DNA from: Microtetraspora glauca
GTDB lineage: Bacteria > Actinomycetota > Actinomycetes > Streptosporangiales > Streptosporangiaceae
Assembly (NCBI GenBank): GCA_001570385.1
Contig: BBYL01000026.1
Coordinates: 1-64,000 of the forward strand
DNA length: 64,000 nt
Direction of reading: 5' to 3'
Shown: positions 1-64,000 of the stretch, piece by piece
How the letters are laid out: each line of letters begins with the position of its first letter
Numbering within the stretch: the first letter of the stretch is position 1
Notes under the pieces: model-generated
What the model saw: the letters and a program-made list of their open reading frames with translations, nothing else
Told to the model about the DNA's origin: nothing
The model's database searches: none
Made by a program: the position numbers and the translations under genes

Positions 1-54
1 GTGTTAAGCACGCCGCCAGCGTTCGTCCTGAGCCAGGATCAAACTCTCCAAACA
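1..54 (-). rRNA. rrs: 16S rRNA, 5' end (partial)
   Basis: Read on the minus strand, this ends in the universal bacterial 16S start: GAGTTTGATCCTGGCTCAG at 46..28, followed by the GACGAACGCTGGCGGCGTGC block. Only about the first 54 nt of the gene lie in the window. The rest of the rRNA operon lies before position 1. The exact mature 5' end is estimated from its usual distance to GAGTTTGATC. Confidence 0.97.
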
Positions 55-964
55 ATGTCTTCGAGTTCTCCTGGCCAACATTCGACATGAATGTCAACCA
101 AAGGAATCCATCCCCCCACACCCGAAAGCGCAGGATAGGACGGGGTTGTGCATCATGCACTGGCTTTTAGCACACTGTTGAGTTCTCAAGAAACGGACGC
201 GACCACCATCACCTCAGACTCGAAACCGAGCCATCCGCTCCGGGGCGTTTACGCTTCGTTTTGTTTTGTTCTTACCTTCGCTATTCTTTCAGGCCGCCCG
301 ATCCGTGTCAATCCGTCCCATTTCGGAATACTTGACCCGAACCCTGCAACCCGAGAGGAATCGCAACCACCCCGTCTCCGGGGCAACCCCTCTAACTTAC
401 CAGGTTCCTGTCCGCTTCGCGAACCAACTACCAGAAACTGATCGTTTGAGGAGGCTTGTCGAGTTTAGCCCACGCCGTCCCATGCCTGAACCGCCAAGCG
501 GAAGGGGAGGGAAGGCGCCGGGCTGCGCCGACTCGAGAAGACTAGCAGCCTCTCCGGAGTGATCGAGACGCATTCCGTCACAACCCGATGCCGGGAGTGG
601 CGCCGCCTCCCTTCGGCCGGCCATGCCGCGCCAGCCACGCTCCAACCCGACGGTGGCGCGGGGATATCGGTGGATATGCCGACGAGGACCGCCGGACCGG
701 TAACTCCCGGAGCGTCCGCAGCGATACCCGGGAAAACGGGCAGTTCAGCGGGGACAACCAGATCCGCTGCTCAAGCATCTAAGTAGCACTACGGCAACGA
801 GGCCGGCACGGGGTGGGGACGAGGAGAGCGGCATCAGTGATGAGGTCCGCATCGCAACCTGTCGTCAAGCCGTCCGCAATCGCCACGCCTTACGAAAGCA
901 GAGTGGGAGTCCTTGTTTGGCGCCATCCCGGCCGCCCGGGCTCTCGCCGGTGGAGGTAGCCATA
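55..964 (-). promoter_or_regulatory. rRNA operon leader and promoter region
   Basis: About 0.9 kb without a convincing protein gene. Minus-strand positions 189..170 read TTGAGAACTCAACAGTGTGC, a block found in actinobacterial rRNA leaders and spacers and thought to take part in processing and antitermination. Upstream of it a vegetative-type promoter can be drawn: TTGACA at 311..306, 17 nt, AAGAAT at 288..283. Several promoters are usual for rrn operons, so others may lie further up (to about 900). The reading frames here look like shadows with random composition. Confidence 0.55.
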
Positions 965-1369
965 ATGACGCGGTCGGAGTTCGACGACATCCGGGCACAC
1001 ATCACGGCCGAGGCCCGGCACGCGGCTGACCTGCTGCAGATCGCGAGCGAGCTGCTCGACGACCTCGAGCAGGCCCGGGTGCGCGAGGCGACCCTGCGCT
1101 CCTACTACCTCAGCCTGCTGACGGCCGCGCGCGCCACCGTGGCCGCGTCGAACGCGGGTGATCCCGCACCGATGACCTTCCTGGTGCACGAACTCGACAA
1201 GCACGGGCAACTGCCGGCCGACGACGCCGAGGCCCGGCGCATCCTGTCCGACGCCAAGACGGCCCAATCGCTGATCCCGCTCGTCGAGGACGAGACACCC
1301 GCGCGCCGGTCGCGGCCGAACGGCAGGTCGAGGAGCTGCGTCGGCGTGAGCCGTACGTTGCCGCGGTGA
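965..1369 (+). CDS. hypothetical protein, possibly frameshifted near its 3' end
   Basis: The ATG at 965 has a GGAGGT ribosome site at about 951-957, better placed than the in-frame start at 917. The product is about 134 aa, with a helical, Leu/Ala/Glu-rich first part (residues 1-60, RHAADLLQIASELLDDLEQA) that could form a coiled coil. No family is recognised. After about 1300 the annotated frame turns Arg/Ser-rich, while the -1 frame continues as protein-like sequence (VEELRRREPYVAAVIGDP) past the stop at 1369 towards about 1420. Either the natural C-terminus is in that frame and a -1 shift exists, or this is chance. It stands alone, downstream of the rRNA promoter region and on the opposite strand. 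Confidence 0.55.
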   Translation: MTRSEFDDIRAHITAEARHAADLLQIASELLDDLEQARVREATLRSYYLSLLTAARATVAASNAGDPAPMTFLVHELDKHGQLPADDAEARRILSDAKTAQSLIPLVEDETPARRSRPNGRSRSCVGVSRTLPR

Positions 1370-1415
1370 TCGGCGACCCCCGAGCCGCCCTACCGCAGAG
1401 AAACGGAGATCGAGA

Positions 1416-1462
1416 AAGACGAAGGCCCTGGTCGCCGGTTTCCCGGTGACCAGGGCCTTCGA
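1416..1462 (-). terminator. Intrinsic terminator after the first-listed initiator tRNA
   Basis: Inverted repeat AAGGCCCTGGTC ... GACCAGGGCCTT around a CCGG/CCGG inner stem, directly 3' of the tRNA on the minus strand. The same hairpin recurs after the other tRNA copy at 1789-1829. Confidence 0.75.
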
Positions 1463-1466
1463 TCAG

Positions 1467-1540
1467 TAGCGGGGACAGGATTTGAACCTGCGACCTCTGG
1501 GTTATGAGCCCAGCGAGCTACCGAACTGCTCCACCCCGCG
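1467..1540 (-). tRNA. Initiator tRNA-fMet (anticodon CAT), copy nearer the rRNA operon
   Basis: The minus strand starts CGCGGGGTGGAGCAG and ends TCCCCGCTA. The anticodon loop is CTCATAA between CTGGG and CCCAG. Initiator traits are visible: an unpaired first base (C1 opposite U72) and three consecutive G-C pairs at the base of the anticodon stem. No CCA is encoded, so it is added after transcription. It differs from the second copy by one D-loop base (GTTCGG against GCTCGG). Confidence 0.95.
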
Positions 1541-1788
1541 TCGGTGTGTGTCTACAGACTACCCATGTGCGAAGGGAGGAGCAAACCAATAGGTTCACCC
1601 GCCTCCCGCGAGCGTGAATCACCGTCAATGACCATCCGGACAAATGGCGCAATTTCCAGACAAACCGCTCCGGTTGCCTGGCCGTATCCCTCTACGGTTG
1701 CCGGGCCGCGTCCGCTCCCCCTGTGCGGTGGGAAACCTCCGGCGGAGCGCGGACCGTCCTGGCATGACAGGTGACATTCAAGGAAACA

Positions 1789-1829
1789 CGAAGGCCCTGG
1801 TCGCCGGTTTCCCGGTGGCCAGGGCCTTC
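1789..1829 (-). terminator. Intrinsic terminator after the second initiator tRNA
   Basis: Nearly identical to the hairpin at 1416-1462 (AAGGCCCTGGTC / GACCAGGGCCTT), showing that the tRNA and its trailer were duplicated as one unit. Confidence 0.75.
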
Positions 1830-1835
1830 GATCAG

Positions 1836-1909
1836 TAGCGGGGACAGGATTTGAACCTGCGACCTCTGGGTTATGAGCCCAGCGAGCTACCGAGCTGCTC
1901 CACCCCGCG
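1836..1909 (-). tRNA. Initiator tRNA-fMet (anticodon CAT), second copy
   Basis: Same 74-nt structure as the copy at 1467-1540, with D-loop GCTCGG. The two copies lie about 370 nt apart in the same orientation, each with its own terminator, so they are probably separate transcription units. Confidence 0.95.
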
Positions 1910-1962
1910 TCGGTAAGAAGAACATTACCCGGCACGCGAGGTGGAAGCAAATCGGTCCGCCG

Positions 1963-4914
1963 CTATGGGCTCTTCGAAGCCGACGCCGAAGGTGACGGCT
2001 TCGGCTCGGACGGGGTCGAGGACGGCGTCGGTGACGGCGTCGGTGACGGCGTGGCCTGCGGCTGATCCTTCTGCAGCGCCTGGAGCTCGTTCAGGGCGTC
2101 GCTGAGTCGCTTCTGGGCGTCCCCGTACGCGGTCCAGTTGGGCGGCTTCGCGGACAGGGCCTTCTGCGCGTCGTCATAGGCGGCCTGCGCCTTCTCGATC
2201 ACACCCTTCAGGCTGGGATCGGCCGCGGGCTTACCCTCCGGGGGCGTGTTCTCGTCGGGCTTGGCCGGTTGCTCGACCGTGGTGCCGAACACCTGGTTCA
2301 GCGCGTCCTTCAGGGTGTCGGCGGAGCCGACCCTGTTGCCGAACATCACCAGGACTCGCCGCAGGATCGGGTACGGCTCCTGGCCCGCCCCGGCCGCTGT
2401 CTGCACGTACACGGGCTCGATGTACACGAGCCCGCCGGCGAACGGCAGGGTGAGCAGGTTGCCGTGCACGATCTGGGCCTTACCGAGCCCGAGGATGTTC
2501 AGTTCGCCGGCGAACCGGTTGGTGAACGTGTTCTGCACCTGGCCGGGGCTGGCGATCGTGGTGTTCGCCGGCATCCGGAGGATCCGCAGCTTCCCATAGC
2601 CGGGCCCGGCGGTGGAGTCGACCGCCATGAAGGCCGCGAGGTTCGGCCCCTGCTTCGGCACGAACGTCGTGGTCAGCGAGAACGCAGGGCCGCTGGACCC
2701 CGGCATGTTGACCGACAGGAAGTAGGGCGGCTGCTTGACGTTCTTCTCGTTGGCCGACGGGTCGTCGGGGACGTTCCAGAAGTCCTGGCCGCCGTAGAAG
2801 GACTCCGGGTTGGTGACGTGGTAGCGGGACAGCACGTCACGCTGGACCTTGAACAGATCCTCGGGGTAGCGCAGGTGGTCCTGCAGCTCGGGCTCGATCG
2901 TGTCCTTCGGCTTGATGATCCCGGGGAACGCCTTCTCCCAGGACTTCAGGATCGGGTCCTCGGTGTCCCACTCGTAGAGCGTCACCGTGCCGTCGTACGC
3001 GTCCACGGTGGCCTTGACCGAGTTCCGGATGTAGTTGATCTGGTCACGCGGCTGCGGCGCGATCACTCCCGGGTTGGTCGAGGTGTCCCGGATCATGTCC
3101 GAGAAGCTCTTGCTCTGGGAGAACGGGTACTCGTTCGCGGTGGTGTACGCGTCGACGATCCAGACGACCCGCCCGTTGACGATCGCGGGGTACGGATCCG
3201 AGTCGAGGTTGAGGAACGGCGCCACCTTGGCGACGCGCTGGGCCGGAGTCCGGTCGTACAGGATGCGGGACTGCTCGTTGACGTCGCCGGACAGCAGCAT
3301 GTTGATCTCGCCGTACTTCGCGGCGTAGAGCAGCCGGTTGAAGAACGATCCGACCGGGACGCCGCCCTTGCCGGCGTAGGAGGTGTTCTCCTGGCCCGTC
3401 GTCCCGTCGACGGGGTAGTCGAGCTCCATCTTCTCCTTGCCGCCGACGATGGCGTAGTCCTTCGACTGCTCGCCGAAGTAGACGCGGGGCTCCTTCAGCC
3501 CCGCGCTCGGGACGAGCGAGCCGGAGACCGGCATGTCCTTGGCGTCGAAGTTCGGCAGGCCCTCGCTGTCCACCTCGCTGCCGGGAGCGGCGACGAAACC
3601 GTATCCGTGGGTGTAGACGAGATGCCGGTTGATCCAGTTGTTGCGATCGGACGGCGGGCCGGTCATCTCACGTACGGCGACCACGTGGTCGCGTACGACG
3701 CCGTCGGCGTCCTTGTACCGGTCGACGTCCAACTGCTCGGGGAAGTCGTAGAAACCGCGGATGCGCTGCTTCTGCTGGAAGGTCTTGGCGACCAGCGTGG
3801 GGTCGAGGAGCCGGACGCCCGCGACGGTCTCGTCGGTGGCGGCCCCCTTCTGCGGAGTGGCCTGCGCGTCGTACGTGACGACGTCCGCGTCGGCGACGCC
3901 GTACGCCTCACGGGTCGCGGCGATGTTCCGCGAGATGGACGTCCCTTCCTTGCCCTGCTGGTTGGGACGCACCTGGAACTGCTCGACCAGGACCGGATAC
4001 ACGCTGCCGATGAGGATGGCCGAAAGGACCAGGAGCCCGAAGGCGGCTCCCGGCCACATGCCGCCCGGCCGGATGATCCCCGCGAAGAAGATCAGCGCGC
4101 AGATCAGCGCGATGACGGCCAGGATGCCCTTCGCCGGGAGCACCGCGTTGACGTCGGTGTAGGACGCGCCGTCCACGATGCCGCGGGTGGAGAACACGAG
4201 GTCGTAGCGGTCGAGCCAGTACGCGGCGGCCTTGAGCAGGACGAAGACGCCGAGCAGCACGGACAGGTGGACCCGCGCGGCCCTGGAGGCGTGCACGCCG
4301 CCGGGCGAGGCGATCCGGAAGCCGCCGTAGAGGTAGTGCACGATCGCCGCGGCGACGATCGACAGGACGATCGCCGTGAACAGGAAGTTCAGCACCGTCC
4401 TGAGGAAGGGGACGGTGAACATGAAGAACGCGATGTCGAGATGGAACAACTCGTCCTTCTTGCCGAAGGGCGTGGAGTTCGCGAACAGCAGCCACGTCTT
4501 CCACTGGCCGGCCGTGGAGGAGCCCGTGAACAGGGCCAGGACGCCCATGCCGACGAAGAAGAAGAGCCGGCGGTGCGGATCGACGGCGAGGCGGTAGCGG
4601 TCGGCCCCTTGCGGGGAGCCGAACATGCCGGGGCCGAACATCGGTCGCGTCCGGTGCGCCAGGGCCATGTTGCCCCCGACGATGCCGGCCATGAGGACGG
4701 CTCCCACCACGAACAGCAGGATCTGCGTCACCAGCATGGCCGAGAACACCGACGAGAAGTCGACCGAGTCGTACCACAGGAAGTCGGTGAATATCGCGGT
4801 GAAGATGAAGAACAATACGACGATCGCCACGAGAGCGATCACAACGGGAATGAGCAGTCGCGGCCGGCGGGGCAAGCGCATCGCCCGACCGGCTCCGGGG
4901 CTCCGGAAGCTCAA
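1963..4914 (-). CDS. UPF0182 family membrane protein
   Basis: About 983 aa. It has a hydrophobic N-terminal third with roughly seven membrane segments (first at residues 20-45), then a large soluble, probably extracytoplasmic part, and a C-terminal tail of Pro/Ser/Thr repeats (PTPSPTPSSTPSEPKPSPS). Length, the early DFLWYDSVDF motif and the overall layout are those of UPF0182/COG1615, whose function is unknown. I place the start at the TTG at 4914, which has AAGGGG about 7 nt upstream and gives the family-typical SFRSPGAGR start; a TTG two codons earlier sits on the ribosome site itself. As in mycobacteria (Rv3193c) it follows the PDZ-Lon protease gene, 70 nt away on the same strand, suggesting shared transcription. 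Confidence 0.93.
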   Translation of the reverse strand: MSFRSPGAGRAMRLPRRPRLLIPVVIALVAIVVLFFIFTAIFTDFLWYDSVDFSSVFSAMLVTQILLFVVGAVLMAGIVGGNMALAHRTRPMFGPGMFGSPQGADRYRLAVDPHRRLFFFVGMGVLALFTGSSTAGQWKTWLLFANSTPFGKKDELFHLDIAFFMFTVPFLRTVLNFLFTAIVLSIVAAAIVHYLYGGFRIASPGGVHASRAARVHLSVLLGVFVLLKAAAYWLDRYDLVFSTRGIVDGASYTDVNAVLPAKGILAVIALICALIFFAGIIRPGGMWPGAAFGLLVLSAILIGSVYPVLVEQFQVRPNQQGKEGTSISRNIAATREAYGVADADVVTYDAQATPQKGAATDETVAGVRLLDPTLVAKTFQQKQRIRGFYDFPEQLDVDRYKDADGVVRDHVVAVREMTGPPSDRNNWINRHLVYTHGYGFVAAPGSEVDSEGLPNFDAKDMPVSGSLVPSAGLKEPRVYFGEQSKDYAIVGGKEKMELDYPVDGTTGQENTSYAGKGGVPVGSFFNRLLYAAKYGEINMLLSGDVNEQSRILYDRTPAQRVAKVAPFLNLDSDPYPAIVNGRVVWIVDAYTTANEYPFSQSKSFSDMIRDTSTNPGVIAPQPRDQINYIRNSVKATVDAYDGTVTLYEWDTEDPILKSWEKAFPGIIKPKDTIEPELQDHLRYPEDLFKVQRDVLSRYHVTNPESFYGGQDFWNVPDDPSANEKNVKQPPYFLSVNMPGSSGPAFSLTTTFVPKQGPNLAAFMAVDSTAGPGYGKLRILRMPANTTIASPGQVQNTFTNRFAGELNILGLGKAQIVHGNLLTLPFAGGLVYIEPVYVQTAAGAGQEPYPILRRVLVMFGNRVGSADTLKDALNQVFGTTVEQPAKPDENTPPEGKPAADPSLKGVIEKAQAAYDDAQKALSAKPPNWTAYGDAQKRLSDALNELQALQKDQPQATPSPTPSPTPSSTPSEPKPSPSASASKSP

Positions 4915-4984
4915 CGCCAACCCCTTGTCTCAGAACAACGGTCCGTGCCTGGCAACCTACACCGCGAAACGGCCGGTCGTGATT

Positions 4985-6031
4985 TCAGTTCTTGGTGCAT
5001 GCTGGGACGTCACCCGTGCCGGTGCGCAGCGCGTCGATCGCCTTGATGGCGCCTTCGAGGGTCTCGACCTTGACCAGGCGCAGCCCGTCGGGCACCGCGC
5101 GTACGGCCTGCGGGCAATTGAGGGCGGGGGTGAGGAAGATCGTCGCGCCCGCTTTCCTGGCCCCGACCATCTTCTGCTCGATGCCGCCGATCGGGCCGAC
5201 CGCGCCGTCCAGGGTGATCGTCCCCGTGCCCGCGATGGACTTGCCGCCGGTCAGGGCACCGGGGGTCAGCTTGTCGTAGATGCCCAGCGAGAACATCAGG
5301 CCGGCGCTCGGGCCGCCGATGTCGCCGACGCTGATGTCGACCTTGAAGGGCGGCTTGTACCTCATCCCCATGGTCACGCCGACCCTGGCCTTGCCATCCT
5401 TGCCCGCGACGGTGCCGAGGACCACGTCGGTGGAGGTGCCCTTCCGGTTCACCGTGAGCCGGACCTGCTCGCCCGGCTTGAGCTTCCGCACGGCCGAGGC
5501 GACGGTGTTCTGGTCAGTGGCGGGCGCGCCGTCCACCGCGGTGATCTCGTCACCCACCTGCAGCTTGCCGTCCGCGGGCAGCCCCTTCTCCACGACGGCC
5601 ACGGAGACGACCTCGGGAACGGGGATCTTCAGCGCGTGCAGCGCCGCGATCGTCGCGTCCTCCTGCGAGGTGGTCATCTGCAGGGTGTTCTGCTGCTCGA
5701 CCTCCTTGGCGGTCGTCTTCCTCGGGAAGATGGTCTCCTCCGGGACGACCGCAATGGTGGGGTCGATCCAGCCGCGCAGCGCGGTGAGCAGGTCGATGCT
5801 GTTGCTCGGCCCACCCTGGTACGCGACGGTCACCATGCTCAGCTTGCCGTCGGTGGGATAGGTCGTGTGCCCCGAGATCGTGATCACGGGTTTGCCCTTG
5901 ACGTCGCCGATCGTGTTCTCCGTCGGCCCCGGGCTCAGCACGACGTACGGCACGGGCAGCAACGCCGCGGCGACCGCGAGGATCACGGTCAGGAAACCCG
6001 CCACCAGCAAGGTGAGAGCGCGTCGGGACAT
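4985..6031 (-). CDS. PDZ domain-containing Lon-type (S16) membrane protease
   Basis: 348 aa. One N-terminal membrane anchor (residues 5-28) is followed by a PDZ domain (about 125-200, with VVEKGLPADGKLQVGDEITAV) and an S16 Lon-type catalytic domain. The serine lies in GGPSAGLMFSLGIYD and the lysine in ALTGGKSIAGTGTITLDG, so the Ser-Lys dyad is intact. No ATPase domain is present. The family (YlbL, Rv3194c) processes exported or membrane-associated proteins in other bacteria; the substrate here is unknown. A -10-like TAGAGT lies at 6043..6038, only 6 nt before the ATG, so the mRNA may be leaderless. Confidence 0.93.
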   Translation of the reverse strand: MSRRALTLLVAGFLTVILAVAAALLPVPYVVLSPGPTENTIGDVKGKPVITISGHTTYPTDGKLSMVTVAYQGGPSNSIDLLTALRGWIDPTIAVVPEETIFPRKTTAKEVEQQNTLQMTTSQEDATIAALHALKIPVPEVVSVAVVEKGLPADGKLQVGDEITAVDGAPATDQNTVASAVRKLKPGEQVRLTVNRKGTSTDVVLGTVAGKDGKARVGVTMGMRYKPPFKVDISVGDIGGPSAGLMFSLGIYDKLTPGALTGGKSIAGTGTITLDGAVGPIGGIEQKMVGARKAGATIFLTPALNCPQAVRAVPDGLRLVKVETLEGAIKAIDALRTGTGDVPACTKN

Positions 6032-6081
6032 GGTCAGACTCTATGTGCTGTGACCGACGGCCCCGCACATCAGCACGGCCG

Positions 6082-6504
6082 TCAGCACGCGCCGACCCAC
6101 TCCGCGGCGCCGTCGGTGAAAACCTGGTGCTTCCAGATCGGCACCTGGTGCTTGAGGTCGTCGATCAGCTTCCGGGACGCCTCGAACGCCTCTCCTCGGT
6201 GGGGGCAGGCCACGGCCACGATGACCGCGATGTCCCCCAACTGGAGGTCGCCGACGCGGTGCACGGCGGCCAGCGCGGTCACGGGGAAGTCGGCGGCGAC
6301 CTTCTCGGCCACCCTTCGCAACTCCTCCTCGGCGGACGGATGGGCCGAATAGGACAGGAGCGTCACCTGCTTGCCCTGATCCTCTTCACGGACCGTCCCC
6401 ACGAAGATCGTGGTGCCGCCGGCCGCGTGGTCTTCGACCGCGCTCAGCACCTCGTCCACAGACAGCGGGGTGTCACGAATGGCCAGTAACCGGATGACGT
6501 CCAC
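6082..6504 (-). CDS. moaE: Molybdopterin synthase catalytic subunit MoaE
   Basis: 140 aa from the GTG at 6504 (VDVIRLLAIRDTPLSVDEV). MoaE joins MoaD to insert two sulfurs into precursor Z and form molybdopterin in the cytoplasm. Visible family features are GTTIFVGTVREEDQGK, the VAVIHRVG-like AVHRVGDLQLGDIAV block, CPHRGEAF, and the catalytic KHQVPIWKHQ near the C-terminus. Length is normal. No moaD lies beside it. It is followed 50 nt later by the PDZ-Lon gene on the same strand. MoeZ at 40-41 kb could supply sulfur to MoaD in the same pathway. Confidence 0.93.
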   Translation of the reverse strand: MDVIRLLAIRDTPLSVDEVLSAVEDHAAGGTTIFVGTVREEDQGKQVTLLSYSAHPSAEEELRRVAEKVAADFPVTALAAVHRVGDLQLGDIAVIVAVACPHRGEAFEASRKLIDDLKHQVPIWKHQVFTDGAAEWVGAC

Positions 6505-6563
6505 GTCCCCGAGGTTAGTACGGCGCCGGCCCGCGGAACACGGGCGGCGCCGTACCGGCCGGG

Positions 6564-7634
6564 TCAGACGCGGCGCTTGCGCCTCGCGGCGCGGACGATG
6601 GCCGCGGTGCCGATGACGGCGACGGTGGCACCCGCCGCGGTGAGGGTGGCGTCCTTGCCGGAGAGACGGCGGCCGACCACGGCGTGCTTGCCCTGGCGCT
6701 GGTCGAGCAGTTCCTGCAGGGCGGCGTCGTTGGTCCACGCGGGTTTCCACCCGGCGGCGCGCAGCGCGGCGCAGTCGACGACCCACGGATAGACGACGTA
6801 GTGGAGGTCCGTCGCCGGGGCCGGGGTGATGCCGAGCCGGTGCAGCCGCTGGGCCGTACCGAAGGTCAATCCGGCGGGCAGCTCGAAACGGCGCAGGCCA
6901 GAGATCTCCTCGGCCTGCTCCATCTCCAGCCATCCGTCCGACCCGACCGCAACGACCCCGCTGACGTGCCCGAGCGCGGCCGTCTCCAGTGCCGACACGA
7001 GGTCGTCGATGTGGCAGAACTGCCAGCGCGGCAGCGATCCCTTGACGACGAGCAGGCGCGGAGCCTCGAAGTGGCGGGTGATCACCGTGTCGATGCCCGG
7101 GCCGACCAGCGCGGCGGGTCTGAGCACGGTGACCCCGAGACCGGGATGCGAGCGGAGTGAGCGCCGCACCAGGGCCTCGATCTCCAGATGATCGCCGACG
7201 ACGCCGGTGTCGGGCTCGGCCGCGACCGGGGAGTCCTCCGCGAGCGGCACCGGATTGTCGCCGGCCGCGCCGTACACCATCGCGCTGGTGACGAGAACGA
7301 CGCGGCGGACCCGGGCCGCGGCGGACGCGGTGAGCACGGTCTGGGCGGCGCGCAGGTTGTACGCCCGGCGCTCGTCCGGATCGGAGTCCAGGGAATAGTC
7401 GCCGCCCAGATGGACCAGGACGTCGACGTCGGATATGCGGTTCGCCAAGAGCGGATCGCGGATGTCGAGAACACGCCAGGTGACATCCGGCACATCTCCG
7501 CGCTGGTCGTCGATGGCCACGACGCGGCGGAAATCCGCAGACGAGGCGACTTTCGCGAGGAACGCCCTGCCGAGACCGGAGGCGGCGCCCGTGACGGCGA
7601 CTACGGGCGGACGAAGGCGTTTCGAGGTTGGCAC
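6564..7634 (-). CDS. NAD-dependent epimerase/dehydratase (extended SDR)
   Basis: 356 aa from the GTG at 7634, which has AGGA a few bases upstream. The N-terminal Rossmann motif is GAASGLGRAF (the TGxxGxxG type), and the active-site Tyr is in MVYGAAG after the conserved TSAMVYG. Extended SDR proteins act on nucleotide-sugar or related substrates; the exact substrate cannot be read. The C-terminus adds one hydrophobic segment (LTAAGATVAVIGTAAIVRAA) and a basic end, suggesting membrane attachment. It is transcribed away from the Zincin_2 gene, with the two starts only 82 nt apart. Confidence 0.85.
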   Translation of the reverse strand: MPTSKRLRPPVVAVTGAASGLGRAFLAKVASSADFRRVVAIDDQRGDVPDVTWRVLDIRDPLLANRISDVDVLVHLGGDYSLDSDPDERRAYNLRAAQTVLTASAAARVRRVVLVTSAMVYGAAGDNPVPLAEDSPVAAEPDTGVVGDHLEIEALVRRSLRSHPGLGVTVLRPAALVGPGIDTVITRHFEAPRLLVVKGSLPRWQFCHIDDLVSALETAALGHVSGVVAVGSDGWLEMEQAEEISGLRRFELPAGLTFGTAQRLHRLGITPAPATDLHYVVYPWVVDCAALRAAGWKPAWTNDAALQELLDQRQGKHAVVGRRLSGKDATLTAAGATVAVIGTAAIVRAARRKRRV

Positions 7635-7716
7635 GAGGTCCTCACTTTGCACTGATCCGCCCCACGGCGGATAACGTGGCGGATGTGGACTCCTCCATCC
7701 TGCACGAGGTGGCGCG

Positions 7717-8964
7717 GTGACTGACCTGCCAGGTCGTGAAAATGACCCCAACGAAAACCCGTTCGCCATGTTCGGCAGCCCGGAGCAGATCGCGGCGGCT
7801 ATGCGGCAGTTCGCGGACATGCTGTCCGCCCCGCAGAGCGCCGGGCCTGTCAACTGGGACATGGCCAAGAACATCGCACGACACGCCGTGGTCGCCGAAG
7901 GGGACCCGAGCGTCATGGAGGGCGAGCGACGACAGATCGTGGACGCCCTCAATCTCGCCGACCTCTGGCTGAACGAGGCGACCACGCTGCCCAGCGGCGT
8001 GACGAGCCCCCAGGCGTGGAGCCGGTCCGAGTGGATCGAGAAGACCGTTCCGGTCTGGAAGCAGCTGTGCGAGCCGATCGCCGCCCGCATGGTCGAGACC
8101 ATGGGCGGCACGCTCAGCGCCACCGGCCTGCCCCCCGAGGCGCAGGCCATGGCCGGGCCGCTCATGGGCATGCTCAAGCAGATGGGCGGCATGATGGTCG
8201 GGCAGCAGCTCGGCCAGGCGCTCGGCACGCTCGCCCGCGAGGTCGTCGGCTCCTCCGACATCGGCCTGCCGCTGTCGGACACGGCCGCGTTGCTGCCCGG
8301 CGGAATCGCCGCGTTCAGCGAGGGCCTGGAGACGCCGGCCGAGGAGATCAGGATCTATCTCGCGCTGCGTGAGGCGGCCCACCACCGGCTGTTCCAGCAC
8401 GTCCCGTGGCTGCGGGCGCACCTCCTCGGCGCCGTCGAGGAGTACGCCAGGGGCATCACCGTGGACGTCTCCGCCCTCGAAGGGAAGCTCCAAGGGTTGG
8501 ATCTGAACAACCCCGAGCAGCTTCAGGAGATCCTCGGCGGCGGCGAGCTGCTCAAGCCCGAGGAGACCGAGCGGCAGAAGGCCGCGCTGGTCCGCCTGGA
8601 GACCGCGCTCGCGCTGGTCGAGGGCTGGGTGGCCACCGTCGTGGACGAGTCCGCTGAGGGCAAGCTGCCCTCCGCGACCGCGCTCGCCGAGACCGTACGG
8701 CGCCGCCGCGCGACCGGCGGGCCCGCGGAGCGGACCTTCGCCACCCTGGTCGGCCTGGAACTGCGCCCCCGGCGGCTGCGCGAGGCCGCGGCTCTCTGGA
8801 AGGCGCTGACCGCCGAGCGTGGCGTCGAGGGCAGGGACGCCGTCTGGAACCACCCCGACCTCATGCCCACCGCCGACGACCTGGCCGATCCCGACTCCTT
8901 CGTCAAGGGCGAGGCGAGGTTCGACCTGTCCGCGCTGGAGGAGCCCAAGGACGACGAGGAGTGA
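7717..8964 (+). CDS. Zincin_2 (DUF2342) zinc-dependent metalloprotease-like protein
   Basis: 415 aa from the GTG at 7717 (GAGG at about 7705-7709). The central EAAHHRLFQHVPWL segment and the C-terminal DAVWNHPDLMPTADDLADP block match the actinobacterial Zincin_2/TIGR03624 family (Rv3195 type), sometimes labelled F420-biosynthesis-associated. The biochemical role is not established. A Met/Gly/Gln-rich stretch at residues 125-170 (GMLKQMGGMMVGQQLGQALG) is typical of the family. A promoter may lie at TTGCAC 7647-7652 and TAACGT 7672-7677. The stop overlaps the next start (GTGA), so the two genes are translationally coupled. Confidence 0.85.
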   Translation: MTDLPGRENDPNENPFAMFGSPEQIAAAMRQFADMLSAPQSAGPVNWDMAKNIARHAVVAEGDPSVMEGERRQIVDALNLADLWLNEATTLPSGVTSPQAWSRSEWIEKTVPVWKQLCEPIAARMVETMGGTLSATGLPPEAQAMAGPLMGMLKQMGGMMVGQQLGQALGTLAREVVGSSDIGLPLSDTAALLPGGIAAFSEGLETPAEEIRIYLALREAAHHRLFQHVPWLRAHLLGAVEEYARGITVDVSALEGKLQGLDLNNPEQLQEILGGGELLKPEETERQKAALVRLETALALVEGWVATVVDESAEGKLPSATALAETVRRRRATGGPAERTFATLVGLELRPRRLREAAALWKALTAERGVEGRDAVWNHPDLMPTADDLADPDSFVKGEARFDLSALEEPKDDEE

Positions 8965-9509
8965 GCCTCCACCGGGACGCGCACGCCGTACTCACCGGGT
9001 GGACGGCGCCGACCGCGGACGAGGAGCTGCTCAGGAAGGAGTTCCTGGAGCACCTCGACACGTACGAGGACGCCATGTGGCGCGGCTGCGCGGCCGGCCA
9101 CCTGACGGCGACCACCGCGGTGATCTCGCACGACGGCGCCCGGGTGCTGCTCACCCTGCATCCGAAAGCCGGGATGTGGCTGCCCATGGGCGGCCACTGC
9201 GAGGTCACGGACGGTTCGCTCGCCGAGGTCGCTCTCAGGGAGGCGACCGAGGAGTCCGGCATCACGGGCCTCACGCTGCTGCCCGGGCCGCTGGCCCTGG
9301 ACCGGCACCAGGTCTGGTGCCATCCGCCGCACAGCTGGCACCTCGACGTCGAGTACGGCGCGGTCGCCCCGCCCGGGGCCGAGGCGGTGATCAGCGACGA
9401 GTCGCTCGACCTGCGCTGGTTCCCGATCGAGCAGATCCCCGAGCCGAGCGACGAGGCGACCCGGCGGCTCGCCGCCCGCGCCCGGTCTGCACAGGATCCG
9501 CACATCTGA
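8961..9509 (+). CDS. NUDIX hydrolase
   Basis: 182 aa. The GTG at 8961 overlaps the stop of the Zincin_2 gene by 4 nt. The Nudix box is complete: GGHCEVTDGSLAEVALREAT followed by EESGI (pattern GX5EX7REUXEEXGU). This places it among hydrolases of nucleoside diphosphates linked to another group; the substrate is unknown. An N-terminal extension of about 50 aa precedes the fold, as in many actinobacterial relatives. It is not a close match to the NUDIX protein at 59.1 kb or to nudC at 20.2 kb. Confidence 0.9.
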   Translation: MSLHRDAHAVLTGWTAPTADEELLRKEFLEHLDTYEDAMWRGCAAGHLTATTAVISHDGARVLLTLHPKAGMWLPMGGHCEVTDGSLAEVALREATEESGITGLTLLPGPLALDRHQVWCHPPHSWHLDVEYGAVAPPGAEAVISDESLDLRWFPIEQIPEPSDEATRRLAARARSAQDPHI

Positions 9510-9549
9510 CTTACGCGGCCTTGCGGTTCCAGTCGCTAGGGTCGGCGAC

Positions 9550-10527
9550 ATGACTCAGGTCGACGTGGGCGGCGTCATCACGACTCCCCGGCGCCGCCGG
9601 CGGCTGCCGAGGCCGCTGGCCTGGATCGCCGTGGTGCCGTGCGCGGTATGGGCGCTGGTCCGGCTGGCCGGCGTCGACGGCCCCGTCCTCACCGAGCTGA
9701 TCACGGCCACGCCGTATGTGGCGCTGTTCTCGCTGTTCGCGGCCCTTCTGGCGCTGGGGTCGCGCGGCCGGGCCGTCGTCGCCGTCGCGGCGGCGTCGTC
9801 CACCCTGCTGGCGTTCATGGTGCTGCCCCGCGCGTTCGGCGACACCCCGGCGGCGACCGGCCCGTCCCTGCGGATCCTCACGATCAACCTGTTCTTCGGG
9901 CGCGGCGACGCCCGTACGGTGATCGACCTGGTCCGCCGGTTGCGGCCGGACATCCTCAACACGCAGGAACTGGATCCGCGGGCGGTCGAGGCCCTGGACG
10001 CGGCCGGGCTGGGCACGCTCATGCCGTACAGCCACCTGCAGCAGGAGTACAGCGCGTCGGGCAGCGGCATCTACTCGCGCTATCCGCTGACGAAACTGCC
10101 CGACTTCGCTCCGTCGGACGGGCACCACATGCCGTACGTCCGGTTCTCCCTGCCCGGCGGGCAGACCGTCGAACTCGTCGACGTGCACACCATGGCGCCT
10201 CTCGGGCCGGATGTCGCCACCTGGAAGGAGGCGTTGCGTTCGTTGCCCCCGGCCGTCCCGGGAACGGTCCGCGTCCTCGCCGGCGACTTCAACGCGAGCC
10301 TCGACCACGCGGCCCTGCGCGAGGTGCTCGGCCGGGGGTACCTGGACGCGGCCGACGCCACGGGGACCGGGCTGCGCACGACCTGGCCCGCGAACCGGCG
10401 CCTTCCTCCGCTGATCACCATCGACCACGTGCTCGTGGACGAACGGGCGTCGGCGGTCGGCGTCAGCGTCCACGACGTGCCGGGCACCGACCACCGCGCG
10501 CTGTTCGCCGAGTTGCGGCTGCCCTGA
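9550..10527 (+). CDS. Endonuclease/exonuclease/phosphatase-fold membrane protein
   Basis: 325 aa. Three membrane segments lie in the first 100 residues, then an EEP domain (from about residue 105, RILTINLFFGRGDARTV). Metal and catalytic motifs are visible: LNTQELDPRA, AGDFNASLDH, ITIDHVLVDE and the terminal GTDHRALFAEL. The catalytic domain is probably outside the membrane. Substrate could be a phospholipid, sugar phosphate or nucleic acid; the sequence does not decide. A -10-like TAGGGT at 9537-9542 lies 7 nt before the ATG, with no ribosome site, so a leaderless message is possible. Confidence 0.85.
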   Translation: MTQVDVGGVITTPRRRRRLPRPLAWIAVVPCAVWALVRLAGVDGPVLTELITATPYVALFSLFAALLALGSRGRAVVAVAAASSTLLAFMVLPRAFGDTPAATGPSLRILTINLFFGRGDARTVIDLVRRLRPDILNTQELDPRAVEALDAAGLGTLMPYSHLQQEYSASGSGIYSRYPLTKLPDFAPSDGHHMPYVRFSLPGGQTVELVDVHTMAPLGPDVATWKEALRSLPPAVPGTVRVLAGDFNASLDHAALREVLGRGYLDAADATGTGLRTTWPANRRLPPLITIDHVLVDERASAVGVSVHDVPGTDHRALFAELRLP

Positions 10528-10552
10528 CCGGCGAGGGCCGCCGGGAGGAGCG

Positions 10553-11131
10553 CTAGCCGAGGAGCGCCCGGGTGTTGTCCCAGCCTTCGAGGCCGGGGTC
10601 GAGCCGCGCCACGTCGACCGGCTTCCTGAGCCGGTGCCAGCCGGGGCCGGTGGCGACCATGCGAGGGCCGGGCGCCTGGCGGCGGAGCCGTCCGACCAGG
10701 TCGGGGTCGTCGAAGTCGGGGTCCGCCCAGGTCGGCAGCGGCAGCCGCGCCGCGACGGCGACGGCTCCCCCGCCTTCCGCGGGGCAGACCGCCATCTCGG
10801 CCCGGCCCAGCGCGCGGAAGAGCTTGCCGATCAGCAGGGGCGGCAGGTCCGGGGCGTCGGCGCTGACCACGACCCCCTCGGTGCCGTACGACAGGGCGGC
10901 GAACGCCTCGGCGGGCGAGCCGATGGACAGGACCGGCGTGCCCGGCCAGGCGATCTCGTCCAGTCCGGGCACTCCGGCGGACAGGATGACCGGCTCGACC
11001 AGTTCGAGACCGGCGACCATCTCGTAGGTGTCCTCGGCGACGGCCATGAGGAACTCGGCCGGATCGACTCCGGGAGGCGCCCCGTCGGCCATGCCGGGGG
11101 TGACGAGGACGGCCGCGACGCGGGTCAACAC
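10553..11131 (-). CDS. DUF2064-like nucleotidyltransferase-fold protein
   Basis: 192 aa from the GTG at 11131. It has the layout of CofC/MobA-like glycosyltransferase-A folds: an N-terminal AAVLVTPGM strand, VVVSADAPDLPPLLIGKLF (the D-x-P-x-L metal-binding motif) and CPAEGGGAVAVAARLPLP. This is closest to DUF2064 proteins, whose role is unknown; no substrate can be given. Its start overlaps the stop of the upstream metallopeptidase gene, so the two are coupled on one mRNA. Confidence 0.65.
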   Translation of the reverse strand: MLTRVAAVLVTPGMADGAPPGVDPAEFLMAVAEDTYEMVAGLELVEPVILSAGVPGLDEIAWPGTPVLSIGSPAEAFAALSYGTEGVVVSADAPDLPPLLIGKLFRALGRAEMAVCPAEGGGAVAVAARLPLPTWADPDFDDPDLVGRLRRQAPGPRMVATGPGWHRLRKPVDVARLDPGLEGWDNTRALLG

Positions 11132-11640
11132 TCCTCCGCGGAACCGCTGGCCGCCATGGAGAAACCCTCCAGGAAGCCACGGGCGCGCTCCGCCTTGGGG
11201 TAGCGTTCGACCAGCGCCCAGAAGCGGGGACCGTGGCTCGGGACCAGCAGGTGGACCAGCTCGTGCATGATCACGTAGTCTACGACCCACGCGGGCATCC
11301 CCCGCAGGCGCGTCGACAACCTGATCGTGGCATGATCCGGTGTGCAGGATCCCCACCGGTGCTGCTGGTTCTCGACCCAGCGCACGCTGTTGGGCAGCGC
11401 TCTGCCGTCCAGATAGCGGGTGGACAGCTCCCTCGCGCGGTCGAGCAGATCGTCGTCGCTGAGGCGTCTTCGCTGCTCTTTCGCGGCGAGCCGGTCGAGC
11501 ATGCGGCGCACCCACTGCTCCTCGTCGGTCGTACTCAGACCGGCAGGAAGCAACACGATGGTCTTGTCACCATCGCGGTACGCGGAAACGGTTCGCCGCC
11601 GACGTGTGCTCCGACGAACCTCGACTGTCTCGGGGGGCAC
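11125..11640 (-). CDS. YgjP-like (M48/DUF45) zinc metallopeptidase
   Basis: 171 aa from the GTG at 11640, which gives the family-typical start PPETVEVRRSTRRRRTVSA. A TTG at 11703 would add 21 residues. The catalytic motif HELVH is present (VIMHELVHLLVPSHGPRFW), with the usual WGSC block upstream (HRWGSCTPDHATIRLS). Orthologs sit in this position in many actinobacteria; the physiological substrate is unknown. No ribosome site precedes the GTG. Confidence 0.88.
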   Translation of the reverse strand: MPPETVEVRRSTRRRRTVSAYRDGDKTIVLLPAGLSTTDEEQWVRRMLDRLAAKEQRRRLSDDDLLDRARELSTRYLDGRALPNSVRWVENQQHRWGSCTPDHATIRLSTRLRGMPAWVVDYVIMHELVHLLVPSHGPRFWALVERYPKAERARGFLEGFSMAASGSAEEC

Positions 11641-11767
11641 ATATGCAAGGTAGCCGACAACTGCCTGTTTCCACAGGGGGTCAATGACGTTCTCCCTGGT
11701 CAATCAGGCGAACACCGGCCGACCGTACGGGAAACGCGGACCCCGCGTTTCCCACCGGCCACAGAAG

Positions 11768-11776
11768 TTATCCACA
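11768..11776 (+). promoter_or_regulatory. Perfect DnaA-box sequence
   Basis: TTATCCACA matches the DnaA-box consensus exactly. It is a single box in the divergent intergenic region between the metallopeptidase and ThiF-like genes, with no cluster around it and no dnaA or dnaN nearby, so it is not an origin. A role in titration or regulation is possible but may be chance. Confidence 0.35.
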
Positions 11777-11821
11777 GGGCACAAACACGGCCTCACCTGG
11801 TGTGACTAATCTCACGCTGCT

Positions 11822-12886
11822 ATGAGACCTCGTCTGAAGACCGCCCTGCGCCGCGTGGAAAGAGACGGCCGCACCCTCCAGTTCGGCGTCCACCCGGCAC
11901 GCGCGACCGTCCTGACGGACCTGGAACCCGCCGTGCGCCGGCTCGTCGAGAGCCTCGACGGCACCCGCACGCTCGATGAGGCCGTGTCCGCGAGCGGCCT
12001 GGACGCCGGCGCCGCCCGCGAGGTGATCGCCCTGCTGGTACGGCACGGCCTGGTGGAGGACGCGTCCGCCCGGCCCGGCGAGCTCTCCGCGCTGTCCCGC
12101 GAGGAGCGCGAGCTGCTCCGTCCCGAGCGTGACCGGCTCTCCCTCACGTCCGCGGACGGCGGGCTCGCCGGGCTGCGGCGCAGGAGAGCGGCGCACGTCC
12201 GGGTGTACGGCGCGGGCAGGGTGGGCGCCCAGGTCGCCTCCCTGCTCGCCGCCTCCGGCGTCGGTCACCTCTGCGTCGTCGACGCCGGCACGGCCCGGCC
12301 CCAGGACGTGGCGCCCGGCGGGCTGGGGCGGCCGGAGGTGGGGACGAGTCGCGAGGAGGGCGCGGTCGAGGTCGCCCGGCGACTGGCCCCCGGCGTCAAC
12401 GCCTGGACCGGCAGGACCGCCTCACACCCCGCCGACGGTGCCCGCCGTCCCGACCTGGTGATCCTCGCCCCGGTCGAGCCGCTCGACTCTCTTCTGGTGC
12501 GCGAGTTGCACGATGCCGGCATCCCGCACCTGCTCGTCAGCGCGTACGAGGGGTGCGGATGTGTCGGGCCGCTGGTGATCCCCGGAGTCACTCCGTGCCT
12601 GCGTTGCCGCGATCTGTTCCGGCGTGACCGGGACCCCTCCTGGCCCACCGTCCAGGCCCGGATCGGCGGCTTCCCCGCGGGAGAGATCGCGTGCGACGCC
12701 GCCCTCTCCGCGCTGGTCGCCGCACAGGCCGCGGGGCAGGCGCTCGCCTGGCTCGAAGGCGCGGCTGTGAGCAACGACACACTGGAGATAACACCCGACT
12801 GGGACTGGCGGCGGCGCGCCTACGACCGCCATCCGAGATGTCGTTGTAGTCGAAACCGTCGGAATTCGCTAACAATGGTCGCGTGA
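11822..12886 (+). CDS. ThiF/E1-family adenylyltransferase-like protein
   Basis: 354 aa. An N-terminal winged-helix-like segment (residues 1-85) precedes a Rossmann fold with HVRVYGAGRVGAQVASLLAA and VVDAGTARPQDVAPGG. CLRCRDLFRR and the C-terminal HPRCRC supply cysteines that could bind zinc, as in E1-like enzymes. The canonical adenylation Arg/Asp residues are not obvious, so activity is uncertain. A -10-like TAATCT lies just upstream of the ATG. The stop overlaps the ABC1 kinase start by 4 nt (GTGA), and this pairing is common in actinobacteria. Confidence 0.75.
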   Translation: MRPRLKTALRRVERDGRTLQFGVHPARATVLTDLEPAVRRLVESLDGTRTLDEAVSASGLDAGAAREVIALLVRHGLVEDASARPGELSALSREERELLRPERDRLSLTSADGGLAGLRRRRAAHVRVYGAGRVGAQVASLLAASGVGHLCVVDAGTARPQDVAPGGLGRPEVGTSREEGAVEVARRLAPGVNAWTGRTASHPADGARRPDLVILAPVEPLDSLLVRELHDAGIPHLLVSAYEGCGCVGPLVIPGVTPCLRCRDLFRRDRDPSWPTVQARIGGFPAGEIACDAALSALVAAQAAGQALAWLEGAAVSNDTLEITPDWDWRRRAYDRHPRCRCSRNRRNSLTMVA

Positions 12887-14223
12887 GTGACCTTCCGCGA
12901 CGTGCAGTGACGCGCTCGGCGAAGCTGGCCGCCCTTCCCCTGGGGTTCGCCGGCCGGACCGCACTCGGCCTGGGGAAAAGGATCGGCGGCAAGTCCGCCG
13001 AGATCGTCGCCCAGGAGATCCAGCAGCGTACGGCAGAGCAAATCTTCAAGGTGCTCGGCGAGCTCAAGGGCGGCGCGATGAAGTTCGGCCAGGCGCTGTC
13101 CATCTTCGAGGCGGCCCTGCCCACGGAGATCGCCGGGCCGTACCGCGCGACGCTGACGAGGCTGCAGGACGCCGCTCCCGCGCTGCCCGCTCCGGTCGTC
13201 CACAAGGTCCTGGCGGAGCAGCTGGGCGACGACTGGCGGGAGAACTTCCTGGAGTTCGACGACGCGCCGACCGCGGCGGCCTCAATCGGTCAGGTCCACA
13301 GGGCGGTGTGGCACGACGGCCGTCCCGTGGCGGTGAAGATCCAGTACCCCGGCGCGGGCAAGGCGCTGCTGTCCGATTTCAACCAGCTGGCGCGGCTCGG
13401 GAAGCTCTTCGGGGCGCTGCTGCCCGGCCTGGACGTGAAGTCCGTGCTGAGCGAGCTGAGGGAGCGGGTGGCCGAGGAGCTCGACTACCTCAGCGAGGCC
13501 GAGGCGCAGCACGCGTTCGCCCAGGAGTTCCGCGACGATCCCGACTTCTTCGTACCGGACGTGATCGCCGCGAACGAGCAGATCCTGATCACGGAGTGGA
13601 TGTCCGGCAGCGCGCTGTCCCGGATCATCACCGACGGCACCACCGAGGAGCGCGACCTCGCCGGGCTGCTGCTGGTCCGCTTCCTCTTCTGCTCTCCCGC
13701 GCGGGTCGGCATGTTGCACGCCGATCCGCACCCCGGCAACTTCCGGATGATGGAGGACGGGCGCCTGGGGGTGCTCGACTTCGGTGCCGTCAACCGGCTT
13801 CCTGACGGCTATCCCCGGATGTTCGGCACGCTGACCCGGATCTTCAACCAGGGCGACATGGAGGCGGTGGTCCAGGGGCTGCGCGACGAGGGGTTCATCC
13901 GGCCGCACATCGACGTCGACGTGGACGCTCTGCGGGCGTTCCTCGCCCCCTACGTCGAACCCACCCGGGTGGAGGAGTTCACCTTCAGCCGCGAATGGCT
14001 CCAGCGACAGGCGGCGGCCGTGGCCGACCTGCGGCCGGGCAACGTGGTGCGCCAGCTCAACCTTCCCCCGTCGTATGTGCTGATCCACCGTGTGCACGCG
14101 GCCGGTGTGGGCGTGTTGTGCCAGCTCGGCACGACCGCCAGGTTCCGCGACGAGGTGATCACCTGGGTCCCGGGCTTCTCCGACGAGGAGCCGGAGGAGG
14201 ACACCGCCCTCACCGCCGTCTGA
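12883..14223 (+). CDS. ABC1/AarF/UbiB-family atypical kinase
   Basis: 446 aa from the GTG at 12883. The ABC1 hallmarks are present: KGGAMKFGQALS (the KxGQ motif), the Ala-rich loop in AAASIGQVHRA, VAVKIQYPG with the catalytic Lys, ADPHPGNF (catalytic loop) and VLDFGAVN (the DFG metal motif). These proteins act in quinone or lipid metabolism in other organisms; the client here is unknown. It corresponds by context to Rv3197, immediately before whiB7. It is translationally coupled to the ThiF-like gene. Confidence 0.9.
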   Translation: MSDLPRRAVTRSAKLAALPLGFAGRTALGLGKRIGGKSAEIVAQEIQQRTAEQIFKVLGELKGGAMKFGQALSIFEAALPTEIAGPYRATLTRLQDAAPALPAPVVHKVLAEQLGDDWRENFLEFDDAPTAAASIGQVHRAVWHDGRPVAVKIQYPGAGKALLSDFNQLARLGKLFGALLPGLDVKSVLSELRERVAEELDYLSEAEAQHAFAQEFRDDPDFFVPDVIAANEQILITEWMSGSALSRIITDGTTEERDLAGLLLVRFLFCSPARVGMLHADPHPGNFRMMEDGRLGVLDFGAVNRLPDGYPRMFGTLTRIFNQGDMEAVVQGLRDEGFIRPHIDVDVDALRAFLAPYVEPTRVEEFTFSREWLQRQAAAVADLRPGNVVRQLNLPPSYVLIHRVHAAGVGVLCQLGTTARFRDEVITWVPGFSDEEPEEDTALTAV

Positions 14224-14234
14224 CCTGGCGGGGT

Positions 14235-14309
14235 CTCCGGTCCCAGCCCGCCCTCCGGGAGGCCCTGACGCGCTCCGGTGCCAGCCCGCCCTCCGGAGGC
14301 CCTGGCGCG
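14235..14309. repeat. Two tandem copies of a 37-38 bp repeat
   Basis: Copies at 14235-14272 and 14273-14309 share ctccggt(c/g)ccagcccgcc and the following ctccgg/ggccctg(a/g)cgcg, with two mismatches and one single-base indel. They lie directly after the ABC1 gene in non-coding DNA. Confidence 0.7.
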
Positions 14310-14374
14310 GTCCGGTCCGGTCCCGGCGCAAGATCTTCTGTCGCTTGACCTGGCCGGGCGCCGTACGGACGACG

Positions 14375-14405
14375 AAGGCCCGGGCCGACGAACGGCCCGG
14401 GCCTC
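14375..14405. terminator. Bidirectional intrinsic terminator
   Basis: GGCCCGGGCC 14377-14386, loop of 7, GGCCCGGGCC 14394-14403, flanked by AA and TC. It sits between the convergent ABC1 kinase gene (plus) and the whiB7-downstream gene (minus) and can serve both. Confidence 0.7.
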
Positions 14406-14479
14406 GGTCATGTTCCGCCGTGCGCCGGGCGGCCGTCTCGGCCGCCCTTCGGTGACGCGGGCTCCCAGAGGTGGAGCGG

Positions 14480-14662
14480 TCAGGCGCGCGCGAGCGCCGC
14501 GAGCAGACGCCGGGAGGCGCGCTCGGCCTTGCGGCGCGCCCTCCGTACGTCCTGGATCCGACTGGCCAGTCGCTGCTCGGCGGCCTCCTGGTGGAGGCCG
14601 CGTATTCGCTCGTCGACCAGTTCTTGATGCATATACATGGCGGCGGTGGGGTTGATGCTCAT
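14480..14662 (-). CDS. Small helical protein downstream of whiB7
   Basis: 60 aa from the ATG at 14662, with an AGAGGAGAAG ribosome site. The sequence is predicted helical and strongly basic at the C-terminus (RRARRKAERASRRLLAALA). It begins 44 nt after the whiB7 stop on the same strand, with no terminator between, so it is probably co-transcribed and induced with whiB7. No family is recognised; nucleic-acid or ribosome binding is a guess from charge alone. Confidence 0.7.
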   Translation of the reverse strand: MSINPTAAMYMHQELVDERIRGLHQEAAEQRLASRIQDVRRARRKAERASRRLLAALARA

Positions 14663-14706
14663 CGGTTCTTCTCCTCTTTCAGGGGTAGTGCTGCGTGCGG
14701 TGGTGT

Positions 14707-14970
14707 TCAGGCTGCGACCGGAGTCTTGCGGGGGCGCCCGCGCGGCCGCTTCCGGGGGACGATGGCCCCCCGCAGGATGAGTTCGCCACCCCAGACGCCC
14801 CACGGCTCCTCGCGCTCCAGCGCGCGGGCCAGGCAGGCCTTCTGGATCGGGCAGCCTCCGCAGAGCGCCTTGGCGAACTCCACGTCCTCCGGAGACTCGG
14901 CGAACCACAGGTCGGGCTCGGTACGACAGGGGATTTCGGCTTCGATCAGGTCCATGACCGGGGCCGCCAT
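14707..14970 (-). CDS. whiB7: WhiB7 antibiotic-response transcription factor
   Basis: 87 aa from the ATG at 14970 (AGAGGTGACGCAG upstream). Four cysteines for the [4Fe-4S] cluster are at 15, 37, 40 and 46 (ALCGGCPIQKAC). The family turn EPWGVWGGE is at 55-63. The C-terminal AT-hook RPRGRPRK distinguishes WhiB7 from other Wbl proteins. WhiB7 binds the primary sigma factor and turns on intrinsic resistance genes when ribosomes are inhibited. Position after the ABC1 kinase gene and before uvrD2 is conserved with mycobacteria. It is preceded by a long leader with a promoter, leader ORF and attenuator described separately. Confidence 0.95.
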   Translation of the reverse strand: MAAPVMDLIEAEIPCRTEPDLWFAESPEDVEFAKALCGGCPIQKACLARALEREEPWGVWGGELILRGAIVPRKRPRGRPRKTPVAA

Positions 14971-15036
14971 CTGCGTCACCTCTTTGATTGGTTTCTTGGG
15001 CTGGTTTGTCCTCTGTGGTGGGCGGAACCTGGCGGG

Positions 15037-15078
15037 CAAAACAAGAAGGCCGCGGATCCTGTGTGCGGATCCGCGGCC
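15037..15078 (-). terminator. whiB7 leader attenuator (intrinsic terminator)
   Basis: On the minus strand GGCCGCGGATCC (15078..15067), 7-nt loop, GGATCCGCGGCC (15059..15048), then a T-rich TTCTTGTTTT run. It is a perfect 12-bp stem about 70 nt before the whiB7 start and must be read through to express the gene. Attenuation of whiB7/wblC in this way is known in actinobacteria. Confidence 0.9.
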
Positions 15079-15089
15079 TGAAGAGGAAG

Positions 15090-15110
15090 ACCAGTCAGGT
15101 TGTGACTGGT
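15090..15110 (-). promoter_or_regulatory. Leader hairpin overlapping the uORF stop
   Basis: ACCAGTCA and TGACTGGT form an 8-bp stem with a 5-nt loop, immediately upstream of the attenuator. The stop codon of the leader ORF (15097..15095) lies in its 3' arm, so a ribosome at the stop would melt it. It is a good candidate for the element that senses translation. Confidence 0.6.
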
Positions 15111-15370
15111 TCTCTCCAGGCGTAACGCGAACCGCGCACTCCACCATTGGCGGTGTGGCTGGTCTGCTGAGCGCCCATCGGCCGCTCCGTGATGGACGGA
15201 CGGTAGGCGGGGATGCCACGGCGCACGTCGGCGAGAACGCCGAAGGCAGCCGAACCGGGCAGAGCCTCGGCACGAGCGGCCTTGCCGCGCATCAGTGCGA
15301 CTGGCGCGACATCGGCGGCCGGGCGTGCGGAAGCGAGCCACGGGGTGGCAAACATGATCGTGCTCTCCAC
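15095..15370 (-). CDS. Leader ORF (uORF) of whiB7
   Basis: GTG at 15370 with a GGAGGTGA ribosome site (15383..15376), giving 91 aa. An internal ATG at 15355 would give MFATPWLASARP. The reading frame ends in EPVTT-stop inside the leader hairpin and about 17 nt before the attenuator stem. Known whiB7/wblC leaders carry an uORF whose slowed translation under antibiotics lets RNA polymerase pass the attenuator. The position here fits that exactly. Protein-like composition (ALMRGKAARAEALPGSAAF) suggests that the peptide itself may be conserved. The function of the peptide is unknown. Confidence 0.65.
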   Translation of the reverse strand: MESTIMFATPWLASARPAADVAPVALMRGKAARAEALPGSAAFGVLADVRRGIPAYRPSITERPMGAQQTSHTANGGVRGSRYAWREPVTT

Positions 15371-15428
15371 AGGACTCACCTCCATTTGAATGCGATGGTC
15401 GGGCTGGGCCGCCCGACCGACTTTCATG

Positions 15429-15467
15429 ACCCTAAATGCGAAACCGGGAACCCGGCAACCTATTTTC
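15429..15467 (-). promoter_or_regulatory. WhiB7-type autoregulated promoter
   Basis: Minus strand: AT-rich GAAAATA (15467..15461), then -35 TTGCCG (15458..15453), 18-nt spacer, -10 TAGGGT (15434..15429). An AT-rich element just upstream of -35 is the known signature of WhiB7-dependent promoters, contacted by the AT-hook. The predicted start near 15422 leaves a leader of about 450 nt. Confidence 0.7.
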
Positions 15468-15653
15468 TACCTGCGATTTTCACGGTTTCGCGACACTGGC
15501 CGTCAGGCTAGCACCGACCTCGTACGCGGCCCGGGACCGCCCCTCGGGTCGGCGTGGCCGGGCGCGGTTTTCGGCCCGGCATGCGGCCGCTCCGGCGCTC
15601 GTCCGGATGCCTCCGGAGCCCTGGCACAGGACGCGCACGGGACGGGAGGGGCA

Positions 15654-16520
15654 CTAACTGACGCGGATGAGGCACTCCTGGACCACCGACACCGCGAGCT
15701 GCCCTGACGACGTGTACATCTCTCCGCGGGCGAGACCGCGCGCGCCACCGGACCAGGGCGACTCCTGGGCGTACAGCAGCCAGTCGTCGGCGCGGAACGG
15801 CCGGTGGAACCACATGGCATGGTCCAAGGAGGCGCCGCTGACATTCGTCGCCCCCCACGCCATGCCGTGCGCGAGCAGGACGGTGTCGACGAGGGTGAAG
15901 TCGGAGGCGTAGGCGGCCAGCACCACGTGCAGCAGCGGGTCGTCGGGAAGCTCCGCGTCGTACCGGAACCAGGCGTTGTTCTCCGTGCTGACCAGGCTGG
16001 GGTCACGCTGCGCCTCCCACGGGAGGGCGCTGACATAGCGGAAGTCGACCGGCCGCGGCTTGGCGGCCCACTCGCGCCAGAGCGTGTCGTCGCCGAAAGC
16101 GGCGAGCATCCGGCTCTGGAACGTCGGCAGGCTTTCGGGGGCGGGCACATCGGGCATCGGCCGCGCCTGGTGCGCGACGCCGGGCTCGTCGACGTGGAAC
16201 GAGGCCGACATGGTGAAGATCGCCTTGCCGTGCTGGATGGCGACGACCCGGCGCGTGGTGAAGGAGCGGCCGTCGCGCACGCGCTCGACGTTGTAGACGA
16301 TCGGGATCGCCGGGTCACCGGGCCGGATGAAGTACGCGTGCAGCGAGTGGACCATGCGGTCCGGCGGCACCGTACGGCCCGCGGCCACCAGCGCCTGCGC
16401 CGCGACCTGCCCGCCGAAGACACGCTGGATGCGCTCCTCGGGGCTGCGGCCCCGGAAGATGTCCAGCTCGATCTGCTCAAGATCGAGAAGGTCGAGGAGC
16501 TCCTTGAGGGCGGAGTTCAC
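15654..16520 (-). CDS. tesB: Acyl-CoA thioesterase II
   Basis: 288 aa from the GTG at 16520 (GGGAGG upstream). TesB hydrolyses acyl-CoA to free fatty acid and CoA. The double hot-dog fold is visible: RVFGGQVAAQALVAA in the first half (the conserved GG-x-x-AAQ), VHSLHAYFIRPGD, and in the second half the TNVSGASLDHAMWFHR helix with the catalytic Asp. Family length is normal. It lies 13 nt downstream of uvrD2 on the same strand, so probably on one mRNA with it. Confidence 0.92.
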   Translation of the reverse strand: MNSALKELLDLLDLEQIELDIFRGRSPEERIQRVFGGQVAAQALVAAGRTVPPDRMVHSLHAYFIRPGDPAIPIVYNVERVRDGRSFTTRRVVAIQHGKAIFTMSASFHVDEPGVAHQARPMPDVPAPESLPTFQSRMLAAFGDDTLWREWAAKPRPVDFRYVSALPWEAQRDPSLVSTENNAWFRYDAELPDDPLLHVVLAAYASDFTLVDTVLLAHGMAWGATNVSGASLDHAMWFHRPFRADDWLLYAQESPWSGGARGLARGEMYTSSGQLAVSVVQECLIRVS

Positions 16521-16533
16521 AGCGAACCTCCCA

Positions 16534-18579
16534 TTACTCGCCGGTCACCCCGGCGGCGGCACGGCACAGGTCGAGCACAGCGTCACCATACCGGTCCAGT
16601 TTGACCCGTCCTATCCCCGCTATCCGCAGGAGGTCGTCCTCGGAGACGGGCACCCGCTCGGCGATGGCCTGGAGCGTCACATCGGTGAAGACGACGTACG
16701 CCGGGACCTTCGCCTCCTTGGCGACGGAGGTGCGCCAGGACCTGAGGCTCTCCAGCAGCGCCTCGTCGTAGTCGGCCGGGCAGCCCACGCAGCGGCCCAG
16801 CTTCTGCTCCGCGGCCGTCGCGAGCGACTTGCCGCAGATCCGGCACTGGACGGGCAGCGCCGCCTTCCTCGCCGGGGAACGCCGCTCCACCGGCGGCGGG
16901 GTCGCCGTACGCGGGGACAGTCCTTCGAGGAACCGGGACGGCCGGCGTGACCTGCGGCCGCCCGGGGAGCGCGCCAGCGCCCAGGACAGGTGCAGGTGCT
17001 CGCGGGCCCGGGTCACGCCCACGTAGAGCAGCCGCCGCTCCTCCTCGACCTGCTCGGGAGTCTCGGCGTACACGATCGGGACCATGCCGTCGGTGAGCCC
17101 GACGAGGAAGACGGCGTCCCATTCGAGCCCCTTGGCGGCATGCAGCGAGGCGAGCGTCACTCCCTCGACCGGCGGCGCGTGCTGCTCCATCGCCCTGCGC
17201 TCCAACTCGGCGACGAAGGCCGGCAGGTTGGCGCCCTCGGCCGCCATGTCCTCGGCGAGATCGGCGAGGGCCTTGAGTGACTCCCATTTCTCCCTGGCCT
17301 TGCCGCCGCCGGGCGGCTCGGGCGTGAGACCGATGCCCGAGAGGATCGCGTGGACGCCCGGCGCGAGTGGCTCCTCGTCGTTCGCCGACCGGGCGGCCCC
17401 CCGCAGCAGGACCACCGCCTGCCGTACCTCGGGCCGCTCGAAGAACCGCTCGGCGCCGCGCAGCACGTACGGCACGCCTGACTCGGTGAACGCCTGCTCG
17501 TACGCCTCCGACTGGGCGTTGACCCGGAAGAGCACGGCGATCTCCCGGGTGGGGACGCCGTCGGCCATGAGCTTCTTGACGGTCAGCGCGACGCCGAGCG
17601 CCTCGGCCGGCTCGTCGTCGTACTCCGTGAACTCGGGCGCGGGCCCGTCGGGGCGCTGCGCGACCAGTTCGAGCCGGTGCGCCGAGCGCGCCATGACACG
17701 GTTGGCGAGCGTGACCACCTGCGGGGTGGAGCGGTAGTCGCGCACCAGCCTGATCACCTTGGCCGAGGGGTGCTCGACGGCGAAGTTCGTCAGGTAGTGC
17801 GGTGTCGCGCCGGTGAAGGAGTAGATGGTCTGGTTGGGATCGCCCACCACGCACAGGTCGTCCCGGCCGCCGAGCCAGGTGTCGAGCAGCAGCTTCTGCA
17901 GCGGGTTGACGTCCTGGAACTCGTCCACGACGAAGTAGCGGTACTGCTGGCGGATCTGGGCGGCGACCTCGCGGTGCTCGGTCATCACCGCGGCGGTCAG
18001 CTCCAGGATCGTCTCGAAGTCGATCAGGTTGCGGCGGCGGCGCAGGTCCTCGTACGCCTCGAAGAGCCGGGCCACCTCCTCGGGGGCGATCGGCGGGGTG
18101 CGCCGGGCCTTGAGCGCCGCGGCGGGGTAGTCCTCCGGCCCGATCTGGGTGACCTTGGCCCACTCGATCTCGCTCGCGACGTCGCGCAACTCGCCGCGGT
18201 CGGGGTTCCTCCTCGCCAGGCGGCACGCCTCGACCAGCAGTGGCAGCTTGGACTCCACGATCTGGGGCGTGTCCCCACCGATCACGCGCGGCCAGAAGTA
18301 GCTGAGCTGTCGCAGCGCCGCCGCGTGGAAGGTGCGCGCCTGCACGCCCGGCGCGCCGAGCCGGCGCAGCCGCTGCCTGAGCTCACCCGCCGCCCGTGTG
18401 GTGAACGTCACAGCCAGCACGCACTGCGGCTCGACCACCCCCGACGCCACGGCGTACGCGATGCGATGGGTGATGGCCCGGGTCTTGCCCGTACCTGCGC
18501 CGGCCAGCACGCACACCGGGCCGCGCACCGCCTCGGCGACGTCGCGCTGCTCGGGATCCAGTCCCGCGAGGACGTCCAC
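16534..18579 (-). CDS. uvrD2: UvrD-type superfamily I DNA helicase with HRDC domain (UvrD2)
   Basis: 681 aa from the GTG at 18579 (GGGAG upstream); longer frames upstream are not protein-like. Motif I is LAGAGTGKTRAITHR and motif II VVDEFQDVNPLQ; GDPNQTIYSFTGA and LHAAKGLEWDAVFLVG follow. After the motor are four cysteines (CRICG ... CVGCP), then a C-terminal HRDC domain (VSEDDLLRIAGIGRVKLDRY). This order defines UvrD2 (Rv3198c), a 3'-5' helicase essential in mycobacteria. It follows whiB7 on the chromosome, as in mycobacteria, here with tesB inserted. Confidence 0.93.
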   Translation of the reverse strand: MDVLAGLDPEQRDVAEAVRGPVCVLAGAGTGKTRAITHRIAYAVASGVVEPQCVLAVTFTTRAAGELRQRLRRLGAPGVQARTFHAAALRQLSYFWPRVIGGDTPQIVESKLPLLVEACRLARRNPDRGELRDVASEIEWAKVTQIGPEDYPAAALKARRTPPIAPEEVARLFEAYEDLRRRRNLIDFETILELTAAVMTEHREVAAQIRQQYRYFVVDEFQDVNPLQKLLLDTWLGGRDDLCVVGDPNQTIYSFTGATPHYLTNFAVEHPSAKVIRLVRDYRSTPQVVTLANRVMARSAHRLELVAQRPDGPAPEFTEYDDEPAEALGVALTVKKLMADGVPTREIAVLFRVNAQSEAYEQAFTESGVPYVLRGAERFFERPEVRQAVVLLRGAARSANDEEPLAPGVHAILSGIGLTPEPPGGGKAREKWESLKALADLAEDMAAEGANLPAFVAELERRAMEQHAPPVEGVTLASLHAAKGLEWDAVFLVGLTDGMVPIVYAETPEQVEEERRLLYVGVTRAREHLHLSWALARSPGGRRSRRPSRFLEGLSPRTATPPPVERRSPARKAALPVQCRICGKSLATAAEQKLGRCVGCPADYDEALLESLRSWRTSVAKEAKVPAYVVFTDVTLQAIAERVPVSEDDLLRIAGIGRVKLDRYGDAVLDLCRAAAGVTGE

Positions 18580-18695
18580 GTAACGCTCCCAACATGCGAT
18601 GCGGACGGATGAACTGGCATCATCCTTCCAGCAACTAACAGAGACAGCGTGGTTTCCCCACAGGGGGCGACCCTGGCTCCGGGGAGGAACGAGCG

Positions 18696-19619
18696 GTGCG
18701 AAGGACAGCGGTAGGTGTCGGATCCCTTGCCCTCGCTGCCGTTCTGCTCGCGCCGTCGGGTGCCGACGCCGCAGCGGACGACCCCACGCCGTCGCCCAGT
18801 CCCAGTCCGAGTCCCACGGCCACGGTAACCGCCACGCCGCTGTCCTCTGACACCACCGTCCGCACCTTCTCGTACGGCTCACACGCCCGGCAGCGGATGG
18901 ACGTCTGGTGGCACTCCACGGGCGAGCGGCGCCCGGCGGTCTTCATCATCCACGGCGGATGGTGGTCGGGCGGCGACAAGAAGTACACGACCTCGATCAG
19001 CCGGAGCTACGCCCAGCTCGGCTATACCGTCATCACGATCAATTACCGGCTCTCCGGTGACGCCCCGTGGCCCGCGCAGCGAAGCGACGCGCTCGACGCG
19101 ATCGCGACCGTGCGCAGGCACGCCGAGGTGTTCAACATGGATCCGGACCGCTACGTCGTGCTCGGTTTCTCCGCGGGCGGCCACATCGCCGCGGCGGTCG
19201 GCACGTACGGCAACGGCCTCCCGGGGCTGCGCGGCGTCGTGGGCGTCTCGCCCGTGATCTCGCCGCTGACCGCGTTCACCGACGGCGACGAGGGCGGGGA
19301 CGCCTACCAGCGCAAGCTGCGCAAGGCCACGGTCGCCCTGGCGGGTGGATGCGGGCCGACCCAGTGCCCCAAGATCTGGTCGAGCATGGAGGTGGCGTTC
19401 CACGCGAGCGCGTCGGACGCCCCGATGCTGACCGTTCACTCCCTGGACGAGTTCGTGCCGCCGTACCAGAGCGAGCTGCTCAAGCAGGCGCTCGAGGAGG
19501 TCGGCGTGAAGATGACCATCCGGACGATGCCCGGCGCCCAGCACAGCGCGCCGCTCTACCGCGAGGTGGGCGTGGCCGAGGGCGTCCAGTCGTGGATCGC
19601 CGCGCGCCTGGCCAAGTGA
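18696..19619 (+). CDS. Secreted alpha/beta hydrolase (BD-FAE/lipase-like)
   Basis: 307 aa from the GTG at 18696 (GGGGAGGAACGAGCG upstream). A Sec signal peptide is clear (residues 1-26, ending GADAAA), followed by a Pro/Ser/Thr linker (PTPSPSPSPSPTATVTATP). The hydrolase fold has the oxyanion motif FIIHGGWWSGG, nucleophile GFSAGG, the acid in LTVHSLDEFVPP and the His in PGAQHSAPL. This indicates an esterase or lipase of the carbohydrate-esterase/HSL-like type acting outside the cell; the substrate is not visible. It is divergent from uvrD2. Confidence 0.85.
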   Translation: MRRTAVGVGSLALAAVLLAPSGADAAADDPTPSPSPSPSPTATVTATPLSSDTTVRTFSYGSHARQRMDVWWHSTGERRPAVFIIHGGWWSGGDKKYTTSISRSYAQLGYTVITINYRLSGDAPWPAQRSDALDAIATVRRHAEVFNMDPDRYVVLGFSAGGHIAAAVGTYGNGLPGLRGVVGVSPVISPLTAFTDGDEGGDAYQRKLRKATVALAGGCGPTQCPKIWSSMEVAFHASASDAPMLTVHSLDEFVPPYQSELLKQALEEVGVKMTIRTMPGAQHSAPLYREVGVAEGVQSWIAARLAK

Positions 19620-19808
19620 GCCGCCCGAGCCGCACCTTCGAGCCGCATCTCTGATCCGCAGATCCGAGTCGAGGGTCGGGGGCCGCACGTCTGGGCCGCA
19701 GGTCCGAGTTCGCCGGGCAGTGTGATCTGACCGGCATGCCCCAGCGGGAACATGAGCAGTGGTCGTCCGTGTTGTCAATGACTGCTCATGTCACACGAAG
19801 GGACGAAG

Positions 19809-20048
19809 ATGGCGCTCACTGTCTACACGACGAGCTGGTGCGGCCCCTGTAAGCGGCTGAAGGGCCAGCTCACCCGCGAGGGGATCACCTTCCAGGAAAT
19901 CGACATCGAGCGGCATCCGGACGCCGCCGAGTTCGTGATGAGCGTGAACAACGGCAACCAGGTCGTCCCGACCGTGGTGGCGGACTGCCACACCATGACG
20001 AACCCCTCGGTGGCCGAGGTCCGGCGGCACCTCACCGGCGCCTGCTGA
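19809..20048 (+). CDS. mrx1: Mycoredoxin (glutaredoxin-like)
   Basis: 79 aa from the ATG at 19809, with an AAGGGACG ribosome site; an upstream in-frame ATG at 19788 is less well placed. The redox site is TTSWCGPCKRLK, followed by the thioredoxin-fold cis-Pro loop VVPTVV. Mycoredoxins reduce mycothiol mixed disulfides on proteins with electrons from mycothiol and Mtr. Its place between uvrD2 and nudC is as in mycobacteria (Rv3198A). Confidence 0.9.
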   Translation: MALTVYTTSWCGPCKRLKGQLTREGITFQEIDIERHPDAAEFVMSVNNGNQVVPTVVADCHTMTNPSVAEVRRHLTGAC

Positions 20049-20076
20049 CCCGCCGCCGAAACCGGCACGCCCGCAC

Positions 20077-20164
20077 GATCCCGGAACCACGCCCGTAACG
20101 ACCCTCGGAACCGGGGGGTCAGTGTCGATCCCGGAACCGACCGTCGTGTCGATCCCGGAACCGG
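20077..20164. repeat. Short direct repeats between mrx1 and nudC
   Basis: GATCCCGGAACC occurs at 20077, 20127 and 20151. The last two are part of a 24-bp tandem unit beginning GTGTCGATCCCGGAACCG. The region has no gene and lies between convergent genes; no terminator hairpin is obvious. Confidence 0.6.
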
Positions 20165-20176
20165 ACGTCGAACGGG

Positions 20177-21088
20177 TCAGTCGGTCTCGATCAGCGAGCC
20201 GTACCAGGTCTCGATGAGCCTGCGGGCGATCGAGACCTGGGGTGGCAGGCCCAGCTCCCCCGACCGCACGGCCGCGCTCAGTTCGTCCCTGGACCACCAG
20301 CGGGCCTCGGCGATCTCGTCGGCGTCCGGCCGGAGGTCGGTGGAGAGCGCCTGGGCGAAGAACCCCACCATGAGGCTGCGGGGGAACGGCCACGGCTGGC
20401 TGCCCATGTACCGCGGCGCGGCCGCGACGACGCCGACCTCTTCGAGGACCTCGCGCAGGACGGCCTGCTCCAGCGACTCGCCCGGCTCGACGAACCCGGC
20501 GAGCACCGACATCCGGCCCTCCGGCCACTGCGGCCCCCTGGCCAGCAGGACCCGGTCGGCCTCGTCGCGCACCAGCATGATCACCGCCGGGTCCACGCGG
20601 GGGAAGTGCTGGCTGCCGTCCTTGGGGCAGATCCGCATGTGGCCAGAGGCCGCGACGTCCGTACGGCTTCCGCAGCGCGGGCAGTGCTCGTGCCCGGCGT
20701 GCCACGCCTCCAGGGCGACGGCGTAGACGAACAACCCCGCGTCCCGGTCGTCGAGCAGCGCCCCCGCCCGGCGCAGGCCCATCGGATCGCCCGCCCGGCT
20801 CCCGGCGGTGAGCGGCGCCTTGACCGCGAAGTACGGCACGCCGGCGGCGTCCACGCCGAGCAGGTAACGCGGCCCTTCGGGAGCCTCGGCCGGTGACATC
20901 AGCGTCAGGCTCGCCTCGGCGCCGCTGCTCCGGATCAGGGTCTCGCCCTCGTGGACGAGAAGGACGCGGGTCGCGTCGTCGGCCCACACGCGCCGCAGCC
21001 AGTTCTCGTCGTTGCGCAGCGCGGCCGAGCGGTCGACGACCCCGCGCGACAGCAGCAGCGGACCCATGAGCACGTCAGTCGATTCCAC
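20177..21088 (-). CDS. nudC: NAD(+) diphosphatase / NAD-cap hydrolase NudC
   Basis: 303 aa from the GTG at 21088. It hydrolyses NADH/NAD to NMN and AMP and removes NAD caps from RNA. A zinc-ribbon region (CPRCGSRTDV ... CPKDGSQHFPR; only three Cys, as commonly in actinobacteria) precedes the Nudix box GFVEPGESLEQAVLREVLEE. The NudC-specific SQPWPFPRSLMVGF follows it. This SQPWPFPxS motif separates NudC from other Nudix proteins. It is divergent from the siderophore operon, 88 nt away. Confidence 0.93.
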   Translation of the reverse strand: MESTDVLMGPLLLSRGVVDRSAALRNDENWLRRVWADDATRVLLVHEGETLIRSSGAEASLTLMSPAEAPEGPRYLLGVDAAGVPYFAVKAPLTAGSRAGDPMGLRRAGALLDDRDAGLFVYAVALEAWHAGHEHCPRCGSRTDVAASGHMRICPKDGSQHFPRVDPAVIMLVRDEADRVLLARGPQWPEGRMSVLAGFVEPGESLEQAVLREVLEEVGVVAAAPRYMGSQPWPFPRSLMVGFFAQALSTDLRPDADEIAEARWWSRDELSAAVRSGELGLPPQVSIARRLIETWYGSLIETD

Positions 21089-21145
21089 TCGCCTATCTTT
21101 CCATTCGCCGCCAAAACGATCTCTCGAAGGCTAGGATGAACCGGG

Positions 21146-21164
21146 TTAGGTTAGCCTTACCTTC
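21146..21164 (+). promoter_or_regulatory. Iron box (IdeR/DmdR1-type operator)
   Basis: TTAGGTTAGCCTTACCTTC closely matches the actinobacterial iron-box consensus TTAGGTTAGGCTNACCTAA. It ends 12 nt before the GTG of the ATP-grasp gene and would cover the -10 region and transcription start, so Fe2+-loaded IdeR/DmdR should repress the operon. It may also affect the divergent nudC. Confidence 0.85.
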
Positions 21165-21176
21165 GGGGGTCACTGC

Positions 21177-22364
21177 GTGCGGCTGTACCTCACCTCGCTG
21201 AATCCGACCGACTCGGTCACCGGGGGGTTCCTACCCGCGGCCGAGGCTCTGGGCTGGGACGTCACGATCCTGACCGACCACCCCGGCGGATATCCCGGGT
21301 TCGAGACCATCGAGACGGACGTCCGTGACGTCCGAGCGGTGATCGACACCATCGCCCGGCACCACGCGCCCGGCGCCATCTTCTCCAACTCCGACCACAT
21401 CCAGGCGGAGACCGCCCTCGCCGCCGCGTACTTCGGCCTCCCCGGCAAGGACTGGCGCGCCTGCGTCACCGCCAAGAACAAGGCGCTCACCCGCCACCGG
21501 CTCACGCCGCTCGAGACCGTCCGGTCCGTACGGCTGACGCCCGGGGGCGGCCTCCCCGACGCCGTGCCGTACCCGGCGGTGGTGAAGCCCGCCATGGGTG
21601 TCGCCAGCGAGGACGTCGTCCTGGCGAGGGACGCCGAGGAACTGGCCGACGCCGTCGCCGGGATCAGGACGCGGCGGCCCGGCGAGGTCCTGGTGGCCGA
21701 GGAGTACCTCGACGGCCCCCTCCACACCCTCGAAACGCTCGGCGACGGCCGCACCCTGACCGTACTGGGCGGATTCCGCACCACGCTCGGCCCGCTGCCG
21801 CACTTCGTCGAGGAGCGGCTCGACTGGGATCCGGAGCCTCCCCCCGGCGCGCGCGAGCACGTGCTGGCCGCGCTGGCCGCGCTGGGCGTGGGTTTCGGCG
21901 CGTGCCACACCGAATACGTCGTCACGCGGGATGGGCCGCGGATCATCGAGGTCAACTACCGCGTGATCGGCGACAACTGCGACTTCCTCCTCGCCGACCT
22001 GATCGGCGTGCCGCTGTTCGAATGGATACTCCGGGTGCACGCGGGCGAGCCGCTGCCCGAGCGGGGAGAGGCGACCGTCGCCGGGCACGGCGCGGTGGTG
22101 AGCCTCGTCGCCGACCGTTCCGGCGTGGTGGCCGCCGCGCCTCCGACGGGGGAGGGTCCGTGGGAGGGCCCGTGGGACGGACCTCGGGAACACGACGGAG
22201 TGCGCCTGTGGCATCGACCGCTGCGGCGGGTCGGCGAGCGCGTCGAGCTGACCCGCACCAACCGCGACTATCTCGGCCTGCTGCGCGCGGTCGGCCCGGA
22301 CCGCGCGAGCGTCGACGCCGCCGTGGCCTCCTTCCGAGGCGGCCGGCCCTGGGTGATCGCATGA
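21177..22364 (+). CDS. ATP-grasp ligase of an NRPS-independent siderophore operon
   Basis: 395 aa from the GTG at 21177 (GGGGGT upstream). ATP-grasp features are PAVVKPAMGVASEDVVLA (nucleotide-binding Lys), VLVAEEYLDG, and the metal-binding IIEVNYRVIGDNCDFLLADL. ATP-grasp enzymes form amide bonds through acyl phosphates. Here it is first gene of an iron-regulated operon with two IucA/IucC enzymes, so it probably makes or joins a building block of the siderophore. The substrates are unknown. Its stop overlaps the next start (ATGA). Confidence 0.85.
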   Translation: MRLYLTSLNPTDSVTGGFLPAAEALGWDVTILTDHPGGYPGFETIETDVRDVRAVIDTIARHHAPGAIFSNSDHIQAETALAAAYFGLPGKDWRACVTAKNKALTRHRLTPLETVRSVRLTPGGGLPDAVPYPAVVKPAMGVASEDVVLARDAEELADAVAGIRTRRPGEVLVAEEYLDGPLHTLETLGDGRTLTVLGGFRTTLGPLPHFVEERLDWDPEPPPGAREHVLAALAALGVGFGACHTEYVVTRDGPRIIEVNYRVIGDNCDFLLADLIGVPLFEWILRVHAGEPLPERGEATVAGHGAVVSLVADRSGVVAAAPPTGEGPWEGPWDGPREHDGVRLWHRPLRRVGERVELTRTNRDYLGLLRAVGPDRASVDAAVASFRGGRPWVIA

Positions 22365-23941
22365 ACGCGATACCCGGGCTCCACCCCGTGGGGCGGGAGC
22401 CGTACCTGGCGAGGAGGGTGCTGAACGCGCTGCTCCGCGAGGACTTCGCGGGGATGGCGTCCCGGCTGGAACACAGCAGGGACGGCGTGGCCCTCGTCCT
22501 CGCGTCCGGCCGGAGGGTACGGCTCGCGCCCGGCGGCCTGTTCCAGGACTTCTCCATCGCCCCCGGGGTGACGCTCACCCTGGCGGAGGTGCTGGAGACG
22601 CTGGAGGCGGTCGCCACGCCCGCCGACGCCCCGGGGGTCGCGGCCTTCGCCACCGAATGCCACGAGACCCTCGCCGCGCTGGAGCTCTACGACCGCCACG
22701 GGACGCAGGCGCCCGCCCGCGTACACGGCCCGATCCGGTACGAGGCGCTCGCGGCGGCCGTGGACCATCCCGTGTACCCGACCGCGCGCTGCCGCCTCGG
22801 CGTCCCGGCCGAGGGCCTGCTCGCGTACGCTCCGGAGTTCGCGCCCGCGTTCGACCTCCGCTGGGCCGCGGTTCCCCGGGACCGCGTCACGCTCTCCTCC
22901 GAAGCGGAAACCAGCCCTGGACTCTTCTTTCCCGGCATGGCCGAGGTGGGGCTCCCGGAACGGCTGGCGGACACGCACCGGCTCTTCCCCGTGCATCCGC
23001 TCGCGCTTCCCGTGGTCACCGGCATCGCCGGCGTCATCGTGGCGGGCCTGCCGTACCTCCGGGTCCGGCCCACGCTGTCGATGCGCACGGTCGTGGCCGG
23101 CGAACGGCTGCACCTCAAACTGCCGATCCCGACGAGCACGCTCGGGCTGCGGAACCGGCGGTCGATCAAGCCGGACACGCTGGGAGACGGCGCGCTCGCC
23201 GAGTCGCTGCTCCGCGAGGTGCTCTGCCGGGAGCCGGACCTGCCGGTGGTCCTCGCGGACGAGCAGCTCCACGGCCACGCGGGCCACGAGTACCTCGGCT
23301 GGATGATCCGCAGGCTGCCCCCCGGTGAGATCGTCCCCGTGGCGGCCCTGGCCGCGCCGGGTGTGCTGCCCGAGATCGCCGCCCGGTTCTACGCGGGTGA
23401 CGTCCGGGCGCTCCTCCGCGACTACCTGGCCATCCTCTTCGCGTGGAACGTCCGGCTCTTCGCGCGGTACGGCATCGCGCTGGAGGCCCACCAGCAGAAC
23501 CTGTCGCTGGTGTTCGCGGACGGGACCATGCGGCTGATGGTGAAGGACAACGACGGGCTCCTCGCCGCCCCGGACCGCCTGGGCTCGGCCGGGCTCGCCG
23601 TACCGGCCTTCGCCGACGAGCGGATGCTGACCGACGACCCGCACTCCCTCGCCGACGTGTTCGTGACGATCACGTTGCATCTGGCCGCCGCGGCGATCGT
23701 GTTCGGGGCGGTCGAGGACGCGTCCGGGCTGGTCCGTGACGCGCTCGACGACGCGCTCTCGGAGTTCGGCGAGCACCCGATGGCCCGTCTGCTGCGGGCC
23801 AGGACCCTGGACGCGGCCCGGCTGGTCGGCAAGTCCATGGTCACCGCCGCGACCCTGGTGGACAAGGAACGGTCGGGAGCCAGGGACGTCAACAAGTTCT
23901 ACGGCACCAGCGGGCCGAACTACCTCCGCTTCCCGCGATGA
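22361..23941 (+). CDS. IucA/IucC-family siderophore synthetase 1
   Basis: 526 aa from the ATG at 22361, overlapping the upstream stop. NIS synthetases condense citrate or another carboxylic acid with amines or alcohols using ATP. Motifs seen: VHPLALPVV (the HP-x-H-type N-terminal motif region), KLPIPTSTLGLRNRRSIKP (the K-x-S/T-x-x-T-S-x-x-R-type ATP site), GIALEAHQQNLSL (the EAHxQN motif) and MVKDNDGLL. The family class (A, B or C) cannot be assigned by eye. Overlap with both neighbours implies tight coupling. Confidence 0.9.
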   Translation: MNAIPGLHPVGREPYLARRVLNALLREDFAGMASRLEHSRDGVALVLASGRRVRLAPGGLFQDFSIAPGVTLTLAEVLETLEAVATPADAPGVAAFATECHETLAALELYDRHGTQAPARVHGPIRYEALAAAVDHPVYPTARCRLGVPAEGLLAYAPEFAPAFDLRWAAVPRDRVTLSSEAETSPGLFFPGMAEVGLPERLADTHRLFPVHPLALPVVTGIAGVIVAGLPYLRVRPTLSMRTVVAGERLHLKLPIPTSTLGLRNRRSIKPDTLGDGALAESLLREVLCREPDLPVVLADEQLHGHAGHEYLGWMIRRLPPGEIVPVAALAAPGVLPEIAARFYAGDVRALLRDYLAILFAWNVRLFARYGIALEAHQQNLSLVFADGTMRLMVKDNDGLLAAPDRLGSAGLAVPAFADERMLTDDPHSLADVFVTITLHLAAAAIVFGAVEDASGLVRDALDDALSEFGEHPMARLLRARTLDAARLVGKSMVTAATLVDKERSGARDVNKFYGTSGPNYLRFPR

Positions 23942-25719
23942 GCGCCGTGCCCGCGGCGGAGAACCAGCCGCCCGCCTCAGAACGTCCATCCGCGGGAGAG
24001 AGTCGCCCGTTCGCGGGAGAAGGCCGCCCGTCCGTGGACGAGGGCCGTTCGACCGCCGGGGAGGACCGCCGCGCCGTCGCGGAGGCGGTGACGTTGGGCG
24101 CGCTGCTCCGTTGCTGCGTCCGCGAGGTGGCCGGGCCGCGCGGTCAGGTCTGGCCGGCCGGGCCGTACCTGCTGCTCCGGGTGGCCGGGACCCTGCTGCG
24201 CGCCCGAGTCCACGGCGGGATCGCACTGCGCTTCGACGGCCCGCCTGAGTGGCTCGCGGGCGGCGTGTGGCAGCCGCTCAGCTCCGAGATGCTGGTCAAG
24301 CTGGTCGAGCAGGAGCTCCCCGGCGGCAACGAGGAGTTCGCCGGGCAGGTGGCGAACAGCCGTGAGGCGGTCACGGCGCTGCTGCGCGCCCGCGAACGTG
24401 CCAGGCCCCCCGACGATCCGTGGCTCGCTTCGGAGCAGGCGCTGGTGGCGGGCCACCCCTTCCACCCCTCCCCCAAGGCACGCGCAGGTTCGGGCTGGCT
24501 GCGCTACGCGCCGGAGGCGCACGTGGAGTTCCCGCTCCGGCTGCTCGGCGTACGCGCCGACCTGGTGGCCGGGCGGGGCGACACCGGCGCGCTGGGCCTG
24601 CTCGGCTCCGCACCGCCGGGATACGTCCTGCTGCCCGCCCACCCGTGGCAGCTCGACCTTCTCGCCGACGAACTGCGCGGCCCGCTGTCCGACGGACGGC
24701 TCGTCGATCTGGGAGACGGCTCCCGGCCCGTGATCCCCACCTCGTCGGTCCGGACCGTGTACGACCCGGGCTCCGGGCTGTGCCTGAAGTTCAGCCTCGA
24801 CGTGCGGATCACCAACTGCGTACGGAAGAACGCCTGGTATGAGCTGATCGGGGCGGTGGAGCTCAGCGAGCGGCTCGGCCCGGTGTTCGCGCGGCTCGCC
24901 GCGGACTTCCCGGGCACGCGGCGGCTGCCCGAGCCCGGCTACCGGTCGGCGGACCTCGGCGTCCGGTTACTCGAAGGGCTCGGCGTGATCCTCCGGCCGG
25001 GTCCGTGGGAGGTGTGCGGTCCGGGCGTCACCCCGGTCCTCGCCGGAGCGCTGGCCGCTGCCGTGCCGGGCACAGGGAACCACTCCGGAGCGCCGGCCGC
25101 TGCCGTGCCGGGCATGGGGAACCGCTCCGGGGCCCACACCGGGCGTTTTCAGGGAGGGCACCCGGGAACACCGGCCTCGGCTCCGTACGGCGCGGCCGAC
25201 CCCCTGGCCTGGTGGCACGCCTATGTGGAACGCGTGGCGCCGCCGGTGCTCGACGCGTACTTCACGCACGGGGTCGTCCTCGAACCCCACCTGCAGAACG
25301 TGCTGCTCGGGGTCGATCACCACGGCTTCCCCGTTGAAGCCATATTTCGGGACATGGAGGGGACCAAGCTCGTCAGGGACCGGCACGACGTGTCGGGTCT
25401 GCCCCCCGCGGTGGCCTCGGCGATCACCTACGACGCCGAGCGCGGCTGGAACCGCGTCGTCTACTGCCTCCTGGTCAACCACCTCGCCGAGATCGCCGCC
25501 ACCGTCGCCGACCACGCGGGCGGGGACACGCTGCCCCGGCTCTGGTCGATCACCAGGGACGTCATCGAGGCGTACGCCGCCGGGCACGGCTCGCCGCCCC
25601 TGCTGGCAGAGTTGCTCGCGGGCACGCCGCTGCCCGCCAAGGCCAACCTCGGCGTGCGCTGGGCCAGGGACGCCGACCGGTCCGCCGGATACGTCCCCGT
25701 GGCCAACCCCCTCGCCTGA
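23938..25719 (+). CDS. IucA/IucC-family siderophore synthetase 2
   Basis: 593 aa from the ATG at 23938 (ATGA overlap). Motifs: VLLPAHPWQLDLLADEL, VIPTSSVRTVYDPGSGLCLK (ATP site), KFSLDVRITNCVRKN, VLEPHLQNVLL (ExHxQN) and FRDMEGTKLVRD. Two odd segments: an N-terminal low-complexity stretch (residues 7-40, SAGESRPFAGEGRPSVDEG) and a duplicated insert around 25040-25140 (AAAVPGTGNHSGAP / AAAVPGMGNRSGAH) inside the fold. The insert should be a surface loop. It is the last gene of the operon; no exporter or receptor gene follows. Confidence 0.9.
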   Translation: MSAVPAAENQPPASERPSAGESRPFAGEGRPSVDEGRSTAGEDRRAVAEAVTLGALLRCCVREVAGPRGQVWPAGPYLLLRVAGTLLRARVHGGIALRFDGPPEWLAGGVWQPLSSEMLVKLVEQELPGGNEEFAGQVANSREAVTALLRARERARPPDDPWLASEQALVAGHPFHPSPKARAGSGWLRYAPEAHVEFPLRLLGVRADLVAGRGDTGALGLLGSAPPGYVLLPAHPWQLDLLADELRGPLSDGRLVDLGDGSRPVIPTSSVRTVYDPGSGLCLKFSLDVRITNCVRKNAWYELIGAVELSERLGPVFARLAADFPGTRRLPEPGYRSADLGVRLLEGLGVILRPGPWEVCGPGVTPVLAGALAAAVPGTGNHSGAPAAAVPGMGNRSGAHTGRFQGGHPGTPASAPYGAADPLAWWHAYVERVAPPVLDAYFTHGVVLEPHLQNVLLGVDHHGFPVEAIFRDMEGTKLVRDRHDVSGLPPAVASAITYDAERGWNRVVYCLLVNHLAEIAATVADHAGGDTLPRLWSITRDVIEAYAAGHGSPPLLAELLAGTPLPAKANLGVRWARDADRSAGYVPVANPLA

Positions 25720-25802
25720 CGCCGGCGTTCGCCGGAGCCGCCGGACAGGGTCTCTTCACCCTGCGGTAGAGAGCCTTCTCCCGCCCTCCTTTCGAGCCGA
25801 CC

Positions 25803-25863
25803 GGCACTGGAGCTGCCCGAGCCGTTCGGGATCAAGCTCGACACGTCACTGATCTTCGGCTGA
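25803..25863 (+). pseudogene. C-terminal remnant of a Uma2-type (DUF820) gene
   Basis: About 19 codons ending in a stop read ALELPEPFGIKLDTSLIFG. This resembles the C-terminus of Uma2-family restriction-endonuclease-fold proteins, which often end in LPEPFGIELDTSxL. Nothing upstream in any frame continues the protein, so it is at most a relic left between the siderophore operon and adnB. Confidence 0.35.
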
Positions 25864-25882
25864 CTCCCGGGGGCACCCCGCC

Positions 25883-28800
25883 TCACGAATCCAGCTGGGG
25901 AATCCGGCGGATCAGGTCGGCCAGGCCCTCGGCGTCGAGCAGGTCGACCGGCCGCACGGTCTCGTTCGAGCGGACGTAGTGGAAGGCCGCCCCGACCTTC
26001 TCCAGCGGCACCCGGGCGAGCGACGCCCAGGCCAGACGGTACGCGGCGAGCTGGACGGCGGCGGTCCTGGCGGCCCTGCCCCGCGGGCGCTCACCGGTCT
26101 TCCAGTCGACCACCACATAGCCGTCGCCGTCGGTGAAGACCGCGTCCATGCGGCCACGGACCAGGCGATCCGCGATCATCGTCTCGAACGGAACCTCCAG
26201 GTCGAGCGGCTCCCGCCAGGCCCACACGCTTTCCTCGAACCGCGCCTGCAGCTCGGCGAGCTGGACGTCGGCGTCGGAAAGGTCATCGGACGCGCCGGGC
26301 AGCTCGAAGTCGTCGATCAGCCGCTGCTGCCCCCACCGGGACTCCAACCAGGCATGGAACGCGGTGCCCCGCCGAGCAAGGGGCGCCGGCTTCCTCGGCA
26401 GCGGACGCCGTACCTGCCGGGCCAGCGCCGACGGGTCCCCGGCCAGCGTGACGAGTGACGAGACCGAGAGCCGCGCGGGCAGATCGACGACCGCCGCCTC
26501 CCTACGCCGCTCGCGCTCCCTGAGCAGCAACTCGGTGTCACGTTCCCAGGCCCGCATCCGCTCGCCCCTGGCGGGCGTACGGTCGTCGACCCCTTCGAGC
26601 GCCCGTTCCATGGCCTCCTCGACCATGCGGGCGCCCTCCAGCACGGCGTCGCGTACGGACAGGGACGGCCAGGACGCCTCGGCGGGTTCGGCGAGCAGCG
26701 GGTTCTGCGCCGCGTCGCTCTCGTCCCAGTGCGTCACCGTGGCGCCCGCGTCGCGGATCTCGGTCAGGAAGTCGGAGGGTTCGAGCGGCTTCGACGAGGT
26801 GCCCCAGCGGTATCCCGACGCGATCAGCAGGTAGTGCGCCCGGGTCACGGCCACGTACGCGAGGCGGCGTTCCTCCAGCAGGTCACGGTCGCGGCAACGT
26901 TCGTCGAACTCGGCGATCGCGTCCTTGTCGAGGCCCGCGAGCTCCGGCAGGTCCGACACGTCGCCACGCAGCGGGTACGGCAGCTTGCGTGGGTTCTCCG
27001 TCCATCGAGAGTTGGTGACCGGTGTGGCGGGGAAGACGCTGCCTTTGGCCAGGCCGCCCTTCTGGGTGGTGATCTGCGACAGGCCGGGCACGACGACGAC
27101 CGGCCACTCCAGGCCCTTGGACGCGTGGACGGTCATGAGCTTCACGCTGTTGGTCTCGCCGACCCGCCCGGCCTCAAGGCCGAACTCCTCGCTCTCCGCC
27201 GCCTTGAGGTAGGCGAGGAACGCGCCGAGCGTCGGGTCCTCCGCGTCGCCCGCGAACCGGGCCGCGGCGTCGAGGAACGCGTCGAGGTCGGCCCGTGCCG
27301 CCAGCGCGCTGCCGCCCCTGGCGGCCACCTCGACGTCCAGGCCGAGCCGCCGTTCGATCTCGATGATGAGGTCCGGCAGCGGCTGGCCCGCGCGGGCGCG
27401 CAACGATCTGAGCTCGCCCGCCAGGGCGGGCAGGCGGACCCGGGCCAGCGGCGAGAACGGCTCCAGCCACTCCGGCCGGTCGGGCAGTTCGTCGAGCGCG
27501 TCGATCAGGCTGCCACGCTCGCTCTCCAGGTCGGCCATCACCTGTTCCAGCGGGTCGTTCGCCCGCCTGCTCTCCTGGCTCAGCCGGCGGGCGAGGTCGC
27601 CGAGGACCTTCAGGTCGGCGGGGCCGATCCGCCAGCGTGGCCCCGCCAGCAGCCGCACGAGCGCGTCACCCGCCGTCGGGTCGTAGAGCGCGCGCAGCGT
27701 GGCCACGATGTCGGCCACCTCGGGGACGGTCAGCAGGCCGCCGAGCCCGACCACCTCGACGGGGATGCCCCGCGCTTCGAGGGCCCGGCGCAGGGCGGGG
27801 AACTGCGCTCGCTTGCGCGCCAGGATCGCCACGTCCCTGGCCTGCAGGGCGCGCCCCCGCTCGCCCTCGGCCCAGGGCAGGCCGTCGGGTGCCTGCTCCG
27901 CGCCGAGCGTCCTGGCGATGCCGTCCGCGATCCAGGCGGCCTCGTTCTCCGCGGTCTCGTGGAAAGCGCAGACGACCCGGCCGCGATCCACCCGGTTGGA
28001 GCCGGGCACGAGCACGGGCACGCTCCCGCGACGCCCGTCCCGCAGCGGGACCTGGATCTTGGCCGCCACGTCGAGCACCCGCTCGCCGTTGCGGAAGCTG
28101 ACGGAGAGCTGACGGACCGGCGCGGGATCTCCCGCCGCCGTCGGGAAGTCCTCGGGGAACCGGGACAGGTTGCCCGCCGACGCGCCGCGCCAGCCGTAGA
28201 TCGACTGGCACGGGTCGCCCACCGCCGTGACCGGGTGTCCACCGCCGTACAGGGCCCGAAGCAGGACGAGCTGGGCGTGGCTGGTGTCCTGGTACTCGTC
28301 CAGCAGCACGACCGAGAACCGTGACCGCTCCGACGCGCCCACCTCGGGGTGGTTCGCCGCGATCCGCGCGGCGAGGGCCATCTGGTCGCCGTAGTCGATG
28401 ACCTCCCTGGCGCGTTTCACCCGTTCGTACGCCTCGGCCAGCGGCAGGAGCTGCTCGCGCACCGCCTGGGTCCGTACCGGCCGCTGCTGGGGCAGCGTGG
28501 CCTTCCCCGGCACGGCGGCGAGGCGTTCACGGAGCCACGCGCCCACCTCGCGGACGTCGCCCGGGCCGCGCAGATGCTCGGCCAACTCGCCCGCGAGCTC
28601 AAGGACCGCCGCGGTGACGCTCGGCGGCCCGAGGTCGACCAGGTCCATCGGGCCGTCGTACTGGCCGACGACACGCGCGGCCATCTGCCATGCCACGGCC
28701 GGCGTCATCAGCCGCATCGTCGGCTCCAGCCCCTCGCGGAGCGCGTGGTCGGTGACCAGCCGGGCGGCGTACGCGTGGTAGGTCGAGACGGTGGGTTCGG

Positions 28801-29098
28801 CGTCGAGCAGCTCGGCCGGGACCAGACCGGCCGAGGCGAGCCCGGCGAGGCGCCTGCGCACCCGGTCGGCCAGCTCCGCCGCGGCCTTGCGGGTGAAGGT
28901 CAGCCCGAGGATCTGCTCCGGCCGGACCAGGCCCGCCGCGACCAGCCAGACGACCCGGCCGGCCATGGTCTCGCTCTTGCCGGATCCCGCGCCGGCCACG
29001 ACGACCATCGGCTCCAGGCCGGACTCGATCACGGCCGCCTGTTCGGGGGTGGGGGGAAGGATGCCGAGCTTCCCGGCGAGCTCGACCGGGCTCAGCAC
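25883..29098 (-). CDS. adnB: AdnB-like helicase-nuclease subunit
   Basis: 1071 aa from the GTG at 29098 with a GGAGGT ribosome site 5 nt upstream; longer frames only read through adnA. The UvrD-like motor has VVAGAGSGKSETMAGR (motif I), LLDEYQDTSHAQ (II), GDPCQSIYGWRGAS (III) and VHASKGLEWPVVVVPG (V). A C-terminal RecB-type nuclease has GRMDAVFTDGDGYVVVDWKT and VQLAAYRLAWA. AdnAB resects double-strand ends in mycobacteria and related bacteria in place of RecBCD or AddAB. The start lies within the last codons of adnA (7-nt overlap). Confidence 0.9.
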   Translation of the reverse strand: MLSPVELAGKLGILPPTPEQAAVIESGLEPMVVVAGAGSGKSETMAGRVVWLVAAGLVRPEQILGLTFTRKAAAELADRVRRRLAGLASAGLVPAELLDAEPTVSTYHAYAARLVTDHALREGLEPTMRLMTPAVAWQMAARVVGQYDGPMDLVDLGPPSVTAAVLELAGELAEHLRGPGDVREVGAWLRERLAAVPGKATLPQQRPVRTQAVREQLLPLAEAYERVKRAREVIDYGDQMALAARIAANHPEVGASERSRFSVVLLDEYQDTSHAQLVLLRALYGGGHPVTAVGDPCQSIYGWRGASAGNLSRFPEDFPTAAGDPAPVRQLSVSFRNGERVLDVAAKIQVPLRDGRRGSVPVLVPGSNRVDRGRVVCAFHETAENEAAWIADGIARTLGAEQAPDGLPWAEGERGRALQARDVAILARKRAQFPALRRALEARGIPVEVVGLGGLLTVPEVADIVATLRALYDPTAGDALVRLLAGPRWRIGPADLKVLGDLARRLSQESRRANDPLEQVMADLESERGSLIDALDELPDRPEWLEPFSPLARVRLPALAGELRSLRARAGQPLPDLIIEIERRLGLDVEVAARGGSALAARADLDAFLDAAARFAGDAEDPTLGAFLAYLKAAESEEFGLEAGRVGETNSVKLMTVHASKGLEWPVVVVPGLSQITTQKGGLAKGSVFPATPVTNSRWTENPRKLPYPLRGDVSDLPELAGLDKDAIAEFDERCRDRDLLEERRLAYVAVTRAHYLLIASGYRWGTSSKPLEPSDFLTEIRDAGATVTHWDESDAAQNPLLAEPAEASWPSLSVRDAVLEGARMVEEAMERALEGVDDRTPARGERMRAWERDTELLLRERERRREAAVVDLPARLSVSSLVTLAGDPSALARQVRRPLPRKPAPLARRGTAFHAWLESRWGQQRLIDDFELPGASDDLSDADVQLAELQARFEESVWAWREPLDLEVPFETMIADRLVRGRMDAVFTDGDGYVVVDWKTGERPRGRAARTAAVQLAAYRLAWASLARVPLEKVGAAFHYVRSNETVRPVDLLDAEGLADLIRRIPQLDS

Positions 29099-32000
29099 AG
29101 CTGACCTCCGCTGTCGTTGACCGGGCAGCAGATCTTCGCGGCGCAGGTGCGGCAGCCGTCGTTCACCTTGGCGACGAACACCTTCTCGGACATGCCGGCC
29201 GCGACGGTCGTGACCAGGTCCTCGGCCCAACCGGGATCCGCGTCCTCGCCGAGCGCTCCCTGCGCCTGCTCCTTGGCCTCGCCCTTGACACCCGCGGCCT
29301 TGCCCACCTGGACGAGCGCGGCCCCGCCCGGCTCGACCAGGCCGTGCCGCTTGAACGCGCCCAGCAGCGTGGCGAGCTGGTAGACCCCGAGCTGCGGGTG
29401 CCGGTCCAGCTCGCCGTCCTTGGGCTTGGTGCCGCCGGTCTTGATGTCGATGATGACGGCCCGGCCGTCCTTGTCCCGCTCGACCCGGTCCACCCGGCCC
29501 TTGATCTGTACGCCGGCGTCGGGCAGCGTCACCGTGAACGGCTCTTCCAGCGCGACGAGGTCGCGCTCGTTGTTCCTGTGCCACTGGAGGAACCGCTCGA
29601 CCATCTGCTCGGCGACCTTGCGCTGCTTGCGGTTGAACCACACCCCGCCGAAGTCGAACTGCCCCCAGACCTCGTCCAGCCGCTTTCCGAGGTCCGGGTC
29701 GTCGCCCGTCGCGAGTACGGCTATCGCGTGGATGACCGTGCCGAGGCTCTGCGTCACGCTGGAGCTCCCGGCGCCCACGGCCGTCTCCAGGACCCACCGG
29801 AGTCCGCACTTGGTGAAGTTCTCCACCGCGGACGGCGAGACGCGGACGATGTCGTCCGGCCAGCCGAGCGGGCGGTCGTCGGACAGCGGGGTCAGCGCGT
29901 ACCAGTCGTGCGGGCTCGCGCCCGGCACCCCGGCCCGGGCCAGCCGGGCGAGGTGCGTCGCGGCGCCCCGACGCAGCGCCTCCGGCTTCGTCGGGTCGCA
30001 GACGGCCGCGCGCAGGTCGGCGACGAGCGCGGGCATGCTGAGCCAACGCGCCTTGTCGTCCATGGTCACCGGCTCGGCGCCGCCGGGCAGCAGCTCGGAC
30101 AGGAAGCGGGAGGGACGCTCGTCGGTGTCCTCGCCGCCGACCGCGGTCACGACCAGCCTGTGGCGCGCCCGCGTGGCCGCGACATAGAACAGCCGGCGCT
30201 CCTCGGCGAGCAGCTTGGAGGCGAGGGCGGCCGCGGCGGCGCCGGTGTCGAGCGCGGCCGTGTCCGGCGCCGTGCCTCCGGCCAGTTCGACGAGCGTCTC
30301 GATGCCGAGGACGGAACCGCGCAGCCGCAGGTCCGGCCACACGCCTTCCTGAACGCCGGGAACCACCACGACGTCCCATTCGAGGCCCTTGGACCGGTGG
30401 GCGGTCAGGATGCGTACGGCCTCGCCGTCCGGCGCCTGCTCCGCGAGCGAGTCGCCGGGGATCTCCTGCGAGATCAGGTCGTCGAGGAAGACCTCGGCGC
30501 CCGCCTTGGGCAGCCGGTCGACGAAGCGGGCGGCGTAGTCGAACAGGGCCACGACCCCGTCCAGGTCGCGGTCGGCCTGGGCTCCCCTGGATCCGCCGGA
30601 CATGCTGGTCTCGGTCCATCGCTCGGCGAGCCCGCTGGCCTGCCAGATCGCCCACAGCACGGCCTCCGGCCCGTCTCGTACGGCGGAGCGCGCGATCTGG
30701 AGCAGCTTGGCGACACGCTCGGCGGGCGCGGCCACGTGCGGCTCCACCGGGATCAGCGTCTGAGGTTCACGGATCGCGGCCACGAGCAGCTCGTCCGAGG
30801 ATCGGGGCTCGAACGGCAACGTCTGCTCGTCGGCGGCCTCGGCGTGCTCCTCCGCCCGCAGGGCGCGGCGCAGCCTCCGGACGCCGATCATGTCGGTGCC
30901 GCCCAGCGGGCCGGTGAGGAGTTCCTCGACGGTCGCCGCGTCGAGCGCGGGGGGCCGGACCGCGACCTTGAACAGGGTGATGAGGGGCCGTACCCCGGGC
31001 TCCTGGATGAGCGGCACCTCGTCGCCGCCGACGACGACCGGCACCCCCGCCGTGACCAGCGCGCGGCGCAGGACCGGGATCTGTCTGGCCGCGCTGCGCA
31101 CGAGCACGGCCATCCGGGACCAGGGCACGCCGTCGAGCAGATGGGCCCGGCGCAGGGTGTCCGCGACGACGGCGGACTCCTGGCTGGCGCTGTCGGCGAT
31201 CAGGACGCGCACGCCGCCCGGCTCCGCTCCGGTCACCGGCCGCAGGTCGCGATGGCCGGTGCGGGTGGCGGGAAGCCGCGCCGCGACCCGCCTGGACGCG
31301 TCGAGCAGTTCGGGGCCGCTGCGGCGGCAGACCCGCAGCGCGATGGCCGGCGCCTCGCGGCCGTCCAGGGTGCGGAATCGCTCCGGGAACCGGAGGATCG
31401 CCCGCACGTCCGCGCCACGGAACCCGTAGATGGACTGGTCGGGGTCGCCCACCGCGATCAGGTCGCGCCCGTCGCCCGCGAGTTGCTGGAGGACGAGTTC
31501 CTGCGCGGGGTCGGTGTCCTGGTATTCGTCCACGAACACGACGTCGTAGGCCGCGCGCTCGCGCCGCCGTACGTCGCCGTCGGTGAGCAGGCCGGCGGCC
31601 GCGCGAATCAGCTCGGCGTAGTCGAGCGAGGGCACCGGGTCGAGGTCGAACCGGTCCTGGTAGCGGTAGGAGAACAGCCCGGCGGCCTGCCAGTCCTCCC
31701 GCCCGTGCCGGCGTCCGAGCCGGATCAGCGCGTCGCCGTCCAGGCCGCGCTCCGCCGCCCGGGACAGGAAGTCGCGCAGTTCCTCGGCGAACCCGCGGGT
31801 GCCGAGCATCTCCCGCATCCGTGACGGCCAGTGCCGCGCGCCGTCCTCCAGTTCGCCGTGGAGCAGCCTGCGGACCTCCAGGAGCTGTTCCGGGCCGGTC
31901 AGCAGCCGGGGCGGCGGCTCGCCCGCCAGCACCGCCTCACGGCGCAGCAGCGCGTACGCGTAGCTGTGGAAGGTGAGGGCGAGTGGCGTCCTGGTCGTCC

Positions 32001-32265
32001 TGCGCATCCGGCCGGTGATGCGTTCCCGCAGCTCACCGGCGGCCTTGCGGCTGAAAGTGAGGACGAGGACGCGCTCGGGATCGACGCCGCGCCGTTCGAT
32101 CCGGTCGACCACGGTCTCCACGATCGTGGTGGTCTTGCCCGTGCCCGGCCCGGCGAGGACGAGCAGCGGGCCGGACCCGTGCTCGACGACCGCGCGCTGG
32201 TGCTCGTCGAGAACGGGGGCAGCATGCCGCCCAACCGCCCCACGACGTACCAGCTGATAACTCAT
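29092..32265 (-). CDS. adnA: AdnA-like helicase-nuclease subunit
   Basis: 1057 aa from the ATG at 32265 (GGAATGG upstream); a GTG at 32280 is the alternative. Motor motifs: VLAGPGTGKTTTIVETVV, VFVDEYQDTDPAQ, GDPDQSIYGFRGAD, HRSKGLEWDVVVVPG. The C-terminal nuclease has GRVDRVERDKDGRAVIIDIK and a QLGVYQLA block. Cysteines at the nuclease edges (CGLRWVLE; CRTCAAKICC) suggest an Fe-S cluster as in AddB/AdnA. Subunit names follow the mycobacterial order (Rv3202c then Rv3201c). It is coupled to adnB by overlap. Confidence 0.9.
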   Translation of the reverse strand: MSYQLVRRGAVGRHAAPVLDEHQRAVVEHGSGPLLVLAGPGTGKTTTIVETVVDRIERRGVDPERVLVLTFSRKAAGELRERITGRMRRTTRTPLALTFHSYAYALLRREAVLAGEPPPRLLTGPEQLLEVRRLLHGELEDGARHWPSRMREMLGTRGFAEELRDFLSRAAERGLDGDALIRLGRRHGREDWQAAGLFSYRYQDRFDLDPVPSLDYAELIRAAAGLLTDGDVRRRERAAYDVVFVDEYQDTDPAQELVLQQLAGDGRDLIAVGDPDQSIYGFRGADVRAILRFPERFRTLDGREAPAIALRVCRRSGPELLDASRRVAARLPATRTGHRDLRPVTGAEPGGVRVLIADSASQESAVVADTLRRAHLLDGVPWSRMAVLVRSAARQIPVLRRALVTAGVPVVVGGDEVPLIQEPGVRPLITLFKVAVRPPALDAATVEELLTGPLGGTDMIGVRRLRRALRAEEHAEAADEQTLPFEPRSSDELLVAAIREPQTLIPVEPHVAAPAERVAKLLQIARSAVRDGPEAVLWAIWQASGLAERWTETSMSGGSRGAQADRDLDGVVALFDYAARFVDRLPKAGAEVFLDDLISQEIPGDSLAEQAPDGEAVRILTAHRSKGLEWDVVVVPGVQEGVWPDLRLRGSVLGIETLVELAGGTAPDTAALDTGAAAAALASKLLAEERRLFYVAATRARHRLVVTAVGGEDTDERPSRFLSELLPGGAEPVTMDDKARWLSMPALVADLRAAVCDPTKPEALRRGAATHLARLARAGVPGASPHDWYALTPLSDDRPLGWPDDIVRVSPSAVENFTKCGLRWVLETAVGAGSSSVTQSLGTVIHAIAVLATGDDPDLGKRLDEVWGQFDFGGVWFNRKQRKVAEQMVERFLQWHRNNERDLVALEEPFTVTLPDAGVQIKGRVDRVERDKDGRAVIIDIKTGGTKPKDGELDRHPQLGVYQLATLLGAFKRHGLVEPGGAALVQVGKAAGVKGEAKEQAQGALGEDADPGWAEDLVTTVAAGMSEKVFVAKVNDGCRTCAAKICCPVNDSGGQLC

Positions 32266-32319
32266 AACACGCCATTCCACCAGACCACGGGGACTGATCG
32301 TGCCCCGTTGGGCACAGGG

Positions 32320-35214
32320 TCAGGAGGAGAACACGTGATCGACGAGGCGGGCGGCGGCCTTGCCGTTGTCGTGCGGCGCGTAGGTGCGGACGAACGCGGC
32401 GTATCGGTCGGCGAGCTTCGCCGACACCGAGTCGATCGACCGCAGTGCCTCGACGACCTCCGGAGACGTCGCGAGCCGGAGTCCGGGCCGCTGCGACTCC
32501 AGGTCGAGGTAGAGATCGCGGGCCGAGCGGTAGCGGTCCAGGTCCGGCGTGAACAGCACGACCGGCCGCCCGCTCGCCACGAAGTCGAACATCGTCGAGG
32601 AATAGTCGGTGACCAGCACGTCCGCGATCAGGAGCAGGTCCGCGATGTCGGGATAGGTGGTCACGTCGATGGAGAACCCGTCCAGGGACGGCACGTGCGG
32701 GAACGCCTGCATCGCGTGACCGCGTACGAGGACGACGTGGTCGGCGCCGAGGGCGCGTCGCGCGTCGACGAGGTCCAGCTTCACCGAGGCGTTCCTGCGG
32801 TCGTAGTCGCGGAAGGTCGGCGCGTAGAGGACCACACGCTTACCCTCGGGGATGCCTATCCGGCGCCTGATCGCGGCGGCCGCGGGTTCGCGGTCCCCGG
32901 CCAGCACGTCGTTGCGCGGGTATCCGCTCTCGAGGATCTCTCCCTCGTAGCCGAACGCCTTGCGCATCACGGAGGAGGCCCAGGCGCTCTGCGAGACCAG
33001 GACGTCCCATCCGCGCACCTCGACGGCCTGGCGGTGCCAGACCGGCGGCCTCGGCTCGCGCCGCATGTGCGGCAGGTCGCGGCCGATGTGCTTGACGGGG
33101 GTGCCGTGCCAGGTCTGGACGCACACCTGGTCGTCACGGGTGCGGTACCACGGCGGCAGGAAGCCGTTGGACACGACGTATCTCGCGCGGGCCAGCGCCT
33201 CGTAGTGCTCCCGGCTGCCCTCCCTGACGACCTTGGGGACGATGTCCCCGCCGAGGCCGAGGTCGGCCGAGCCCGGCGGGACGAAGGCGCCGTCCCTGAC
33301 GACCCAGATGTGCTCGCTGTCGTCGCCCCGGCGCAGCCGCTCCTCATAGATCGCCCGCGGGCTGTCGGAGTAGGACCTGCCGTCGTAGGAGACGTAGACC
33401 GCGGCCTCGCGCAGCGGCCGCGCCCGCTCCGCGGGGTAGAAGTTGCGGCTCAGCGCCCAAACTCCGGCCGCGCTGCGCTCGTCACCCGGCCGGTCCTCGG
33501 CCGCCACGAGCACGGGGACGTCGTAACGGGTCGCGACGAACCGGTAGACGCGGCCGTCGACGGTGCGCTGCTCCTCGTCCAGGGCGTCCAGCCCCGCGTG
33601 GTCGAAGCGGGTCGGGGCGATGGCGGGGCCGTGCTTGCCCGGCGGCGCGACCGACATGCTCCAGACGCCCTCGGCCAGCGGGACGGTGCTCCCGAACCTG
33701 GGCATCGCGCCGGGCGCGATCCGTACGGAGAACTCCTCGCCGTCACGCCGCAGGGGAACGCGGATGATCAGGCCGCCGCGGTGCCGCAACAGCAGGTCTC
33801 GCGGACCTGGATCGGGGTCGGGGTACGTACCGGTGAGGGTGAGCGCGTCGTCCTGCCACTCGGCCGAGGTGATCACGGGCAGGATCTTGTGCCCGGAGAT
33901 GACCACCCGGTCACGCCGGTCGCCCTGGACGGTGATCTCACGGTCGCCGACGATGAGCCGGGTCTCCTCGCCGCCCTCCAGCATCACGGCCGCGGCGGGC
34001 TCTCCCTTGGGCTCGACCCACAACCGGCGCGCGTCGCGGTCCTTGAGCAGCGTCTGGACACCCAGCGCCAGCGTGAACTCGCTGCCGCCCTCGACCGGGG
34101 CGAACTCGGCGGCCATCCGGTGGCCGCCCACCCGGGCCTTGCCCCTGGCGACGGGATGCCCGGGGATGAAGCCGGTGAGCACGACGTTGTCGCCGTCCAG
34201 CCGGACGCGGGTCAGCTCGGCTCTCGTCGGCTGCAGGACCACCTGGAGCGACTTGTCGGACGTCCACACGGGGCGCACCCACCAGCGCGGCTTGACCTGC
34301 AGGCCGGCCGGGCGCTCGGTACGGCCGATGGCCGGGCCGCGGAGCGTGCCGGTCGCCCGGGCCATGCGGCTCCAGATCGCGATCTCGGCCCGCCAGGTGG
34401 TGGTGTCCTGAACCGTGTTGCGGCGGCGGAGCACCCGCTTGCCGCCGCGGACCACGGCCCGCAGGGCGGCCCGCCAGCGGAGCGAGAACGGGTGCAGTTC
34501 GGCGGTGAACCCCGCCCAGTCGTAGTTGCAGCCCGGCTCCTTGGCCGCGTGGGTGGCCTCCGGCCGGTAGACGCGGCGGGTCTTCAGCGTCACGCGCGGC
34601 AGCCAGCGGGGGCCCTTGAGCACGACGGTCGCGTGGTTGAAGCGGCGGCTGCGCACGGACAGGCCGGCGAGGTAGGCGTGGCCGGTGATGCGCAGCCGGC
34701 CGCCGACCCAGGAGATGTCGTCGATCTGCGTCACCGGGACGAGGTCGGCCCTGCGCAGCCGGAGCAGCTTGTCGTCCACCTCGACGGGCAGGTCGGCGTA
34801 CCACCGGAACCCCTTGCGGACCCGCCGGGACGGCTCGGCCGCGGCGGCGGCCAGCTTGGCCAGCGCGTCGCTCTCGGCCAGTTCCTCGGGGTCACGGGTC
34901 TCGACCAGGTGGTATCCGGCCCGGCGGCCGACCGGAAGGTCCCGCTTGACCCTGGGGTCCACCTCGGCGAGATAGGGGCGCAGCACCGAGATCGCCTCGC
35001 GGCGGCGCGCGGCTCCGCGCTTGGCCGCCGCGTCCAGTCGCAGTCCGAGCGGTCCGGCGAGCGCCTCGCGATCGACGCCGCGGCGCTCCGCCGGCCCGAG
35101 GCCCGCCTCCCGGACCAGGGCGACCAGCGCCCCTATGGACTCACCCCGGTCATAAAGCTCCTGAACAGCCCGCAATCGGTCGGCGACGGTGTCGCTCGTG
35201 GGCGCGGGTGTCAT
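32320..35214 (-). CDS. CDP-glycerol glycerophosphotransferase-family protein
   Basis: 964 aa. The C-terminal part (from about residue 560) is the TagB/TagF-like transferase: TWHGTPVKHIGRD, LYAPTFRDYDRR, DVLVTDYSSTMFDFVASGRP. The first half contains repeated beta-rich segments (WWVRPVWTSDKSLQVVL, LTGFIPGHPVARGKARV) of no clear family, probably several small beta domains. Such enzymes add glycerol-phosphate or similar units to wall polymers such as teichoic acids. The gene is single and not in a cell-wall cluster, so the polymer is unknown. Confidence 0.85.
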   Translation of the reverse strand: MTPAPTSDTVADRLRAVQELYDRGESIGALVALVREAGLGPAERRGVDREALAGPLGLRLDAAAKRGAARRREAISVLRPYLAEVDPRVKRDLPVGRRAGYHLVETRDPEELAESDALAKLAAAAAEPSRRVRKGFRWYADLPVEVDDKLLRLRRADLVPVTQIDDISWVGGRLRITGHAYLAGLSVRSRRFNHATVVLKGPRWLPRVTLKTRRVYRPEATHAAKEPGCNYDWAGFTAELHPFSLRWRAALRAVVRGGKRVLRRRNTVQDTTTWRAEIAIWSRMARATGTLRGPAIGRTERPAGLQVKPRWWVRPVWTSDKSLQVVLQPTRAELTRVRLDGDNVVLTGFIPGHPVARGKARVGGHRMAAEFAPVEGGSEFTLALGVQTLLKDRDARRLWVEPKGEPAAAVMLEGGEETRLIVGDREITVQGDRRDRVVISGHKILPVITSAEWQDDALTLTGTYPDPDPGPRDLLLRHRGGLIIRVPLRRDGEEFSVRIAPGAMPRFGSTVPLAEGVWSMSVAPPGKHGPAIAPTRFDHAGLDALDEEQRTVDGRVYRFVATRYDVPVLVAAEDRPGDERSAAGVWALSRNFYPAERARPLREAAVYVSYDGRSYSDSPRAIYEERLRRGDDSEHIWVVRDGAFVPPGSADLGLGGDIVPKVVREGSREHYEALARARYVVSNGFLPPWYRTRDDQVCVQTWHGTPVKHIGRDLPHMRREPRPPVWHRQAVEVRGWDVLVSQSAWASSVMRKAFGYEGEILESGYPRNDVLAGDREPAAAAIRRRIGIPEGKRVVLYAPTFRDYDRRNASVKLDLVDARRALGADHVVLVRGHAMQAFPHVPSLDGFSIDVTTYPDIADLLLIADVLVTDYSSTMFDFVASGRPVVLFTPDLDRYRSARDLYLDLESQRPGLRLATSPEVVEALRSIDSVSAKLADRYAAFVRTYAPHDNGKAAARLVDHVFSS

Positions 35215-35263
35215 AGGGGAGGCACCACCCTTCGGAGACCGGTGTTCTAGAAATGGTAAGCGG

Positions 35264-35566
35264 TCAGCGAGCGCGTCCGTCCCATCGAGCGCGTCTCATG
35301 TCAGCTCGGTCTCCCCGGAGCGGCGTGCCCTCCTCGCGCCACCGGGCAAGGCACTCGCTCTCGTGCCCCGCGGGCGGGGATCCGTCCGCCCTGGGCACAC
35401 GCCACCACGGAACGCCGCCGCCCCAGTGGGACAGGACGCGTCCCACCTGCCGCGGCCCACCCTCCCCCAGGTATTCCGCGATGTCGCCGTACGGCATGAC
35501 CTTGCCGGGTGGGATCCGCTCGACCACCTCGAGCACCCGCTCGGCGTAGCCGGTCAGGTGCTCCAT
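35264..35566 (-). CDS. Alkyltransferase-like (ATL/MGMT-family) DNA-binding protein
   Basis: 100 aa from the ATG at 35566. It carries the MGMT C-terminal fold (VLEVVERIPPGKVMPYGDIA, GGPRQVGRVLSHW). The active-site PCHR is replaced by PWWRV, so it cannot accept an alkyl group itself. ATL proteins bind O6-alkylguanine and hand it to nucleotide excision repair. The start lies inside the upstream gene (13-nt overlap). Rv3204 is the counterpart by context. Confidence 0.85.
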   Translation of the reverse strand: MEHLTGYAERVLEVVERIPPGKVMPYGDIAEYLGEGGPRQVGRVLSHWGGGVPWWRVPRADGSPPAGHESECLARWREEGTPLRGDRADMRRARWDGRAR

Positions 35567-35925
35567 TCGGCCGGCCCGGCGGCGATGATCTCTTCCAGCT
35601 TCCCGAACTCGTAGCTCGACGTGCCGTTGATCTGCTCGACGATGCCGTTCCTGATGCCGTACGCCTCGCCGTCCTCGCCGATGAGGCTGGCGCCCACGAG
35701 ATCGGAGAGCCGGGCCAGCTGGGCCACATGCCAGTCGGACCCCGGCTGGCCGGACAGCCGGCCCGACCAGGTCGCCACCGGATGCACGGCGTCGCCGTGC
35801 CACGCGAGAACCTCGCCGGCCTCCTGCGACCCGCGCAGCTCGTATCCGGCCTCCGCCGAGATCACGCTCGCGAGTTCGGCGTAGGCGAGCGGTGACTCCC
35901 GCTCGACGCGCAGCTCGTACCCCAT
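35554..35925 (-). CDS. Conserved hypothetical protein coupled to the ATL gene
   Basis: 123 aa, soluble and acidic, with mixed alpha/beta character (YELRVERESPLAYAELASVI; AYGIRNGIVEQINGTSSYEF). No family is recognised. Its 3' end overlaps the ATL start, so both proteins are made from one message; a link to DNA damage handling is only inferred from this. Confidence 0.75.
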   Translation of the reverse strand: MGYELRVERESPLAYAELASVISAEAGYELRGSQEAGEVLAWHGDAVHPVATWSGRLSGQPGSDWHVAQLARLSDLVGASLIGEDGEAYGIRNGIVEQINGTSSYEFGKLEEIIAAGPAEWST

Positions 35926-36026
35926 GAGCCGCGACCTTAGCGAACCTTTGCCCCCGCCTGTGCCCGATAGTGCCGAGATCGGCCATACCGCAGCCGAAAC
36001 GCAGCCGAACGGCCATCAACACGTGA

Positions 36027-37148
36027 TCACCGGCGGGTGAGCACCACGACCGCCGCGACGAAGGCGCCGACGCCGAGAAGGACGCCGATGCCGTAGATCC
36101 AGAGCCTAACGGGATCCGGTCCCGGGCGCGCGGGCCCCGGGGTGAGCCTGCCGTCACCGAAGTGCAGATCCTCCTCCACCGGCACCGTACGGGCGTACCC
36201 GCCCAACTCCCCCGCCCTGGCGAGCGCGGCCGCCGCGTCGACCACGCCGAAGCCGGTCTTCTTGTCGTATCCGGGCGCCCCGCGGCGCGAGGTGGTGATG
36301 AGGGCGCGGGTCACCAGTTCGGGCTTGAGGTCCGGGTAGCGCGCCTTGATGAGGGCGGCGACGCCGGCGACGATCGCGCTGGCCGGGCCGCTGCCCGTCC
36401 TGTGGCCGTGCCGGCCGTCCGGGAGGGCCACGGGCAGGTCCACGCCGGGCGCGGCGACGAGCACCGACAGGTTCGTGCTGGTGGGGGCGTCCTTCCCGGC
36501 CGCGGCCACGCCGACGACTCCCGGATATCCGGCGGGGAACCGCCAGTAGTCCCCGCCGTCGCCCACGCCCGAGACGATCACCACGCCCCGGGAGAGCGCG
36601 TACGAGATCGCGTCGCGGTCCATCCTGCCCACGGCATAGGAGCCCGTGGGGACGCTGATGACGCTCGCCCCGTTGTTCGCGGCGTGCCGGATCGCCCGGG
36701 CGAGCGGGCTGTCGATCGCGGCTCCCGGCTCCGCCTGCGGATCGACGAAGTCGCCGGGCAGAGTCTCGGAGATCACGGGGATGGACAGGATGCGCGCGCG
36801 TGGCGCGACGCCCCAGGCGCCGCCGCCGCTCCCGTCGCCGGCGATCAGGGACGCCGTGGCCGTGGCCTCCCCCGGGGACGACTTCGCCCGGCCGAAGACG
36901 GTGCCGGTCATGTCGGGGCCCTGCTCGACCCGCCCTTTCAGCTCGGACGCGCCGCCGTCCACCCGGCCGTCGAGGACGGCGACGATCACGCCCTCGCCCT
37001 TGGTGACCTTCCACGCCTTCTCGGCGTTGACGGCGTCGAGCACCACGCGGTCGCCGCTTGGCGCCGCCAGGGCCGGGGCAGCGGACACGACCGACAGGAC
37101 GGGCAGGACCGACAGGACGGCGGCGCACCGCGCCGCGCGCCTCAGCAC
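36027..37148 (-). CDS. Subtilisin-like (S8) protein lacking catalytic residues
   Basis: 373 aa from the GTG at 37148, overlapping the upstream stop. Signal peptide (residues 1-28), S8 domain, C-terminal membrane segment (IYGIGVLLGVGAFVAAVVVL): the layout of mycosin-type proteases. The Asp motif remains (VAVLDGRVDGG), but the His position reads GEATATASLIAG (family HGT.xASLIAG), the oxyanion Asn reads GVGDGG (family AAGNEG), and the Ser position reads GSGPASAIVAG (family GTSxAxxxVSG). Three of the four key residues are replaced, so it should be inactive as a protease. It pairs with the active paralog at 37982-39217. Confidence 0.88.
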   Translation of the reverse strand: MLRRAARCAAVLSVLPVLSVVSAAPALAAPSGDRVVLDAVNAEKAWKVTKGEGVIVAVLDGRVDGGASELKGRVEQGPDMTGTVFGRAKSSPGEATATASLIAGDGSGGGAWGVAPRARILSIPVISETLPGDFVDPQAEPGAAIDSPLARAIRHAANNGASVISVPTGSYAVGRMDRDAISYALSRGVVIVSGVGDGGDYWRFPAGYPGVVGVAAAGKDAPTSTNLSVLVAAPGVDLPVALPDGRHGHRTGSGPASAIVAGVAALIKARYPDLKPELVTRALITTSRRGAPGYDKKTGFGVVDAAAALARAGELGGYARTVPVEEDLHFGDGRLTPGPARPGPDPVRLWIYGIGVLLGVGAFVAAVVVLTRR

Positions 37149-37972
37149 ACGTTCCCCTGGGTGCAGCGTGGGACGTCGGGCGGCTCGGCCAGGGAACGCG
37201 CGATGCGCGCGGCGATCGACTGCGCGACCGGCCACATCTCGCTGTTCAACTGCTCCTCCGGGGACACCGAGTCACGGGTTCGACCGTCGGTGTACCCCAC
37301 GGAGGAGAAGACGATGTACGGCCCGGCCCCCACCCAACCCGTACGCTGCCGCTGCGCCGCGCCGAAGAGGTCGGTCACCGTGTTCGGGAAGGCGACCGGC
37401 CGCACGCCGACCCGGTCGTCCTGCGGCAGCTTGGCGGAGGCGTCCACCCTGGTCTGCTCGTCGCGGAGCACCGCCACGCCGACCGTGACGGCGAAGGTCG
37501 CCGTCTGGTCCACGTACGTCGCCCGCAGCATGGTGACACAGCGGTATCTGCGCAGGACGGAGGCCACGGGCGCGTCGACCGCGCCAGTGCAGGCGCTCTC
37601 GGGCGCGATCCCCACCCGGCGGGCGAACTGCTGCGCGCGGCCCAGCCCGGCGTATTCGAGCTCCTCGGGGAAGACCATCCCGACCGGCCAGGCCCGCCAT
37701 CGGCGGGCGACGTCCTCCTGGGCGTATCTGGCCCGCTCGGCGCCGGTCAGCGGGCGTGAGCGCGTCTCCCGCAGCACGCCGACCGCCCCGAGCAGAACGT
37801 TCACGGCGGCGACGGCGAGGACGACGCCCATGATGGCGACGTACGTCGAGCGGAGCCTGACGCCGCGCGCCAGCTCGGCCCGCGCCGCGGCCGCCTGGGC
37901 CGCCTCCGCCCTCCGCGCGGACGCGGGCCAGCGGTGCGCGCGGGGACGTTTCCCCGGCTGGTCGGGCGACAT
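37142..37972 (-). CDS. Membrane-anchored protein paired with the inactive S8 protein
   Basis: 276 aa. A basic, Ala-rich N-terminus and one membrane segment (residues 45-68, STYVAIMGVVLAVAAVNVLL) precede an extracellular domain with four scattered cysteines (SACTGAVDAP, YRCVTML, PRCTQGNVC). It is paralogous to the protein at 39211-39930: shared features are VARRW..WP.G.(I/V)FP, CxxxVDAP, LRATYxD, AFP.TVTD.F.AA.RQ and GPY(I/V)(I/V).(S/T)(T/S)VG. No family name is known to me. It starts 10 nt after the active protease gene and overlaps the inactive one. Confidence 0.75.
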   Translation of the reverse strand: MSPDQPGKRPRAHRWPASARRAEAAQAAAARAELARGVRLRSTYVAIMGVVLAVAAVNVLLGAVGVLRETRSRPLTGAERARYAQEDVARRWRAWPVGMVFPEELEYAGLGRAQQFARRVGIAPESACTGAVDAPVASVLRRYRCVTMLRATYVDQTATFAVTVGVAVLRDEQTRVDASAKLPQDDRVGVRPVAFPNTVTDLFGAAQRQRTGWVGAGPYIVFSSVGYTDGRTRDSVSPEEQLNSEMWPVAQSIAARIARSLAEPPDVPRCTQGNVC

Positions 37973-37981
37973 ACCTCGATG

Positions 37982-39217
37982 CTACGTCTGAGGCTCCGTA
38001 CGCCAAGGAGCAGGCGGAACCAGGGTGTCGTCGTCCTCACGCCTGGCCCGCCGTACGAGAAGGACCAGGACGACCAGGCCGGTGCCGGCACCGATGAGGC
38101 CGCCGATCGCGACGGCGGCGTAGACGACGATGGCCCGCTGGTCGCGCCGCACCACCGCCACCGGTTCGGGATCGCGCTCCTTCGCGCCGACCTTCCGGGA
38201 GGGGTCCTGCACGCCCGGTCCCGACGCCGTGGCCCGGTGCCGGGCGAGCGCCGCCGCCGTCGTCAGGGCCCGGTTCGCGTTGACCACACCGAATCCGGTG
38301 CCGGTGTTGTACCTGTTCCGGGTGGAAGCGGATGAGGTGAGTGCCTGCGCGACCAGGGCGGGTGACATCCGTGGATGGCGCGCCTTGATCAGCGCGGCGA
38401 CGCCGGAGACCAGGGCGGTCGCCTGGGAGGTGCCGCGGCCCACCCAGTATTCGTCGCCCGGACCGGCGCCGAGGATGTCCACGCCGGGCGCGGCGACCAT
38501 GACCGAGGAGTTCCGGTTGGAGAACGACGCCCGGCGCAGGGCGGGCGTGACCGCGGCCACCGAGATGACGCCGGGGATGGCCGCCGGATAGGAGTAGGGG
38601 GCGTCGCGCTTCCCCGCCCCCTCGTTGCCCGCCGCCGCGACCAGGACCACGCCCTTGGAGATGGCGTAACGGATGGCGTCCCGCTCCTCCTCGGTCGGCA
38701 GGTCCTTCGAGATCGACAGGTTGATCACGTCGGCGCCGCGGTCCACGGCGTACCTGATGCCCTTGGCGACCACGCCCTCGTAGCGCACATCGGAGTTGAA
38801 CGTCCGGAAACCGGGTTCCTCGTCTTCGAGGATCACCCGCACGGAGAGGATCCTCGCGTCCGGCGCGACACCGATCACGCCGTCCTCGCGCCCGGGGCCG
38901 TGCCCGTGTCCCGCGATCAGGGACGCCATGTACGTGCCGTGCAGGCGGGTGGGGGCGACACCTCTGGGGTTCGCGCCCACCGTGAAGTCCTTGCCGATGA
39001 CCACCGATCCGGCGAGGTCCCGGTGCCGGGGGTCCACTCCGGAGTCGAGGACGGCCACGGTGACGCCCTCGCCCTTGGTGTGGCGCCACGCCTCGGCGAG
39101 GTCCAGGGTCCGCAACACGGGGTGCTGGCTCGCCCGCACGTCGTCGGCGCGCGCCGTACCGGGAAGCAGGGCGACCGTGAGCGCGGCGAGCACGGCCAGG
39201 ACGCGCGGCCTCAGCAT
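37982..39217 (-). CDS. Mycosin-like subtilisin (S8) serine protease, intact active site
   Basis: 411 aa from the ATG at 39217 (AAGGAG 7 nt upstream). Signal peptide 1-23 (VLAVLAALTVALLPGTARAD), S8 domain with Asp in VAVLDSGVDPRH, His in LHGTYMASLIAG, Asn in AAAGNEG, Ser in RGTSQATALVSG, and a C-terminal membrane segment (VYAAVAIGGLIGAGTGLVVL). It should act outside the membrane. Mycosins serve type VII secretion, but no ESX genes are in the window. The start overlaps the stop of its partner gene. Confidence 0.9.
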   Translation of the reverse strand: MLRPRVLAVLAALTVALLPGTARADDVRASQHPVLRTLDLAEAWRHTKGEGVTVAVLDSGVDPRHRDLAGSVVIGKDFTVGANPRGVAPTRLHGTYMASLIAGHGHGPGREDGVIGVAPDARILSVRVILEDEEPGFRTFNSDVRYEGVVAKGIRYAVDRGADVINLSISKDLPTEEERDAIRYAISKGVVLVAAAGNEGAGKRDAPYSYPAAIPGVISVAAVTPALRRASFSNRNSSVMVAAPGVDILGAGPGDEYWVGRGTSQATALVSGVAALIKARHPRMSPALVAQALTSSASTRNRYNTGTGFGVVNANRALTTAAALARHRATASGPGVQDPSRKVGAKERDPEPVAVVRRDQRAIVVYAAVAIGGLIGAGTGLVVLVLLVRRARREDDDTLVPPAPWRTEPQT

Positions 39218-39930
39218 CGCCACTCCTTCGCCTCGCAGTCGGGGGCGGCGGGCGCGGTGAGCGCCGTCGCGATCTGGGCGGCCAGATCGCCGGTGAAGGT
39301 GAAGATGGTGGGCCGCTGCTTGCCCACCCAGCGCGCCGGCCGCCCGTCCACCTGCCCGACCGTGGTCAGGATGACGTACGGCCCGGCCTGCCTGGCCGTA
39401 CCGGCCTGGCGGCTGGCGGCGCTGAACCGGTCGGTCACGGTTCCGGGGAAGGCGAGGGCGCGCAGCCCCGGTGAGGGTTTCCCGCCCTTGGGGAACGCCG
39501 CCTCGGCGGCGGAGGCGGAGACGGAGTCGGGGAACGCGGCGACGCCGACGGTGATGACGATTCCCTGGAGGGCGTCGAGGTAGGTGGCGCGCAGGACCGC
39601 CCGGCATCCGGCGGCGCGGATCGGGGCGCGGAGGGGGGCGTCGACGGAGGCGGCACAGTCGGTACGTGAGGAGACGCCGACTCTTCTGGCCTTCTCGCGG
39701 CCGCCCTGCTCGCCGGTGTAACCGAGGGTCGCGGGGAAGATCCGGCCCGCGGGCCAGAGCTCCCAGCGGCGGGCCACCTCGGCGGCGGACGCCTGCCGCA
39801 GCTCTCCGGCGCTCGGGCCCCTGGTGAGCTCGCCGGCCGCCGCGCTCCCCGCGACTCCGGCGATGATCACGCAGATCACGGTGAGTGCGGACGCCACCAT
39901 CAGCGCCGGCCACGTCCGTGTCCCACTCAC
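39211..39930 (-). CDS. Membrane-anchored protein paired with the active S8 protease
   Basis: 239 aa from the GTG at 39930; a TTG at 39969 is possible. One N-terminal membrane segment (WPALMVASALTVICVIIAGV), then an extracytoplasmic domain with cysteines (RTDCAASVDAP, AAGCRAVLRATY, CEAKEWRC). It is a paralog of 37142-37972. It is first gene of a four-gene minus-strand unit: membrane protein, active protease, membrane protein, inactive protease. Function unknown; a chaperone, inhibitor or substrate of the protease is plausible. Confidence 0.75.
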   Translation of the reverse strand: MSGTRTWPALMVASALTVICVIIAGVAGSAAAGELTRGPSAGELRQASAAEVARRWELWPAGRIFPATLGYTGEQGGREKARRVGVSSRTDCAASVDAPLRAPIRAAGCRAVLRATYLDALQGIVITVGVAAFPDSVSASAAEAAFPKGGKPSPGLRALAFPGTVTDRFSAASRQAGTARQAGPYVILTTVGQVDGRPARWVGKQRPTIFTFTGDLAAQIATALTAPAAPDCEAKEWRC

Positions 39931-39967
39931 GTCAGCGACCTTAACCCCACCCAGGCATAAATCCTTC

Positions 39968-40023
39968 AAAAAGACGAAACGACCACACCGCGGCCGCCGT
40001 CCTGATCATGAGGACGGCGGCCG
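39968..40023 (-). terminator. Intrinsic terminator of moeZ
   Basis: CGGCCGCCGTCCT 39991-40003 and AGGACGGCGGCCG 40011-40023 form a perfect 13-bp stem with a 7-nt loop. On the minus strand it is followed by a T-rich stretch (GTTTCGTCTTTTTG). It separates moeZ from the S8 operon. Confidence 0.85.
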
Positions 40024-40035
40024 GGCGAGTGGCCG

Positions 40036-41214
40036 TCAGTAGGTGGGAAGCGAGGGGTCGACCGTCTTGATCCAGCTGAGCACGCCGCCGCCGACGTGGA
40101 CGGCGTCGGCGAAGCCGGCGTTCTTGAGGATCGCGAGGACCTCGGCCGACCGGGCGCCGGACTTGCAGTGCAGGACGATCTTCTTGTCCTGCGGCAGGCC
40201 CTCCAGAGCCGAGCCGTTGATGAACTCGCCCTTGGGGATCAGCACGGCGCCGGGGATGTTGACGATCTCGTACTCGTTCTGCTCGCGGACGTCGATCACG
40301 TAGATGTCGTCGCCGCGCTCCTTCATGTCCCTGAGCTCGGCCGCGGTGATCGTCGAGCCGAGAGCGGCCTCCTGGGCCTCGTCGGAGATGGTGCCGCAGA
40401 ACGCCTCGTAGTCGATCAGCTCGGTGATCGTGGGGTTCTTGCCGCAGAGCGGGCACTCGGGGTCCTTGCGAACCTTGACGTCGCGGTACTTCATCTCCAG
40501 CGCGTCATAGATCATCAGACGGCCGACGAGCGGCTCGCCGATGCCGGTGATGACCTTGATGGCCTCGTTGACCTGGATGGAGCCGATCGACGCGCACAGC
40601 ACGCCGAGGACGCCGCCCTCGGCGCAGGAGGGAACCATGCCGGGAGGCGGGGGCTCCGGGTAGAGGCAGCGGTAGCAGGGGCCGTGCTCGGCCCAGAACA
40701 CGCTGGCCTGCCCGTCGAAGCGGTAGATGGATCCCCAGACGTACGGCTTGCCGAGCAGCACCGCGGCGTCGTTGACCATGTAACGGGTGGCGAAGTTGTC
40801 GGTGCCGTCCACGATCAGGTCGTAGCCGGAGAAGATGTCCATCACGTTGTCGGTGGTGAGGGCCACGTTGTGGATCACCACGTTGACGAGCGGGTTGATC
40901 TCGCGGACGCTCGCCGCGGCGGAGTCGGCCTTCAGGCGGCCCACGTCGGACTGCCCGTGGATGACCTGCCGCTGCAGGTTCGACTCGTCCACGACGTCGA
41001 AGTCGATGATGCCCAGCGTGCCGACGCCCGCCGCGGCGAGGTACAGCAGCGCCGGGGAACCCAGGCCACCGGCGCCCACACAGAGCACCTTGGCGTTCTT
41101 GAGCCGCTTCTGCCCGGCCATCCCGACGTCGGGGATGATCAGGTGGCGCGAATAACGGCGCACCTCGTCGACGGTCAGCTCTGCTGCCGGCTCTACCAGT
41201 GGTGGCAACGACAC
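40036..41214 (-). CDS. moeZ: MoeZ-type adenylyltransferase/sulfurtransferase
   Basis: 392 aa from the GTG at 41214 (GGGAG upstream). The E1/MoeB domain (residues 1-270) has VLCVGAGGLGSPALLYLAAA, DESNLQRQVIHGQSDVG and zinc cysteines CYRC and CPLCG. The C-terminal rhodanese domain (about 290-392) has the active-site loop HCKSGARS. It adenylates and thiocarboxylates the C-terminal Gly of small sulfur carriers (MoaD, CysO, ThiS types) for cofactor and cysteine synthesis. It can work with MoaE encoded at 6.1 kb. Confidence 0.95.
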   Translation of the reverse strand: MSLPPLVEPAAELTVDEVRRYSRHLIIPDVGMAGQKRLKNAKVLCVGAGGLGSPALLYLAAAGVGTLGIIDFDVVDESNLQRQVIHGQSDVGRLKADSAAASVREINPLVNVVIHNVALTTDNVMDIFSGYDLIVDGTDNFATRYMVNDAAVLLGKPYVWGSIYRFDGQASVFWAEHGPCYRCLYPEPPPPGMVPSCAEGGVLGVLCASIGSIQVNEAIKVITGIGEPLVGRLMIYDALEMKYRDVKVRKDPECPLCGKNPTITELIDYEAFCGTISDEAQEAALGSTITAAELRDMKERGDDIYVIDVREQNEYEIVNIPGAVLIPKGEFINGSALEGLPQDKKIVLHCKSGARSAEVLAILKNAGFADAVHVGGGVLSWIKTVDPSLPTY

Positions 41215-41297
41215 AGTCCCACTCCCATTTCAGGGGGTCATCACAAGCATCTAGTGACAACCTAGCCGGGGGCCTCCGGCATTCCCCAATCGAGAGG

Positions 41298-42200
41298 TCA
41301 ACCGGCGTGGACGCGTGCCTCGGCGAGCAGGCGCCTGGCCTCGCGCGCCACGATCTCGGGAAACTCCATCTGGGCGACGTGCCCGGCGTGCCGGATGGTG
41401 ACGAGACGCACATCGGGGAACGTCCGCCCGGCGCGCGTCGCCATCCGGGCGTCGACCAGCCGGTCACGCCGGCCGTGGATGACCAGCGTGGGCGCCGTCA
41501 CCCGCGCGGCCTGCCGCCACAGGTTCTCCGGGCCGGTACGGAAGTACTCGCCGACGATGCCCCTGGCGGAGCCGACCAGCGCCTGGCCGGCGTGGGCCAG
41601 CGCGTCCCGCCGCCGCACTTCTTCGACCGCGAGCCTCAGGCGTTCGGGATGGACCCTGCGCAGGTCCGCGTAACACATGCCGAGGGTCGCCTGCACCCTG
41701 CGCTCGGCGGGGACCGTGCTCAGCCGCCGGACCGCCCATTCTCCGAGGCGCGGCGCCGCGGAGACGGCCACGCGGGCCGGGCCGTACCGGGGAAGCAGGT
41801 CGGGCAGCGCCGGTGACACCAGCACGAGCGACCTGACCAGCTCTGGCCGGGTGGCCGCGACGCGTACGGACACGGCGCCGCCGAGCGAGTTGCCGAACAG
41901 GTGGACCGGGCCGCCCAGGTGCTCGATGAGCGCGATGACCGCACGGGCGTGGCCGTCCACGGAGTAGTCCCCGTCCGCGGGCGCCGGCGAGTAACCCGCG
42001 CCGGGCAGGTCGAGCGCCCATCCGGTGACCTCGCCCGCCAACTCGCCCATCAGGTCGGTCCAGTTCGTCGCGGAGCCCGCCAGGCCGTGGACGAAGACCC
42101 CGGCCTCGGCCGGGCCACGGGGAGTGGACCGCACGTGGATCCGCGTGTTCCCCAGCTCGATCAGCTCGCCCGGCCAGTCCGGAATCGGCTCGACACCCAC
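41298..42200 (-). CDS. Alpha/beta hydrolase (LipV-like)
   Basis: 300 aa from the GTG at 42200, with a strong GGGGAGG ribosome site. Oxyanion region FVHGLAGSATNW, nucleophile elbow GNSLGGAVS, Asp in HGRRDRLVD and His in IRHAGHVAQME form a complete triad. No signal peptide, so cytoplasmic. Substrate unknown. Position next to moeZ corresponds to lipV (Rv3203) in mycobacteria. Confidence 0.85.
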   Translation of the reverse strand: MGVEPIPDWPGELIELGNTRIHVRSTPRGPAEAGVFVHGLAGSATNWTDLMGELAGEVTGWALDLPGAGYSPAPADGDYSVDGHARAVIALIEHLGGPVHLFGNSLGGAVSVRVAATRPELVRSLVLVSPALPDLLPRYGPARVAVSAAPRLGEWAVRRLSTVPAERRVQATLGMCYADLRRVHPERLRLAVEEVRRRDALAHAGQALVGSARGIVGEYFRTGPENLWRQAARVTAPTLVIHGRRDRLVDARMATRAGRTFPDVRLVTIRHAGHVAQMEFPEIVAREARRLLAEARVHAG

Positions 42201-42330
42201 GCGACCTCCCCTGTTCGCCCGCCGTTCCGACGATGTTCCGACGATATCGCCACCTCCGGCCAGCACAGCCACAAACCGGACATAGAGGGACATTTTGCAG
42301 CATAACTAGCAATAAGAGTTCAACATCGTC

Positions 42331-42430
42331 AATAAAGCGACAAGCAAGGAGTAAAAGCGCACGATAGCCGTTTATCGGGCAGGCTACCCGGAAATCATGA
42401 CAACCAGGATGGACCATTCACGGACTATCC
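42331..42430 (+). promoter_or_regulatory. Array promoter 1
   Basis: Upstream element AATAAAGCGACAAGC..TAAAAGC (42331-42358), 11 nt, GTTT 42370-42373, 16 nt, GGAAAT 42390-42395. An inverted repeat GGATGGACC / GGACTATCC lies at 42407-42430. The same elements with the same spacing precede all seven array genes. GTTT plus a GG-type -10 recalls SigB/SigF-family promoters; the assignment is inferred. Confidence 0.6.
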
Positions 42431-42499
42431 AAGCCGTTTTCCAAAGTATTTGGGAAATGTCGAAAAACGGGGCAACCATCCTTTCAAGGGGGAAACACA

Positions 42500-42823
42500 A
42501 TGCCCAAGCTCAAGAGTGTCATCGCGGGTCTCGCCGTCAGCACGGCGCTGACCGGTGGAGCCGTCGCGCTCGGTGCTGCGACCACCACCACCGCGGCGAA
42601 CGCCGGCGTCGTCCAGGTCGGCTGCGGCGGCGGCTGCGGCGGCGGCTGGGGCGGTTGCGGCGGCGGCTGGGGCCGTGGCGGGCGTAACCACAACCGCAAC
42701 TGGAACCGGAACCACAACCGCCAGCACCAGCGCAACCACCAGAACCAGCGTCAGGCGCAGCGCCAGAACGTGATCAACAACATCAGGATCGACCGCGGCC
42801 GGGGCTTCGACGACGAGTTCTAA
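42500..42823 (+). CDS. Array protein 1: secreted Gly/Cys- and Asn/Arg-rich protein
   Basis: 107 aa. Signal peptide 1-35 (LTGGAVALGAATTTTAANA, cleavage before GVVQ). Mature chain: Gly/Cys/Trp head (VGCGGGCGGGWGGCGGGW, three Cys), Asn/Arg/His/Gln middle (NRNWNRNHNRQHQRNHQNQR), VINNIRI motif, short acidic end (GFDDEF). No enzyme domain; the mature protein is expected to be disordered or fibrous, secreted or surface-bound. First of seven paralogs, each with its own promoter and terminator. Function unknown to me; structural surface protein, metal binding and polyanion binding are all possible. Ribosome site AAGGGGG. Confidence 0.8.
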   Translation: MPKLKSVIAGLAVSTALTGGAVALGAATTTTAANAGVVQVGCGGGCGGGWGGCGGGWGRGGRNHNRNWNRNHNRQHQRNHQNQRQAQRQNVINNIRIDRGRGFDDEF

Positions 42824-42925
42824 TCACGGAGGGCGCAGGCGAGGCGACGTGTACCGACGCTCTACCGGAATCTCGGTTCTCCGGAACGCGAGGTTCGGCG
42901 GGCGGCCGACACGCCAGAGCAAGGT

Positions 42926-43080
42926 GGATCACGTGAGTTCCTCACTGTGAGGTGAACGTGATCCTCTGCCCACGATGATGCGAGGGCTCCCGCGAGGGAA
43001 GATCGCGGGAGCCCTCACCACAGCGAATCGCGAAAAGGCCATCCGGTCGGCAGCGCTGCCGACCGGATGGCCTTTTCGCG
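42926..43080 (+). terminator. Stacked palindromes and terminator after array gene 1
   Basis: Three inverted repeats in a row: an imperfect one (42926-42964, arms starting GGATCACGT), a 14-bp stem GAGGGCTCCCGCGA / TCGCGGGAGCCCTC (42982-43016), and a perfect 52-bp palindrome (43029-43080, arms CGCGAAAAGGCCATCCGG...) whose 3' arm ends in CCTTTTCGCG. The last is the likely terminator. Confidence 0.75.
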
Positions 43081-43259
43081 TTTCGCGCGTATTCGTTTGG
43101 CGCTCCAGACCCGCCGCACTTCAGGCGCAGTGGCCGCCGCCTACCATCCGAGCCTACGAGGCCGTCGCCACTCCCAAGGGAGCAATACCCATCAATCTCG
43201 ACAATTGCGACATCAGCGACATCTCACTACATAAGAAGCACTAATCGCTCAACGTCTCC

Positions 43260-43359
43260 AATAAAGTGACAAGCAGAGGGTAAAAGCCGCCGATCGCCGT
43301 TTATCTCTCGACGTGGCAGGAAATCAAAACGGCGCGAAGATGATCCGCATAAGGGTCAT
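43260..43359 (+). promoter_or_regulatory. Array promoter 2
   Basis: Upstream element AATAAAGTGACAAGC..TAAAAGC 43260-43287, 11 nt, GTTT 43299-43302, 16 nt, GGAAAT 43319-43324, inverted repeat ATGATCC / GGGTCAT 43340-43359. Confidence 0.6.
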
Positions 43360-43430
43360 CCGCATATTCTCCGAATTCGGAGAGCTGCAGAGTGTCGGGG
43401 CAAATCAATTCCTTCCAAGGGAGAACAACA

Positions 43431-43772
43431 ATGCCCAAGTTCAAGAACCTCGTCGGGCTACTCGCCCTCAGCACCGCGCTGACCGGCGGAGCGGTCGCCC
43501 TGGGCGCCGCTGCCACCACCACCACGGCGAGCGCCGCGGTCGTCCAGACCGGCGGCTGCGGCGGCGGCTGCGGCGGCGGCTGGGGCGGCCAGGGCCGCAA
43601 CCGCAACCGCAACTGGAACCGCAACCACAACCGCAACCACCAGAACCAGCGCGAGCACCAGCGCGAGCACCAGACGCAGCGCCAGCACGTGATCAACAAC
43701 ATCCGGGTGGACCGGAACGACGACTTCGACGACGACCTGCCCGAGATCCTGTCCAACACGAACGAGCTCTAA
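43431..43772 (+). CDS. Array protein 2: secreted Gly/Cys- and Asn/Arg-rich protein
   Basis: 113 aa from the ATG at 43431 (AAGGGAGAAC). Signal peptide to about residue 36 (ending TTTTASA-AVVQT). Head GGCGGGCGGGWGGQGR (two Cys), middle NRNRNWNRNHNRNHQNQREH, then QRQHVINNIRV and an acidic tail (DRNDDFDDDLPEILSNTNEL). The acidic tail and the basic middle have opposite charge, as in protein 1, so self-association is conceivable. Closest in head and middle to protein 4. Confidence 0.8.
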   Translation: MPKFKNLVGLLALSTALTGGAVALGAAATTTTASAAVVQTGGCGGGCGGGWGGQGRNRNRNWNRNHNRNHQNQREHQREHQTQRQHVINNIRVDRNDDFDDDLPEILSNTNEL

Positions 43773-43914
43773 AGAGCCGGACGTCGTCGGCGTCGAGGAA
43801 TGATCCCGCGTGCCCGCGTTCCACCGGGCCCCGTACGCCTCAAAGCAGGAGGCGAGGGCGGTCACGGGGAGCGCGGGCACGCTAGATGAGGGACATCCCG
43901 CTCCCGGAGGAGAG

Positions 43915-44019
43915 GCGGAGCCCTGCCTGTGGCAGGGCTCCGCTGGGGGCGGCGACGTCCGCGGCCCTCGCCGAGAACGCGGCCCATCCGGCCGGCATCC
44001 CGCCGGCCGGATTTTTGTT
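43915..44019 (+). terminator. Terminators after array gene 2
   Basis: GCGGAGCCCTGCC / GGCAGGGCTCCGC (43915-43943) is followed by ATCCGGCCGGC (43986-43996), loop ATCCC, GCCGGCCGGAT (44002-44012) and a T run. The second hairpin is repeated exactly after array gene 3. Confidence 0.85.
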
Positions 44020-44084
44020 ATCACACCAACTCGGACATATCGCACAAATACCCGCGAATCGAAATTTATCAACTCAACATTAGT

Positions 44085-44181
44085 AATAGAGCGACAAGCT
44101 GCAACTAAGAGCAGTCAATTACTGTTTGCCGCTAGATACGGGAGGAAATCACAGACCCGCAGGAGTGATCAACGAGGTCAC
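44085..44181 (+). promoter_or_regulatory. Array promoter 3
   Basis: Upstream element AATAGAGCGACAAGC..TAAGAGC 44085-44112, 11 nt, GTTT 44124-44127, 16 nt, GGAAAT 44144-44149, inverted repeat GTGATC / GGTCAC 44165-44181. Confidence 0.6.
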
Positions 44182-44265
44182 CCCGCCGTCCGCCGCAGCG
44201 ACTCTGGAAATATCCGAGAAAGTCGAAACGGGGGGCGAACGGATTCCTTTCGAAGGAGAAACGCA

Positions 44266-44610
44266 ATGCCCAAGTTCAACAGGCTCGCCGGGCTTCTCGC
44301 CGTCGGCGCCACTATGGCCGCCGGTGCGGTCGCGCTCGGCGCGGCGACCACCACCACGGCGAGCGCGTCCGTCATCCGGACCGGTGGCTGCGGCAACGGC
44401 GGCTGCGGCGGCAACGGCAGAGGCTGGAACCGCAACACGAACAACAAGCACCAGAGCCAGCACAACCAGCAGAACCAGCACCAGGAGCAGACCCAGTTCC
44501 TGATCAACGACGTCGTGGTCCCGGAGGACCGAAACCTCCCGCCGACCGCCACCACGACGTCCAGCAACAACGGCAGGGACATCCTTCGCGAATTCAGGGT
44601 CCTCGACTGA
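44266..44610 (+). CDS. Array protein 3: divergent secreted Gly/Cys- and Asn/Gln-rich protein
   Basis: 114 aa (GAAGGAGAAACGCA before the ATG). Signal peptide to about 34 (AAGAVALGAATTTTASA). Head GGCGNGGCGGNGRGWNRN (two Cys), middle richer in Gln and Lys (NNKHQSQHNQQNQHQEQTQ), and FLIND in place of VINNI. The tail (PPTATTTSSNNGRDILREFRVLD) is unlike the others. The most diverged member, but with the same signal peptide style and promoter. Confidence 0.78.
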   Translation: MPKFNRLAGLLAVGATMAAGAVALGAATTTTASASVIRTGGCGNGGCGGNGRGWNRNTNNKHQSQHNQQNQHQEQTQFLINDVVVPEDRNLPPTATTTSSNNGRDILREFRVLD

Positions 44611-44810
44611 GCCCGGCCTCGGCACGTGGGCCGGACCGGGAAGCGGCCACTCGTCTTTCGGCCGGAGGCGCGATCCCACGCCCGGGACCCGTGGCGCCAC
44701 ACGTGGACGGGATGTCCGTTCCTCCTCCGAGAGGCGGACGCCGGTTTCTGGCGGCGGACGGCCGCTCTCGCGGTCGCGAGCCGTCACGACACCCAACTGA
44801 AAACGCACCG

Positions 44811-44847
44811 ATCCGGCCGGCATCCCGCCGGCCGGATTTCTTTTTCA
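44811..44847 (+). terminator. Terminator after array gene 3
   Basis: ATCCGGCCGGC (44811-44821), loop ATCCC, GCCGGCCGGAT (44827-44837), TTTCTTTTTC. Identical 27-nt hairpin to that at 43986-44012. Confidence 0.9.
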
Positions 44848-44996
44848 CCCCGCCCATACGGGTTTCATCGACGGGGAACGCACGCGGATGACACGGAGTC
44901 GGATGCATCTCCGGACCTTCCGGCGGAAATCCACCCTGACCAAATCCGACATAAGGCACATCGGCCACAAATCACCTTCTATTGTCTCACTTCATT

Positions 44997-45095
44997 AATA
45001 GAGCGACAAGCAGAGACTAAGAGCGGCCAACCATCGTTTGCCGTCCGACATGGACGGAAACCAATGACAACGCAGAGGTGATCCACCACGGGTCA
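44997..45095 (+). promoter_or_regulatory. Array promoter 4
   Basis: Upstream element AATAGAGCGACAAGC..TAAGAGC 44997-45024, 11 nt, GTTT 45036-45039, 16 nt, GGAAAC 45056-45061, inverted repeat TGATCC / GGGTCA 45079-45095. Confidence 0.6.
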
Positions 45096-45173
45096 TCCAG
45101 ACATTCTCTTGAGAAGAACCTCGAGGATGTCGGAGTGTCGGCGCAAATCAATTCCTTTCAAGGGAGAAACGCA

Positions 45174-45659
45174 ATGCCGAAGTTCAAGAACCTCATCGGG
45201 TTCCTCGCCCTCAGCACCGCGCTGACCGGCGGAGCCGTCGCGCTGGGCGCAGCGACCACCGCCACCACGGCGAGCGCCGCGGTCGTCCAGACCGGCGGCT
45301 GCGGCGGCGGCTGCGGCGGTAACTGGGGCGGCCAGGGCCGCAACCGCAACCGCAACTGGAACCGCAACCACAACCGCCTTCGCCAGCACCAGCGCGAGCA
45401 CCAGCGCCAGCAGCAGCGCCAGCGTCAGCACGTGATCAACAACATCCGCATCCGCCAGCCGGAGCAGCGGCAGGAGCGCGAGCGCGAGCAGGGCCGCGAC
45501 CTCCGCGACGTGCTGGCCGAGGACATCCTCGCCCAGCTCGTCCTGGCCCGCGGCGGCAACGGCGGCAACGGCGGCGCCATCGCCGGCAGCACCAACTCCA
45601 ACGCCAACGGCGGCAACGGCGGCAACGGCAACGCCGCCGGCGCGGCCAACCAGCAGTAA
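45174..45659 (+). CDS. Array protein 4: long form with Gly/Asn-rich tail
   Basis: 161 aa from the ATG at 45174 (CAAGGGAGAAACGCA). Signal peptide to about residue 36, head GGCGGGCGGNWGGQGR (two Cys), middle NRNRNWNRNHNRLRQHQREH, QRQHVINNIRI. The long form adds a charged helix-like segment (QPEQRQEREREQGRDLRDVL, AEDILAQLVLARGG) and a Gly/Asn/Ala tail (NGGNGGAIAGSTNSNANGG, ending AANQQ). The tail recalls glycine-rich surface proteins such as PGRS in composition only. Proteins 4, 5 and 6 are the three long members. Confidence 0.8.
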   Translation: MPKFKNLIGFLALSTALTGGAVALGAATTATTASAAVVQTGGCGGGCGGNWGGQGRNRNRNWNRNHNRLRQHQREHQRQQQRQRQHVINNIRIRQPEQRQEREREQGRDLRDVLAEDILAQLVLARGGNGGNGGAIAGSTNSNANGGNGGNGNAAGAANQQ

Positions 45660-45936
45660 ATAAGCGCATTCACCGACCATGAGACCAGCGAGCGACAAGC
45701 GCCAGGCCGGTCTCACCTTCCGAAAACCGGCGGCATGTGCCGCCGTCGCGCCTGAAGGCCGTCTCAACGCTTTCCGCGTTTCATGGGAACGCGGTTCTTC
45801 CTGCTCGATGTTCACGGAGAGCACGGGCAGGCCGGAAGGGACCACGCCGGTCCCAGGCGTTGAGAACGGGATCCGGCGCGAAAAGCGAGAGTGTCCGTAA
45901 GCGAAGCGCCTCGCTTTCCTCGCCGAAAAACATCAC

Positions 45937-45980
45937 CCTGTCCGGCCCGCGCCATGCGAGCCGGACAGGATTTCAATTTT
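45937..45980 (+). terminator. Terminator after array gene 4
   Basis: CCTGTCCGGC 45937-45946 pairs with GCCGGACAGG 45960-45969, followed by ATTTCAATTTT. Confidence 0.8.
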
Positions 45981-46110
45981 CTGGCCCTTTCGGCCGCGGA
46001 CCATGACGCGCCGCGATCCGCTGATACGTGCGCATCGCCCGTACGTGATAGAGGCGCCCGGGAATCACACCATCATCCGCGCGGCAACAATCCGCCCACG
46101 CGGCACTCCC

Positions 46111-46209
46111 AATAGGACGAAAAGTACCGCCTAAGAAGCGTATGACCTCGTTTGCCGTCCCAAATTCCGGAAATCAAGACGATACGGAAATGACCCGCCT
46201 AGGGGCGTT
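46111..46209 (+). promoter_or_regulatory. Array promoter 5
   Basis: Upstream element, one base longer than the others (AATAGGACGAAAAG..TAAGAAGC, 46111-46139), 10 nt, GTTT 46150-46153, 15 nt, GGAAAT 46169-46174, inverted repeat AATGACCC / GGGGCGTT 46189-46209. Confidence 0.55.
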
Positions 46210-46283
46210 CGTAATATTCTTCAGAGAAGATCTCGAAGATGTCAGAGCGCCACGAGGAACCCATTCCTTTCAGGAGAAACGCA

Positions 46284-46751
46284 ATGCCCAAGTTCAAGAA
46301 CCTCGTCGGGCTTCTCGCCATCAGCACCGCGATGACCGGCGGAGCCGTCGCGCTGGCCGCGGCGACCACCACCACCGCCGCGAACGCCAGCGTCGTCCAG
46401 GCCGGCGGTTTCGCCAGCTGGGGCGGGGGCGGCTGGGGTCGCGGCAACCGGAACCGTAACTGGAACCGGAACCACAACCGCAACCGTCAGCACCAGCGCG
46501 ACGACCAGCGCCAGCACCAGAGGCAGCGCCAGCACGTGATCAACAACATCCGCATCCGCCAGCCGGAGCAGCGGCAGGAGCGCGAGCGCGAGGAGCGCGG
46601 CCTGCGGGCCGAGGACATCCTCGCCCAGCTCGTCCTGGCCCGCGGCGGCAACGGCGGCAACGGCGGCGCCATCGCCGGCAGCACCAACTCCAACGCCAAC
46701 GGCGGCGCCGGCGGCAACGGCAACGCCGCGGGCGCGGCCGACCAGCAGTAA
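46284..46751 (+). CDS. Array protein 5: long form without cysteines
   Basis: 155 aa (CAGGAGAAACGCA upstream). Signal peptide to about 35 (LAAATTTTAANA). The head has lost its cysteines (AGGFASWGGGGWGRGNR), which argues that disulfides or Cys-metal sites are not essential to the family. Middle NRNWNRNHNRNRQHQRDDQR, QRQHVINNIRI, charged segment EREREERGLRAEDILAQL, Gly/Asn tail nearly identical to protein 4. Its 3' UTR also matches that of gene 4. Confidence 0.8.
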   Translation: MPKFKNLVGLLAISTAMTGGAVALAAATTTTAANASVVQAGGFASWGGGGWGRGNRNRNWNRNHNRNRQHQRDDQRQHQRQRQHVINNIRIRQPEQRQEREREERGLRAEDILAQLVLARGGNGGNGGAIAGSTNSNANGGAGGNGNAAGAADQQ

Positions 46752-47009
46752 ATAAGCGCATTCTCCGACCGTGAGACCACCGAGCGACAAGCGCCAGGCC
46801 GGTCTCATCTTCTGAAAACCGGCGGCAGCAGGCCGCCGCGGCATCCGAAAGCCGTTTCCACGGTCTCCGCGTCCCACCCGGGACGCGGTTCTTCCTGGCC
46901 GCGTTCACGAGGAACGCGAGGAGGCCGGAAGGCCGAAAGGTCCCGGGGGTCAGACCGGCTACGGCGCCGACAGCGAGGGCGCGACTCAGCCCCTCGCCGA
47001 AAAACACCA

Positions 47010-47049
47010 CCCTGTCCGGCCCGCTTCGTGCGGGCCGGGCAGGGTTTTT
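47010..47049 (+). terminator. Terminator after array gene 5
   Basis: CCCTGTCCGGCCCGC 47010-47024, loop TTCGT, GCGGGCCGGGCAGGG 47030-47044, TTTTT. Confidence 0.92.
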
Positions 47050-47182
47050 CGCGTTCACCTCTTCTGTTACCCCAAGAAGAGGGGACAAAAGCCGCACAAA
47101 TGCCCGCACTGACGTATGCGACGGAATCCCCTCGTGAACGGCCCCGCGCCATCGAGGGAAACATGTCGCGATCGACGCGCCC

Positions 47183-47280
47183 AATGAAATGAAAAGAGCT
47201 GGCTAAGACCGGAACGGTCGCGTTTGTCATCCCACTCATCTGGAAATCAAGACAATACGGAAATGCCACATCAAGGGCAT
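47183..47280 (+). promoter_or_regulatory. Array promoter 6
   Basis: Upstream element AATGAAATGAAAAG..TAAGACC 47183-47210 (weaker match), 11 nt, GTTT 47222-47225, 16 nt, GGAAAT 47242-47247, inverted repeat ATGCC / GGCAT 47263-47280. Confidence 0.55.
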
Positions 47281-47357
47281 CCGGGGCGTCTTCGGGGGAT
47301 TTCGCGAAGATGTCAGAGCGTCAAGAGGAAACGATTCCTTTTCGGGGGAGAAACGCA

Positions 47358-47828
47358 ATGCCCAAGTTCAAGAACCTCGTCGGGCTTCTCGCCATCAGCA
47401 CCGCGATGACCGGCGGAGCCGTCGCGCTGGGCGCGGCGACCACCACCACCGCCGCGAACGCCGGCGTCGTCCAGGTCGGCTGCGGCGGCGGCGGCTGGGG
47501 CGGCGGCGGCTGGGGTCGCGGCAACCGCAACCGCAACCACAACCGCAACCACAACCGCAACCACCAGAACCAGCGCGAGCACCAGCGCGAAGAGCAGCGT
47601 CAGCGCCAGCACGTGATCAACAACATCCGCATCCGCCAGCCGGAGCAGCGGCGGGAGCGCGAGCGCGAGGAGCGCGGCCTGCGGGCCGAGGACATCCTCG
47701 CCCAGCTCGTTCTGGCCCGCGGCGGCAACGGCGGCAACGGCGGCAGCGTCACCAACAGCACCAACTCCAACGCCAACGGCGGCACCGGGGGCACCGGCAA
47801 CGCCGCAGGCACCGCCAACCAGCAGTAA
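47358..47828 (+). CDS. Array protein 6: long form with one cysteine
   Basis: 156 aa (GGGGGAGAAACGCA upstream). Signal peptide to about 35. Head VGCGGGGWGGGGWGRGNR (single Cys), middle NRNHNRNHNRNHQNQREHQR, QRQHVINNIRI, EREREERGLRAEDILAQLVL as in protein 5, tail NGGSVTNSTNSNANGGTGG with Ala to Thr/Ser changes, ending TANQQ. Likely a recent duplicate of the gene 5 lineage. Confidence 0.8.
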   Translation: MPKFKNLVGLLAISTAMTGGAVALGAATTTTAANAGVVQVGCGGGGWGGGGWGRGNRNRNHNRNHNRNHQNQREHQREEQRQRQHVINNIRIRQPEQRREREREERGLRAEDILAQLVLARGGNGGNGGSVTNSTNSNANGGTGGTGNAAGTANQQ

Positions 47829-48002
47829 GTAGGCGCATCCACCAAACCGTGAGACCGCGAGCTATCGACGGATGATCGTCCCGCCCCGTTCACCTGTCGT
47901 CCGCATCGGAGGATGAATCCACGACACCGGCGCGGACAAGCGGGCCGGGTAAGGGGTGACAACCACCGGGACGCCCGAGGGCTCACCATTCCGGAAACAC
48001 CG

Positions 48003-48044
48003 AGGCCCGTCCGGCCGGCGCCACGCCGATCGGACGGGCCTTTC
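48003..48044 (+). terminator. Terminator after array gene 6
   Basis: AGGCCCGTCCG 48003-48013 pairs with CGGACGGGCCT 48031-48041, followed by TTCCCC. Confidence 0.8.
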
Positions 48045-48209
48045 CCCATCTACGGCGACACGGAACCGCGCCGGATTTCACTCGGCGCCGCGTTCATCGC
48101 GAAATTCCACCGGGCCGGAGAGATATCCCACATGTGCCCCGATCGACCGCACGACTCACCGGCGACCTTCCCCTCGCTACGCAGCAAATCCCTCATTGCG
48201 GACGTCGTC

Positions 48210-48310
48210 AACGAAACGGCAAGCACACCATAAAAGACCAATTCCATCGTTTACCACCTGGCCGGTCAGGCAATCAAGACATCACAGAGATGATCCACAA
48301 AGGACGATCT
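48210..48310 (+). promoter_or_regulatory. Array promoter 7
   Basis: Upstream element AACGAAACGGCAAGC..TAAAAGAC 48210-48237, 11 nt, GTTT 48249-48252, 16 nt, GGCAAT 48269-48274, inverted repeat AGATGATCC / GGACGATCT 48288-48310. Confidence 0.55.
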
Positions 48311-48386
48311 CTCGGGCATTGTCTGCGGCAATCCAGAGAATGCCCAAATGTGGAGGAAAATCAATTCCTTTCAAAGGAGAAGCGCA

Positions 48387-48743
48387 ATGTCCATGCTGAA
48401 GAGCGCCATCGCGGGGCTGGTGATCAGCACCGCAATGACCGGCGGAGCCGTGGCCCTCGGCGCCACGACCACCGCGACCACGGCGAGCGCCGCCGTCGTC
48501 CAGACCGGCGGCTGCGGCTGCGGTAACTGGGGCGGCGCAGGTCGCAACCACAACCGCAACTGGAACCGCAACCACAACCGCAACCGCCAGCACCAGCGCG
48601 GGCACCAGCGGCAGCACCAGCGGCAGCGCCAGCACGTGATCAACAACATCACGATCCGTCTGCCCAGGGATGTTCGCGAAGAGCGCGCTGAGCCGACCGA
48701 CGCGACCACCGCGGCGCCCCTCACGCCTGTCGCCGCCGGCTGA
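48387..48743 (+). CDS. Array protein 7: short form
   Basis: 118 aa from the ATG at 48387 (AAAGGAGAAGCGCA). Signal peptide to about 36 (MSMLKSAIAGLVISTAMTGG start). Head GGCGCGNWGGAGR (two Cys), middle NHNRNWNRNHNRNRQHQRGH, QRQHVINNITI, and a Pro/Thr/Ala tail (TDATTAAPLTPVAAG). The tail differs again, so the family keeps its first two-thirds and swaps its end. Confidence 0.8.
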   Translation: MSMLKSAIAGLVISTAMTGGAVALGATTTATTASAAVVQTGGCGCGNWGGAGRNHNRNWNRNHNRNRQHQRGHQRQHQRQRQHVINNITIRLPRDVREERAEPTDATTAAPLTPVAAG

Positions 48744-48930
48744 GCCGACCTCCGTCGGCCACCTCACCGTGATACCCGCTCATCCTGGACGGGAGGCACG
48801 CGGAGAGGCGCCACCACACGGACGAGGAACACGTCTGCTTCCTCGCCCACACGATGAGATTCATCATCCAGCGCAGAAAGGCGGACGCCACGGGTGAGAT
48901 CCCGCGGGTCCTCGCCTTCCAACCCACTAC

Positions 48931-48975
48931 GGCCATCCGGCCCGGTTGATCCGGCCGGATGGCCATCTCTTTTCC
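48931..48975 (+). terminator. Terminator between the array and ku
   Basis: GGCCATCCGG 48931-48940 pairs with CCGGATGGCC 48955-48964, followed by ATCTCTTTT. It closes the last array unit. The rest of 48744-49105 has no gene. Confidence 0.8.
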
Positions 48976-49026
48976 CGTCCGGACGTCACGCAGTTCGTTT
49001 TCCAGACGCGAACCCGTACCAGCCGG

Positions 49027-49105
49027 GGATCACGCGGCCCAGGGTCACGCCGCGCTGGATCACACGGCCCAGGGTCACACGGCCCCAGGCTCACGCGGAG
49101 CGGGA
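49027..49105. repeat. Direct repeats beside the 3' end of ku
   Basis: GGATCAC(G/A)CGGCCCAGGG occurs at 49027 and 49057, with a shorter related copy (GGCCCCAGGCTCACGCGG) from 49081. They are non-coding, just downstream of the ku stop. Confidence 0.6.
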
Positions 49106-50026
49106 TCACGCGGAGCGGCGTGCCCCGCGCTTGCGAGGCGCCTTCTCCTCTTCCTCGGCACTGGTGTCCGCCTTCTTCGCAGCCTTCCCAGCGCCCTTCC
49201 CTGCGGCCTTCCCGCCGTCCGCCCTCCTGGCCGGCGCGCGTCCCTCGCGTTCCTTCTTGGCGGCCTCGACGCTGGCGCGGAGCGCGGCCATCAGGTCGAC
49301 GGCGGGCGCCTCCTCGGCGGGAGCCTCGGGGGCCACCACCTCCTTGCCGGCGATCTTCGCCTCGATGGTCGCCTGGAGCGCCTCGCGGTAGGTGTCCTTG
49401 TACTCCCCGGGATCGAAGTCCGCGACCATCGTCTCGATCAGGGACTCGGCCATCTTGAGCTCCTGCGGGCGGACGTCGATGTCCTCGTCGAGGAACGGGA
49501 ACTCCGCCGTGCGCACCTCGTCCGGCCACAACATCGTCTCCAGCACGAACACGCCGTCACGGACGCGGAGCGTCGCCAGGGACTCGCGCTGACGCAACGC
49601 CACCTTCACGACCGCCACCTGGCCCGAGCGCTCCAGCGCGTCCCTCAGCAGCACGTACGGCTTCGCCCCCTGCGCCTCCGGCTCCAGGTAGTACGACTTG
49701 GCGAAGTAGATGGGGTCGATCTGCTCGGCGGGGCTGAACTGCAGTACGTCGATCCGGCGGGACGTGGTCAGCGGCAGGTCGGCGAAGTCCTCGTCGGTCA
49801 GCACCACCATGTCGCCGCTCGGCAGTTCGAAGCCCTTGGCGATGTCGGAGTAGGACACCTCTTGGCCGTCGGCCGTGCACACCCGCTTGTACTTGATGCG
49901 CCCGCCGTCCTCCCGGTGCACCTGGTGGAAGGCGACATCCTTCTGCTCCGTCGCGGAGTAGAGCTTCACGGGAATGGTGACCAGCCCGAACGATATGGCG
50001 CCCTTCCAGATGCTGCGCATAGCCAC
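49106..50026 (-). CDS. ku: Non-homologous end joining protein Ku
   Basis: 306 aa from a GTG at 50026 (an ATG two codons on, at 50020, would give MRSIWKG). Ku core: RSIWKGAISFGLVTIPVKLY, KRVCTADGQEV, YFAKSYYLEP, the helical ADFDPGEYKDTYREAL near the end of the core. A Lys/Ala/Arg-rich C-terminal tail (KAAGKGAGKAAKKAD) is typical of actinobacterial Ku and contacts DNA. It is a homodimer that binds DNA ends and recruits LigD. Divergent from the LigD polymerase gene, 108 nt apart, suggesting joint control. Confidence 0.95.
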   Translation of the reverse strand: MAMRSIWKGAISFGLVTIPVKLYSATEQKDVAFHQVHREDGGRIKYKRVCTADGQEVSYSDIAKGFELPSGDMVVLTDEDFADLPLTTSRRIDVLQFSPAEQIDPIYFAKSYYLEPEAQGAKPYVLLRDALERSGQVAVVKVALRQRESLATLRVRDGVFVLETMLWPDEVRTAEFPFLDEDIDVRPQELKMAESLIETMVADFDPGEYKDTYREALQATIEAKIAGKEVVAPEAPAEEAPAVDLMAALRASVEAAKKEREGRAPARRADGGKAAGKGAGKAAKKADTSAEEEEKAPRKRGARRSA

Positions 50027-50134
50027 ATTCTCGTCTCTTTGTTCGAACTACACCATCTCGGGATTCAAAGGACTTACCTGTTGGGCAGGTACCCACTATG
50101 GCGGTGCCCTATCGGCCGCCTCGGAGGTGCGCTT

Positions 50135-51016
50135 GTGACCAGGAAGGTACGGGTCCAGGTCGAGGGCAGGGAGCTGGTGCTGACCAACCTCGGCAAGACG
50201 CTCTACCCCGACGCCGGGTTCACCAAGGCCGAGGTCATCGACTACTACACCCGGATCGCCCCGGCCCTGCTCCCCCACCTGCGCGGCCGCCCGCTGACCG
50301 TCAAGCGCTACCCCGACGGCGTCGACGGCCAGTTCTTCTTCGAGAAGAACGTGCCCGGCCACACCCCCGACTGGGTCCGTACGGCCACCCTGCCCGCCCC
50401 CGGCAGCTCGAAGGGGCGAGAGAAGATCGAATTCGCGATCGTGGACGACCTGGCGACGCTCGTCTACTACGCCAACCTCGCCGCGTTGGAACTTCACGTC
50501 CCCATGTGGCGCGTCTCCGAGGAGGGAGACCCGCTGCCACCGGACACCCTGGTCTTCGACCTCGATCCCGGCGCCCCCGCGACGATCGTGGAGTGTTGCG
50601 AGGTGGCCCTCCTGCTCCGCGAGGTGCTCAAGGAGGACGGCCGCGAGGGATCACCCAAGACCAGCGGCAGCAAGGGCATGCAGCTCTACGTGCCGTGGAA
50701 CGGCGACGAGGACACGAACGCGTACGCCCGCGAACTCGCTCGGCGGCTGGAGCGCGAGCACACGTTCGTCACCAGCGTGATGGCCAGGCGGGAACGGCCG
50801 GGGAAGGTGTTCATCGACTGGAGCCAGAACAACCCGGCGAAGACCACCGTCGCCCCCTACTCCCTGCGGGCCGGCAGCGTCCCGACCGTGTCGACCCCGC
50901 TTTCGTGGGCAGAGGTGGATGCCTGTACGGACCCGGGACAGCTCGTTTACACGGCACGAGACGTGCTGGACCGGGTCGAGCGGCATGGAGACCTGTTCCG
51001 GGCCTCCACCACTTAG
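50135..51016 (+). CDS. LigD-type NHEJ polymerase (primase-like domain only)
   Basis: 293 aa from the GTG at 50135 (GGAGGTGC upstream). It matches the LigD polymerase domain: LTNLGKTLYPDAGFTKAEVI, RPLTVKRYPDGVDGQFFFEK, FDLDPG (catalytic Asp pair), SGSKGMQLYVPW, and the final WAEVDACTDP. Ligase and nuclease domains are absent, so a separate ATP-dependent ligase must act elsewhere. It fills in or extends ends held by Ku. Stand-alone polymerase domains next to ku are known in actinobacteria. Confidence 0.92.
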   Translation: MTRKVRVQVEGRELVLTNLGKTLYPDAGFTKAEVIDYYTRIAPALLPHLRGRPLTVKRYPDGVDGQFFFEKNVPGHTPDWVRTATLPAPGSSKGREKIEFAIVDDLATLVYYANLAALELHVPMWRVSEEGDPLPPDTLVFDLDPGAPATIVECCEVALLLREVLKEDGREGSPKTSGSKGMQLYVPWNGDEDTNAYARELARRLEREHTFVTSVMARRERPGKVFIDWSQNNPAKTTVAPYSLRAGSVPTVSTPLSWAEVDACTDPGQLVYTARDVLDRVERHGDLFRASTT

Positions 51017-51086
51017 CCGGTACGGCCCGTGGCCGTAGTGTTGGACCTGTCGCGGCGTCGACGGGGCCGGGAACGGAGGACGGCAG

Positions 51087-51320
51087 ATGTCCGAGATGGA
51101 CTCCCTCGGAGAGACACCTGAGGAGACCTTGTCCGAGGAGATCCCGCCTGAGGAGATCTCGAGCGAGACGCCGGAAGAGGACGCGGTCGAGGATCTCCAG
51201 CGGCTGAAGTCCGCGGAAGAACCCCGCTGGCCCGAGCAGGTGCCGATCGAGGCCGACGCCGCCGACGCCACCGATCAGGAACGCGTCGTCGAGCAGTACG
51301 GCGAAGAGGACTACCGCTGA
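51087..51320 (+). CDS. Small acidic protein (DUF5709-like end)
   Basis: 77 aa from an ATG with a GGAGGACGGCAG ribosome site. It is very acidic (EETLSEEIPPEEISSETPEE). The C-terminal EADAADATDQERVVEQYGEE then DYR resembles small actinobacterial proteins with an EADPADVxEQ...DDYR ending. No known function; probably soluble and disordered. Confidence 0.65.
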   Translation: MSEMDSLGETPEETLSEEIPPEEISSETPEEDAVEDLQRLKSAEEPRWPEQVPIEADAADATDQERVVEQYGEEDYR

Positions 51321-51376
51321 CCTGGTTACCCACACGTAGGATGGGCGAGTTCCCGCAACAAGGAGACGAGAGTGCC

Positions 51377-51997
51377 GTGACCGCTACCCCGGACGCCAAG
51401 CCCCGGGGCACCCGCCTGCCCCGTATGGCCCGCCGCCGTCAGCTCCTGAGCGCGGCGCAGGAAGTGTTCGTGGAGAACGGCTACCACGCGGCGGCCATGG
51501 ACGAGATCGCCGAGCGGGCCGGTGTCAGCAAGCCGGTGCTCTACCAGCACTTCCCCGGCAAGCTCGAGCTCTACCTCGCCCTGCTCGATCTTCACGTCGA
51601 CGACATGGTGACGAGGTGCCACGAGGCCCTCGCGTCCACCAGCGACAACAAGCAGCGGGTCCAGGCGGCGATCGGGGCGTTCTTCGACTTCGTGTCCAGC
51701 CAGGGTGAGGCGTTCCGGCTGGTCTTCGAGTCCGATCTGCGCAACGTCGCCCCGGTACGCCAGCGGATGGAGCGGTCCCTGCGGGAGAGCGCCGACGCGA
51801 TCAGCCAGGTCATCCAGGAGGACACCGGCTGCTCCAGCGACGAGGCGCACCTGCTCGGGGTCGGCCTGGTCGGCATGGCCGAGGTCAGCGCGCGCTACTG
51901 GCTCAGCAGCCACGGTTCCATCCCCAAGGAGGCCGCCACCCAGCTGATGGCCCGCCTCGCCTGGCGCGGCATCAGCGGCTTCCCCCGGACCGGCTGA
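51377..51997 (+). CDS. TetR-family transcriptional regulator
   Basis: 206 aa from the GTG at 51377 (AAGGAGACGAG upstream); a start at 51341 is possible. Helix-turn-helix: MDEIAERAGVSKPVLYQHFP at residues 45-66. The ligand domain is of the Rv3208 type (FVSSQGEAFRLVFESDLRNV). By context (before DUF3107, ferritin-like and rhlE) it is the Rv3208 ortholog. Ligand and targets unknown; autoregulation is likely but no clear operator was found. Confidence 0.9.
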   Translation: MTATPDAKPRGTRLPRMARRRQLLSAAQEVFVENGYHAAAMDEIAERAGVSKPVLYQHFPGKLELYLALLDLHVDDMVTRCHEALASTSDNKQRVQAAIGAFFDFVSSQGEAFRLVFESDLRNVAPVRQRMERSLRESADAISQVIQEDTGCSSDEAHLLGVGLVGMAEVSARYWLSSHGSIPKEAATQLMARLAWRGISGFPRTG

Positions 51998-52109
51998 ACG
52001 CGCGGGATTTCCTGTTCGCTTGACGCGATCAGAGGGCTCACCGCGCCGGAGGACGGCGACGATGGGGGTGAGGCGCTGCGTGACGCAGCCCTCTGGAAAG
52101 GGGAGCCCG

Positions 52110-52340
52110 ATGGAAGTCAAGATCGCTGTTCGGTCGGTGCACCGCGAGCTCGTCGTGGAGACCGACATGTCGGCCGAGCAGATCGAGGAGGAGCTCCGCC
52201 AGGCTCTCGCCGCGGACAAGGGCGTCTTCTCGCTCACCGATACGAACGGGCGCCGAGTGGTCGTGCCCGTGTCCGCCCTCGGTTTCGTCGAGGTCGGCGA
52301 GGACGAGCAGCGCACGATCGGCTTCGGCGGGACACTCTAG
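52110..52340 (+). CDS. DUF3107 small protein (TB9.4-like)
   Basis: 76 aa with AAAGGGGAGCC before the ATG. The full sequence fits DUF3107: EVKIAVRSVHRELVVET start, SAEQIEEELRQAL helix, VVPVSALGFVEVGE end. Function unknown. Orthologs (Rv3208A) always follow the TetR gene, so it may be part of the same regulon. Confidence 0.85.
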   Translation: MEVKIAVRSVHRELVVETDMSAEQIEEELRQALAADKGVFSLTDTNGRRVVVPVSALGFVEVGEDEQRTIGFGGTL

Positions 52341-52730
52341 GCCGGCCCTCCGAGTCGCGTCCCCCGTCGCGGCGCGGCGGGGGACGGTGGTCTCCTGCGC
52401 CGCTCGGATCAGCGCGGCCCGTACGCGCACCCGGGAGGACGGCGGACCACGGCCATGCGGTGCGCCTCGTCACGCCTGCGGCTGATGGTGGGACAGCCCG
52501 CGCTGCCCCTGCGCAACACAGCGCGTGTCGTCCAGCGGTTCGGCCCACATCTCGTCAAGGAACTGCCGTAGCGGCGCGAGGCGCTCATGCCTCGCACGCT
52601 ACAACCGTTGGCGTCCTCACGCCGCTCGATCAGCGGACCGGCTGCCCTATCGGTACCGGCCCCGGCGGCTCCGGGATCGATGGCCAGAGGTCCGGTCCCA
52701 CACGCTCGACGCGCCCAGTGATCACGGCCC
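52341..52730. other. Intergenic stretch without a convincing gene
   Basis: Convergent region between DUF3107 (plus) and the ferritin-like gene (minus). A minus-strand segment near 52470-52590 reads LRQFLDEMWAEPLDDTR in one frame and could be a decayed gene fragment, but no start or family is visible. The rest looks random. Confidence 0.4.
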
Positions 52731-52790
52731 CGGCGCTCACGGGCCCGGCGCTCACGGGCCCGGCGCTCACGGGCCCGGCGCTCACGGGCC
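52731..52790. repeat. Four perfect 15-bp tandem repeats
   Basis: CGGCGCTCACGGGCC occurs four times in a row (52731, 52746, 52761, 52776), covering the stop codon of the ferritin-like gene and its 3' flank. It could vary in number by slippage. Confidence 0.9.
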
Positions 52791-53441
52791 CGGCGTGAGT
52801 CCCAGGGCGGACATCCGCTTCCCGTGCGCCTCCGTCAGGCGGGCGAAGAGCCGCCCGATCTCGGCCAGGTCCTCGCTTCCCGGCTCCACCAGCAGGACCG
52901 CCAGGTCGGGGCGGGCCGCCGCGAGCCGCTGCCCCTGGCTGAGCGCCTCGCCGACCATCCGGCGGGCCCACAACGCCAACCGGCCGCTCAGCCGCGGATC
53001 CTGCTCGATGGCCGCACGCACCCGATCCACGGTGAACGCGGACCGCACCTCGTCGGCCAGTACCTCCTCCACCAGCTCGGTGACGGAGGGGTCGGCGTGC
53101 CGGGCGGCCTCGCGGTAGAAGTCACCGGCGATCCCCGTGCCGACGTACGCCTTGACCAGGGCCTCGTACCAGTCGCTCGGCTTCGTCTGCTCGTGCCAGG
53201 CGTCGATGGCGTCGACGAACGGCGCCATGGCCTCCTCCGAGTCGACGCCGAGCGAGGCGAGCCGGTCGCGCAGCAGCCGGAAGTGCCCGTACTCGGCCGC
53301 GGCCACGTCACCGAGTGCGGCACGGTCGGTCAACGAAGGCGCGAGCAGCGCCGCGTCCTCGGCCAGCCGGAGGAACGCGGTGAGCTCCGCGTACGCGAGC
53401 ACGCCGAGCAGGTCCACGACACCTGGAGGGGTTTCGTTCAT
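52782..53441 (-). CDS. Ferritin-like-fold protein
   Basis: 219 aa from the ATG at 53441. All-helical with two E..x..H pairs typical of a four-helix carboxylate-bridged diiron fold: LAYAELTAFLRLAEDA, AAEYGHFRLLRDRL and LADEVRSAFTVDRV. It matches the actinobacterial Rv3210c type of ferritin-like or tRNA-hydroxylase-like proteins; not all metal ligands are certain by eye. Convergent with DUF3107 and divergent from the DEAD-box helicase, as in mycobacteria. Confidence 0.8.
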   Translation of the reverse strand: MNETPPGVVDLLGVLAYAELTAFLRLAEDAALLAPSLTDRAALGDVAAAEYGHFRLLRDRLASLGVDSEEAMAPFVDAIDAWHEQTKPSDWYEALVKAYVGTGIAGDFYREAARHADPSVTELVEEVLADEVRSAFTVDRVRAAIEQDPRLSGRLALWARRMVGEALSQGQRLAAARPDLAVLLVEPGSEDLAEIGRLFARLTEAHGKRMSALGLTPGP

Positions 53442-53685
53442 GGGTGCAGCGTACGCGGGTCGTACGCGGGCCGGTTTCGCCCCACCCGACGCGCGCCCGG
53501 AGGAAACGATCACGCGAAAACACTTGACCGAACATCGGGAACACGGAGAAAACGGTTCCATGTTGTGGTATCGAGTAGACTGGTTCGCGAAAGTGCGACC
53601 GCACTGTATTGATCTGGGCCGTCCGGCTCCAGACCCCCAGTAACTGGATGCCGCGGTCGCTGATGACGCCGAGGGCGCCACATCC

Positions 53686-55593
53686 GTGAGAACACGGCCT
53701 GGGAGAGTTCCGGCCGATCTGGTTCCGGTGGGCCGCCTTCGCCAACGACTGAGGCAGGTCACACTGACGACGTTCCGAGCCCTGGGAGTCATCCCAGAGA
53801 TCGCCGATGCGCTCGAGACCGAGGGCATCACTTCACCGTTCCCGATCCAAGAAATGGCGCTCCCGCTGGCACTCGCCGGGCAGGACGTCATCGGCCAGGC
53901 ACGCACCGGCACCGGCAAGACCTACGCGTTCGGCGTCGCGATGCTGCAGCTCGTGGGCAAGCCGCGGAAGAACCGCAAGAAGCCGCGCGGCCTGGTCCTG
54001 GTCCCCACCCGAGAGCTCGCCCTGCAGGTCACGGAAGACCTCGTCCTCGCCGCGGGCAAGCTCGGCTCCCGAATCCTCACCGTGTACGGCGGCCGCGCCT
54101 ACGAGCCGCAGATCGAGGCCCTCAAGAGCGGCGTCGACGTCATCGTGGGCACCCCCGGCCGGCTCCTCGACCTGGTCAAGCAGAAGCACCTCGACCTCGG
54201 CCAGATCACCATGCTCGTCATGGACGAGGCCGACCGCATGCTCGACCTGGGCTTCCTTCCCGACATCGAGCGCATCATCAAGCTGGTCCCGGAGAAGCGG
54301 CAGACCATGCTGTTCTCCGCCACGATGCCGGGCGAGATCGTCGCACTGTCGCGGCGCTATCTGAACCGCCCGATCCACGTCCGCGCGGAGAACAACGACG
54401 CCGAGGCCGAGGCGACCCCGCAGACCACGCAGTTCGTGTACCGCACGCACCGCATGGACAAGATCGAGATCGTGGCCCGGCTGCTGCAGAGCACCACGAG
54501 CGGCCTGACCATGATCTTCTGCGAGACCAAGCGCGCCTGCGACATGGTGGCGGAGCAGCTCGACGACAAGGGCTTCGCCGTCGCGGCCGTGCACGGAGAC
54601 CTCGGTCAGGGCCAGCGCGAGCAGGCCCTGCGCGCGTTCCGCAACGGAAAGATCAACGTCCTCGTCGCCACCGACGTGGCGGCCCGCGGCATCGACATCG
54701 ACGACGTCACCCACGTGGTCAACTACGACTGTCCGCAGGACGAGAAGACCTACGTCCACCGCATCGGCCGGACCGGCCGCGCCGGGCGCACCGGCGTCGC
54801 CGTGACGTTCGTCGAGTGGACCGAGCTCACCCGCTGGAAGGTCATCAACAACGCGCTCAGCCTCGACTTCGCCGAGCCGGTCGAGACCTACTCCAGCTCG
54901 CCGCACGTCTACACGGACCTGGGCATCCCCGAGGGCACCAAGGGCGTGCTGCCGCACGCCAGGAGGTCCCGCGCCGGTCTGGCCGCCGAGGAGATCGAGG
55001 ATCTCGGCGAGACCGGGCGTACTCGCTCTCGCGGTCGCGGCGACCGGCCCGGACGGGAGGAGCGCCGTGAGCGCCCCGCCCGTACGCCGAGGGAGCGCCG
55101 CCGCACCCGCGGTGGCCGCAGCGCCGAGGCCGAGGCGGCGGTCGAGGCACGCGAGCCACAAGGGGCTCTCGAGGTCGAGCAGACCCGCGAGGTCGATCAG
55201 GTCCGCGAGGCCGAGCAGGTCCGCGAGGCCGAGCAGGTCCGCGAGGTCGACCAGGTCCGCAAGACCCGGAAGACCCGGAAGACGGCGGTCCCCGCCGCCG
55301 TCGAGGAGATCCGGCCCGTGCCCACGCCGCACGCCGAGCCCGAGCGCGACCTCGTGCCCGAGCGCGATCTCGTGCCTGAGCGCGATCTCGTGCCCGAGCC
55401 GCTGGCCGTACTCGAGCCCGAACCGCTGCCCCAGCCGAAGCCGCAGCCGGAGCGGATCATCCCGCCGAGCCCGTTCGTCGTGGTGTTCCGATCTCCCGAC
55501 CTCGCGACGGAGGACGACATTCCCGCGCCCTCCGCGGCGACGGAGCGCGCGGCCCAGCGTCGCCGCCCAGCGCGGTCACGGCGAGGCGGATAG
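53686..55593 (+). CDS. rhlE: DEAD-box RNA helicase (RhlE-type)
   Basis: 635 aa from the GTG at 53686; the conserved part begins near residue 27 (TTFRALGVIPEIADAL), so a later non-ATG start is possible. Motifs: Q motif PFPIQEMALP, ARTGTGKT, VMDEADRM, SATMPGE, VATDVAARGIDIDD and HRIGRTGRAG. The C-terminus is Arg-rich, then low-complexity with repeats (VREAEQ copies near 55194-55260; PERDLV copies near 55340-55400). It remodels RNA, probably in ribosome assembly or cold response. Confidence 0.92.
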   Translation: MRTRPGRVPADLVPVGRLRQRLRQVTLTTFRALGVIPEIADALETEGITSPFPIQEMALPLALAGQDVIGQARTGTGKTYAFGVAMLQLVGKPRKNRKKPRGLVLVPTRELALQVTEDLVLAAGKLGSRILTVYGGRAYEPQIEALKSGVDVIVGTPGRLLDLVKQKHLDLGQITMLVMDEADRMLDLGFLPDIERIIKLVPEKRQTMLFSATMPGEIVALSRRYLNRPIHVRAENNDAEAEATPQTTQFVYRTHRMDKIEIVARLLQSTTSGLTMIFCETKRACDMVAEQLDDKGFAVAAVHGDLGQGQREQALRAFRNGKINVLVATDVAARGIDIDDVTHVVNYDCPQDEKTYVHRIGRTGRAGRTGVAVTFVEWTELTRWKVINNALSLDFAEPVETYSSSPHVYTDLGIPEGTKGVLPHARRSRAGLAAEEIEDLGETGRTRSRGRGDRPGREERRERPARTPRERRRTRGGRSAEAEAAVEAREPQGALEVEQTREVDQVREAEQVREAEQVREVDQVRKTRKTRKTAVPAAVEEIRPVPTPHAEPERDLVPERDLVPERDLVPEPLAVLEPEPLPQPKPQPERIIPPSPFVVVFRSPDLATEDDIPAPSAATERAAQRRRPARSRRGG

Positions 55594-55706
55594 CCACGGG
55601 AGACAGACCGGTCCCCGGCCCGCCGGCCGGGGACGGGAGACCGCCATCCGGCAGTGGGTAAACCCTCTGTAGGAGGCATGGAGTTATGGGTCACAACCGG
55701 CAAAGT

Positions 55707-55730
55707 GCTGTTGGCGGTGTCGCCAACAGC
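55707..55730 (+). promoter_or_regulatory. Perfect inverted repeat before a hydrolase gene
   Basis: GCTGTTGGCG, loop GTGT, CGCCAACAGC, ending 23 nt before the hydrolase GTG. The position and 10-bp arms suit an operator, or a hairpin of the helicase 3' end. No T run follows, so it is not a standard terminator. Confidence 0.45.
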
Positions 55731-55753
55731 ATCGCTGGGTATCGTGGTGCCAC

Positions 55754-56632
55754 GTGAGTACGCCGCGATTCCTGACGCTGCCCCCGGGTGTCACCACCCA
55801 GCAGATCGAGACGCCGGCGGGCACGTTCGCGGTCCTCTCGGCGGAGCCCGTCAGCGGTGTCCCCGAACGCTGGCCCGCCCTCCTCGTCCCGGGATTCACC
55901 GGCAGCAAGGAGGACTTCATCTCGGTCCTCCAGACTCTCGCCCAGGCCGGCCGCAGGGTCGTCGCGGTCGACATCCGCGGCCAGTACGAGACACCCGGGC
56001 CCGACGATCCCTCGGCGTACACCTGCGCGGCCCTGGGCGCCGACATCGACCTGGTCGCCCACGCCGTCGGCGGGGGCGAGCCCGTGCACCTGCTCGGACA
56101 CTCCTTCGGCGGGCTGATCACCCGTGAGGCCGCCCTGGACGGCACCGCCAAGCTCGCGTCGTACACGCTGATGAGCTCGGGTCCCGCGGGGATCATCGGA
56201 CCCCGCGAGAAGACGGGCCGGATCATGCTCACCGAGCTGCCGGAGTACGGCGTCGAGTACCTCTGGGCCAACCGGCTGGAGCCGGAGGCGCTCAGGGCGG
56301 GGGTTCCCGACGAGATCGTGTCCTTCCTGCGCAAGCGGCTGCTCGCCCACTCCCCCGCCGGGCTGCTCGCCATGGCGAGGGAGGTGCTCGACGCCCCCGA
56401 CCGCGTGGACGAACTCGCCGAGAGCGGCCTCGCCATCCTCGTCCTGTACGGCGAGCACGACGACGGCTGGCCGCCCCTCCTGCAGGCCGAGATGGCCGAC
56501 CGGCTCGACGCCGAATGCGTGGTCGTGCCCGGCGCCGCCCACTCCCCGGCCGTCGAGGCTCCCGAGACGACGGCCGCGGCGCTCACCCGGTTCTGGAACG
56601 CCGCGGAGAGCGAGATCCTGCACCACTCCTGA
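55754..56632 (+). CDS. Alpha/beta hydrolase
   Basis: 292 aa from the GTG at 55754. No ribosome site; a TATCGT about 10 nt upstream suggests a leaderless message. Triad: oxyanion LVPGFTGSKEDF, nucleophile GHSFGGLIT, Asp in YGEHDDGW, His in PGAAHSPAVE. Cytoplasmic, substrate unknown. In many actinobacteria this hydrolase sits between rhlE and the MBL/nuclease pair. Confidence 0.85.
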   Translation: MSTPRFLTLPPGVTTQQIETPAGTFAVLSAEPVSGVPERWPALLVPGFTGSKEDFISVLQTLAQAGRRVVAVDIRGQYETPGPDDPSAYTCAALGADIDLVAHAVGGGEPVHLLGHSFGGLITREAALDGTAKLASYTLMSSGPAGIIGPREKTGRIMLTELPEYGVEYLWANRLEPEALRAGVPDEIVSFLRKRLLAHSPAGLLAMAREVLDAPDRVDELAESGLAILVLYGEHDDGWPPLLQAEMADRLDAECVVVPGAAHSPAVEAPETTAAALTRFWNAAESEILHHS

Positions 56633-56765
56633 CGGGCCCCGGGAGGGGCCCAGCAGGGCGTTCACCGGCCGGGGAGCACCCGACACGCCCCAGCAGGCCG
56701 TGCGCCCCAGGCCGTGCGCAGCAGGCCGTGACCTGCCAGGCACGACCTACCTTGTCAGGCGCCAC

Positions 56766-57638
56766 CTAGTGGAGGCCGTCCCAGGGATTGCGCTCCTGTC
56801 CTGCCTGCAGGCCCTGCGGGCAGTGCCGCCGGAAGTCACACCACGAGCAGATCGGGCCGGGACTGGGCGGGAACAGCGCGTCGACCTCCGGCGGCACCGG
56901 GTCCGTGCTCGCCGTACGGGATCCGGAGGCGCCGGACCACGCGCGGTATGCCTCGTCGGCCTCGGACGCCTCCAGCGCGATCTCCTCGGCCCGGCGCAGA
57001 TGCCGATCGAGCGACTCGTCGGTGTGCTCCCACTCGGCCACCGAACCCGTCGGCAGGTGGTGCAGCTCCACCTTGCGGCAGGTGCGGTGCATCACGCGCG
57101 ACGACGCGATCGCGTACAGGGCCAGGGCCAGCGAGGAGCGCGCGTCGTCGCTGTCGAGCGCCCGGCGACCGGTCTTGTAGTCGACCACGACGAGCTCGTC
57201 GCCGCGCCGGTCGAGCCGGTCGATCCGCCCGGAGACCGCGATGACGGCGGTCCGGGTGGCCACCGTGCGCTCGACGCCGACCGGCTCGTCCGCTGGATCC
57301 AGTGCCGCGACATATCCGGACACCATCTCGCGGGCGCGATCACGCCACGTCGTGGACTGCTCCTGGTCGCGGAACCCCTCGGTGATCCACCCGGTGGTGA
57401 GGAGGGTCGCCGCCGTCATCGGCGTGCGCCGCTCGTACGGCTGCCGCCACCATCCGGCCAGCGCGTTGTGGACCGAGGCCCCCACGCTGTTGTGCGCCCA
57501 GGGAGGCCCCTTCTGCGGCGCCGGCCGGTCCAGGTAGGTGAAGCGGTAGCGGCGGCGGCAGTCGAGCCACGAGTTCAGCCGTGAGGGCGTGCACGCGTAC
57601 AGCCGACGCGGCATGCCCTCGAATCCCAGCTGTTCCAT
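56766..57638 (-). CDS. RecB-type PD-(D/E)XK nuclease with Fe-S cysteines
   Basis: 290 aa from the ATG at 57638. Nuclease core: GRIDRLDRRGDELVVVDYKT (Asp and DYK) with SLALALYAIAS. Cysteines at both ends (SWLDCRRRYRF; CSWCDFRRHC) form the AddB/Cas4-type [4Fe-4S] site. It stands alone without a helicase, as Cas4-like single-domain exonucleases do, but no CRISPR is near. It is 8 nt after the MBL-fold gene and co-transcribed with it. Confidence 0.88.
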   Translation of the reverse strand: MEQLGFEGMPRRLYACTPSRLNSWLDCRRRYRFTYLDRPAPQKGPPWAHNSVGASVHNALAGWWRQPYERRTPMTAATLLTTGWITEGFRDQEQSTTWRDRAREMVSGYVAALDPADEPVGVERTVATRTAVIAVSGRIDRLDRRGDELVVVDYKTGRRALDSDDARSSLALALYAIASSRVMHRTCRKVELHHLPTGSVAEWEHTDESLDRHLRRAEEIALEASEADEAYRAWSGASGSRTASTDPVPPEVDALFPPSPGPICSWCDFRRHCPQGLQAGQERNPWDGLH

Positions 57639-57646
57639 GGGAGCGG

Positions 57647-58360
57647 CTACTCGTCGTCCAGCTTCAGCGTGATGCCGGAGGCGCCGGTGCCATCCACGAG
57701 GGGCGACTCCCGGTGCTGCTCGTCGCCTCCCGTGAGCGAGCCGGACAGCCAGCCGTCGAACTGGGGCTCCAGATCGCCGATCGTGGACTCCTCGCCGTGG
57801 GCGGGCAGCACGCGGGTGCCGTGCGGCAGCGTGAAGAGCCGCTCGCCGATGGCGGTGAGCTGGTCGGCCAGCGCGGGGTACTCCCCGCCGAGCCTGCCCG
57901 GACCGTCGGCCTGGAGGGACTTGCCGGTGAAGACCGCGCCGAGCGCCTCGCAGTAGAGCGAGACGCCGCCCTGGGTGATGCCGGGCGTGGTGAGCACCTC
58001 GAGCTCGACGTCGGCGACGGCGAACAGGCCCTCGTCCTCCATCTCGATGTCGGGCCAGGTCTCCTCCCAGGTCTGGCGCCACAGGCGCTTGTCCTTGGGA
58101 TGCAGGGCGATGACGGCCTCGTCCCTGGCGGCCACCTCGATCGCGGCGCCGACGTGGTCGGGCAGCCCGTGCGTGCAGATGACGGCGAGGACCTCGCGCT
58201 CGCCCACCTTTTCGAGGATCTTGTCGGCGTCCCGCGCCGGGTCGACGACGATGACCTCCTCATCGTCACCCACGATCCACGTGTTGTTCTCAACCTTGTG
58301 CTCGGCGTCGTCGATCTCGACCACGCCGGAGGTCACCACTCGTTCGATACGCGCTGTCAC
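57647..58360 (-). CDS. Metallo-beta-lactamase-fold protein with degraded metal site
   Basis: 237 aa from the GTG at 58360. The fold is clear (NNTWIVGDDEEVIVVDPARD start; LPAHGEESTIGD end). The metal motif HxHxDH reads THGLPDH (second His to Leu). The TPGHTPGS loop reads TPGITQGG (His to Ile), and the bridging Asp of SGDTL reads TGKSL (Asp to Lys). Three of the usual ligands are lost, so a normal binuclear zinc hydrolase is unlikely. Its role may be structural or regulatory for the coupled nuclease. Confidence 0.85.
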   Translation of the reverse strand: MTARIERVVTSGVVEIDDAEHKVENNTWIVGDDEEVIVVDPARDADKILEKVGEREVLAVICTHGLPDHVGAAIEVAARDEAVIALHPKDKRLWRQTWEETWPDIEMEDEGLFAVADVELEVLTTPGITQGGVSLYCEALGAVFTGKSLQADGPGRLGGEYPALADQLTAIGERLFTLPHGTRVLPAHGEESTIGDLEPQFDGWLSGSLTGGDEQHRESPLVDGTGASGITLKLDDE

Positions 58361-58379
58361 GTCTCAGAACCCTACTAGC

Positions 58380-59033
58380 TCATGCCTCTCGTGGCTCGTC
58401 GTCGAGGCGAGGGGAGAAGGCACCGTACGGGAGGTCGAGTTCCTGGTCGTTGTCACGCAGGTCGCGCAGGGAGAGCTGGGCGAGCGGGATGAAACAGCCT
58501 ACTTCGGCCGGCCAGGCGATCATCCACAACCAGTTGCCGAGGGCTTCCCCCACGTACACGGCGCGGTCGGGCGGTACCCCCTTGAGGAGGCACCACAGCG
58601 CGCCGGGATGCCCGCGTACCTCGATCTTCGCGTGTGGCGGGCCGGCGTCGAACTCACCTCCCGGGTCGGGCCCGTCAAGCCCGGCATAGGCCGCGCCGAG
58701 GCCCACACCGGGCTCCTCGGCGACGATCAGCAGGTCGGCGGGGCCGTGCGTGACCGAAGGGCCGGAGAGGGCGACCACGCTGGCCCGGCCGCCGGTGCGG
58801 TCGTCTCCCACCTCGGCGAACCCGGTGACGAGCCAGCCCGTGGGCAGCGGCCACGGCAACCACACGGGGACCAGTGACGCCTGCCTGAGCGCGTCGAGCG
58901 CGGCCCGTGAGGGCCGATGGGGCGGCTGGAGCGGGAGCACGTCGCCGTGCAAGTCGCAGCGCCAGGAGCTGTTCCAGACGCTCGGCTCATGCAGCGGCCC
59001 GAAGCACCGCGGACAGGAAGGCGCGGCTCTCAC
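58380..59033 (-). CDS. DUF6758-like hypothetical protein
   Basis: 217 aa from the GTG at 59033. It starts with a zinc-ribbon-like SCPRCFGPL and a later C ([20 protein letters not shown]). The centre is hydrophobic and Trp-rich ([42 protein letters not shown]). Matches an actinobacterial family of unknown function that I associate with DUF6758. It precedes the MBL gene by 19 nt, so it is probably the first gene of that unit. Confidence 0.7.
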
Positions 59034-59105
59034 AACTACCCACGGTGCTTCCGTGAACCACTGGCGTCAAGGACCTCTGGGTTATCCGGTCGTAATGTTC
59101 TGTAT

Positions 59106-59507
59106 GTGGTGAGATGCGTGGGAGCGATCGTCCTGGACCCGGCCGGACGGATACTGCTGGTCCGCAGGGGCCATCCGCCCGGTGAGGGCCTGTGGTCCCT
59201 CCCCGGCGGCAGGGTCGAACCCGGCGAGACCGACGCCGAGGCGCTGCGGCGCGAGCTGCGCGAGGAGACCGGCCTCGACGGCACGGTGGGCTCCCTGGCC
59301 GGAACCGTACGGCGTCCCGGGCCGGCGGGTGTGACCTACGAGATCCACGACTATCTGGTGGCCGCCTCGGACGGCCGCATGTCGCCCGGCGACGACGCCG
59401 CCGACGCCCGGTGGTGCGATCTCGCCGAGCTGGTACGGCTTCCGCTGACCGACGGCCTGATGGAGGCACTCGTCTCCTGGAAGGTCATCGGTCCTCCGAC
59501 GACGTGA
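59106..59507 (+). CDS. NUDIX hydrolase (MutT-like)
   Basis: 133 aa from the GTG at 59106 (or 59109). Nudix box [20 protein letters not shown] then ETGL is complete. Short MutT/ADP-ribose-pyrophosphatase size. TAATGT at 59093-59098 ends 7 nt before the start, fitting a leaderless mRNA. Convergent with the beta-propeller gene; the two coding regions overlap by about 23 nt at their 3' ends. Confidence 0.88.
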
Positions 59508-62289
59508 ACGTGCTCCGCCAGATCGTCAGGTGGTCCTCCGTGTAGGTCGCCGACCGGCCGGTGGCGACGACCCGGTTCCCCGAGACCGCGACCGATCCGA
59601 GCCACTGCGCCCCGGCACCGCCGAGGCCGTCCCCGGTGAGCGTGTGGCGGGTCCAGTCCAGGCCGTCGCCGGAGATCCAGACCGTGCTGTCCCCCTCGCC
59701 GGCCGGGCCGTGCGCCCCCACCGCGACCACTCCTTGGTCCGCCGCCACCAGGTCGAGCACGGCGGCCGCCCCCTCCACCGGCAGCCACGCGTACTCCCAG
59801 TGGGACCCGTTGTCCGACGAGACCGCGGCGAAGGGACGGCCGCCGTCGGCGACGCCGACCGCGATCACCTCGTTCCCCCGCGCCACGACGTGGCGCAGCC
59901 CCGCCGAGCGGGTGTCGTCGGGCAGCACCCGGCCTCTGGCCGTCCACTCGACCCCGTCCGAGGACACCCAGACGACGCCCGTCTCCCGGTCGGCGGTGCC
60001 GGAGCCTCCGACGGCCATGAACCCGGACGACGTGGCCGTGACGTCCGCGATGCGCACACCCGCGCCCCCGGTCGGCATGGCGCCCTGGGCCGCCCGCGTG
60101 AACCGCTTGAGATCGGGGCTGAACCACAGGGCGGGAAGCACTCCCGTCGCGCCGCGGTCCTCGCCCGCGACGACGTACCCCTTGGGCCCGGCCGCGACCG
60201 CGTTCGGCGCCAGGAGGAAGTGGCCCGCCGGCACGTCGAGGGCCGGGCCGGGCTTCCAGGTTCTGCCGTCGGCCGAGGTGACCAGGAGGGGCCGGGTGAC
60301 CGCCGGGTCGGAGGTGGTGGTGCCGACGGCCAGCCATCCCTTCCGCCCGTGGGCGACCGCGCTCAGCGCCTGGCGTCCCGAACCACCGAGCAGATCGGGG
60401 TAGGTGAGGCTCTTCCAGTTGGCGCCGTTGTTGCCGCTGGTCCAGATGCCGGCGTCGCCGCCGCCGGAGCCGACGGCGACGAACAGGCCGCCCGCCGCCG
60501 CGAGGTTGGTCGTCTCCCTGGCCAGCCGCGTCAGCCCCGCGATCTCCCCGGGGGGTACGGCCTTCGCCTGCTTGCCCTTTCTCGCCGTCATGAGCACGGG
60601 CAGGTTCTCCACGTCTCCGGGCCCGCGCTTGTCCCCGCCCGCGACGAGCACGCCCTCGTCGGTGATGGTGAGCCCGCGCAGCGTCCCGGGGATCTCGCCG
60701 AGGTCGGCGCTCTTGGTCCACTTGCGCCCGTCGGCGCTGGTGTAGAGGGCGTACCGCTCCCAGGCCGACTCCGTCACCGCCGCGATCCCCGCCGCGGACG
60801 AGGCCAGGCCCCGCACGCCCGCGCCTTCGGGGCCGAGCTTCCCGATGGTGCCGCACTGCTCCCATTTGGCGCCGTCGCCCGAGCAGAAGACCCGTACCTC
60901 GCCCGCAGCCGACCGCTGTCGCGTCGGGACCAGCACGAAGCCCTTGCCCGTGGCCGCCAGGGCTCCCGGCTCCGGCCGTACGTCCGCGAGGGCGACGGCC
61001 GTACGGAGCCAGGACCTGCCTCCGTCGGCCGAGCGGAGCACCACCGAGGCGGAGTCGCCCTCGCCGGGGTCGGCCAAGGCGACGACCTGGTCGCCGCGCG
61101 CGGCGACGGCGCGCATGCCGCGCACCTTGTCGGGAGTGCCGATCTGGCCGGTGTCCACGCGGGTCCATCCCCGCCCGTCGGGCGACACCCAGGCCACCGG
61201 GCCGGCCGTACCGTCCCGGAGGGTCGCGGTGCCCACGGCCACGAAGCCGGTGGCGGTCCTGGCCAGGTCGGTGATCCGATCCTGGCTCCAGAACGCGGTC
61301 AACCGGCCGGGATCCACCGCGGTCCAGGTCTTGCCGTCGGAGGAGACCCACATGCCGCGCGCCGCCGGTCCCGCGGACCCGGGCGCGTCCGTACCCGCGG
61401 CGAGCCAGTGTCCGCCGCCGCCCACGACCCGGCCCACCGCTCCGCCGACGATGTCGTAACCGGCCGGGCCGACGACCCGCCCCAGCTCCCACTTCCCGCC
61501 GCCGTCCGTGGAGACGAGGAAGAGTGGTCGCGGCACCGGGCCGCTGATGTCGCTGCCCACGGCCACGACCGTGGAGTCCGCCGACGTGACCGCGTTGAGC
61601 ACCTGGCTGGAGCCGTTGCCGGGCAGGCCGGGGGCCGGGAACGCCGTGTCCCCTGACTGGCCGTCGCCCGACGCGAGAAGCAGGCCGCCCGCCGACGGTC
61701 CCGACACCCATCGGGCGACACCGAACGCGGCCGCGAGCAGCAGGGCGAACGCCAGGACCGGTGCGACGTACCTGCGGACGCGGAACGGGCGCTTGGGCTC
61801 GCTCCGCCGCCGGTGGTGATGGTGCCGGCCGCCGCCGGCGCGGGGTGGGCCGGTGGCCACGAGCACGTCAGGACGGGCCGGGCGCCCTCCGGGCGGGGCG
61901 CCGATCCTCCGCACCGGCTCGGGCTGCGCCGGTTGCTCCGGGTGTGGCTGTTGCTCCTGTCCGGTGTGTCCGGTGTGTCCGGTGTGTCCGGTCTCCCGCT
62001 CCCGTATGGGCTCGGCCGGTTCCTGGGGGGTGGCACGGCCGGAGGCGACGAGCTTGTCCGGCCGGTCGACCAGGCGCCGGGGCCTGGCGGGCGTGTCGGG
62101 AGTGTCGGGCTCGTCGGAGTACGGACGCCGCCCGGTGCGGCGCGGCGGGGGCGTCTCATCGGGTACGGGGGCACCGAACGGAGGCAGCGCCCATGGCGAG
62201 GAGCCCTGTGGAGGGCCCTCAGGGATGGGCGGGATCGCCGGTGGCGTCGCCGGGTGTTCCTCATCGCGTGAAGGGGGGTCCGAATTCAC
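59485..62289 (-). CDS. Large membrane-anchored beta-propeller (BNR/WD40-like) protein
   Basis: 934 aa from the GTG at 62289 (GGAGG region upstream). N-terminal about 170 aa cytoplasmic, Pro/Gly-rich with [13 protein letters not shown] and [12 protein letters not shown] stretches. One membrane segment (about 180-200, [19 protein letters not shown]). Then many repeats of the form AVG..........W.S.DG..W, e.g. [20 protein letters not shown] and [14 protein letters not shown], building one or two propellers outside the cell. No catalytic sialidase residues noted. A binding or scaffold role is inferred. Rv3212 occupies this neighbourhood in mycobacteria, but homology is not claimed. Confidence 0.75.
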
Positions 62290-62413
62290 GCTCCGTGCCT
62301 CCACTAGAACGGCGAAGCGGACGCGAGCATGTTGATACCCGGTCTCCGGCTGGCGATCACCTCTAAAGACCAACACAGCGAACGCCGCGCTGACCATACC
62401 TCTCTAGTGAGAT

Positions 62414-63670
62414 TTATCGGGACAGAGTCTGAATTGATCGTCTTTGGGCGATTATCACGACGGCGACGGTGAAGACGGCGAACTGCACGACCGTGCCGAC
62501 GATCGACTGCCAGGGCACCGAGCCCTGCTGCAGCGCGTTCTGGAGGCCGCCCGCGGCGGCGGTCATGCCGAAGGCGAACACGTTGTTGACGGAGTGCAAC
62601 GCGATGGGCGCCTCCAGGCCCCCGGTGCGGATCGCCAGCCACCCCATGAGCACACCGAACCCGAAGACGTAAGCGATGCCCCAGTCGGTGTAGCCGTGCA
62701 GCGAGGCGAAGGCGACCGCGCCGACGACGATGCCGGGCACCGGGTTGCGCAGGTAGGCCCCGAACGCCTGGAGGATCCAGCCGCGGAACACGTACTCCTC
62801 GGCCGCCGCCTGGAACGGCACCAGCACCAGGATGACGATCAATGGAGCCAGGAAGCGGTCCCAGCCCACCCACATGAACCCGGTCGACACGCCGGTCGCG
62901 AGGAACGTCAGCTGCTGCGCGATCTCACCGAGGATCACGGCGACCAGCGCGATGGGGACGCACGACAACAGCCAGCCCCAGCGCAGCCGCCCGGCGACCG
63001 ACGAGAGCGTGCCCGGCCTCCGCCGCTGCACCGCCCAGGCCGCCCCGGCCACCAGGGGGATCGCCAGGGCGATCAGGCCGAGATTGAACCCGAGCGTCAG
63101 CAGCGGGTCCGCGAAGATCTGGGTGCCCTGCAGCACCATCGGAACGCCCGCCAGGATCGACACCAGCCAGGCGGCGATCCCGGCCACCACCGACACCACG
63201 AGGTATCCGGCGACGATGGCGAGCGTCCCGACGATCGGCCGCCACCAGCGATGCAGTGCCGTACGGGCGAGCCGGTCGTAGCGGGTGCCCGGTGACGGAC
63301 CGATGGCCCAGGGAGCCGGGGGCGGCGGAGGCGCCCACTGGTACGGCGCGGCCGGATAGTGCTGCCCCGGACCCCACGGCCCCGGACCCCACGGCCCCGG
63401 ACCCCACGGCCCCGGGCCCTGTCCCCCCGGACCCCACGGCCCCGGACCCCACTGTGCCGGGCCGTGCTCCCCCGGCCCCCATTGACCTGGGCCCTCGTGC
63501 CCTGGACCGGGTGCTCCGGGCCTCTGCTGCCCGGGGCCGGGTTGTCCCGGGCCCTGCTGCGGGGGCGGTCCCTGCGGAGGCTGGTCCGCGGGTGGTCCCC
63601 CCTGCGCGTTCGGGTCACCCTGGGAGGGCGGTTTCCATTCGGCGGCCGGGTTCCACTGCGGGTCGGTCAT
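62414..63670 (-). CDS. CPBP-family intramembrane metalloprotease (CAAX protease-like)
   Basis: 418 aa. The N-terminal about 120 aa are Gly/Pro/Trp-rich repeats (GPGPWGPGPWGPGPWGPGQ), then at least six membrane segments. Family motifs: AAEEYVFRGWILQAFGAYL (EExxxR), ASLHGYTDW and HSVNNVFAFG (His motifs). Such proteases modify membrane proteins or protect against peptides; the target is unknown. Its ATG overlaps the TAA of the upstream lyase gene (TAATG). Confidence 0.9.
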   Translation of the reverse strand: MTDPQWNPAAEWKPPSQGDPNAQGGPPADQPPQGPPPQQGPGQPGPGQQRPGAPGPGHEGPGQWGPGEHGPAQWGPGPWGPGGQGPGPWGPGPWGPGPWGPGQHYPAAPYQWAPPPPPAPWAIGPSPGTRYDRLARTALHRWWRPIVGTLAIVAGYLVVSVVAGIAAWLVSILAGVPMVLQGTQIFADPLLTLGFNLGLIALAIPLVAGAAWAVQRRRPGTLSSVAGRLRWGWLLSCVPIALVAVILGEIAQQLTFLATGVSTGFMWVGWDRFLAPLIVILVLVPFQAAAEEYVFRGWILQAFGAYLRNPVPGIVVGAVAFASLHGYTDWGIAYVFGFGVLMGWLAIRTGGLEAPIALHSVNNVFAFGMTAAAGGLQNALQQGSVPWQSIVGTVVQFAVFTVAVVIIAQRRSIQTLSR

Positions 63671-64000
63671 TACTCCATTGTCGGCCGTTCGAAGGTCCGA
63701 GCCCTCGCCAGACCCGCGGCACGCCCCTTGGCCGCCACCACGAGGGCCATCTTGCGGGACGCCTCGTCGATCATCTCGTCGCCCAGCATGACCGCCCCGC
63801 GCCGCTCCACGGTCGTGTAGTAGTCGTACGCCTCAAGGATCAACTCGGCGTGGTCGTAGTCCTCCTGCGACGGTGAGAAGACCTCGTTGCCCGCCTCCAC
63901 CTGGGAGGGGTGCAGCACCCACTTGCCGTCGAAGCCCAGCGCGGCCGCCCTTCCGGCCACGCGGCGGAAGCCGTCCACATCCTTGATCTGCAGGTACGGC
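63670..64000 (-). CDS. HpcH/HpaI aldolase (CitE-like) lyase, C-terminal part
   Basis: Partial: about 109 C-terminal residues, the rest beyond 64000. GFDGKWVLHPSQVEAGNEVF is the conserved CitE/Mcl C-terminal block, and the tail (EAYDYYTTVERRGAVMLGDE) is that of L-malyl-CoA / beta-methylmalyl-CoA lyase-type proteins. These cleave or form C-C bonds in acyl-CoA esters. The exact substrate needs the missing N-terminus. Coupled to the CPBP protease gene by a 1-nt overlap. Confidence 0.85.
   Translation of the reverse strand, partial: PYLQIKDVDGFRRVAGRAAALGFDGKWVLHPSQVEAGNEVFSPSQEDYDHAELILEAYDYYTTVERRGAVMLGDEMIDEASRKMALVVAAKGRAAGLARARTFERPTME

What the first reader, a model, noticed from the sequence alone, without database searches (positions are those of the whole stretch)
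42331..48975. Seven-copy tandem array of unrecognised small secreted Gly/Cys- and Asn/Arg/His-rich proteins
Seven consecutive plus-strand genes encode 107-161 aa proteins with the same design: signal peptide ending in an AATTTT-Ala stretch, VVQ-type mature start, Gly/Cys/Trp head, Asn/Arg/His/Gln-rich middle with repeated NRN/NHN triplets, a VINNI motif (LIND in copy 3), then a variable end (acidic, Pro/Thr, or a Gly/Asn tail). Each is its own transcription unit, so this is expanded dosage or variants of one surface or extracellular component rather than an operon. I recognise no known family. Candidate roles (inference): structural or coat protein of hyphae or spores, metal or polyanion binding, or adhesion.
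Basis: partly seen in the sequence, partly recalled or inferred. Interest (0 to 1): 0.88.

Follow-up and report, generated by a model that had tools for sequence, protein, structure and literature searches.

The report
Modular secreted surface-protein array in Streptosporangiaceae
Seven neighbouring bacterial genes make small, probably disordered secreted proteins that share one front module and one type of promoter, and relatives place the same module on collagen-like and enzyme proteins, which suggests an undescribed building kit for a cell- or spore-surface coat.

Summary
Seven plus-strand genes (107-161 aa) share a signal peptide, a Gly/Cys/Trp head, an Asn/Arg/His/Gln-rich segment (N+Q 22-28% of the mature chain, 4% in 28 other window ORFs) and a VINN(I)-type motif. 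Pfam, NCBIfam and PDB sequence searches give no family. The array is more than dosage. It sits at a conserved place (MoeZ - hydrolase - array - Ku - LigD - TetR) in named Microtetraspora, Planotetraspora and Thermobispora and in unnamed relatives. Slots 1, 2, 3 and last keep their best hit in the same slot in 77 of 80 comparisons; middle copies tend to group by species. An extended promoter pattern has 41 matches in 9 of 11 genomes, all upstream of genes of this family. GTTT-N16-GG(A/C)AAT resembles promoters of SigB/SigF-family (stress/sporulation) sigma factors but lacks their third G. The module is also the N-terminus of collagen-like, serine-hydrolase and stalk proteins. Best reading: short scaffold subunits of a clade-specific extracellular coat, probably on spores or aerial hyphae, whose module also recruits larger surface proteins. 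Coat function and location are inferred: AlphaFold gives no fold (pLDDT 49), mature parts evolve fast, and there are no expression data.

The parts
42353..42395 (+). promoter-like block of gene 1 (AAAAGC box, GTTT-N16-GGAAAT)
42500..42823 (+). gene 1 (slot 1), 107 aa, acidic end RGFDDEF
43023..43086 (.). 64-nt inverted repeat with no spacer after gene 1, terminator-like
43282..43324 (+). promoter-like block of gene 2
43431..43772 (+). gene 2 (slot 2), 113 aa, acidic end DDDLPEILSN
43986..44012 (+). terminator-like hairpin after gene 2
44107..44149 (+). promoter-like block of gene 3
44266..44610 (+). gene 3 (slot 3), 114 aa, LINDVVVP and Pro/Thr tail; tail conserved between species
44810..44838 (+). 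terminator-like hairpin after gene 3
45019..45061 (+). promoter-like block of gene 4
45174..45659 (+). gene 4 (slot 4), 161 aa, Gly/Asn tail
45935..45971 (.). hairpin after gene 4 (scored as terminator-like on the minus strand)
46150..46174 (+). promoter-like block of gene 5
46284..46751 (+). gene 5 (middle slot), 155 aa, Gly/Asn tail
46992..47047 (.). repeat holding a GC-rich inverted repeat after gene 5
47205..47247 (+). promoter-like block of gene 6
47358..47828 (+). gene 6 (middle slot), 156 aa, Gly/Asn tail
48006..48042 (.). repeat holding a GC-rich inverted repeat after gene 6
48234..48274 (+). promoter-like block of gene 7
48387..48743 (+). gene 7 (last slot), 118 aa, VINNITIRLPR end
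48932..48965 (.). GC-rich inverted repeat after gene 7
   Evidence: read in the sequence
40036..41214 (-). MoeZ-like gene, left synteny anchor (name recalled from sequence type; no family search run)
41298..42200 (-). alpha/beta-hydrolase-like gene, left flank (name recalled)
49106..50026 (-). Ku-like gene, right flank (name recalled)
50135..51016 (+). LigD-polymerase-like gene, right flank (name recalled)

Best explanation
The array encodes short scaffold subunits of an extracellular coat or matrix made by Streptosporangiaceae, most likely on spores or aerial hyphae. Shown by sequence: each protein has a Sec-type signal peptide (by eye) and a common module (Gly/Cys/Trp head, Asn/basic/Gln-rich segment, short hydrophobic motif Q-x-Q-x-[VL][IL]x[ND][IFV]), then a slot-specific tail; the same module starts larger collagen-like, serine-hydrolase and stalk proteins; array genes and many dispersed copies share one promoter type. 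Inferred: a SigB/SigF-type sigma factor, perhaps with a dedicated activator, switches them on together late in development; the exported, disordered, positively charged chains bind the anionic wall or one another through the module; tails give each slot its property; larger proteins carrying the module are held in the same layer.
For: Syntenic place in 17 of 20 loci that I picked from the hits, in the window and three congeners, and in Thermobispora bispora (L164) and L165. Module hits in 125 of 345 genomes of the order, 20 of 70 genera, but 11 of 394 in the class, 10 of them in the same family, own genome included. Fusions: PF00144 in L109, L154, L158; collagen repeat above cut-off in L114, below cut-off in L161 and L190. 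Promoter motif in 90 of 116 members against 12 of 11,600 first-order random sequences; of 284 ORFs of 180 aa or more in the same loci 10 had it, and all 10 proved to be family members. Extended motif: 41 sites in 9 of 11 genomes, reversed control 0, all 41 upstream of family genes by the places. A promoter-only scan led to L190, L192 and L207, which match the module profile at 8e-23, 1e-17 and 2e-17. GTTT and spacing match S. coelicolor SigB-family promoters in PMC8346170 (passages). Slots. Composition.
Against: No expression, localisation or proteomic data. AlphaFold2 gives pLDDT 49.1 and pTM 0.14 and draws residues 62-90 as a low-confidence helix, so the strand or assembly idea is unsupported. 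Motif-plus-tail dN/dS is near 1 at slots 2, 4 and last (0.94, 1.17, 0.84), which could mean little constraint. 26 of 116 members lack the exact promoter, among them four Pro/Thr-stalk fusions. Three of 18 genomes, all of unnamed genus g39, have no match to the promoter pattern, and two Planotetraspora genomes none to that. Of ten off-array matches, five were examined: L187 is another secreted protein and L189 has no ORF. The -10 is GG(A/C)AAT, not GGGTAY. Chaplin-domain hits coexist in the family (95 of 120 genomes, G000 included), so the coat role is not vacant. In several genera the match rests mostly on the signal peptide plus synteny.
Confidence: 0.5

Rival explanations
1. The proteins are polycationic wall- or environment-binding adhesins or polyanion binders that coat growing hyphae, with no special link to sporulation.
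For: Net positive charge of the part before VINN in all seven (+3 to +9); surface-type fusion partners.
Against: A well-conserved GTTT is, in S. coelicolor, typical of promoters of the sporulation sigma factors SigF/H/N (PMC8346170 passages); expression was not measured here.
Confidence: 0.18
2. The array makes metal-binding or metal-scavenging proteins through Cys/His-rich heads.
For: GCGGGCGGGW-type heads and His-containing segments.
Against: Cys is not kept: 0 in gene 5 and 1 in gene 6; relatives such as L118 and L119 have Pro-rich heads without Cys. No metal-regulator site was looked for.
Confidence: 0.1
3. The genes encode fast-evolving secreted antagonism peptides, with conserved signal peptide and variable mature part as in defensin or bacteriocin arrays (comparison recalled).
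For: dN/dS rises from 0.40 (signal) to 0.78 (motif plus tail); mature regions differ greatly between genera.
Against: No plausible immunity gene was called between the copies; the caller was crude and gave only two antisense ORFs, 44178-44702 and 48721-48966. Slot 3 motif plus tail is conserved (dN/dS 0.21). The module is fused to collagen-like and hydrolase proteins.
Confidence: 0.08
4. The array only raises the dose of one protein.
For: Middle copies tend to group by species: starred for Microtetraspora sp. NBRC 16547 (100/99), weaker elsewhere.
Against: Slots 1, 2, 3 and last keep distinct tails across five species.
Confidence: 0.07

Closest known systems
BclA-type exosporium proteins of Bacillus/Clostridioides (recalled; only a search listing seen)
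   Same: A short N-terminal leader shared by several surface proteins, followed by collagen-like and C-terminal parts.
   Different: Sec-type signal peptide, different host group, and short array members that lack any collagen part; leader sequences were not compared.
Chaplins (PF03777) and rodlins of Streptomyces (recalled)
   Same: Small secreted proteins in several copies per genome, on hyphal or spore surface.
   Different: No PF03777 match in the seven proteins; mature chains are polar and mostly cationic; chaplin-domain hits occur in the same genomes. Rodlins were not compared directly.
SspA of Actinoplanes missouriensis (PMC13293333, abstract and outline seen)
   Same: Putatively disordered secreted protein on the spore surface, needed for rigid sporangia.
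   Different: SspA has a sortase signal; none of the seven has LPxTG (read). No sequence relation was tested.
CotG-like cationic coat proteins of Bacillus (recalled)
   Same: Disordered, repetitive, positively charged.
   Different: Assembled on endospores inside the mother cell; not compared here.

Membership tests
Chaplin (PF03777) | match to the chaplin domain | tested here: not met
   Pfam scan of the seven proteins, E up to 1: no PF03777
BclA-like exosporium proteins | collagen-like repeat | tested here: not met
   absent in the seven; above cut-off only in relative L114 of the same genome
BclA-like exosporium proteins | BclA/ExsF N-terminal leader sequence | not tested
   no leader sequence compared
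Sortase-anchored spore proteins (SspA, long chaplins) | C-terminal LPxTG or LAxTG with membrane segment | tested here: not met
   none seen by eye in the alignment of the seven
SigB/SigF-family promoters | GTTT in the -35 region | tested here: met
   GTTT-N15/16-GG[AC][AG]A[TC] in 90 of 116 members, 12 of 11,600 random sequences
SigB/SigF-family promoters | about 16 nt between GTTT and the -10 | tested here: met
   16 nt in 79 of 86 sites (the pattern allowed 14-17)
SigB/SigF-family promoters | first three residues of the -10 are G | tested here: not met
   third base A 86%, C 14%, G 0 of 86 although G was allowed; S. coelicolor SigF examples such as GGACAT deviate too
SigB/SigF-family promoters | A at position 5 of the -10 | tested here: inconclusive
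   A was required by the search pattern; it is also seen in the ungated alignment of 36 sites
SigB/SigF-family promoters | transcription by such a sigma factor | not testable with these tools
   needs in vitro transcription or a sigma mutant
Any curated Pfam/NCBIfam family | score above curated cut-off | tested here: not met
   the seven proteins (closest NCBIfam: acid_shock_Asr, 21.1 of 50 bits)

The most novel reading that the evidence does not exclude
Streptosporangiaceae build a spore or aerial-hypha coat from an undescribed modular system: an N-terminal assembly tag carried by an array of short, slot-specialised disordered proteins at one conserved chromosomal place, and by dispersed collagen-like filaments, serine hydrolases and stalk proteins, most of them switched on by one dedicated promoter type.
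Probability: 0.4. Interest if true: 0.8.

Novelty: new variant of a known kind. Interest (0 to 1): 0.62.

Why it matters
How rare actinomycetes build their spore and sporangium surfaces is, as far as I recall, largely open outside Streptomyces and Actinoplanes. This gives a clade-specific gene set, a module definition and a promoter motif that together name a candidate parts list. If the module is a surface-assembly tag, it could be used to display proteins on these organisms, and the array would be a case of fast-evolving mature proteins at a fixed place under conserved control.

Tried and rejected
Riboswitch or known RNA in the long 5' regions: Rfam gave only two tRNAs. WhiG/FliA-type promoter: TAAA-to-GCCG spacing is about 11, not 15 (consensus recalled, no call). 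ECF-type promoter: no fitting upstream hexamer seen by eye. Sigma-70: one weak minus-strand match, 0.7 expected. Chaplin replacement: rejected as an exclusion argument, since chaplin-domain hits occur in 95 of 120 genomes. Community proteomics of Thermobispora relatives (PMC4999548, passages): none of four terms for such proteins occurs in the main text. Structure prediction: no usable model, so no fold search was run. One search suggested that dispersed Microtetraspora copies lack the promoter (0 of 14); aligned upstream regions of nine of them show GTTT with GGAGAT in 9 of 9, so that was an artefact of the pattern and of misplaced starts. Rows dropped before the count: L113 (no start found), one copy at the end of L095, and L114 (misplaced start; with its proper start it has the site). 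PHROGs and PADLOC were not searched. One stretch (L166) was fetched and not used.
Full report
1. Observation. The window holds seven consecutive plus-strand genes of 107-161 aa at the stated place. They form a seven-copy repeat family with spacing 835-1110 nt. All start with a similar signal peptide (MPKFKNLVGLLA..STALTGGAVALGAATTTT.A.A in consensus), continue with a Gly/Cys/Trp head and an Asn/Arg/His/Gln segment, reach VINNI (LINDV in gene 3), and end differently. N+Q makes up 22-28% of the mature chains; 28 other window ORFs that score well average 4.2% with a maximum of 8.6%. Third-position GC is 0.91-0.97. Pfam and NCBIfam give nothing near a curated cut-off, Rfam only two tRNAs, and a profile of 29 module sequences finds nothing credible among PDB sequences (best E 0.51).

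2. Own genome and relatives. The genome (G000, 9.27 Mb) has further module genes on contigs C46, C13, C6, C20 and C27, and a fragment on C12 that lacks the signal peptide. G321:C1 has 4,189,976 bp, the length published for Thermobispora bispora (PMC3035289, passages). One search also names Nonomuraea turkmeniaca (L060). With the seven-gene profile 116 of 341 genomes of the family match; with the 29-row module profile 125 of 345 genomes of the order, 20 of 70 genera, and 11 of 394 genomes drawn from the class, of which 10, the own genome included, are in the same family and one is a weak hit to the signal region (E 5e-4). How many of the 394 lie outside the family was not given. The module thus appears confined to this family. 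In those searches only 12-14 candidates per genome were scored, so copy numbers there are lower bounds.

3. Synteny. The flanking genes (S8 protease, MoeZ-like, alpha/beta hydrolase on one side; Ku, LigD polymerase, TetR on the other; names recalled) also flank 17 of the 20 stretches that I chose from the hits, on at least one side (some contigs end), and those of three congeners, of T. bispora (L164) and of L165. N. turkmeniaca L060 has Ku, LigD and TetR beside its copies. The other three of the 20 (L101, L102, L109) are dispersed copies. Mature sequences change greatly between genera at this same place: LLRDFTLVLTPFQK-type in Planotetraspora, Thermobispora and others, basic segments followed by TNN/INN and Q-rich tails elsewhere, and Trp/Asn-rich types.

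4. Slots. Among 36 array proteins of five species, the best hit in another species sits in the same slot in 124 of 144 comparisons (slots 1-4, middle, last); for slots 1, 2, 3 and last alone it is 77 of 80. In the tree slot 3 (100/100) and the last slot (99/98) are starred groups, slot 1 splits into two starred groups, slot 2 is weakly held, and middle copies tend to group by species, starred only for NBRC 16547. Pooled dN/dS over slots 1-4 and last is 0.40 in the signal peptide, 0.62 in head plus Asn/Arg part and 0.78 in motif plus tail; for motif plus tail it is 0.51, 0.94, 0.21, 1.17 and 0.84 in slots 1, 2, 3, 4 and last. Synonymous change is probably underestimated in such GC-rich genes, so these ratios are likely upper estimates (inference). 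The copies are therefore different proteins with a common front, and only the middle ones look like dosage.

5. Promoter. Alignment of 36 Microtetraspora upstream regions shows a block ending about 100 nt before the start codon: CAATAAAgcGACAAGC..cTAARAGC..CGTTTgcC..N..GGAAATCAaGAC. GTTT-N16-GG(A/C)AA(T/C) recurs in other genera; among 86 sites taken by pattern the spacing is 16 in 79, and the upstream AA pair, which the pattern did not ask for, is present in 98-100%. With corrected starts 90 of 116 members have the site at -165 to -115, against 12 of 11,600 first-order random sequences. Of 284 ORFs of 180 aa or more in the same loci 10 have it, and all 10 are family members, L114 among them, so no unrelated ORF of that set has it. 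The own genome has 10 matches to a short form: the seven array genes and three others without the module (reversed control 2). In 15 of 18 chosen genomes a similar form has 52 matches, control 2: 42 in arrays and 10 elsewhere. Of five of these ten that I examined, L190, L192 and L207 precede proteins that match the module profile (E 8e-23, 1e-17, 2e-17), L187 precedes an unrelated secreted protein and L189 no ORF. The form extended by the upstream AARANC has 41 matches in 9 of 11 genomes, control 0, and all 41 lie just upstream of family genes (matched to the places); one of them (G077) precedes an array gene without the VINNI/LLRDFTL motif. The two Planotetraspora genomes gave none with this stricter form. 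S. coelicolor SigB-family promoters have GTTT-like -35 regions, often 16 nt between GTTT and the -10, and those of the sporulation sigma factors SigF/H/N keep GTTT best; a SigF-dependent example has GGACAT and a SigF/H-dependent one GGTAAA (PMC8346170, passages; see also PMC4282423, passages). The third base differs from the usual G, so a dedicated sigma factor or activator is possible. This is a resemblance, not proof of use.

6. Fusions. The module is the N-terminus of serine hydrolases (PF00144 in L109, L154, L158; L155 and L156 alike by eye), of collagen-repeat proteins (PF01391 above cut-off in L114, below in L161 and L190; L160 by eye), of Pro/Thr or Ser/Gln stalk proteins (L115, L120-122, L157, L162, L163, L167, by eye) and of a repeat protein (L159, no Pfam hit). 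The array-type promoter stands before L114, L190 and L207 but not, in exact form, before L109, L115 and L120-122. The placement of the module directly after the signal peptide of surface-type proteins is the main reason to read it as an attachment or co-assembly tag.

7. Structure. AlphaFold2 with 31 sequences gives mean pLDDT 49.1 and pTM 0.14, no residue at 70 or more, and a low-confidence helix at 62-90. The proteins are probably disordered alone. The idea that the VINNI/LLRDFTL motif forms a strand is inference and was not supported by this model.

8. Verdict. A coat or matrix on spores or aerial hyphae is the best explanation (0.5). Searches of the paper library found nothing on such proteins (listings only); one search gave the Actinoplanes comparison, of which I saw the abstract and outline of PMC13293333. 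The library lacks most subscription journals.

Noticed in passing
window 43023-43086: Inverted repeat of two 32-nt arms, 97% complementary with no spacer, after gene 1; unusual for a terminator.
   Followed up: no
window 49027-49083: 15-nt tandem repeats (GGATCACGCGGCCCA type) between the array and the Ku stop codon.
   Followed up: no
G000:C12:230764-230985 (L113): Fragment of a family member that keeps VINNI and the Gly/Asn tail but has no signal peptide; perhaps a decaying copy.
   Followed up: partly
L090, L091, L098, L099, L164: Arrays of other genera also hold Trp/Asn-rich secreted proteins sharing a motif like F.I.A..VAIGFQDKTNRD (by eye); same place and signal peptide, different mature part.
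   Followed up: partly
G136:C1:6310562 (L189): Array-type promoter site with no ORF called behind it; possible small RNA or lost gene.
   Followed up: no
L161:6693-7532: Collagen-like fusion whose second half looks frame-shifted.
   Followed up: no
window 1466-1540 and 1835-1909: Two neighbouring tRNA-Met (CAT) genes on the minus strand.
   Followed up: no
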